This document shows positions 1 through 33,053 of a stretch of DNA of 33,053 nucleotides, piece after piece. Both the position numbers and the translations under genes were made by a program. The notes beneath the pieces were generated by a model. The model was not told the origin of the DNA and searched no databases. It saw only the letters and a list, made by a program, of their open reading frames with translations. Numbering within the stretch: position 1 is the first letter of the stretch; every line of letters starts with the position of its first letter. Origin of the DNA: Desulfobulbaceae bacterium S3730MH12 (lineage in GTDB: Bacteria; Desulfobacterota; Desulfobulbia; Desulfobulbales; Desulfocapsaceae). Where the stretch lies: contig MAXH01000246.1 of assembly GCA_001750925.1 (NCBI GenBank), positions 1-33,053 of the forward strand, written 5' to 3'.

Positions 1-18
1 ACGACCCACCATCGACCT

Positions 19-96
19 GTCCCCATCGTCTAGTCAGGTCCAGGACATCGGCCTTTCACGCCGACAACACCGGTTCGAATCCGGTTGGGGACGCCA
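19..96 (+). tRNA. tRNA-Glu (anticodon TTC)
   Basis: A full cloverleaf can be drawn: a 7-bp acceptor stem (GTCCCCA with TGGGGAC), a D arm, an anticodon stem TCGGC/GCCGA around the loop CTTTCAC (anticodon TTC), and a T arm with GGTTCGAAT. The mature body is 19-93 and the CCA at 94-96 is encoded. A perfect hairpin terminator follows within 10 bases. Any promoter lies off the left edge or in the first 18 bases. Confidence 0.96.
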
Positions 97-101
97 GACA
101 A

Positions 102-146
102 CAAAAGCACTTAACGGGATAATACCCGTTAAGTGCTTTTGTCTTT
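102..146 (+). terminator. Perfect hairpin terminator after tRNA-Glu, probably bidirectional
   Basis: The arms 102-118 and 125-141 are exact reverse complements (17 bp) around the 6-base loop ATAATA. The right arm ends in TTTTG followed by TCTTTC. Read on the minus strand the hairpin also ends in a T-rich stretch, so it could stop nadB transcripts coming from the right as well as the tRNA transcript. Confidence 0.85.
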
Positions 147-212
147 CTACCCACGAGCCAATACGCTGTTATTTCATATAGTTACGAAACACCTCTCGCC
201 CAAACGACCGCC

Positions 213-1838
213 CTACCGAACAATCCTCCCTTCAGGAGTGTTTATTTTGTCCTTGTAAAATACATTCCATTTTTTTTGCTCTTTATCCTTTGATGGATAA
301 TCAAGGATATAATGCAAGCCCCTCGATTCTTCCCTTTTGAGGCTGGCTTCAATAATTAAAGAAGCAACCAGCGTTATATTACTTAGCTCCAACATGTTGG
401 GTGTTATTCTATAGGTTTCTAATATGTCCTCTATTTCGCCCTTCAATACCCCAATTTTCTGCTTGGCGATCTCAAGTCTCGATTTTTTGCGCACAATACC
501 AACGTAATCCCACATTATCCTTCTAATAACATCCCAGTTGTGATTTACAACAATCTCTTCATCCAATGCTTCCCCCCTGCCCTTCTGCCACTTTTCACTT
601 TCACTTTGCTTTATTAACTTCATGTCTCCCCAGTTTTCTTTACAGTAACAGTATGCGTTCTCAGCAAACACCAATGCTTCAAGCAGAGAGTTACTTGCCA
701 ATCTGTTACCACCGTGCAGACCAGTACAAGCAGTCTCACCTAAGGTGAACAAATTTTCTACACAGGTTTTACCGAACTGGTCTGTTAAGACTCCCCCGCA
801 GAGATAGTGCGCTGCAGGAACTACTGGTATAGGATCCTTGGTTATATCTATACCTAGCGATTTGCACCTATGGTAAATGGCAGGAAATCGATTTTTCAAA
901 AAGTTCGAATCGCTATGGGATATATCGAGATAGACGCAGTCAGCACCAGTTTTTTTCAACTCCTGGTCAATCGCTCTTGCAACTTTATCCCTCGTGGCGA
1001 GTTCAAGCCGATCAGGCTCGTACTCCTGCATAAACCTTTCACCTTTTGAATTTATTAAAATTGCACCCTCCCCTCTCACCGCCTCCGAAATGAGGAAATT
1101 TTTTGCATTGAGATGGTAAAGACATGTTGGATGAAACTGGACGAACTCCATATTTGCAACACCAGCTCCTGCACGAAACGCCAATGCAACGCCATCGCCA
1201 GTAGCAATATCCGGATTGCTCGTATAAAGATAAACTTTACCAGCTCCTCCAGTGCAGAGAACACATATTTTTGCTGAAAAAACAACTACTTCCCCAGACA
1301 CCTTAAGCACAAGGGCTCCTGTGCACCTATGTTTTGTTCTTTCTGTTTCAACTTCCAAGACCTTCTCTGTGATCAACTCAGCGCAGGCATGGTTCTCAAA
1401 TACAGTTATATTTTTTTCCTTTCTCACTCTTTCGATCAATGCACTTTCGATTTCTTTTCCAGTCAGATCGTATGCATGAGCGACTCTTCTATCCGAATGT
1501 CCCCCTTCTTTACCTAAGTTCAATGATCCATCTTCATTCTTGATAAAGTTGACACCTATATCCATTAATTCAGTAACTCTTGACGGACCATCCTTCACAA
1601 CCATTCTAACAACATCTTCATCGCACAAACCATCCCCGGATAGCAGTGTGTCACTCACGTGACTTTCAAAATCATCCGACTCCCCCAACACTGCTGCAAC
1701 TCCACCCTGAGCTAAATTAGTTGCAGTATCAACCTGTGCTTTTTTTGTGATGATATTTACTGTCCCCAACTTAGCTGCCTTCAGTGCAAAAGACAAACCT
1801 GCAATACCAGTTCCAACCACCAGAAAATCTGATTTCAT
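213..1838 (-). CDS. nadB: L-aspartate oxidase
   Basis: FAD-dependent L-aspartate oxidase makes iminoaspartate, the first step of de novo NAD synthesis; the product is passed to quinolinate synthase. The 541-residue length fits the family. The N-terminus has the FAD-binding signature GTGIAGLSFA (residues 9-18). Fumarate reductase/succinate dehydrogenase flavoprotein features follow: GGVAAV, EFVQFHPT, a GGVLTD segment and GGNRLASNSLLEA near residue 380. The ATG at 1838 has the Shine-Dalgarno AGGAG 6 bases upstream on the minus strand. In an anaerobe such enzymes can use fumarate instead of oxygen as acceptor (family knowledge). The parS site sits 18-33 bases upstream of the start, so the promoter must overlap or lie beyond it. 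No nadA or nadC is present here. Confidence 0.96.
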   Translation of the reverse strand: MKSDFLVVGTGIAGLSFALKAAKLGTVNIITKKAQVDTATNLAQGGVAAVLGESDDFESHVSDTLLSGDGLCDEDVVRMVVKDGPSRVTELMDIGVNFIKNEDGSLNLGKEGGHSDRRVAHAYDLTGKEIESALIERVRKEKNITVFENHACAELITEKVLEVETERTKHRCTGALVLKVSGEVVVFSAKICVLCTGGAGKVYLYTSNPDIATGDGVALAFRAGAGVANMEFVQFHPTCLYHLNAKNFLISEAVRGEGAILINSKGERFMQEYEPDRLELATRDKVARAIDQELKKTGADCVYLDISHSDSNFLKNRFPAIYHRCKSLGIDITKDPIPVVPAAHYLCGGVLTDQFGKTCVENLFTLGETACTGLHGGNRLASNSLLEALVFAENAYCYCKENWGDMKLIKQSESEKWQKGRGEALDEEIVVNHNWDVIRRIMWDYVGIVRKKSRLEIAKQKIGVLKGEIEDILETYRITPNMLELSNITLVASLIIEASLKREESRGLHYILDYPSKDKEQKKWNVFYKDKINTPEGRIVR

Positions 1839-1855
1839 AAAAACTCCTGAGGAAA

Positions 1856-1871
1856 TGTTTCACGTGAAACA
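1856..1871. promoter_or_regulatory. parS: parS centromere site
   Basis: The sequence TGTTTCACGTGAAACA is a perfect 16-bp palindrome and matches the widely conserved chromosomal parS consensus without mismatch. It lies about 570 bp from parA and 1.35 kb from parB, as expected for a parABS locus. ParB should load here and spread. It is the only full match I found in the window, and it sits directly upstream of nadB's ribosome-binding site. Confidence 0.95.
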
Positions 1872-2441
1872 CGCGGATAGGTCTGTTTCAACTCCAATCC
1901 TAATCTGATCTTTTGTTAAAGCGCAAGAACTTGTTTATCATGGATGTTTATATGAAACTTACACCTCTATTTATATTCAATGAAAGGTAATATTGGAATG
2001 CTAAAAAAAGATTTTGGATCAAAAAACAACTCCTCCCCCTCAGCTATTCATTATTTCCCTTAAATAATGCTCACAAAATCATTTGTATGAAAGTACATAG
2101 CCTAGGAACAGTAAATTTAAAATTTAATCCCCGTTCCAGGACTAATTTCAAGGCTGAATTTCAAATAAACTGGGCCATTATTAATAATAATACCTGCATG
2201 TACGTTTTTTAGAGATTTTAAAATGTTTTTTATGTACTTTGTGGTCGCTATCTCGAAAATTGATGATTTAATATCTCTATTGCTGTTTCCGCGAACGATG
2301 CAAACAGGCTGGTATTGATGTTGAGTATTGTATTAAAAAATGGTGGCTGAATTGCTATCAACCCTTTTGGACTGAGGTAAAAATGGCAACATATAGTAAA
2401 ACCTGCTGTTGGTTATATTTCATAACAAAGGAAAGCAGATA
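1872..2441. other. AT-rich gap between parS/nadB and parA, no gene seen
   Basis: About 570 bases without a convincing reading frame. It is A/T-rich, with runs such as AAATTTAAAATTT near 2116-2128. It should hold the promoters of nadB (minus) and parAB (plus), but I could not pick clear -35/-10 pairs. No second parS and no consensus DnaA box (TTATCCACA or its complement) was found. Confidence 0.5.
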
Positions 2442-3215
2442 ATGGCTAGGCTTGGAAAAATTATTGCTGTTGCGAACCAAAAAGGAGGTGTCGGCAAGAC
2501 AACTACATCTATAAATCTTGCTGCCGCCTTAGCTAGAAAGCGAAAAAAAATTCTTCTTGTCGATTCAGACCCCCAGGGTAACGCAACGAGCGGGGTAGGG
2601 GTGAATACGATGAACCACAAGAATAACCACCTCTACCATATGTACACAGACAGGGTGTCTGATCCTGAAGTCATCAAGACCGATGTAAAGAACCTCTCCC
2701 TGATACCCTCAAACATAGACCTGGTTGCGGCTGAACTAGAGCTTATTTCGCTGGAGAGGAGAGAATATAAATTACAAACTATTTTGCAGCAGTTTAGAGA
2801 TCAGTACGATTTTATAATCATTGACTGCCCACCGTCCCTAGGGCTTCTAACCTTAAATGCCCTAACTTCGGCATCATCAGTACTGATACCTATGCAGTGC
2901 GAGTACTTTGCCATGGAGGGGTTGGCCAGGCTCATAAACAGTGTTCGATCTGTAAAAAAATCTTTTAACAGTGATCTGTATATCGAAGGGTTGGTGCTGA
3001 CTATGTTTGATAAAAGAAATAGACTTACACACCAGGTGGCTGCTGAAATCAAGAAACATTTCAGGGATCAACTTTTTAAAACATCAATTCCCAGGAATGT
3101 TCGCTTAAGTGAATGTCCGAGTCATGGCCAGACAATTATTGATTATGACATTAAATCGACGGGGGCAGCATCCTATATAAAACTTTCCTCGGAATTTTTA
3201 AAAAGGCAAGGGTAA
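2442..3215 (+). CDS. parA: Chromosome-partitioning ATPase ParA (Soj)
   Basis: ParA-family ATPase that binds DNA non-specifically and moves ParB-parS complexes apart during chromosome segregation. The deviant Walker A motif KGGVGKTT lies at residues 14-21, and the second ATPase motif (DSDPQGNATS, 41-50) and IIIDCPPSLGLL are intact. The start is placed at the ATG at 2442, preceded by AAAGGA at a good distance; an in-frame TTG at 2409 would add 11 residues that do not look like ParA. The resulting 257 residues match the usual chromosomal Soj/ParA size. parB follows after a 6-base gap, and a perfect parS lies upstream, so this is the chromosomal partition system rather than a plasmid one. Confidence 0.96.
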   Translation: MARLGKIIAVANQKGGVGKTTTSINLAAALARKRKKILLVDSDPQGNATSGVGVNTMNHKNNHLYHMYTDRVSDPEVIKTDVKNLSLIPSNIDLVAAELELISLERREYKLQTILQQFRDQYDFIIIDCPPSLGLLTLNALTSASSVLIPMQCEYFAMEGLARLINSVRSVKKSFNSDLYIEGLVLTMFDKRNRLTHQVAAEIKKHFRDQLFKTSIPRNVRLSECPSHGQTIIDYDIKSTGAASYIKLSSEFLKRQG

Positions 3216-3221
3216 TTACAT

Positions 3222-4088
3222 ATGGCGAAAAAAACCGGCTTAGGGCAGGGCGTAGGGCTCCTTTTCGGAGATGAAGAAGAGAAATATTTTAAATGTGATA
3301 TCGGCTCAATTACCCCAAATAAACATCAACCGCGAGTCCATTTCAAGAAAGAAGATTTGAACGGCTTAGCTGATTCTATAAAAGAAAATGGGGTAATTCA
3401 ACCTCTTATAGTCACTCATACGGATACCAACGGTACATATGAATTGGTAGCCGGGGAGAGACGCCTCAGAGCATCTAAGCTTGCAGGCCTTACTCAAGTC
3501 CCGGTAGTAATCAAAGATATAGAGAATAATGATTCCTTACTGGAACTTGCACTTATTGAGAACGTGCAGCGCACAGACTTAAATCCAATTGAGGAAGCTC
3601 AAGCCTACAGAAACCTGATTGATAAGTTTTCTTACACCCAGGAAGAAGCCGCAAAAAAGGTGGGGAAACAGCGACCAACAGTAACTAACCTGTTGAGATT
3701 ACTCAAACTTCCAGTACAGATCCAGGGGGATATAATAAGTGGTGCATTAACCGAGGGGCACGGTAGAGCTCTCATCAAACTCATTGATGATCCCCTTAAA
3801 ATGCAGGAACTCAGGAACACGGTAGTAAAGAATGGTTTGTCAGTTCGCCAGACCGAGAAGATGATCAGAAAATTAACTACAGCACGTAATTCAATCAACA
3901 AGACACAACGTTCAGTTGATATAGAGGAGATTCCCGAGTCCTACAAAAAAGCACTGACAACTCAACTAACCAACAGACTAAACTCAAAAGTTACTATAAA
4001 CCAAAATGGCAATAGAGGTAAAATTGAGGTAGAGTACTATTCACTTGATGACCTGGAAAGACTCATCAGTATTTTAGTACAATCGTGA
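3222..4088 (+). CDS. parB: Chromosome-partitioning protein ParB (Spo0J)
   Basis: ParB is the CTP-dependent clamp that loads on parS and recruits ParA and condensin. The N-terminal ParB/Srx domain is visible with GVIQPLIV (57-64) and the CTP-binding signature GERRLRA (78-84). A helix-turn-helix region follows (EEAAKKVGKQRPTVTNLLRL, about 143-162), then a C-terminal dimerisation domain ending in YYSLDDLERLISIL. The 288 residues are typical. It begins 6 bases after parA stops and its ribosome-binding purines lie inside the parA end, so the two are co-transcribed. A perfect parS lies 1.35 kb upstream. Confidence 0.96.
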   Translation: MAKKTGLGQGVGLLFGDEEEKYFKCDIGSITPNKHQPRVHFKKEDLNGLADSIKENGVIQPLIVTHTDTNGTYELVAGERRLRASKLAGLTQVPVVIKDIENNDSLLELALIENVQRTDLNPIEEAQAYRNLIDKFSYTQEEAAKKVGKQRPTVTNLLRLLKLPVQIQGDIISGALTEGHGRALIKLIDDPLKMQELRNTVVKNGLSVRQTEKMIRKLTTARNSINKTQRSVDIEEIPESYKKALTTQLTNRLNSKVTINQNGNRGKIEVEYYSLDDLERLISILVQS

Positions 4089-4209
4089 TTTATCAATTTT
4101 CAAGATAGACTTTCGTATAGGGTTTTGAGCCTTTTGTCCAGGCGAAGCTTTACCAAAACACTATCACCATTTCAGATCAAAAAGTATTTCAGCTATTTAT
4201 TGAACAATT

Positions 4210-4698
4210 ATGAAAAATACTCCTTTCAGAATAAGTTTACGTTTCCATGGCCTTCTGCTAATTATGCTTTTTTCTTTTGTATTTTCACTACCTTACATGG
4301 CTATGGCGGAAATGTTAAGCGTTAACGGGGACAAGGTAAACCTGCGAAGCGGGCCTGGTAAAAAGTATAATGTTAAGTGGGAGTATGGAGACGGCTTGCC
4401 ACTGCAGGTTTTAAAGAAAAAAGGGAAGTGGGTTAAGGTAAAGGATTTTGAAGGTGATTCAGGGTGGATATATCGCAAACTATTGCTCAGTAAACCTCAT
4501 ATGATAGTCAAAGCGAACCGCAATACAGATCAAAAGATTAATATCCGAAAAGAACCGGGAACCGGGAAAAAGATTGTTGGAAAAGCCTATTACGGGGTCG
4601 TTTTTTCAACTATCGAACAAAAATCTGGCTGGGTCAAGGTTAAACATGAGTCAGGTCTGGAGGGTTGGATCAAGCGAAGTCTTTTATGGGGATATTGA
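4210..4698 (+). CDS. Secreted protein with two bacterial SH3 domains
   Basis: A 162-residue protein with a signal peptide: a basic N-terminus, a hydrophobic stretch at about 14-30 and a likely cleavage after AMA (31-33). The mature part is two tandem SH3_3-type repeats. The first carries VNLRSGPG (43-50) and ends in SGWIYRKLL; the second carries NIRKEPG (111-117) and ends in EGWIKRSLL. Such domains usually bind peptidoglycan stem peptides or mediate contacts in the periplasm, so a cell-envelope role is likely, but no catalytic domain is present and the exact job is unknown. It lies 121 bases after parB, without a clear terminator between, and a strong hairpin terminator follows it. Confidence 0.85.
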   Translation: MKNTPFRISLRFHGLLLIMLFSFVFSLPYMAMAEMLSVNGDKVNLRSGPGKKYNVKWEYGDGLPLQVLKKKGKWVKVKDFEGDSGWIYRKLLLSKPHMIVKANRNTDQKINIRKEPGTGKKIVGKAYYGVVFSTIEQKSGWVKVKHESGLEGWIKRSLLWGY

Positions 4699-4776
4699 AA
4701 AAACCTTAAGTACGCCTACAATCATACGTCACACATTAATTTATAATTTTTTCCGTTTACACGACTCATAAAAAAG

Positions 4777-4815
4777 AAAAGGGCAGATATTCTAAACAAT
4801 ATCTGCCCTTTTTAT
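4777..4815. terminator. Bidirectional hairpin terminator
   Basis: The arms 4777-4791 and 4798-4812 are exact complements (15 bp, GC core GGGCAG) around the loop CTAAAC. A T-run follows on the plus strand, and A-runs on the left give a T-run on the minus strand. It sits between the SH3 gene (plus) and the 3' end of tRNA-Ser (minus), and so serves both. Confidence 0.88.
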
Positions 4816-4820
4816 CTTTG

Positions 4821-4912
<92 letters not shown>

Positions 4913-5034
4913 TAACTCCACAAAATCTACATAGCACTTTTCCTGGATACAAATGCCTCGTAATCACAAACGACCAGCTAGAACTAAAATATATCCAGTA
5001 TTTTTGTCACCTTAACGTGATTCATAAAATTGAG

Positions 5035-5120
5035 TGGCGGAGGAAGTAGGATTCGAACCCACGGTACTTTCGTACAACGGTTTTCAAGACCGCCGCCTTA
5101 AACCACTCGGCCATTCCTCC
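5035..5120 (-). tRNA. tRNA-Ser (anticodon TGA)
   Basis: The minus strand gives GGAGGAATGGCCGAGTGG at the 5' end and a matching acceptor arm ending CCTCC-G-CCA. The anticodon loop CTTGAAA gives TGA, which reads UCN serine codons. A long variable arm (GTACGAAAGTAC) marks a class II serine tRNA. It probably has its own promoter just upstream (5130-5158). Confidence 0.95.
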
Positions 5121-5129
5121 GAAGTGGTC

Positions 5130-5158
5130 TACTTACCATTAGAAATAAAGATTGTCAA
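5130..5158 (-). promoter_or_regulatory. Possible sigma-70 promoter for tRNA-Ser(TGA)
   Basis: On the minus strand a consensus -35 TTGACA (5153-5158) is followed after 17 bases by TAAGTA (5130-5135), a weak -10. The predicted start falls about three bases before the tRNA 5' end, which is the right geometry. The poor -10 keeps this tentative. Confidence 0.4.
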
Positions 5159-5295
5159 CAATATGAGAAGTCAGTGGGTAAAGTTTTCCAGCACCGCACA
5201 AATTTGTAATAATATTTCGATTAACCGTTATTTTTTTGTTATACTCTGCCTAGCCAAAAGGCTGTTAATCTCTTAATCCAACTTTTCTTGCAATA

Positions 5296-6849
5296 ATGTC
5301 ATACAAAAGTAATATTACTACACAACTGGAAGACCTGACGGCACTTTATACCATTACCAGGCAGTTGGCCTCTTCCCTGGAATTAAGTGACTGTCTCAAG
5401 AAAACCATGCAAGTTCTTGCTGAAATGAAGGGGATGGAAAATGGCACAGTTTCAATCGTCAACCCCCTAACAGGAAGGTTGGAAATTGAGGTCGCCCACG
5501 GCATATCGGCAGAAGGTCGTAAACGTGGAAAATATCGTATAGGGGAGGGTGTCACCGGTAGAGTGGTTGCCACCGGCGAACCTATAATAGTACCCCATAT
5601 CGCCGAGGAACCACTCTTTTTAAACAAAACACGGGCTCGTGGAAACCTGGCAGAACAAAAGAGATCTTTTCTATGTGTCCCGGTAAAAGGTGGTCACAAC
5701 ATAATAGGCGCTTTGAGTGTTGACAGGATATATCCCGATGGTATCACAGAACAGGCTAATATCGATTTACAATTTCTTACAATACTGAGTACAATTATTG
5801 CTCAAACTGTTGTTCGGGTACAAAAGGTAAATAGAGAAACAGAGGAACTTTTTACAGAAAATTTAAAGTTAAAAAGGGAACTGTCGGAAAAAAACAAGAT
5901 CAATGACATCATAGGTAATTCTGTGAAAATGCAGAATGTTTATGAAATGATCGACCGGGTTGTCGATTCAAACGCAACAGTACTTCTGAGGGGCGAATCA
6001 GGTACCGGGAAAACCCTTGTAGCAAAGGCCTTGCACTATAACGGCAAAAGAAAAGAAAATCCTTTTGTAGTTGTTAACTGCTCTGCACTTCCGGAGACAC
6101 TCCTTGAAAGTGAACTGTTTGGTCATGAAAAAGGTTCTTTTACGGGAGCTATTGAACAGAAAATCGGTAGATTTGAACAGGCTGAAGGTGGCACTCTTTT
6201 TCTAGACGAAATAGGTGAGATCAGCAATTCAGTACAGGTCAAACTACTCGGTGTGGTTCAGGAGCGAGCCTTCCAGCGACTTGGTTCAACAAGGCAGGTC
6301 ACCTGTGATGTCCGCCTCGTTGCCGCGACTAATCGTGACCTTGAGAAGGCCGTTAGCGATGGAAATTTCCGTGAAGATCTCTACTACCGACTAAATGTCT
6401 TCCCGGTTTATCTGCCCCCTTTACGTGAACGCAGAACTGATATCCTCCTCCTGGCGGAGTTCTTTCTGGATAAATATACGAATGAAAATAAAAAGGAAAT
6501 AGGACGGATTTCAACCTCAGCAATTGATATGCTTATACAGTATCACTGGCCGGGAAATGTGAGAGAGCTTCAAAATTGTATGGAACGAGCTGTTTTAATC
6601 TGTGATGATAACTCGATAAAAGGCATTCACCTTCCTCCGTCTTTGCAAACTGCTGAGTCAACTGGCAAGGAAAAACCACTTTCATTGGCCGTTGCGGTTG
6701 AAAATTTTGAAAAAGAGCTCATAATTGAAGGGTTAAAACGAAACAATGGAAACCAGACCAGAACGGCCAAAGATCTTGACACCAGTTTACGGATTATAAA
6801 CTACAAGATCCACCAGTATAAAATAGACCCTAAAAAATATAAAATTTAG
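5296..6849 (+). CDS. NifA-like sigma-54-dependent transcriptional activator
   Basis: A 517-residue bacterial enhancer-binding protein that opens sigma-54 promoters using ATP. Order of domains: GAF sensor (about 15-175), short coiled linker (180-203), AAA+ domain with Walker A GESGTGKT (233-240), the sigma-54 contact loop GSFTGA (280-285) and Walker B LFLDEIGE (301-308), then a Fis-type helix-turn-helix at about 485-512. The GAF-AAA-Fis layout and the C-terminal pattern ending in YKI resemble NifA, the nitrogenase gene activator. No nif gene is in the window, so its targets are unknown. Cys428 and Cys436 lie at the end of the AAA+ domain, where some NifA proteins carry oxygen-sensing cysteines; whether they have that role is speculation. 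It stands alone after the tRNA-Ser genes. Confidence 0.85.
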   Translation: MSYKSNITTQLEDLTALYTITRQLASSLELSDCLKKTMQVLAEMKGMENGTVSIVNPLTGRLEIEVAHGISAEGRKRGKYRIGEGVTGRVVATGEPIIVPHIAEEPLFLNKTRARGNLAEQKRSFLCVPVKGGHNIIGALSVDRIYPDGITEQANIDLQFLTILSTIIAQTVVRVQKVNRETEELFTENLKLKRELSEKNKINDIIGNSVKMQNVYEMIDRVVDSNATVLLRGESGTGKTLVAKALHYNGKRKENPFVVVNCSALPETLLESELFGHEKGSFTGAIEQKIGRFEQAEGGTLFLDEIGEISNSVQVKLLGVVQERAFQRLGSTRQVTCDVRLVAATNRDLEKAVSDGNFREDLYYRLNVFPVYLPPLRERRTDILLLAEFFLDKYTNENKKEIGRISTSAIDMLIQYHWPGNVRELQNCMERAVLICDDNSIKGIHLPPSLQTAESTGKEKPLSLAVAVENFEKELIIEGLKRNNGNQTRTAKDLDTSLRIINYKIHQYKIDPKKYKI

Positions 6850-6901
6850 TGCCTTACTCCATAAAAGCTGTAATAAATAACAAGAAAATCTAACGTGCTA
6901 T

Positions 6902-6983
6902 TAAGTGCAACTGGTTAATACCAGCTTCAAGGCACTTATCCAATGTAACTAAAAAGTTTTCCGACTTGTCGGGTTAGTGCCTT
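6902..6983 (+). promoter_or_regulatory. Structured leader upstream of queH
   Basis: TAAGTGC (6902-6908) pairs with GCACTTA (6932-6938) around an inner hairpin CTGGT/ACCAG (6911-6915 and 6920-6924). AAGGCAC (6929-6935) can instead pair with GTGCCTT (6977-6983), 8 bases before the queH start. The two pairings share bases and exclude each other. No T-run follows, so it is not a plain terminator. I could not fit a known riboswitch class. Confidence 0.35.
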
Positions 6984-6991
6984 AAACACAA

Positions 6992-7546
6992 ATGAACCTT
7001 CTTCTTCATATCTGTTGCGGCCCCTGTGCCATCTTTCCCATCAGCAGCCTGCAACAAAAGGGTGTTTCTTTAAGCGGTTATTTTTATAACCCAAACATCC
7101 ACCCCTATAAGGAATTCAGACGTAGGCTTCGCACCGCTGACGAATACTCAAAAGAGATCGGAATACCGATGTTTTTAGATAAAAATTATGGTCTTATCGG
7201 CTTTCTCAGGAATGTTGTAAATAACGAGGACAACCGATGTTCTTACTGCTACCGGGATCGACTTGAGAAAACAGCCCAAAAGGCAAAAAAAGAAGGTTTT
7301 GAATCCTTCTCAACAACACTTCTTTATAGTAAATATCAGAATCACCGGGAGATAAGATCTGTCTGTGAAGAACTCTCAAAACAGTATTCTCTCCATTTTT
7401 ACTATGAAGATTTCAGAGCGGGGTGGCAAGCAGCCATCGATGAATCGAGAGAACGTAATATGTACAGACAACCTTACTGCGGCTGCATTTACAGTGAGCA
7501 GGAAAGGTATGATAAAAAATTCAGAAAAAATAGGCAGAAAAAATGA
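6992..7546 (+). CDS. queH: Epoxyqueuosine reductase QueH
   Basis: QueH (formerly DUF208) carries out the last step of queuosine synthesis, reducing epoxyqueuosine in tRNA wobble position 34; it replaces the cobalamin-dependent QueG. The 184-residue protein shows the family cysteines: HICCGPC at 6-12 (Cys8, Cys9, Cys12), RCSYC at 82-86 and YCGC at 162-165, which hold an iron-sulfur cluster and an extra iron. The typical phrases YFYNPNIHP and EDFR are present. The start ATG has no clear Shine-Dalgarno; a structured leader precedes it. The stop overlaps the rdgB start by four bases (ATGA), so the two are translated together. Confidence 0.94.
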   Translation: MNLLLHICCGPCAIFPISSLQQKGVSLSGYFYNPNIHPYKEFRRRLRTADEYSKEIGIPMFLDKNYGLIGFLRNVVNNEDNRCSYCYRDRLEKTAQKAKKEGFESFSTTLLYSKYQNHREIRSVCEELSKQYSLHFYYEDFRAGWQAAIDESRERNMYRQPYCGCIYSEQERYDKKFRKNRQKK

Positions 7547-8226
7547 TTCAAATGCTTGTTATTGCAACTCAAAACAAAAACAAACTTGCTGAATTCAAAG
7601 AAATTTTGAAAGATGTGGCGATAGAGGTGAAATCCCTGGCTGATTTTGGCCCCATTCCGGAACCTGTTGAAGATGGCGATACATTTGATGAAAATGCCTA
7701 TAAAAAAGCCCACCATACAGCCAAGGTGCTTGGACTTCCTGCGATTGCCGACGATTCAGGACTGGTTGTAGATGCCCTTAGAGGATCTCCAGGTGTTCAT
7801 TCTGCCAGGTATGCCGGTGAAAATGCAACAGATGATGAAAACTGCAGGAAACTGCTGCAGGAACTTGAAGTAATGGGGGATGGGAACAGAAAGGCCCACT
7901 TTACCTGTGTCCTGTCAATTGCAGTTCCCTCCGGTCCGGCATTAACCTATGAAGGAAAATGTAATGGGATAATTCTCCGGGAACCAAGAGGGGAGAGTGG
8001 TTTTGGTTACGACCCTCTTTTTTATTTTGAACAGCACAGCAAAACTTTTGCGGAACTCACTATGGAAGAAAAAAATAAGGTGAGCCACAGAGGGAAAGCA
8101 CTAAAAGAAGTTAAATCCGAAATAAATATGATTGCCAAGTGGCTGAAGCAAAGACTTGCTGAAGAAAAACCAGCTAAACCCGACCATGATCACTTCAAGG
8201 ATAATGACTGGTCTGAAGAAGTGTAA
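7543..8226 (+). CDS. rdgB: XTP/dITP diphosphatase (RdgB/HAM1 family)
   Basis: House-cleaning enzyme that hydrolyses dITP, XTP and ITP to monophosphates, keeping deaminated purines out of DNA and RNA. The signature IATQNKNKLAEF near the N-terminus, DDSGLVVDAL with SPGVHSARYAG, and the motif SGFGYDPLF are all present, as is SHRGKAL. At 227 residues it is about 25 longer than usual because of an acidic, charged C-terminal tail (KPDHDHFKDNDWSEEV) that lies outside the catalytic fold. It overlaps queH by four bases. The ATG three codons downstream (residue 4) is an equally possible start. It converges on gpsA with one base between the stops. Confidence 0.94.
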   Translation: MIQMLVIATQNKNKLAEFKEILKDVAIEVKSLADFGPIPEPVEDGDTFDENAYKKAHHTAKVLGLPAIADDSGLVVDALRGSPGVHSARYAGENATDDENCRKLLQELEVMGDGNRKAHFTCVLSIAVPSGPALTYEGKCNGIILREPRGESGFGYDPLFYFEQHSKTFAELTMEEKNKVSHRGKALKEVKSEINMIAKWLKQRLAEEKPAKPDHDHFKDNDWSEEV

Positions 8227-8227
8227 A

Positions 8228-9247
8228 CTATTCGTCCCTCAGATCCCTGGTCAGCAAGTCCTTAACTGCATCAGAGCAGCTCTTGTCCTTATATAGAATA
8301 TTATAAACCTGCTCAAGAATAGGCATTTCTATGTCCAGCTTGCCGCTCAGGTCGAAAATTGATCTGGCAGTCTTGATGCCCTCTGCCACCATACTCATTT
8401 CCTCAGTTATCTGTTGCAGGTTTTTCCCCTGACCAAGTTTTAAGCCAACTGTCCTGTTTCTGCTTAAATCTCCAGTACATGTAAGCAACAGGTCTCCGAT
8501 TCCGCTCAATCCTGAAAACGTAGCCGGGTCAGCCTTCATGGCAACCCCTAGTCGTTTCATCTCGGCAAGACCACGGGTGATAAGTGCTGCACGTGTATTC
8601 AGACCATATCCCAATCCGTCACACACCCCTGCAGCAATCGCAATAATATTTTTAAAGGAGGCGCTTATCTCAAGGCCGATAACATCCTGGCTGGCATAAA
8701 CCCTGAATGTCTCTGTACCAAAAATCCTTTGTATCTCCTGAGCGGTCTCCAGCCGGGAAAAACCGATAGTTACAGCTGTAGGGATATCTTTTGCGACCTC
8801 CTCAGCGAAAGAGGGCCCGGACAGCACCCCCACTTCAACCTGTTCGTTGCCTTTTTTTTCTTCAACCAGTTCTTCAATGACCTGGGTCATGGTTTGAAGT
8901 GTGCAGTTTTCAATTCCCTTAACAGCAGAAATAATTCTTACATCACTTTTAATATAGGGTACCAGGGAGCTGAAAACCTTTCTCAGCCCATGTGAGGGAA
9001 CCACCATCACAATAAGGTCACTTCCCGCGACACAGCCTTCAAGGCTATCAGTTATCTTCAGTTTTTCCGGCAGTATGATACCGGGAAGATATTTACTGTT
9101 TTCTCGTTTTTCAGATAGTTTTTTTACATGGAGAGTGTTATGTCCCCACAAACAGCATCTATGCCCCTTTTTTGACAAAAGCACAGCAAGGGCAGTGCCC
9201 CAGCTACCAGCGCCGACAATTGCAATTGTACTGGCCTTATTCATCAT
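8228..9247 (-). CDS. gpsA: NAD(P)-dependent glycerol-3-phosphate dehydrogenase
   Basis: Reduces dihydroxyacetone phosphate to sn-glycerol 3-phosphate, the backbone for phospholipids, in the cytosol. The Rossmann signature [11 protein letters not shown] lies at residues 10-20. The catalytic-lysine region is visible as [31 protein letters not shown], followed by [12 protein letters not shown], all diagnostic of GpsA. The 339 residues match the family. The start lies inside the gyrA 3' end (11-base overlap), so it belongs to the dnaN-gyrB-gyrA run; the second codon is also ATG. No terminator separates it from the convergent rdgB. Confidence 0.96.
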
Positions 9248-11768
9248 CTTTTGAGATCTGTTCCGGTTCTACTTTTTCAGAACCTCCTTCGGCTACCAGA
9301 GAATCCTCGTCGTCATCTTCCTTTTCTTTGGCGACATTGTCCATACCCACCAGTTTTTCACCATCCTCCATGTTGATCAGACGAACACCCTGGGTACTTC
9401 TACCAATAATCCTGACGCTGCTGAGATCCATGCGAATCATCTTGCCCAGATCAGAAATTAAAATTATTTCGTCCTCATCCTCAACCTGCTTGGCATCAAT
9501 AACTCTTCCGTTTCTTTCACTTTTCTTAATGGCAATAACACCCTTTCCGCCTCGCTTTTGTAAACGATATTCCTCAATAGGACTACGTTTACCATACCCG
9601 TTCTCGGTGACGGTAAGGATAGAATTTTCAGAAGAAACAACTATCGCATTGACCACACAGTCGTCGCTGGCCAGCCGGATGCCTCTTACGCCGGCAGCAG
9701 TTCTGCCCATTGTCCGAATATCTGACTCCCTGAAATGAATACACATACCTTCTTTGGTTATTAAAAGTATAGTATCTTCGCCGTTCAATACATGGGCGCC
9801 GATTATCTCATCGTTCTCATTTATAGTCAGAGCACGTTTTCCTTTCTTCAGGGGACGTTCGAATTCCTGCAGACTGGTTTTCTTTATCCTTCCAAATTTT
9901 GTCACCATCATGATAGTTTTTTTCTTTGAATCATCGTCAAAACTTTCAATCGGCAGAATAGCGGCAATTTTTTCATCATCCGCCAAATTCAACAGGTTTA
10001 CAATCGCTTTTCCCCTGGCCGTTCGCCCTGCAAGTGGCATCTGATAAACCTTTCTCCAGAAAACCTTTCCATGGTTGGTGAAAAAAAGAAACGTGTCAAG
10101 GGTCGAGGCCACGTAGAGGTTGGATACAAAATCTTCTTCAATGTTTTTAACCCCCTTAACCCCTTTACCGCCCCTGTGCTGAGATCTATAGAGGCTTACA
10201 GGGTTACGCTTTATGTACCCTGAGTGGGTAACGGTAACTGCCATATCTTCAGGGGCAATAAGATCTTCCGGAAGGATTTCATCGGTGGCGTCAATTATCT
10301 CAGTCCTTCTGTCGTCACCAAAAGCTTCCTTAATTTCTACCAGCTCTTCACTGATAAGCCTCATGATCAGCGATTCATCCGCTAATAATGTTTTTAACCT
10401 TTTAATTTCTTTAATAATTTCATCATATTCCCGCGCTATTTTTTCCCGCTCAAGCCCTGTTAACCGCTGCAGACGCATATCGAGAATGGTCTGCGCCTGA
10501 ATTTCACTCAAGTCGAAACGGGAAATAAGCCTTTCTTTTGCTTCAGGTGGGTTTCTGGCTCCCTTGATTAATTCAACAACTTCATCAAGGTTATTAATGG
10601 CAATATTCAGCCCTTCAAGAATATGTGCCTTTTCCTCAGCTTTTCTCAACTCAAAACTCGTTCTTCTATAAACAATAACTTTTCTGTGAAGAATAAAATG
10701 TTCGAGAATTTGTTTAAGATTAAGAACCTCCGGCTTATTATTGACAATCGCAAGAAATATTATACCAAAAGATTTCTGCATCAGTGTCAGCTTATAGAGC
10801 TGATTAAGTACAACTTCTGCTATTTCATCTCTTTTCAGTTCTATAACTACACGTAAACCTTGTCTATCAGATTCATCCCTTACTTCAGAGATAGAGGTAA
10901 TCTTTTTGTCTTTTACCAGGTGTGCTATTTTTTCTACCAGACTGGCTTTATTAAGTTGATAGGGGATTTCTGTAATAACTATAGCTTCCCTTTTTCCGTC
11001 CTTTAGTTTTTCGATGTGAGTCAAAGCTCTCATAATGACCACACCTTTTCCTGTCTCATAGGCTTCTCTTATTCCTGCTCGTCCGCAAATCAGGCCACCT
11101 GTTGGAAAATCAGGTCCTGTTACAATGGACATAAGCTCATGAACAGTAAGGTTGTTATTTTCTATCAGAGCAATAAGGCTGTCTATAACCTCCGACAAAT
11201 TATGGGGGGGAATATTTGTGGCCATGCCAACAGCAATACCGGATGAACCGTTTACCAGTAAATTTGGTATCTTCGCCGGCATGACTGTCGGTTCATCCAG
11301 TGAATTATCATAATTTGGTGTCCAGTCAACTGTATCCTTTTCAAGATCTTTTACTATCTCACGATCAATTCTGGTCATCCGCGCTTCTGTGTACCTCATT
11401 GCCGCAGGAGAGTCTCCATCCAGAGAACCAAAATTTCCCTGCCCGTCAACCAGCGGATAACGCATAGAAAAATTCTGAGCCATACGAACAATGGTGTCAT
11501 ATGCTGCGGTATCCCCATGTGGGTGGTATTTACCTATAACATCACCAACTATTCTTGCCGATTTTACATATGGTCTATTATGGAAAACACCAAGTTCCCG
11601 CATTGCAAAAAGAGCTCTTCGGTGAACAGGCTTTAACCCGTCTCTTACGTCAGGCAATGCACGCCCGATAATTACACTCATCGCATAATCGAGATACGAT
11701 TTTTGCAATTCTTTCTCAATTGATATGGTGGGGAACTTTTCTTTACTTTCTTCTATGTCTGTGCTCAT
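9237..11768 (-). CDS. gyrA: DNA gyrase subunit A
   Basis: The breakage-reunion subunit of gyrase, which with GyrB adds negative supercoils. The 843-residue protein has the active tyrosine at Tyr126 in AAMRYTE and the quinolone-determining segment [10 protein letters not shown] (82-91). The C-terminal beta-propeller contains the GyrA box QKRGGKG, which separates gyrase from topoisomerase IV ParC. The tail is strongly acidic ([10 protein letters not shown] and following). The residue equivalent to E. coli Ser83 is Thr87 here, as is natural in several bacteria; the Asp87 equivalent is Asp91. It lies 72 bases after gyrB and overlaps gpsA. Confidence 0.98.
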
Positions 11769-11840
11769 AAAAATATTCTATTTAAATTTGATGGTATGGT
11801 GAAAGACAGTAAGAATTTCGAGCCTTGTTATGTGGCGGAA

Positions 11841-14276
<2,436 letters not shown>

Positions 14277-15407
14277 TTACAACTGCATCGGCATTATAAT
14301 GGATATAAAGCCAACATCATCATCAGCCTTCATGAGGCACGGGCTGTTATTCGAATTGATATACGCTTCAACCGTTTCACTTTCCATAGCCTGGAGCGCT
14401 TCAATAAAATATCTACAGTTAAATCCAAGGCTGAGTGGTTCACCGGAATACGATATGGACTGTTCATCTTTTGCGTTGCCTAAATCAGCATTCTGTGAGG
14501 AAAGTATCATCAGATTATTTTCAATCTTCAACTGGATAGTGTGAAATATATCTTCAGTGAACAGATTTATTCTCTTTAGCGATTCCAGGAAAGGTATTCT
14601 CTGAATTTCCAGACAATTTTCAAGCTGGACAGCTTCAAGAATGGCTGAATACTGAGGAAATTCACCATGTTTAAGACGAATAATCATAACAGCATCCTCA
14701 TCTCTGAGAACCAGCTGTTTTTGTTCAAAAGATACTTCTAAAGCATCTCTACCCTCACAAAATTTTTTCCATTCCTGAATCCCCTTTTTGGGTATCAGAG
14801 TGACATCGTTGAGCTGCATTTCATCGAGATTTGCAGCAACATCTTTTTCCATAATTGATAACCGATGTCCGTCAGAGGAAATCATCTTCAGATAAGAAGT
14901 GCCATCCCGCACCTCTTTTTCAAACAGCACAGCCGTAAGAGAGTAAATATTCTCCTGCTCATTTGCTATTGAATAAATAATCTTATCAATAAGTTCGAGA
15001 AATATATGACTCTCAAACGAGATAAATGATTCATCTTCATATTCAGGAAATTCAGGAAATTCGTCACTTGCTACTCCAGCCAGATTGTATTTACTTAAAC
15101 CTGCCCTTATAATAACCCAGCTATTGTCTGTTTCTTCTATAGTTATAGTTTCTGATCCTGATTCTCTGACAATCTCAAAAATTTTCTTTGAGGGAAGAGT
15201 CAATGACCCTTCATCTTGAATTTCTGCGGGAACAAAGAGCCGCATACCAACTTCAAGATCTGTTCCTGTTAAAATCAATCCGTTGTTTGTCGATTCTATA
15301 AGAACATTTGACAAAATGGCCAATGTTCCCTTTTTGTTGGTTAGGTTTTGAAGATTGTTAAGAGCTTCGAGAAAATAATTTCTGCTGATTGTGCAATTAA
15401 GTGCCAT
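14277..15407 (-). CDS. dnaN: DNA polymerase III beta sliding clamp
   Basis: The ring-shaped processivity clamp of the replicative polymerase. It is 376 residues long, with the three-domain beta-clamp pattern: an N-terminal segment with TLAILSNVLIES, the central LTAVLFE...MISSDGHRLS region, and the C-terminal NSPCLMKADDDVGFISIIMPMQL, which matches the family's clamp-loader/polymerase-binding end. The start ATG at 15407 has a strong AGGAG a few bases upstream on the minus strand. Usually dnaA precedes dnaN; here a 360-base AT-rich gap and an unrelated plus-strand gene precede it instead. gyrB, gyrA and gpsA follow. Confidence 0.97.
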   Translation of the reverse strand: MALNCTISRNYFLEALNNLQNLTNKKGTLAILSNVLIESTNNGLILTGTDLEVGMRLFVPAEIQDEGSLTLPSKKIFEIVRESGSETITIEETDNSWVIIRAGLSKYNLAGVASDEFPEFPEYEDESFISFESHIFLELIDKIIYSIANEQENIYSLTAVLFEKEVRDGTSYLKMISSDGHRLSIMEKDVAANLDEMQLNDVTLIPKKGIQEWKKFCEGRDALEVSFEQKQLVLRDEDAVMIIRLKHGEFPQYSAILEAVQLENCLEIQRIPFLESLKRINLFTEDIFHTIQLKIENNLMILSSQNADLGNAKDEQSISYSGEPLSLGFNCRYFIEALQAMESETVEAYINSNNSPCLMKADDDVGFISIIMPMQL

Positions 15408-15442
15408 AAGGGGACTCCTTTCAACGAATCCTTATTATAGTT

Positions 15443-15460
15443 TTATTATTATTATTATTA
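15443..15460. repeat. Trinucleotide tract (TTA)6
   Basis: Six uninterrupted TTA units lie about 40 bases upstream of the dnaN start, between a possible minus-strand -10 TATAAT (15434-15439) and the CTGTTAAC repeats. Such tracts can vary in length between strains and may alter promoter spacing. Confidence 0.8.
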
Positions 15461-15564
15461 GTTCTGATAATATGTTTAATGAAAACATAACTATTTGTTT
15501 TTAATGTGTTAATTATAAACAATATTAATCTTATAACTCTTTTTCAAATGTTTATATATGTTTA

Positions 15565-15619
15565 TTAACAGTTTTATAAACCGGTACTTAAAAAACTGTT
15601 AACATGAAGCTGTTAACAG
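15565..15619. repeat. Cluster of three CTGTTAA(C) motifs
   Basis: TTAACAG (15565-15571, inverse orientation), CTGTTAACA (15596-15604) and CTGTTAACAG (15610-15619, a perfect 10-bp palindrome) lie within 55 bases. This could be a binding array for a regulator or initiator. I do not recognise the cognate protein. Confidence 0.6.
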
Positions 15620-15690
15620 AGTGTTGAAAATAGATTTTTATGTGGCTGGTCTCGTTTTTTAAACTCTTCAAATTTATTGAAAAAACAGAT

Positions 15691-15719
15691 ATATACATAT
15701 AATTATTATATGCTTATAA
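15691..15719 (+). promoter_or_regulatory. Possible promoter for the serine-hydrolase gene
   Basis: A perfect -10 TATAAT (15714-15719) lies 17 bases after TATACA (15691-15696), which matches four of six -35 bases. It is about 49 bases before the ATG. The whole stretch is AT-rich, so chance matches are likely. Confidence 0.3.
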
Positions 15720-15767
15720 TCTAGTCAAAATTGATCAAAAATTCAATATAATAATAAGATATTTATA

Positions 15768-16874
15768 ATGAAAATTTTTAATGAAGCCAGGCTTAAAGAA
15801 GAACTCGACAATGTCATCAATGACTCTTTAAAAAGAGATGTTTTTTCAGGTGTTTGCTTGTCTTTTTCAACTTTAAAAGACTCTGTGAGGTGGAGTAGAA
15901 GCTATAGTTATGGAACTACTGAAAAATCAGGGTCACAAAAGAGGATTAAGCAAAGGACCTATTTTGATCTGGCATCATTAACAAAACCACTGGTCACAAC
16001 GCTTTCAATTGCAGTTTTAATTGAAGATGGATTAATTCGTTTGGAAGATGAGCTTTCTGATTGTTGTAGTTGGCAATTACCTGAGGATAAAAAAAGAATT
16101 ACAATTTCTCATCTTTTATCACATTCTTCAGGTTTGCCGGCTCATAAACCATATTATAAAAAACTACACGAAGTACCCGAACATCAAAAAAGTAAAAAAC
16201 TTCAAAAATGGATTTTGCAAGAAGAACTTTGTTTTTCACCCGGCACAGACAATCTATACAGCGATCTCGGTTTTATATTGCTTGGATTCATAATTGAAGA
16301 GAAAGCTGGAGTTTCACTGGATGTTTTATGGGAAAAGAAAGTTATTACCCCTTTAAAGCTGCAGAAATGGTTGTTATTTTCAAAAAATAAAAGTTTTGAT
16401 AGGAGACTGTGTGCTGTTACACAAAATTGCGTATGGAGTGGTAAAATGCTTTGTGGAATTGTCCATGATGATAACTGCAGAGCAATGGGTGGTGTGGGAG
16501 GACATGCCGGATTATTCGGTACAGCACCAGCTGTGTTGTCTCTTTGCGAACACTTAATAGAACAATTTAAGGGCAGGGAGGAACATCCTTCATATAGCTC
16601 AGCTCTGTTGAGACATTTGCTGACAAGAGTTGGTAAATCCAGCTGGGCTTACGGCTTTGATACCCCAACGAGAGGAAATTCAAGCAGCGGCAGGTTTTTC
16701 AGCAATGAAAGTAGAGGCCATTTAGGTTTTACGGGAACATCTTTTTGGATAGATTTTGAAAGGGATACTGCAATAGTTTTACTTACGAATAGAGTGCATT
16801 TGTCTGATAATATTGAAAAAATAAAAAAATTAAGACCACTTGTTCATGATATAATAATGAAATTTTTTTTATAA
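15768..16874 (+). CDS. Serine hydrolase of the beta-lactamase (class C)/esterase family
   Basis: A 368-residue member of the beta-lactamase-related serine hydrolase group. The nucleophile motif SxxK is SLTK (Ser70-Lys73), the second motif is YSD (164-166, in YSDLGFILLG), and HLGFTG (318-323) stands in the place of the KTG motif. GGVGGHAGLFGTA (241-253) is another family hallmark. No signal peptide is visible, so it is likely cytoplasmic and more probably an esterase or peptidase than an antibiotic-resistance enzyme; the substrate is unknown. The ATG has no clear Shine-Dalgarno. The gene looks more A/T-rich than dnaN-gyrB next door. It runs away from dnaN and converges on the small sulfur-cluster genes. 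Confidence 0.85.
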   Translation: MKIFNEARLKEELDNVINDSLKRDVFSGVCLSFSTLKDSVRWSRSYSYGTTEKSGSQKRIKQRTYFDLASLTKPLVTTLSIAVLIEDGLIRLEDELSDCCSWQLPEDKKRITISHLLSHSSGLPAHKPYYKKLHEVPEHQKSKKLQKWILQEELCFSPGTDNLYSDLGFILLGFIIEEKAGVSLDVLWEKKVITPLKLQKWLLFSKNKSFDRRLCAVTQNCVWSGKMLCGIVHDDNCRAMGGVGGHAGLFGTAPAVLSLCEHLIEQFKGREEHPSYSSALLRHLLTRVGKSSWAYGFDTPTRGNSSSGRFFSNESRGHLGFTGTSFWIDFERDTAIVLLTNRVHLSDNIEKIKKLRPLVHDIIMKFFL

Positions 16875-16886
16875 AAATATTATTCG

Positions 16887-16926
16887 CGAAAAAAAAGCTC
16901 CGTCAAACGTATCTGTTCAACGGAGC
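16887..16926 (-). terminator. Terminator of the tusA/dsrE operon
   Basis: On the minus strand GCTCCGT (16920-16926) pairs with ACGGAGC (16897-16903) and is followed by an eight-base T-run. It lies about 30 bases after the last small gene and also just past the plus-strand hydrolase gene. Confidence 0.8.
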
Positions 16927-16957
16927 CTGAGGTATTATTTAACCGACTACTTTATTA

Positions 16958-17131
16958 TTACCACCAGCAAATAGTTTGATCGGCTTCAAAAATTTTGTCA
17001 ACCAGATTACTATAATCCGGACTATCTACAGTCAAGTCAAAGGTATCAACCTCCCGGTCACGATTAACAATCTCAACTAACTTCTGTACAGTTTCATCCG
17101 GCTGCGATCTGTATACATTTAATATTTTCAT
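16958..17131 (-). CDS. Small conserved-type protein of the sulfur cluster (57 aa), possibly DsrH/TusB-like
   Basis: Starting at the ATG at 17131 (AGGAG ten bases upstream) gives a 57-residue protein; a longer frame from 17164 would overlap the previous gene and adds an unlikely N-terminus. It begins MKILNVYRSQPDETVQKLVE and ends in ICWW. It has one cysteine, third from the C-terminus. The aromatic C-terminus and its place behind two DsrE-like genes recall TusB/DsrH, the smallest partner of the DsrEFH/TusBCD complexes, but the similarity is too weak to name it. It is the last gene of the minus-strand operon and is followed by a terminator. A role with its neighbours in sulfur transfer is inferred from context only. 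Confidence 0.7.
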   Translation of the reverse strand: MKILNVYRSQPDETVQKLVEIVNRDREVDTFDLTVDSPDYSNLVDKIFEADQTICWW

Positions 17132-17153
17132 AGTATAGAAACTCCTGGATATT

Positions 17154-17456
17154 TTATTTGGCACCGTAGGGGATGATATGGGTCATTTCACGAAGTTTTT
17201 CACCAAGCTCTTCAATAGAAATAGCGGTGAAATCATTTTTTTCAACATCAGCCTGCACTGTGGTAAAAATATCGCCTTCCATGTCACGAAGCATTTCTAT
17301 GCTTTCTTTGGTCAACTCATCTATTTCAGGAATTTCTTTGTCAATCACCACGCCATATGAGTACATATTTTCGACAGCTAAACCTAAAGCTGATCTGATA
17401 CCATCTACGACGTAATCTTCGTGCCTGTACATGAAGCATACTTTTTTGTATTCCAT
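17154..17456 (-). CDS. Small protein of the sulfur cluster (100 aa), possibly DsrE/F-like fold
   Basis: A 100-residue protein with a good ribosome-binding site (AAAGGAG before ATAAAATG). The N-terminus KKVCFMYRHEDYVVDGIRSALGLA is strand-helix in pattern, like the start of DsrE/DsrF proteins, and a single cysteine, Cys7, is present. The remainder is acidic and mostly helical in pattern (EIDELTKESIEMLRDME, SIEELGEKLREM). I do not recognise a named family with certainty. It lies 12 bases after the dsrE-family gene and 22 bases before the next start, so it is clearly in the same operon. It matches the position of one of the two conserved hypothetical proteins in YTD-type clusters. Confidence 0.75.
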   Translation of the reverse strand: MEYKKVCFMYRHEDYVVDGIRSALGLAVENMYSYGVVIDKEIPEIDELTKESIEMLRDMEGDIFTTVQADVEKNDFTAISIEELGEKLREMTHIIPYGAK

Positions 17457-17468
17457 TTTATGTCTCCT

Positions 17469-17783
17469 TTACAGACTGAGGTAACAGTCAAAGTCTTCTA
17501 TCATAATACCGTGTTGAGCTTGAGTAGCCATTTTTTTTGCGGTTAATCCCTCGGGAATATCCTCAATATCAAAGCCCTGTTTTTTATAGCTGTCTACACA
17601 AATAGAAACATCATCAGCAAGATCACATAATCCGGCAAACTCAGGGTCTTTGGAGAGGGTTGTTGCCTTCCAGGTAAAAAAAACCTTTACATTGGATCCT
17701 TTGGCTTTAGCTGCTTTGGTGATGCCTATAACGTGTTGAAGGCTGTCTGTGGTAGTAACAAAAATACCTAAACTTTTTGCCAT
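17469..17783 (-). CDS. DsrE-family sulfur-carrier protein
   Basis: A 104-residue DsrE/DsrF-like protein: alternating strands and helices with LGIFVTTTDSLQHVIGITKAAKAKGSNVKVFFTW at the N-terminus. It has Cys53, Cys62 and Cys100; in this family a conserved cysteine carries persulfide sulfur. It has a clear GGAG Shine-Dalgarno and is transcribed with tusA upstream and two small genes downstream. DsrE proteins take sulfur from or give it to TusA-type carriers, so this is probably the partner of the TusA encoded next to it. It is about the usual length. Confidence 0.85.
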   Translation of the reverse strand: MAKSLGIFVTTTDSLQHVIGITKAAKAKGSNVKVFFTWKATTLSKDPEFAGLCDLADDVSICVDSYKKQGFDIEDIPEGLTAKKMATQAQHGIMIEDFDCYLSL

Positions 17784-17880
17784 ATTTATTCTCCTTCAAG
17801 AAGGTTGCCGGCTTTGATTTAACCGGCAGACATAAAAAAAATCAAATCGCAACCTATGTGCAATTCAATTTAAAGTTGGG

Positions 17881-17917
17881 AGAACCCGAAGGGTAAAGAA
17901 CTCACTGCGGGTTCTTT
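17881..17917 (-). promoter_or_regulatory. Alternative hairpins between tusA and dsrE
   Basis: AGAACCCG (17881-17888) can pair with CGGGTTCT (17908-17915). Alternatively ACCC/GGGT (17884-17887 with 17891-17894) and AAAGAAC/GTTCTTT (17895-17901 with 17911-17917) can form. The two foldings exclude each other. There is no T-run, so this looks like a processing or attenuation element that could set the tusA to dsrE ratio. Confidence 0.4.
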
Positions 17918-17923
17918 GAAGTA

Positions 17924-18181
17924 TTAACCTTTTTTGATAAAAAAACTTATATAACCGGACTCTTCTTTTTCTCCAAGATATTCATGTCCTGCCCGTTCAC
18001 ACCAACCGGGGAGATCATTTCTGGAACCCGGATCAGTTCCGTCCACCTGAAGAATGTCGCCGGAATTGATCTTTCCCATTTCTTTTTTAGTCCTGAGAAG
18101 CGGCATTGGACAACTGAGTCCCTTAGCATCAAGCACACTAGCTGGTTCTACTCCTTCTTCAATTACTTTGAAGTCACTCAT
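17924..18181 (-). CDS. tusA: TusA-family sulfurtransferase
   Basis: An 85-residue TusA/SirA-like sulfur carrier with the family motif CPMP; Cys24 in AKGLSCPMPLLRTKKEM is the persulfide-bearing residue. The remainder (GDILQVDGTDPGSRNDLPGWCERAGHEYLGEKEESGYISFFIKKG) has the expected strand-helix pattern, with the second cysteine at WCERAGH. It has a strong AGGAG site. In oxidisers and disproportionators TusA passes sulfur between transporters, DsrE and cytoplasmic enzymes. It is the first gene of the minus operon and divergent from the YedE transporter, with a good sigma-70 promoter upstream. Confidence 0.95.
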   Translation of the reverse strand: MSDFKVIEEGVEPASVLDAKGLSCPMPLLRTKKEMGKINSGDILQVDGTDPGSRNDLPGWCERAGHEYLGEKEESGYISFFIKKG

Positions 18182-18276
18182 AACTGTTCTCCTGGCATTT
18201 AATTTACTTATATAAGTTGATAAGAAAAAAATCCGATGGAGGATAAATTTCTTAACTGAAAAAAGTTCGTTTTTGA

Positions 18277-18305
18277 CCTATACTTTAGCTTCGGCCATCT
18301 GTCAA
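18277..18305 (-). promoter_or_regulatory. Sigma-70 promoter of the tusA operon
   Basis: On the minus strand TTGACA (18300-18305) and TATAGG (18277-18282) are separated by exactly 17 bases, near-consensus. Transcription would start about 90 bases before the tusA ATG. Confidence 0.7.
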
Positions 18306-18319
18306 GGAATGAAAAAACG

Positions 18320-18435
18320 AGCAGTGTAACCATGTGATATTTAAGCAAATAAAAATTACACCACAGTGTGGTGGTGGCGGGTGTGGTATGTCGTTTATCT
18401 TGACAAAAAATATGAGATGTGTAAAGCAGTGTAAC
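18320..18435. repeat. Direct repeat AGCAGTGTAAC, 105 bp apart
   Basis: The 11-mer AGCAGTGTAAC occurs at 18320-18330 and at 18425-18435, exactly 105 bases apart (ten helical turns). TTACACC, starting at 18356, carries the same core in inverse orientation between the copies. It looks like paired operator sites. Confidence 0.6.
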
Positions 18436-18549
18436 TATTCAGTAGGGGAAGGGGATTAGGTTTTCACATAAAGATACTGATTGACACAACAGGTATTTAT
18501 AAAAATAGAGTTGAAGGTTATTTTTTGTCTACTTAACAGGGAGAGCACT

Positions 18550-19794
18550 ATGAGTGAAGAATCAGTTTTCAAAAATAAGGCTAAAGAGCTATACGGCCTT
18601 TTCTGTGAAAAGGAGTGGAACCCCTATATTACTGGTGTCGTAGTTGCTTTTCTATCGGTAATGATAATGGCCTGGTGGAGACCGTGGGGGGCTGTTGGAG
18701 CTATCAGGAACTGGGGGGACTGGATAATGTTCGGGGGCGCCAGTATTTTTGGCTCGAATGGGGCTATTTTCGGGTTTTATGATGAAGCTCCACGGTCAAT
18801 TTTTGTGAATTCGGGTTCTGTTATAGGTATAGGTTTTGTTGCCGGTGCATTTATCTCTGCCTGCCTGGGAAAGGATTTTGCTTTGAGGATCCCACCATAT
18901 CGAGAAATGGTGAAAGCAGTAATTGCCGGTATTTTGATGGGAATTGGGGCAACTTTAGCCGGTGGATGTAATGTTGGTGGTTTCTATAATGCAATCGGGA
19001 ATTTCGGTGCCAACGGGTTCGCCATGATGTTTGGTCTTGTTTTTGGTGTTATTCTTGGTCTCAAGCTTCTTTACCTGGAAATGGAGTATATTACCTGGGG
19101 TGAAGGTGGTTCGAAAACCATTAGTTTTTCATCAAAGGTAGTCTATATAATGGGAACAGTATGTACCTTGGTTCTTATTGCCGCAGCTTACATATATGCG
19201 GGCAATGAAGACAGCGACTATATTGCGTCGTTGAGTGGTATAATACTTATTGCCGCAGCTCTTGGATATACCATGCAGCGAGGTCGGTGGTGTATGGTGC
19301 AGGGATTCCGTGAACCACATATGACCGGTGACTGTACTCTGGCTAAATCTGTTATGCTGTCGATAGTTATCGTGGCAATTGGTGCTGCAGTATTGAAATA
19401 TGCTGTTCCAATGAGAGCTGAAGGAGAGGCGGTACTGGCACCCCTTAATTATGTTCGGGGTACATTTGGCTGGGGCGGCGTTGTCGGTGGGTTTGTTTTT
19501 GGTCTTGGTGCCATGTTTGCCGGTGGTTGCGGCTCTGGAACATTGTGGCGTGTTGGCGAGGGGCAGGTTAAACTTATGATAGTTGTGCCTTTTTTTGGTA
19601 TAGTCTCGTCCGTTATGACTGCCTGGTTCAGGGATAATGATTTTGAGGCGGACGGGGTTCTCGGGTCCTATGTTTATATGCCTGATATTCTGGGTTATGG
19701 GCCAACACTTCTGGTTATCGGCCTTGCAATGATCGCCTGGTATCTTGTTGTCACCTGGAACGAAGAAACCAATAAATTGATAGTACCGATGTGA
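18550..19794 (+). CDS. YeeE/YedE-family sulfur (thiosulfate) transporter
   Basis: A membrane protein of the YeeE/YedE family, whose best-known member (TsuA) imports thiosulfate using conserved cysteines. The start is at the ATG at 18550, with GGGAGAG before it; a TTG at 18481 would add 23 unlikely residues. The 414-residue protein has many hydrophobic segments (about ten) and internal duplication: GGCNVGG (138-144, Cys140) and GGCGSGT (325-331, Cys327) are equivalent pore motifs, while GRWCMVQGFREPHMTGDC (245-262, Cys248 and Cys262) resembles the second conserved pair. It is divergent from tusA. The likely role is to import a sulfur compound or hand sulfur to TusA. A strong terminator follows. 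Confidence 0.9.
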   Translation: MSEESVFKNKAKELYGLFCEKEWNPYITGVVVAFLSVMIMAWWRPWGAVGAIRNWGDWIMFGGASIFGSNGAIFGFYDEAPRSIFVNSGSVIGIGFVAGAFISACLGKDFALRIPPYREMVKAVIAGILMGIGATLAGGCNVGGFYNAIGNFGANGFAMMFGLVFGVILGLKLLYLEMEYITWGEGGSKTISFSSKVVYIMGTVCTLVLIAAAYIYAGNEDSDYIASLSGIILIAAALGYTMQRGRWCMVQGFREPHMTGDCTLAKSVMLSIVIVAIGAAVLKYAVPMRAEGEAVLAPLNYVRGTFGWGGVVGGFVFGLGAMFAGGCGSGTLWRVGEGQVKLMIVVPFFGIVSSVMTAWFRDNDFEADGVLGSYVYMPDILGYGPTLLVIGLAMIAWYLVVTWNEETNKLIVPM

Positions 19795-19818
19795 CACTGT
19801 AAAAAAGGTAGAAATAGA

Positions 19819-19861
19819 AGCGCAATTTCACCCTGCAGTGAGATTGCGCTTTTTCTTTTTT
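19819..19861 (+). terminator. Terminator of yedE
   Basis: The 13-base arms 19819-19831 and 19838-19850 pair with a single wobble around CCTGCA and are followed by TTTTCTTTTT. It lies 25 bases past the stop codon of the transporter. Confidence 0.9.
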
Positions 19862-19891
19862 ACTCCCAGGAAAATCAGGAGTAAGACACCA

Positions 19892-20956
19892 ATGAGAAAG
19901 ACAGCAATTTTTAGAGACAATCTCTTTTTATCCCATGATCCCGGATACAACCATATTGAATCACCCGAGCGGATAAGGACGATATTTAACCTGCTGGATA
20001 AAATGCAGGAGATGGGAGAACTGATTGAACCATCGTTTCATTCGGCATCCGGAGATCTTCTTCGTTTAAACCATTCAGACGCTCTCATTGAAACTGTAGC
20101 TGCAACATCGGGCCAAATGTATTCAGTTCTTGATGCGGACACTCTTACCTCAAAAGAGAGTTATAGTGCAGCATGCCTTGCAGTCGGGGCTGTGGTGAAA
20201 GGGGTAGACCTTCTCTTTCAAGGTGAAATAGATAACGGTTTTGCCCTGGTCAGACCTCCGGGCCACCATGCTGAAAAACATAGATCCATGGGGTTTTGTC
20301 TCTTTAATAATGTAGCCATTGCTGCCCACCATGCCATTCAAAATTGCGGCGTTAACAGGGTAATGATTGTTGACTGGGATGTACACCATGGCAATGGAAC
20401 ACAGAATTCGTTTTATGATACTGATAAGGTGCTCTATATATCAACACACCAGTATCCTCTCTACCCGGGTACCGGATCTCTGGCAGAAACAGGATCAGGA
20501 CGGGGGGAAGGGTATACTATCAATATCCCTCTTCCGGGTGGTCAGGGGGATGTTGAATATGCTAATATTTTTAACACCTTAGTGGCACCTGTATGTCTGG
20601 AATATCAACCGGAGCTTATTCTTGTATCGGCGGGTTTTGATACATTTATTGAAGACAGTATCAGCTCAATGCAACTTACGCATAACGGGTTTGCTTATAT
20701 GACCAGGGTTATGGTTGAATTGGCAGAAACAGTGTGTAATGGGAAACTGTTAATTTCTCTCGAGGGAGGTTATAGCCTTGCCGGGATGAACAGAGGGGTT
20801 TTCGCGGTTCTCAGTGAATTGGCAGGCAATGATTTAAAAAATGTGCTTCCGGCAAAGGTTGATGAAAAAATATGCTGTCTGCTGGGAAAGGAAAAGAGTG
20901 CGCACACGGTGGTTGAGATGGCAAGGGACGTTGCAAAAACATATTGGAAAATGTAA
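19892..20956 (+). CDS. Histone deacetylase family protein (acetylpolyamine/AcuC-like amidohydrolase)
   Basis: A zinc-dependent deacetylase of the HDAC/AcuC/HdaH superfamily, removing acetyl groups from lysines or polyamines; the substrate is not known. With the ATG at 19892 (AGGAG ten bases upstream) the product is 354 residues; a GTG at 19838 would lie inside the terminator. Active-site motifs: RPPGHHAE (121-128, general-base His), DWDVHHGNGT (161-170) with zinc ligands in D-V-H, SAGFD (246-250, zinc ligand Asp), and LEGGYSL near the C-terminus with the catalytic tyrosine. Bacterial examples include acetoin-utilisation AcuC and acetylpolyamine amidohydrolase. Together with a terminator upstream, it appears to be a separate transcription unit. 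Confidence 0.93.
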   Translation: MRKTAIFRDNLFLSHDPGYNHIESPERIRTIFNLLDKMQEMGELIEPSFHSASGDLLRLNHSDALIETVAATSGQMYSVLDADTLTSKESYSAACLAVGAVVKGVDLLFQGEIDNGFALVRPPGHHAEKHRSMGFCLFNNVAIAAHHAIQNCGVNRVMIVDWDVHHGNGTQNSFYDTDKVLYISTHQYPLYPGTGSLAETGSGRGEGYTINIPLPGGQGDVEYANIFNTLVAPVCLEYQPELILVSAGFDTFIEDSISSMQLTHNGFAYMTRVMVELAETVCNGKLLISLEGGYSLAGMNRGVFAVLSELAGNDLKNVLPAKVDEKICCLLGKEKSAHTVVEMARDVAKTYWKM

Positions 20957-21055
20957 ACTCGAAGGATGCAGGCTTGAAAAGATGGAACAGGAGACGTATA
21001 AAAACAAGGAAAAACCACACGGCTCAAAAATTTATGATCCGGTTGGAGATATTTT

Positions 21056-22171
21056 TTGAACAAAGACACCACTAAAATACTTATAGCTGATGACGATCTG
21101 ATGGTTCGCTCCACAGTATCCCAAATACTGGAAATGTTTGGTTATCAGGTGGACACAGTAGCAAGCGGCGAGGAAGTGATAGCAGCTGTAAACGACAGCT
21201 ATGATGTGATTATTCTGGATATCACTATGCCGGACATGGATGGTTTTGAAACCATGAACCAGCTCAACAGGCTGGATTTTGACATTCCTGTTTTATTTCT
21301 TACCGGGGCTGGTTCTATGGACTACGCGGTAAAAGCTATTAACCTGGGTGCTTACGATTTTCTTACGAAACCGATTGAAGATCTGGATATTTTCAATGTA
21401 AAGATTCGAAGAGCTGTGGAGAAGAGGATGTATGTGCTTAGGGAGAGGCAATATAAAGCTGCCCTTGAGGACGACATCCAGGAAAAAGCTAAACAGCTTG
21501 AAGAGCAGAATAAACTGCTTCTTACCTACAGTAACAGCCTCGAAAATGCGACTGTGCAGTTAATGGCCAGCCTCCAGAATGCAATGGAGGAGAAAGACTA
21601 CTATACAGCCGGTCACACCAAACGTGTCACTGAGTATGCGCTGATGTTGGGTGGGGCGATGGAGCTGAGTGAAAATGATATTGTTGTTTTAGGACGTTCT
21701 GCTCAGTTTCATGATATCGGAAAGCTGGTAATTGATCTCTCGTGTATCCAGAAGCCGGGGAAACTGACTGATGAAGAATGGGTACTTATCAGGAAACACC
21801 CAACAGTCGGGGCAAACATCATAAAACCGTTGGGCTTTATGGAGAAAGAGCAGTTTATAATACGACATCATCACGAGAGGGTCGATGGAAAGGGATATCC
21901 GGCAGGATTGACCGGTGATGAACTCGACGATCTCACAAAAATTATTACCGTTGTAGATAGTTTCGATGCCATGACATCCCAGAGAAATTACAGGAAAAAC
22001 AAGGTTATGGAAGAGGCGGTAGAGGAGCTGTTCAAATGCAGTGGAACTCAATTTGATTCGGCGATTGTCGAGACATTCTCCCAGGCCATAGTTGATTTTA
22101 AACCTGTAAAAAATGGTTTTTCGGGAGAACCCCTGGAAAAACTCTACGAGCAGAATAATAATTTTAAATAA
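21056..22171 (+). CDS. Response regulator with HD-GYP cyclic-di-GMP phosphodiesterase domain
   Basis: A 371-residue two-domain signalling protein. The receiver domain (1-125) has the acidic pair DDD (12-14), phospho-acceptor Asp55 (IILDITMPD), Thr83 and Lys105 (KPI). A coiled linker follows (130-165), then an HD-GYP domain: HDIGK (219-223) and the signature HHHERVDGKGYPAGL (271-285). Such proteins break down cyclic-di-GMP, often affecting motility and biofilms, and their activity is set by phosphorylation. The start is a TTG at 21056 with GGAG before it. No dedicated histidine kinase is next to it; the hybrid kinase 8 kb to the right could be a partner but this is only a guess. Confidence 0.93.
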   Translation: MNKDTTKILIADDDLMVRSTVSQILEMFGYQVDTVASGEEVIAAVNDSYDVIILDITMPDMDGFETMNQLNRLDFDIPVLFLTGAGSMDYAVKAINLGAYDFLTKPIEDLDIFNVKIRRAVEKRMYVLRERQYKAALEDDIQEKAKQLEEQNKLLLTYSNSLENATVQLMASLQNAMEEKDYYTAGHTKRVTEYALMLGGAMELSENDIVVLGRSAQFHDIGKLVIDLSCIQKPGKLTDEEWVLIRKHPTVGANIIKPLGFMEKEQFIIRHHHERVDGKGYPAGLTGDELDDLTKIITVVDSFDAMTSQRNYRKNKVMEEAVEELFKCSGTQFDSAIVETFSQAIVDFKPVKNGFSGEPLEKLYEQNNNFK

Positions 22172-22227
22172 TTTATGAAGGTTTTTACTTATCCATCGAA
22201 ACTGAGGTTTTTACGAACTTATCATTT

Positions 22228-22512
22228 ATGAATATCACTAAGAAAGAAGTTGAGCATGTGGCGAACCTGGCAAGGTTGACTCTGTCCGATGAGGATTTAG
22301 ACGTAATGACAGGGCAACTGGACACTATTTTGTCATATGTGGACAAGCTTGGAGAACTGGATACCGGCAAGGTAGAACCGACAACACATGTTTTTTCTGT
22401 AACAAATGCTTTTCGTGAAGATCGTGTAACTGAGTCACTTTCCCGGGAAGAATCTCTTGCTAATGCCCCTCAGCAGAATGGTGAGAGTTTTCAGGTCCCC
22501 AAAATTATCTAA
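22228..22512 (+). CDS. gatC: Aspartyl/glutamyl-tRNA amidotransferase subunit C
   Basis: GatC is the small scaffold subunit of GatCAB, which turns Glu-tRNA(Gln) and, in some organisms, Asp-tRNA(Asn) into Gln-tRNA(Gln) and Asn-tRNA(Asn). The 94-residue length and pattern (KEVEHVANLARLTLSDEDLDVM, then IL-YVDKLGELDTGKVEPTTHVF) are typical, and it ends in FQVPKII. gatA follows after 79 bases. gatB is not in the window. The Shine-Dalgarno is weak (GAACTTATC region). Confidence 0.95.
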   Translation: MNITKKEVEHVANLARLTLSDEDLDVMTGQLDTILSYVDKLGELDTGKVEPTTHVFSVTNAFREDRVTESLSREESLANAPQQNGESFQVPKII

Positions 22513-22591
22513 CCCGACTATTCGGAAAACTTTCAGTTGCGCTGCTATAAAGGCTTTGTAATCGGGAGCCAGAGAGGTACTGCAAAACATA

Positions 22592-24049
22592 ATGAAACCC
22601 TACGAATTAACCATTGCCCAGGCAGTGAAAAAAATGGCAGCTGGAGAGTTCACTGCAGTTGAGCTGACAGAGAGCTGCCTGGGCAGAATTGAAAAAATAG
22701 ATAAAAAGCTACAAGCTTTTATTACCGTTGACAGGGAGGGTGCCCTCAGTCAGGCGATAGCGGCGGATAAAAAGCGAAGCGCAGGAAAGGCTGGTGCCCT
22801 CTGTGGTATTCCTCTTTCCATAAAGGATCTTCTCTGTACAAAAGGTGTAAAAACCACCTGTGGTTCCAAAATACTGGAGAACTATATCCCTCCCTACGAT
22901 GCAACCGTCGTTGACAGGATCAGGAAAGAGGGTGGGGTGATTCTGGGTAAGGTTGCCATGGATGAGTTTGCCATGGGCTCCACATCAGAGACCTGTGCTT
23001 TCGGTGTACCGCAGAACCCAGTCAAGAGCGGGTATGTTACCGGAGGATCCTCCGGTGGTTCGGCTGCGTCTGTTGCTTCACTGGAATGTCTAGGGTCTCT
23101 GGGATCAGACACTGGTGGATCTATAAGACAACCGGCATCTCTTTGCGGAGTTGTCGGCATGAAACCGACCTATGGCAGAGTTTCCCGGTTTGGCCTTACA
23201 GCATTCGCATCTTCCCTTGATCAGGTTGGTCCTCTTTCCCGGAGTGTTACGGATTGCGCCACCTTGATGAACGTAATCAGCGCCTATGATAAGAAGGATT
23301 CTACATCGGTTCGGAAAGCTACTCCTGATTTCACCTCATCCCTGAAAAAGGGGCTTGACGGGGTTCGTGTGGGAATACCTCTGGAGTATTTCAAACAGGG
23401 GCTGGATCCTGAAGTTGAGCACGTCGTACAAAATAGTATTGAGGTGTTAAGGAGTGGCGGGGCGGAACTGGTTGATATTTCTCTTCCCCACACCGAATAC
23501 TGTGTTGCCTCTTACTACCTTATCGCTTCCTCCGAGGCAAGCTCTAACCTTGCCAGATATGATGGTGTCATATACGGGTACAGGGATCAGCAGGCGGATT
23601 CTTTGCTTGATATGTATAAACAGACACGCTCTCAAGGTTTTGGCGCCGAGGTGAAGCGACGTATTCTTATCGGCACCTATGCCCTGTCCTCCGGCTATTA
23701 TGATGCCTATTACAAAAAAGCCTCCCAGGTGAGAACACTGATTCTAGGTGACTACAAAAAAGCATATGAAAAGTGTGATATTCTGATCTCCCCCGTCACA
23801 CCAACACCGGCATGGAAAATGGGTGAAAATAGTGACGACCCGTTGGCCATGTATTTATCTGATATACTGACTATTTCGGCCAATCTCGCGGGTGTTCCCG
23901 GGCTTTCCGTTCCGGGAGGATTTACCGGCACAGGATTACCTGTGGGAATCCAGGTTCAGGGAGATCATTTCGGGGAAGAAAAACTGATCCAGGCGGCATA
24001 TCACCTTGAGCAGGAACTTAACCTCGAATTACCACCGCTGGATATCTGA
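22592..24049 (+). CDS. gatA: Aspartyl/glutamyl-tRNA amidotransferase subunit A
   Basis: The glutaminase subunit of GatCAB, which releases ammonia from glutamine for tRNA amidation. At 485 residues it is standard. The amidase-signature triad is intact: Lys78 (PLSIKDLL), the cis serine Ser153 in GGSSGGSAAS, and nucleophile Ser177 in SDTGGSIRQPAS, matching the spacing in characterised GatA proteins. The gene is downstream of gatC, with a GC-rich hairpin (24055-24073) after the stop. Most bacteria without a Gln-tRNA synthetase need it, so the genome probably encodes gatB elsewhere. Confidence 0.97.
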   Translation: MKPYELTIAQAVKKMAAGEFTAVELTESCLGRIEKIDKKLQAFITVDREGALSQAIAADKKRSAGKAGALCGIPLSIKDLLCTKGVKTTCGSKILENYIPPYDATVVDRIRKEGGVILGKVAMDEFAMGSTSETCAFGVPQNPVKSGYVTGGSSGGSAASVASLECLGSLGSDTGGSIRQPASLCGVVGMKPTYGRVSRFGLTAFASSLDQVGPLSRSVTDCATLMNVISAYDKKDSTSVRKATPDFTSSLKKGLDGVRVGIPLEYFKQGLDPEVEHVVQNSIEVLRSGGAELVDISLPHTEYCVASYYLIASSEASSNLARYDGVIYGYRDQQADSLLDMYKQTRSQGFGAEVKRRILIGTYALSSGYYDAYYKKASQVRTLILGDYKKAYEKCDILISPVTPTPAWKMGENSDDPLAMYLSDILTISANLAGVPGLSVPGGFTGTGLPVGIQVQGDHFGEEKLIQAAYHLEQELNLELPPLDI

Positions 24050-24054
24050 TAAAA

Positions 24055-24073
24055 TGGGCGGCTTTCCCGCCCA
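24055..24073 (+). terminator. GC-rich hairpin between gatA and hisC
   Basis: TGGGCGG (24055-24061) and CCGCCCA (24067-24073) form a 7-bp stem around CTTTC. There is no T-run, so termination may be weak or the hairpin may only stabilise the gatA transcript. Confidence 0.45.
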
Positions 24074-24093
24074 CTACTTTACGTGAAGATCAG

Positions 24094-25206
24094 TTGAAAC
24101 TTATTATTCCGGATAATATTGCATCTATTACACCGTATCCGCCGGGAAAGCCTATTGATGAGCTTGAGCGTGAGTATGGCATCAGTGACTCTATAAAACT
24201 CGCCTCAAACGAGAACCCCTGGGGACCATCACCTGAGGTGGTGGGGGCTCTACGTCTAGAGCTTTCCAACCTGAACAGGTACCCTGATGGATCGTGTTAT
24301 TATCTTGCTCAAGCAATCGCCTCAAAATTTGAGGTTGATCCTGCTGAGATCGTTTTAGGGAATGGCTCCAATGAGGTAATTGAGTTTCTGGTAAAAGCGT
24401 TTGTGCGGGAGGGGGATGAGGTTATCACAAGTCACCCCTCTTTCCTGATGTATCAGAAGTTTGTCCAGGTGCGGGGTGGTATCAATCATATAGTTCCATT
24501 GCGGGGTATGAAGCATGATCTGGAGACTATTCGAGAAACAATATCCGCAAAGACAAGGCTCATTTTTATTGACAATCCGAACAATCCGACAGGAACAATA
24601 ATCGAGCCGTTAGAGTTGCATAGTTTTTTAGGGAAAGTGCCTGAAACTGTTATCGTTGTTCTGGATGAAGCATATGTGGATTTTATGGATATAAGTTCCC
24701 GGGTCGATCCCCACCCCCTTATACGAAACAGTGAGGACCGCTGCCCGGTTGTCCTGTTGAGAACGTTTTCAAAGGCATACGGTCTGTCTGGTTTGCGTGT
24801 GGGGTTCGGGCTCATGGCCAGGGAAGTTGCCTCTTGTCTGCATAAGGTTCGCCAACCCTTTAATATTAACCAGTTGGCTCAAGTTGGTGCCAGGGCAGCC
24901 CTGGAAGATGAAGACTATTTTCAACAGACTCTGGCTAAGACGAGGAGAGGGTTGAGTGTTTTGGCCGCAGGGGTGGAAAAGCTTGGCTGTATAAGTTACC
25001 CTTCGCAGACGAATTTTTTCTTGATCGATGTCAGGGGAAATGGGGATGACTTGTACCGGGCAATGCTCCATAAGGGGGTTATAATCCGTTCTATGAGCAG
25101 CTATGGGTTCCCGGATTTTATTCGGGTTACTGTTGGTACAGAGGAGGAAAACACTAGATTTTTGGCAGCTCTGGCTGACTGCCTGGCTGATCTTGGTTAT
25201 GTTTAA
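24094..25206 (+). CDS. hisC: Histidinol-phosphate aminotransferase
   Basis: PLP-dependent enzyme of histidine synthesis that makes histidinol phosphate from imidazole acetol phosphate. The 370-residue protein has the N-terminal signature DNIASITPYPPGKPIDEL, LASNENPWGPSP, DNPNNPTG and the PLP-binding Lys227 in TFSKAYGLSGLRVGFG. The start is a TTG at 24094, consistent with the family's usual N-terminus. It overlaps cmk by eight bases. The only other his-related gene expected is elsewhere; none is seen here. The GatA-HisC-Cmk order looks like a housekeeping cluster. Confidence 0.94.
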   Translation: MKLIIPDNIASITPYPPGKPIDELEREYGISDSIKLASNENPWGPSPEVVGALRLELSNLNRYPDGSCYYLAQAIASKFEVDPAEIVLGNGSNEVIEFLVKAFVREGDEVITSHPSFLMYQKFVQVRGGINHIVPLRGMKHDLETIRETISAKTRLIFIDNPNNPTGTIIEPLELHSFLGKVPETVIVVLDEAYVDFMDISSRVDPHPLIRNSEDRCPVVLLRTFSKAYGLSGLRVGFGLMAREVASCLHKVRQPFNINQLAQVGARAALEDEDYFQQTLAKTRRGLSVLAAGVEKLGCISYPSQTNFFLIDVRGNGDDLYRAMLHKGVIIRSMSSYGFPDFIRVTVGTEEENTRFLAALADCLADLGYV

Positions 25207-25885
25207 AAAGCAAAATATTGTTACCATTGACGGCCCGGCCGGCGTGGGAAAATCAACAGTAAGCAGGAAGGTTGCCGGTGCAACCGGATATACCTATCTT
25301 GATACTGGAGCAATGTATCGAGCTGTGGGTCTTTACCTGGATCGGCTCGGTGTAAACCTTGATGAATCTGAAGATGTTTCCCGCAGCCTTGATGAATTAA
25401 GGATGCAGCTGCTCCCGGCTGTTGATGATCAGAGTGATATTTGTGTCCTGCTCGGCGGTGAAGATGTAAGTGATATCATTCGTACCCCGGCAATGGCCAT
25501 GGTAGCTTCCCGGGTTTCCGCTATCCCTTCGGTGAGGGAAAAATTGACAGAAATGCAAAGAGTTTTGGGGGCGGAGGGCAGGGTTGTGGCCGAGGGAAGA
25601 GATACCGGCACAGTGGTTTTTCCTATGGCAAAACATAAATTTTTTCTTGATGCCGATCCCCGGGAAAGAGCACGCAGGCGTGTTGAGCAGCTTCGGCAGA
25701 AGGGGATGGAGGTGGATGAGGCGGAAATCCTGGCTATGACTCTTAAGCGTGATAAAAATGATCGTGAACGGAAGATTGCTCCACTTAAAGCGGCAAAGGA
25801 TGCTATGAAAATCGAGACTACAAATATCTCGATTGATGAAGTGGTTGAAAAAATTCTGCAGAAAATTTCTAACCCTGACGAGTAG
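25199..25885 (+). CDS. cmk: Cytidylate kinase
   Basis: Phosphorylates CMP/dCMP to diphosphates in nucleotide recycling. The start ATG at 25199 lies inside the hisC end; an upstream frame from 25103 would add 32 residues that merely translate hisC sequence out of frame. The 228-residue protein begins with the P-loop GPAGVGKSTVS, followed by YLDTGAMYRAVGLYL, then GRDTGTVVFPMAKHKFFLDA and RDKNDRERKIAPLKAAKDA, all signature segments. It is translationally coupled to hisC and is followed by a convergent hairpin before pal. Confidence 0.96.
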   Translation: MFKKQNIVTIDGPAGVGKSTVSRKVAGATGYTYLDTGAMYRAVGLYLDRLGVNLDESEDVSRSLDELRMQLLPAVDDQSDICVLLGGEDVSDIIRTPAMAMVASRVSAIPSVREKLTEMQRVLGAEGRVVAEGRDTGTVVFPMAKHKFFLDADPRERARRRVEQLRQKGMEVDEAEILAMTLKRDKNDRERKIAPLKAAKDAMKIETTNISIDEVVEKILQKISNPDE

Positions 25886-25896
25886 CAGGAAGATGA

Positions 25897-25929
25897 TTTC
25901 TCCGGCACAGGAGAGCTGTGCCGGAGGAA
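25897..25929. terminator. Long hairpin between convergent cmk and pal
   Basis: CTCCGGCACAG (25900-25910) pairs perfectly with CTGTGCCGGAG (25916-25926) around GAGAG, and three flanking pairs extend it to about 14 bp. No strict T-run follows, but the stem lies exactly between two converging genes. Confidence 0.65.
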
Positions 25930-25942
25930 AGGAAAGATTTTA

Positions 25943-26569
25943 TTATTCTATAACAAAATCTGCACGTCTGTTCTGACTGTAGGCATCCTCGTCCTGTCCC
26001 GGGAAGAGAGGTTTCTCTTCGCCATAGGAAAGGGTCCTGATTCTTGAGGGGTCCACGCCCAGGTCAATTAAAAACTGCTGGGTGTTGATAGATCTTCTTT
26101 CACCAAGGGCGAGGTTATACTCATTGGTTCCCCTTTCATCGCAGTTTCCTTCAATAATTACTGCTGTTCCCGGAACTGAGTTAAGGTACTCCGCGTTGCG
26201 CACTATTACGTCCGTCATATCCGTTGTGATTGCGGCCCGATCGAAGTCAAAATAGATAGGGTAGAGGTTGTCCGAGGATCTTCCGTGTACTCGTTTATAT
26301 TCGTCTGTCTGGTTGTCAAGTGCATTGGCGGATCCACCAGCGATACTACCTGCAGCGGTATCATCAAGTGTACCTTCAGTGGGCATATTTTCCTCAGAAT
26401 ACCCGCCTTCTGCTGAGGGATAGCTGATATCTTTGCCGCCGGACATTGACCCGGAAGAGCCTGCTGAAGTTGGGGGGACAACTGTTTTGGGGCTGCAACC
26501 GACCCCCAAAAGGACAAGTGAGCCAAGAAGGGACGAGAGTACAATTGATGTGTAGAACCTTTTTTTCAT
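25943..26569 (-). CDS. pal: Peptidoglycan-associated lipoprotein Pal
   Basis: An outer-membrane lipoprotein that ties the envelope together in the Tol-Pal system. The start at 26569 (AGGAG before the ATG) gives a lipoprotein signal MKKRFYTSIVLSSLLGSLVL with lipidation Cys25 (LGVGC); an upstream ATG at 26605 would add 12 residues before the signal. A low-complexity Ser/Gly linker follows, then an OmpA-like domain with the typical YFDFDRAAI, EGNCDERGTNEYNLALGERR (peptidoglycan-binding) and NRRADFVI. At 208 residues it is longer than the usual 160-180 because of the linker. No tolB or tolA is present here. The gene supports a Gram-negative (diderm) host. Confidence 0.93.
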   Translation of the reverse strand: MKKRFYTSIVLSSLLGSLVLLGVGCSPKTVVPPTSAGSSGSMSGGKDISYPSAEGGYSEENMPTEGTLDDTAAGSIAGGSANALDNQTDEYKRVHGRSSDNLYPIYFDFDRAAITTDMTDVIVRNAEYLNSVPGTAVIIEGNCDERGTNEYNLALGERRSINTQQFLIDLGVDPSRIRTLSYGEEKPLFPGQDEDAYSQNRRADFVIE

Positions 26570-26778
26570 GATTTCTCCTGTTTCCACGTAGGGATGGATG
26601 GGCACTTCTGAATAGTTGCATAAAAATTATGGTACAGTTTAGCCGTAATAACAAAGAGGTCAAGCATAAATTGCCAAGTGGATAATTCTATTTACCTGTT
26701 GCCTATCAACTTTTATAATGGTATTGCGATGGCAAGCGCCCGGGATGTTCAGGCAAAAACAATCTACTTACCATCTTC

Positions 26779-26800
26779 TAACCAACCCTGTGGTTGGTTA
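26779..26800 (+). promoter_or_regulatory. Leader hairpin upstream of rlmKL
   Basis: TAACCAACC (26779-26787) and GGTTGGTTA (26792-26800) form a perfect 9-bp stem with a 4-base loop, 24 bases before the chosen rlmKL start. No T-run follows, so it may affect translation or RNA stability rather than termination. Confidence 0.45.
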
Positions 26801-26824
26801 ACACCCGGTCGCGGGGTACGAAAT

Positions 26825-29005
26825 ATGAAAGCAAAAGATACCTTGCACACTTTGACAGCCGTCTGTGCTGTTGGTTTAGAGAGCCTTGTCAAAGAGGAGA
26901 TAGAGTCTTTTGGTGGCAGAGACATCTCCAGTGGCAGGGGCATTGTGTTCTGGCAGGGAGGGTTGGCAGCTGCTTATCGAGCATGTTTGTGGTCTCGCTT
27001 TTCCTCTAGAATCCTTTTACAGTTATCTGAGTTCCCGGTAAAAAATGAGGAAGAATTGTATCAGGACTGTTTGAAAGCGGACTGGTCCACCCATATGACG
27101 ATTGACACCACGTTTGCAGTGGACTGCACAATATCCGGTGAAAGCCCCATCAGCCATAGTCATTATGCGGCACTGAAGGTAAAAGATGCAGTTGTTGACT
27201 ATTTTAGAAACAGAGAGGGGGATCGTCCGTCGATTGACACATCAAAGCCTGGAATCAGGCTGCACCTCCACCTTGACAAAAAACAGGCAACACTTTTTCT
27301 GGACCTCTCCGGAGAAAGTCTGCACCGCAGGGGCTACAGGGTGTCTGGGGCGCGAGCTCCACTTAAAGAAACACTTGGCGCTGCAATCGTCGGCCTGAGC
27401 GGCTGGTTGAAGGGTGGGGCAGGGACACTGGTAGACCCCATGTGCGGTACAGGAACCATACTTATAGAAGCGGCGATGATGTATGGTGACTCTGCTCCCG
27501 GTTTATTTCGAAACTATTTTGGTTTTCTCGGTTGGCTGCAGCACGATACTCTTCTCTGGCAGGAGTTGATAGATGAGGCTGTTGCCCGGGAGAGTGCCGG
27601 GTTGGAAAAGGACTGGCCTGTCATGGTTGGGTATGATTGTGATCCTGTAGTTGTGAAGGGCGCAAGAAAGAATATCGAACGTGCAGGGCTTGAAGAGTTT
27701 ATCCGGATTAAACAGGCTGAGCTTGCTACCCTGCAGTCACCCACTGAAAAGGGTATGATATTATCCAATCTTCCTTACGGAGAGCGACTCTCGGAAGCTG
27801 AACAGGTATCCTATTTATACAGAGCATTCGGACGCATAAGCAGAGAAAGGTTTCCCGGCTGGAATATCGGGGTTTTTATTTCTAATCCGGATTTTACTGA
27901 TAGTTTTAATCTGGCCTGGAGAAACAGATACAAGCTTTTTAATGGTACTATACCCTGCAGGCTTCTCGTTGGACTTGTGGATGGAACAACAAAAGACTCC
28001 TTTCGATGGAAGAAACCGTCTGAAATGGGCATGGAGAGTGAGAGTGAATTTGGCAACAGGTTTAAAAAGAATCTGAAAAAATATATGGGGTGGGCGGAAA
28101 GAGAGGGTATCTCCTGTTTCAGAGTTTACGATAGAGATTTGCCTCATTATAATATCAGCGTTGATCTGTACGGAAAGTGGGTACACATTCATGAATACTC
28201 CCCTCCAAAATCAGTTGCCGGAGAGCTTGCCGCCCAAAGATTAAGGGATGCAGTCAGACAGATAAAAGAGATACTTGGAGTGCGTTCTAACCGGGTTTTT
28301 CTAAAAACAAGACAGAGGCAAAAAGGGAAAAATCAGTACCAGAAAAAGAACAGCCGAAAAAAACTGTATGAGGTGAAAGAGGGGAACTGTTATTATCTGG
28401 TGAACTTTACGGATTATCTTGACACTGGTCTATTTCTTGATCATCGTCCCTTAAGGCAGAGAATTTTTCAACAGGCAAAGGGCAAAAGGTTTCTCAATCT
28501 TTTTGGTTATACCGGCAGTGCAACAATTCAGGCTGCTGCGGGGGGTTGTGCAAGCAGTACAACAGTTGATCTTTCAGCCACTTATACAAGGTGGACAAAA
28601 ATGAATTTGGCGCTCAATGGTTTTGCTGAAGAAAAACATACCGTTGCACAGGGAGACTGTCTGGCATGGTTACGGGAGTGCCGGTCTGCTTTTGATATAA
28701 TTTTCGTCGATCCGCCAACTTTTTCAAACACAAAAAAAGAAAAACGGATTTTTGATATTCAAAAGGATCATGTTAAGCTTATCAGGCTTGCAATGGCACG
28801 TCTGGATAAGTCGGGAGTGCTGTTTTTTTCGACAAACTACAGGAAGTTTATACTTGATCCTCAACTGAAAGATTTTTTTATCGTGAAGGATATAAGCATA
28901 AAAACAATACCTTATGATTTTTCCAGAAATAAAAAGATACACAGGTGCTGGGAAATGAAAAGGGGGAAGGTTGAGACGCGGGAGGGGAGAAATGACGGAA
29001 ATTGA
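26825..29005 (+). CDS. rlmKL: Bifunctional 23S rRNA guanine methyltransferase RlmKL
   Basis: A fused enzyme that makes m2G2445 (N-terminal RlmL part) and m7G2069 (C-terminal RlmK part) in 23S rRNA. The start at 26825 gives 726 residues, near the 702 of E. coli, and its N-terminus (HTLTAVCAVGLESLVKEEIE) aligns with the family's; frames from 26678 or 26729 would add atypical sequence. A THUMP-type region is at about 45-160; the first methyltransferase has DPMCGTGT (204-211) and NLPYGER (315-321). The second has a SAM-binding LNLFGYTGSATIQAA and catalytic VDPPTFSN. It overlaps the kinase gene by 14 bases and begins a five-gene run. Confidence 0.95.
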   Translation: MKAKDTLHTLTAVCAVGLESLVKEEIESFGGRDISSGRGIVFWQGGLAAAYRACLWSRFSSRILLQLSEFPVKNEEELYQDCLKADWSTHMTIDTTFAVDCTISGESPISHSHYAALKVKDAVVDYFRNREGDRPSIDTSKPGIRLHLHLDKKQATLFLDLSGESLHRRGYRVSGARAPLKETLGAAIVGLSGWLKGGAGTLVDPMCGTGTILIEAAMMYGDSAPGLFRNYFGFLGWLQHDTLLWQELIDEAVARESAGLEKDWPVMVGYDCDPVVVKGARKNIERAGLEEFIRIKQAELATLQSPTEKGMILSNLPYGERLSEAEQVSYLYRAFGRISRERFPGWNIGVFISNPDFTDSFNLAWRNRYKLFNGTIPCRLLVGLVDGTTKDSFRWKKPSEMGMESESEFGNRFKKNLKKYMGWAEREGISCFRVYDRDLPHYNISVDLYGKWVHIHEYSPPKSVAGELAAQRLRDAVRQIKEILGVRSNRVFLKTRQRQKGKNQYQKKNSRKKLYEVKEGNCYYLVNFTDYLDTGLFLDHRPLRQRIFQQAKGKRFLNLFGYTGSATIQAAAGGCASSTTVDLSATYTRWTKMNLALNGFAEEKHTVAQGDCLAWLRECRSAFDIIFVDPPTFSNTKKEKRIFDIQKDHVKLIRLAMARLDKSGVLFFSTNYRKFILDPQLKDFFIVKDISIKTIPYDFSRNKKIHRCWEMKRGKVETREGRNDGN

Positions 29006-30659
29006 AAAACTGCAGCAGCAGGTAGAAGATCTCAAAACTCGGCTTGACGGGCAGAAAAAGACAAATGCCACACTGAAGAAGAGAGCTTTCAAAGCTTTGG
29101 TGAAGGGACGTTCTTTTGAGGCTCCAGAGGTGCAGGGGCAGATCCACACTGATCAATCGATTCATCTCAAAAATAATTTTCTTGAAAATGTGAGTCATGA
29201 GATACGCTCTTCTATGAATGGCATTGTTGGCATGACGAGCCTTGTTCTGGAAACAGATTTGACAGAAGAGCAGAGGGAATATCTGGAGATGATTGGTTCG
29301 TCGGTGGAGCGGTTGCTGGGGGTGGTGAACCAGGTTCTCGATTTTTCCAAGATAGAGTCGGGGCAACTTGATCTGAAAAAGGAAGATTTTAATTTAAAAG
29401 AGAGTCTGGATCATGATCTTTATCTGTTGCGATTGGCTTCTGAAAATAAAGGTCTTCAACTCCTCTATCATATAGATCCGGATGTGCCGGAGTATATCCA
29501 CGGAGATCCAGGGCGCCTGGTTCAAATTGTAACCAATCTGGTGGACAATGGCATCAAATTTACAACCGATGGATCAGTCTCAATAAAGATTGAAAATGAT
29601 GGTTATGATAACAGTAAAAATTTACTGCTGAAGTTTGTGGTTACCGATACCGGTTGTGGTATAGCTGAAAATATTCAAAAGGTGATATCCCATTATTTCA
29701 GGAGGAAAGAGGGAAATCATGCTCCTCAACCCCTTGTTGTAGGATCGACAGGTTTAGGGTTGACGGTTGTCTCCCAGCTTATAAAAATAATGGGGGGCAA
29801 CATCGGATTTGAGAGTAATTCCTCGGGATCCAGCTTCTGGTTTACTGTCCCGGTAAAAGAGGCGACTGATTTTTACACCGTCGAAGAGCAGGGAAGCAGG
29901 GTTCTTGAGAACATAAAAGAGAGAACTGCCTATGTACTCAAGGGGGTAAGGGTTCTGCTGGTCGAGGACGAGTATATAAGCAGGGTACTTATTGAAACAG
30001 TACTGAAACAGCTCGGTATGGATGTAACCTGCGTTGAAAGTGGTGAAAAAGCAGTGAAGGAGGGGTGCGGTGGGGATTATCAAGCTGTTCTGATGGATGT
30101 TCAGATGGAACAGACAGATGGCCTGGAGGCTACCAGAAAAATAAGAAAATATGAAAAGAAGATCGGTGGCCATATACCGGTGATAGCTTTAACGGCTCTG
30201 GTAATGCAGGGTGATCGTGAAAAATGCCTGCAAGCCGGTATGGATGATTATTTACCAAAACCGGTCGAAAGAGACCAACTCATTGATGTATTAACTAAAT
30301 ATCTTACCAGCAAGGCTCTTGTTGTTGTGAGTGAGGTAGATAATCAGCAGACTCTTGTTCGTACCCTGATAGAATCAGGTTGGCGGGTGACTATTGCAGA
30401 AACACGGCGGTCGGCCATGTATGAAGCATCTTTATCCTCTTTCGATCTCATCGTTCTTGATATAGCCATGCCTGATCTGGAAAGCCTTGAGGCTGTAAAA
30501 ATCATCAGAGAGTTGGAGGAGTACTCAGATCAACGGGCTGCAATAGTGGGCTTTGGGGATGAGGAAGATGGGGCAAAATGTCTGGAGCAGGGTGTTGATG
30601 GATATATCTATGGCCCTTTGACCGAAGGTAAAATCAGGAAACAGCTTGAGTTGGTTTAA
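28992..30659 (+). CDS. Cytosolic hybrid histidine kinase with two receiver domains
   Basis: A 555-residue hybrid kinase. A short coiled coil (5-33) is followed by HisKA with phospho-acceptor His69 (ENVSHEIRSS), a HATPase domain with N box VTNLVDNGIKF (180-190), G1 DTGCGI (219-224) and G2 GSTGLGL (251-257). Receiver 1 (318-440) is complete: acidic residues ED (325-326), Asp369 and Lys423. Receiver 2 (442-555) keeps Asp490 but lacks the conserved lysine (Gly541 in its place) and has SE instead of the acidic pair, so it is degenerate. There is no sensor domain and no membrane segment. The start has a strong GGGAGGGGAGA. It overlaps rlmKL by 14 bases and the next gene by one base. Confidence 0.93.
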   Translation: MTEIEKLQQQVEDLKTRLDGQKKTNATLKKRAFKALVKGRSFEAPEVQGQIHTDQSIHLKNNFLENVSHEIRSSMNGIVGMTSLVLETDLTEEQREYLEMIGSSVERLLGVVNQVLDFSKIESGQLDLKKEDFNLKESLDHDLYLLRLASENKGLQLLYHIDPDVPEYIHGDPGRLVQIVTNLVDNGIKFTTDGSVSIKIENDGYDNSKNLLLKFVVTDTGCGIAENIQKVISHYFRRKEGNHAPQPLVVGSTGLGLTVVSQLIKIMGGNIGFESNSSGSSFWFTVPVKEATDFYTVEEQGSRVLENIKERTAYVLKGVRVLLVEDEYISRVLIETVLKQLGMDVTCVESGEKAVKEGCGGDYQAVLMDVQMEQTDGLEATRKIRKYEKKIGGHIPVIALTALVMQGDREKCLQAGMDDYLPKPVERDQLIDVLTKYLTSKALVVVSEVDNQQTLVRTLIESGWRVTIAETRRSAMYEASLSSFDLIVLDIAMPDLESLEAVKIIRELEEYSDQRAAIVGFGDEEDGAKCLEQGVDGYIYGPLTEGKIRKQLELV

Positions 30660-31702
30660 TGATACACTATTCTCATGTCTGCCTTGATACCTTCGGGTAT
30701 CAACTACCCCCCAGGATAATTACATCAAATGAGATTGAACAGCGGTTATCTCCTTTATATGATCGCTTACACCTTCCGCCGGGCAGGCTTGAACTGATGA
30801 GCGGTATCAGGGAGAGGCGGCTGTGGACTGAAGGTACCAGGCCCAGCGAGGCCGCCACCAGGGCCGGTAAAAAAGTTCTCGCCAATGGAAATATAGATCC
30901 ACAGGATGTTGAATGTCTTATCTTTACATCAGTGTCACGGGATATGATGGAACCGGCAACAGCATCTTTTGTCCATAATAACCTTGGTTTGTCTTCCTCC
31001 TGTCTTATTTTTGATATCTCGAATGCCTGTCTTGGCTTTCTTGACGGGATGGTGGTGTTGGCCAATATGATTGAGCTGGGACAGGTGCAAAACGGCATGG
31101 TTGTCTCCGGGGAAACTGCAGAGGAGCTGCTTGAGTCGACCCTGGTTTCTTTGCTGGAGGATACAACATTTACCCGAAAAAGTATAAAACCTGCTTTTGC
31201 CTCATTGACGATAGGCTCCGGATCTATGGGGCTGTTTATGAGGAGGGCCGGAGAGAATGAAAAGAGGCCCCGCCTGGTTTGCGGCGCCTGGAAGGCAAAC
31301 ACCATTCACTCTGATCTCTGCCATGGCGGCCAGAATGGTCAGAACACGACCCTGATGGCTACAAATTCCGAGGAGCTTTTGTATCGTGGGGTTGAAACAG
31401 CGCTGTTGACCTGGAATGAATTTTCCACAAGTCCCGGCTGGGGCGGGGATGATGTCGACTATTTTTTTTGTCACCAGGTTGGCTCTGCCCATGCCAAGCT
31501 TCTTTTTGAGCAGTTGAACCTGGCAGCAGAAAAGAACTTTTCGACCCTGGAAACTCTCGGGAACGTAGGTTCTGTATCCGCGCCTGTTACCATGGCTATG
31601 GCAATTGAGCAGGGTGTGTTTCAACCCGGAAAGAAGGGAGCCCTGCTTGGCATCGGCAGCGGTATCAACTGTATGATGTTGGGGATTGAGTGGGCCGGAT
31701 GA
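30659..31702 (+). CDS. Beta-ketoacyl-ACP synthase III-like thiolase-fold enzyme
   Basis: A 347-residue member of the KAS III/OleA-type condensing family, which joins acyl-CoA with malonyl or another acyl thioester. The catalytic triad is visible: Cys124 (SNACLGFLDGM), His272 (FFCHQVGSAH) and Asn302 (LGNVGSVSAPV). It is not placed with other fatty-acid genes (no acpP, fabD, fabG), so it is more likely specialised than the housekeeping FabH, for example for an unusual lipid or signal molecule, but the substrate cannot be read from sequence. Start and preceding stop overlap (TAATG), and its stop overlaps the AMMECR1 gene by four bases, showing translational coupling with both. Confidence 0.85.
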   Translation: MIHYSHVCLDTFGYQLPPRIITSNEIEQRLSPLYDRLHLPPGRLELMSGIRERRLWTEGTRPSEAATRAGKKVLANGNIDPQDVECLIFTSVSRDMMEPATASFVHNNLGLSSSCLIFDISNACLGFLDGMVVLANMIELGQVQNGMVVSGETAEELLESTLVSLLEDTTFTRKSIKPAFASLTIGSGSMGLFMRRAGENEKRPRLVCGAWKANTIHSDLCHGGQNGQNTTLMATNSEELLYRGVETALLTWNEFSTSPGWGGDDVDYFFCHQVGSAHAKLLFEQLNLAAEKNFSTLETLGNVGSVSAPVTMAMAIEQGVFQPGKKGALLGIGSGINCMMLGIEWAG

Positions 31703-32271
31703 AAAAAGGATTGAGCAGCACTCAGAAGAATTTACTGCTGGAGCAAGCAAGAAAAACTATCTCCAACCGGTTGAATAAGAATGATGGTTTTCCGGATATA
31801 CCGGAAGATCCTGTCTTTCGGGAGAAAGTGGCAACCTTTGTAACACTGAAAATATCCGGCAGGTTAAGGGGGTGCATTGGTACTTTGGAGCCCGCCACTT
31901 CTCTATGGCAAAGTATCCATGATAACGCACTTAGTGCAGCTTTCAGCGACCACAGGTTTTCTCCCCTGAGTCACAAAGAGCTTGAAGCAGTAGAGATCGA
32001 TATATCTGTTCTCTCTTCTCCCTCCTCACTTGAATATGAGGATCCTGTTGATTTGTTGAAGAAATTGCAGCCCGGGGTTGATGGTGTTATTTTAAAGGAT
32101 GGTCGCCGGGGGGCAACGTTTCTTCCTCAGGTATGGAAACAACTGCCGTCGGCAGAGCTGTTTTTAGGTCAACTCTGTAAAAAGGCAGGCCTTGAAGAAA
32201 CGGCCTGGAGAGAGAAACAATTAGATATAAAAACCTACCAGGTGCTCTCTTTTCAAGAGGAAGGCCAGTGA
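31699..32271 (+). CDS. AMMECR1 domain protein
   Basis: A 190-residue AMMECR1-family protein. The hallmark LRGCIG lies at 56-61 (RLRGCIGTLEP), followed by the usual SAAFSDHRFSPLS, the ISVLSSP strand, GVDGVILKDGRRGATFLPQVW and LCKKAGL segments. In many bacteria AMMECR1 is fused or linked to a MEMO1-like protein and a radical SAM enzyme (AmmeMemoRadiSam); here neither is adjacent. Its biochemical function is unknown. The ATG at 31699 overlaps the previous stop by four bases; an in-frame GTG at 31690 is less likely. It shares four bases with the next start (GTGA). Confidence 0.88.
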   Translation: MKKGLSSTQKNLLLEQARKTISNRLNKNDGFPDIPEDPVFREKVATFVTLKISGRLRGCIGTLEPATSLWQSIHDNALSAAFSDHRFSPLSHKELEAVEIDISVLSSPSSLEYEDPVDLLKKLQPGVDGVILKDGRRGATFLPQVWKQLPSAELFLGQLCKKAGLEETAWREKQLDIKTYQVLSFQEEGQ

Positions 32272-32879
32272 AAGAAGTTGTACTGTCAGAAACAATGCTC
32301 CAGCAACTGCAGGAGATATACGAAAAATTGGAACGGGACTACGATGCGGTGGCTCGCCAATTGCATTTTTCCTGTGTCGGCTGCCCCGATAACTGCTGCG
32401 ATTCATATTTTCTTCACCACACCTATGCTGAATGGGCCTACCTCTGGCTCGGCTTTAAAGAACTTGACCCTGCAAAACAGAAGAAACTTCTGCAGAAATC
32501 TGAGGATTATATGAAGCAGTGCCAGGTGGCAGAAAGTGAAGGTCAACGACCGCAGTCAATGTGTCCTCTTAATGAGGAGGGACTCTGCATCCTCTATAAG
32601 CACCGTATGCTTGTCTGTCGCACCCATGGAGTTCCGGCATCCATGACAAGACCGGATGGACAGCCAATGCGGTTTCCCGGTTGTTTTCGCTGCCAGGAGA
32701 TAGTGAAGACGCAGTATGATACAATTAAGCCGTCTACAGTTGAAAGAACACCGCTGCTGCGACAACTTGTTTTACTGGAAAGTGAACTGCTTGACAACAA
32801 ACGTCATCTTATGCCCAAGGTAAAGATGACAATTGCCGAGATGCTTGTGAAGGGGCCGCCTTCTCTTCCTCCCTGCTGA
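32268..32879 (+). CDS. CxxCxxCC cysteine-cluster protein (YkgJ family)
   Basis: A 203-residue member of the YkgJ-like family thought to bind zinc or an iron-sulfur cluster. Cys36, Cys39, Cys43 and Cys44 form CxxCxxxCC, followed by Cys99 and Cys107 (MCPLNEEGLCILYKHRMLVC, with Cys117), RTHGVP, and Cys139/Cys142 in CFRC. The start is GTG at 32268, overlapping the AMMECR1 stop by four bases. Function unknown; some members are suggested in metal handling or maturation. It is the last gene of the overlapping run and no clear terminator follows. Confidence 0.85.
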   Translation: MKEVVLSETMLQQLQEIYEKLERDYDAVARQLHFSCVGCPDNCCDSYFLHHTYAEWAYLWLGFKELDPAKQKKLLQKSEDYMKQCQVAESEGQRPQSMCPLNEEGLCILYKHRMLVCRTHGVPASMTRPDGQPMRFPGCFRCQEIVKTQYDTIKPSTVERTPLLRQLVLLESELLDNKRHLMPKVKMTIAEMLVKGPPSLPPC

Positions 32880-33004
32880 ATTCACCCTGTCTGAGTCAGT
32901 AGTGTCCGGTTTAGAAAATTGCAATATGTATCGTACTGCCTTGTGGGTTGATTTATTCCGCTTTTTACTACAAATTTCTTGATTTTCAAACATTTTCATA
33001 TTCA

Positions 33005-33044
33005 ATTTTTATCATGCGAGCTTCTCGCAAAGACTGATAAAAAT
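33005..33044. repeat. Two-tier inverted repeat at the right edge
   Basis: ATTTTTATCA (33005-33014) and TGATAAAAAT (33035-33044) are perfect complements and enclose a second hairpin GCGAG/CTCGC (33016-33020 and 33024-33028). It could be a terminator, an operator or part of an element extending past the window. The rest of 32880-33053 holds no gene. Confidence 0.6.
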
Positions 33045-33053
33045 CAAACACGA

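Follow-up and report, generated by a model that had tools for sequence, protein, structure and literature searches.

The five-gene cluster of yedE, tusA, dsrE and two small genes (YTD) in Desulfobulbaceae bacterium S3730MH12 raises the question of whether it marks its host as a sulfur disproportionator or serves sulfur metabolism more broadly. A sequence-only reading of the window, i.e., the whole 33,053-nucleotide stretch analyzed, had recognized a complete divergent YTD cluster, noted that such clusters had been proposed as a marker of disproportionation, and predicted that the host disproportionates elemental sulfur (S0) or thiosulfate. That such a proposal was made is correct as history. 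The meaning of YTD is in dispute, and three 2026 papers treat it as a disproportionation candidate, as one part of a disproportionation-type pathway within sulfide oxidation, or as a sulfur-oxidation marker.

All five open reading frames were confirmed at 16958-19794. The minus strand carries chp1 (16958-17131; 57 aa, C-terminal ...TICWW), chp2 (17154-17456; 100 aa), a dsrE-like gene (17469-17783; 104 aa), and tusA (17924-18181; 85 aa), and the yedE/yeeE-family transporter gene lies divergently on the plus strand (18550-19794; 414 aa). The yedE frame is open from a TTG at 18481, and the conserved start is the ATG at 18550. A longer chp1 from a GTG at 17164 was not supported; the 57-aa ATG form aligned end to end in 30/30 loci, with a mean column identity of 84%. 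The interval between tusA and yedE (18182-18549) is, by position, a putative divergent promoter region, where the promoter-like matches are consensus hits only. Terminator-like hairpins with T-runs stand 3′ of chp1 (16895-16928, minus strand; 14-pair stem) and 3′ of yedE (19816-19853, plus strand; 16-pair stem). The gene order was the same in all 30 loci from relatives (yedE is incomplete in one short locus), which argues that the neighborhood did not arise by chance. In named genomes, 65 of 80 loci contained all five genes, and yedE was on the opposite strand in 62 of these 65, the commonest arrangement and also that of the host. The same five genes make up the YTD of other Desulfobulbales (Desulfolithobacter dissulfuricans and Desulfofustis glycolicus), and no difference was seen in the cluster itself, the host being an uncultured relative. 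These results confirm the five-part cluster and indicate that it is an ordinary member of YTD.

TusA matched PF01206 (E = 1e-23), and its Cys24, in a CPMP motif, was kept in 107 of 108 sequences. YedE matched PF04143 (E = 9.5e-50), with no substitution of Cys140, Cys248, or Cys327 wherever these positions aligned. Identity to D. glycolicus and Desulforhopalus singaporensis was 74-82%; judged from this and from synteny, YedE and TusA probably belong to the YTD orthogroup OG1 of PMC12998232.

The dsrE, chp2, and chp1 genes have been reclassified as DsrEFH type II, with Chp1 equated with DsrH (PMC13293266, PMC13047784). AF2 models of the DsrE-like protein and Chp2 (pLDDT 92.4 and 92.7, respectively) are predicted to have DsrE-superfamily folds. 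The top PDB match of the former was DsrE 3pnx (E = 3.9e-4), and Foldseek matched the latter to the DsrE-family structures 3pnx and 2qs7 and to 2fb6, of unknown function (probability 0.99-1.00, TM 0.56-0.62, with marginal E values of about 0.01). As modeled, Chp2 fits the DsrF-like second subunit of DsrEFH type II. PF02635 was matched by 18/30 members of the DsrE-like family, in which Cys62 (SICVDSY) was invariant in 110/110 sequences and Cys53 near-invariant. The type II system of Electronema aureum likewise has three small adjoining genes after tusA and a DsrE fold; its reactive cysteine is Cys67, to which Cys62 of the host protein, known from sequence and model, probably corresponds by conservation, and a register of Cys62 with Cys67/Cys78 appears likely. 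At the sequence level, searches of PDB sequences with profiles of the three small proteins gave chance-level matches except for a weak one to the DsrE-family 2qs7 (E = 0.68), Chp1 matched nothing there or in Pfam/NCBIfam, and hhalign gave no match to E. coli TusD, TusC, or TusB. Kinship therefore rests on fold. DsrEFH type I/TusBCD shares with the host system the fold of DsrE and Chp2 and a likely cytoplasmic sulfur-transferase role, but differs in the lack of detectable similarity to E. coli TusBCD and in a third subunit that is much shorter in the host.

The reading we favor, and consider probable, is that the cluster is a sulfane-sulfur import-and-relay system used generally in sulfur oxidation and not dedicated to disproportionation. 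YedE would carry a sulfane-sulfur compound such as thiosulfate or polysulfide into the cytoplasm, TusA would accept the sulfur as a persulfide, and DsrE/Chp2/Chp1 would bring it on DsrE Cys62 to DsrC, from which DsrAB and then AprAB/Sat would yield sulfite and sulfate. The relay would serve sulfur oxidation or, without an external electron acceptor, the oxidative half of disproportionation. Well supported in this scheme are a YeeE/YedE membrane protein, a TusA bearing a reactive cysteine, subunits of DsrE fold, and a conserved synteny, and the PF02635 matches and the conservation of Cys62 and Cys24 also argue for it. Further support comes from Electronema, in which persulfide transfer from TusA through DsrEFH to DsrC was shown in vitro, the transfer to DsrC from recombinant cable-bacterial type II protein being one-way (PMC13293266). 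Moreover, no DsrF/TusC of type I exceeded the cut-off among 258 genomes of the order, leaving type II as the sole candidate transferase of its kind seen.

The gene content of the host is also consistent with the relay. The genome carries a reductive dsrAB-dsrD, aprA, a homologue of sulfide:quinone oxidoreductase (SQR) with TGA at the codon of a catalytic cysteine, a NapA over the cut-off, and, apart from the reductive copies, a second dsrAB followed by dsrL-2 with a YRR motif. Compared with DsrA of five other genomes of the order, the second DsrA is 77-81% identical; compared with the reductive copies, the figure is about 42-45%. It formed a separate long branch in a tree built without an oxidative reference sequence. 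Oxidative dsrA references sought in viral contigs and plasmids were not found, the plasmids giving only asrC-like sequences; the published IMCC strains, by orthology, are therefore the basis for assigning the set to the oxidative rDsrABL-2 type, which appears likely. Contamination was judged an unlikely source of the contig with this set (C184), since a genome of the same genus has an 82% DNA match to its flank and the same dsrAB-dsrL-2 set occurs in a single-contig genome. The GC content of its dsr genes (0.50-0.52, vs about 0.41 in the flanks) suits transfer. The relay could feed either the reductive-type DsrAB in reverse or rDsrABL-2. Several points count against it: the host assembly, which is 82% complete, yielded no dsrC; that reductive DsrAB can run in reverse is unproven for the enzyme itself, and thiosulfate was not accepted in vitro by cable-bacterial TusA and DsrEFH-II (PMC13293266); and comparison of profiles revealed no relationship in sequence to E. 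coli TusBCD. All five YTD proteins were more abundant in Desulfolithobacter during thiosulfate disproportionation (PMC9751629), which fits a dedicated disproportionation system equally well.

According to that alternative, which we consider rather unlikely, the host would live at least partly by disproportionation of S0 or thiosulfate: YedE would import the substrate, TusA/DsrEFH-II would feed the oxidative branch, and Dsr and Phs/MOLY enzymes would produce sulfide. YTD occurs in every S0 disproportionator examined and, together with MOLY, is the best present candidate for disproportionation (PMC12998232). Two relatives carry the cluster, and of these D. glycolicus disproportionates S0 and D. 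singaporensis sulfite. Homologues of the two small proteins, whose absence would have counted against the sequence-only reading, were clearly present beside the cluster in other disproportionators. The host itself has a set of MOLY architecture on contig C147, comprising a Tat-type molybdopterin subunit (PF00384; Tat motif RRKFLQ read from the sequence), an Fe-S subunit, and an adjoining TorD-like chaperone (PF02613), as well as two PhsA-like proteins, both below the cut-off.

The distribution of the cluster argues against such dedication. Chp2 was found in 207/258 genomes of the order (80%) and in 133/149 of the good ones; by this measure, the YTD cluster is near-core in the order and is not restricted to disproportionating species. 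The full cluster is present in Desulfosediminicola flagellatus IMCC35005, for which autotrophic growth by thiosulfate disproportionation, thiosulfate being the only substrate concerned, was not observed (PMC8497536). YTD also occurs in strains for which the evidence speaks against every form of disproportionation (PMC12998232). Just 25/63 cultured disproportionators have it, as do 21 cultured reducers of sulfate or sulfite (35 minus 14) that are absent from the list of disproportionators (PMC13293266). In addition, sulfide-oxidizing cable bacteria express the cluster (PMC13293266, PMC13047784). Recent papers accordingly state that YTD alone is not a marker of disproportionation (PMC12998232, PMC13293266). 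The expectation that species unable to disproportionate lack the cluster is thus partly contradicted, for D. flagellatus with respect to thiosulfate, and the step from cluster to lifestyle is weak; the prediction for the host keeps the support of the two relatives and the MOLY-like set. These results show that YTD is evidence of reduced-sulfur handling but not by itself of a disproportionating lifestyle, so that the sequence-only interpretation is partly supported. Both sulfur oxidation and disproportionation are possible in the host.

DsrE-fold proteins also serve tRNA thiolation, as in E. coli TusBCD. A supply of sulfur for biosynthesis, in which YedE would take up thiosulfate with a TusA-type partner, like YeeE-YeeD of E. 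coli and Spirochaeta, and the DsrE-like subunits would act as a Tus-like thiolation relay, is nevertheless improbable. YedE falls within PF04143 and has a neighboring TusA-type gene, as do YeeE/TsuA transporters with YeeD/TsuB, which take part in assimilatory thiosulfate uptake (work cited in PMC13293266). However, the NCBIfam scores were far under the curated cut-offs for TsuA/YeeE and TsuA (107.5 vs 645 and 83.9 vs 400) and, with TusA, for TsuB/YeeD (21.1 vs 147.5). Type II also occurs mainly alongside reductive dsrAB (PMC13293266) and shows high, consistent expression among the sulfur-metabolism genes of three Desulfobulbales (PMC13047784). A relay in the reductive direction, passing sulfide or persulfide from DsrC to export or cofactor synthesis, is very improbable: reductive dsrAB is present in 73.9% of carriers and TusA-DsrC transfer runs both ways in vitro, but DsrEFH type II did not receive sulfur from DsrC and only passed it on to the latter (PMC13293266).

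Within the import-and-relay reading, the two dsrAB sets permit a tentative extension. Desulfopila sp. IMCC35006/35008 and Desulforhopalus sp. IMCC35007 have, like the host, both rdsrABL-2 and dsrABD, and such genomes were described in 2020 as "lacking dsrEFH" (PMC7596348), when type II was undescribed and uncounted. All three carry the YTD cluster. In Desulfocapsaceae with two dsrAB sets, DsrEFH type II may perhaps be the missing DsrEFH, feeding rDsrABL-2 with sulfane sulfur from an SQR in which selenocysteine would replace a catalytic cysteine, so that one cell could reduce sulfate by DsrABD and oxidize sulfide by rDsrABL-2, e.g., with nitrate through NapA. The sulfur donor to rDsrABL-2 hence becomes a concrete question, testable in cultured strains (IMCC35006-35008). 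All nine dsrL-2 genomes also had chp2, which is not significant at the 80% base rate (0.8^9 = 0.13). The host genome is a useful case in combining sulfate-reduction genes, dsrAB-dsrL-2, SQR, a nitrate reductase, and the MOLY-like set.

Finally, the intergenic region between tusA and dsrE (17784-17923, minus strand) had no Rfam match and is predicted to form a strongly folded RNA with three hairpins (-41.1 kcal/mol, z = -3.88), a free energy equaled by none of 200 shuffled sequences.

Both strands of the window were read for open reading frames (ORFs) between positions 16500 and 20300. The sequence-only reading had placed tusA, a dsrE-family gene and two tiny genes on the minus strand opposite a YedE/YeeE transporter gene on the plus strand, and this arrangement was confirmed, with the ORFs present as described. 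From left to right, the minus strand carries chp1 (57 aa, ATG at 17131) and chp2 (100 aa), followed by the dsrE-like gene, which encodes 104 aa, and by tusA (85 aa; Pfam TusA, 1e-23). A divergent gap of 368 bases separates tusA from the plus-strand gene for the YedE/YeeE-family transporter, with a conserved start at ATG 18550 (Pfam Sulf_transp, 9.5e-50). Both transcription units end in terminator-like hairpins. The neighbors of the cluster encode one beta-lactamase-fold and one histone-deacetylase-like protein as well as an HD-domain response regulator. The remaining genes of the window, named by eye from translations, look like housekeeping genes (gyrAB, dnaN, parAB, gatCA, hisC, cmk, and similar), and no further sulfur genes were recognized by this inspection. 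The intergenic RNA between tusA and dsrE (17784-17923, minus strand) forms three hairpins (z = -3.88), and this gap ranges from ~24 to >300 bases across the genus; the folded RNA could set differing levels of tusA and dsrEFH.

No significant family match of their own was obtained for Chp1, Chp2, and the DsrE-like protein in Pfam and NCBIfam, and these small proteins had no sequence similarity to E. coli TusBCD detectable by hhalign. The same three genes have been identified as DsrEFH type II (DsrEFH-II; PMC13293266, 2026) and as a DsrEFH-like complex (PMC13047784, 2026). PF02635 was matched by 18 of 30 DsrE relatives, and the AlphaFold2 models of DsrE and Chp2 were confident (pLDDT 92.4 and 92.7, respectively). 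The solved structures nearest to the DsrE model were DsrE-family proteins, 3pnx (E = 3.9e-4) followed by 2qs7; the Chp2 model matched the same two with a probability of 0.99-1.00, with an E-value of only ~0.01. The models of DsrE and Chp2 and the PF02635 matches agree with the published assignment. Type I DsrF/TusC exceeded the cut-off in 0 of the 258 genomes of the order Desulfobulbales.

Chp2 was found in 46/58 relatives searched with the window protein, and the gene order was identical in 30/30 of their fetched loci, with yedE lying beyond the end of one short locus. Among the best 80 loci of named genomes, all five genes lay inside the fetched stretch in 65, with yedE on the opposite strand in 62 of these; several of the other 15 end at contig edges. 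DsrE Cys62 was invariant (110/110 sequences), Cys53 was present in 106 of 110, and TusA Cys24 in 107/108, and zero substitutions were observed at the positions aligned with YedE Cys140, Cys248, and Cys327. Because Chp2 occurs in 207/258 genomes of the order (133/149 of the better ones), the cluster is close to core there. The cluster of the window is a standard member of an already known kind. Some genomes (G143, G144, G145, G010, G210, and others) have two Chp2 homologues apiece. The homologues split into a strong group (E ~1e-36 to 1e-58) and a weak group (~1e-22 to 1e-28), which may correspond to the published DsrEFH-II subtypes.

The interpretation given in the sequence-only reading, which predicted from the cluster that the host disproportionates elemental sulfur or thiosulfate, was partly supported. 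Named carriers include Desulfofustis glycolicus, positive for S0 disproportionation, and Desulforhopalus singaporensis, positive for sulfite disproportionation. Desulfosediminicola flagellatus also carries the cluster, but its autotrophic growth by thiosulfate disproportionation was not observed, and S0 disproportionation was not reported as tested (PMC8497536). The cluster was present in 25/63 cultured disproportionators and in 35 cultured sulfate/sulfite reducers, 14 of them also disproportionators (PMC13293266); it has been regarded as perhaps involved in S0 disproportionation but unusable as a marker on its own (PMC12998232). Given these reports, the D. flagellatus result, and the near-core distribution of Chp2, disproportionation by the host is therefore possible but not implied by the cluster. 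The other candidate for sulfur disproportionation is represented on host contig C147 (L211:5392-9141) by a MOLY-like set, in which a TorD-like chaperone, a Tat-type molybdopterin subunit, and an Fe-S subunit show the MOLY architecture.

In the proposed pathway, YedE would import a sulfur compound into the cell, TusA would accept the sulfur, DsrEFH-II would relay it on Cys62 to DsrC, and Dsr, then Apr/Sat, would oxidize it. We consider this whole chain fairly probable. The YedE, TusA, and DsrEFH-II steps are suggested by families, folds, and the conserved cysteines, together with the published in vitro transfer by cable-bacterial proteins; direction, substrate, and partner DsrAB in the host are what we infer. 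The weak points are that dsrC was not found in the host assembly (82% complete), that reversal of reductive DsrAB is unproven, and that cable-bacterial proteins were negative in vitro with thiosulfate (PMC13293266).

The interest of the case comes mainly from the gene combination of the host. The host genome contains aprA and a reductive dsrAB with dsrD, divided between contigs C131 and C134. Furthermore, on contig C184 (L153:761-4851) another dsrAB copy precedes the gene for a DsrL of 580 aa, in whose sequence the YRR motif was read; this is a dsrL-2 set (rdsrABL-2, probably of the oxidative type). The host DsrA2 shares 77-81% identity with its counterparts in five further genomes of the order and ~42-45% with reductive copies, and the second DsrA copies formed a separate long branch in the tree. 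DsrL of this type was found in only 9/258 genomes (E <= 1e-150), including G162, probably that of Desulfopila sp. IMCC35008. Chp2 was present in 9/9 of these, which is not significant given the 80% base rate in the order. One dsrAB copy each in IMCC35006, IMCC35007, and IMCC35008 has been classed as oxidative rdsrABL-2, and these genomes were said to lack dsrEFH (PMC7596348); we found the full cluster in all three (loci L043, L041, and L050, respectively). Neither Desulfopila nor Desulforhopalus is named in the main text of PMC13293266. A conserved 121-aa gene with no family match follows rdsrABL-2 on C184 and is also present in G156 and G009.

In IMCC35008 (L181:4415-10688), genes for a homologue of the sulfide-oxidation enzyme SQR and a DUF1641 protein directly precede rdsrABL-2, and a NarG-like gene lies nearby in G009 and G171 (L182:105-3719 and L180:13612-15000). 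These neighbors suggest coupling with sulfide oxidation and nitrate. NapA was over the cut-off in the host genome. The host SQR homologue on contig C34 (L208, ~1501-2673; L215, from 4112) has its frame broken by a TGA, precisely in the alignment column that holds Cys332 in the IMCC35008 protein (DGHAV-TGA-FIE versus DGHANCFIE) and is presumed to correspond to the second catalytic cysteine in type III SQRs (Cys339; PMC13047784). A conserved, SECIS-like GGCUU...AAGCC hairpin then follows. Inspection confirmed a TGA in this column for the host gene and for those of six relatives (L203-L207 and L209 among the loci compared), and nine further genomes had one in-frame TGA in the SQR gene. On these alignments, the simplest reading of the TGA would be selenocysteine, and the host protein is probably a selenocysteine SQR; no mention of a bacterial selenocysteine SQR was found in the literature searched. 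Elsewhere in the host genome, contig C87 (3489-4584; L159) carries a second pair of PF04143 halves, likely a two-gene YeeE-type transporter.
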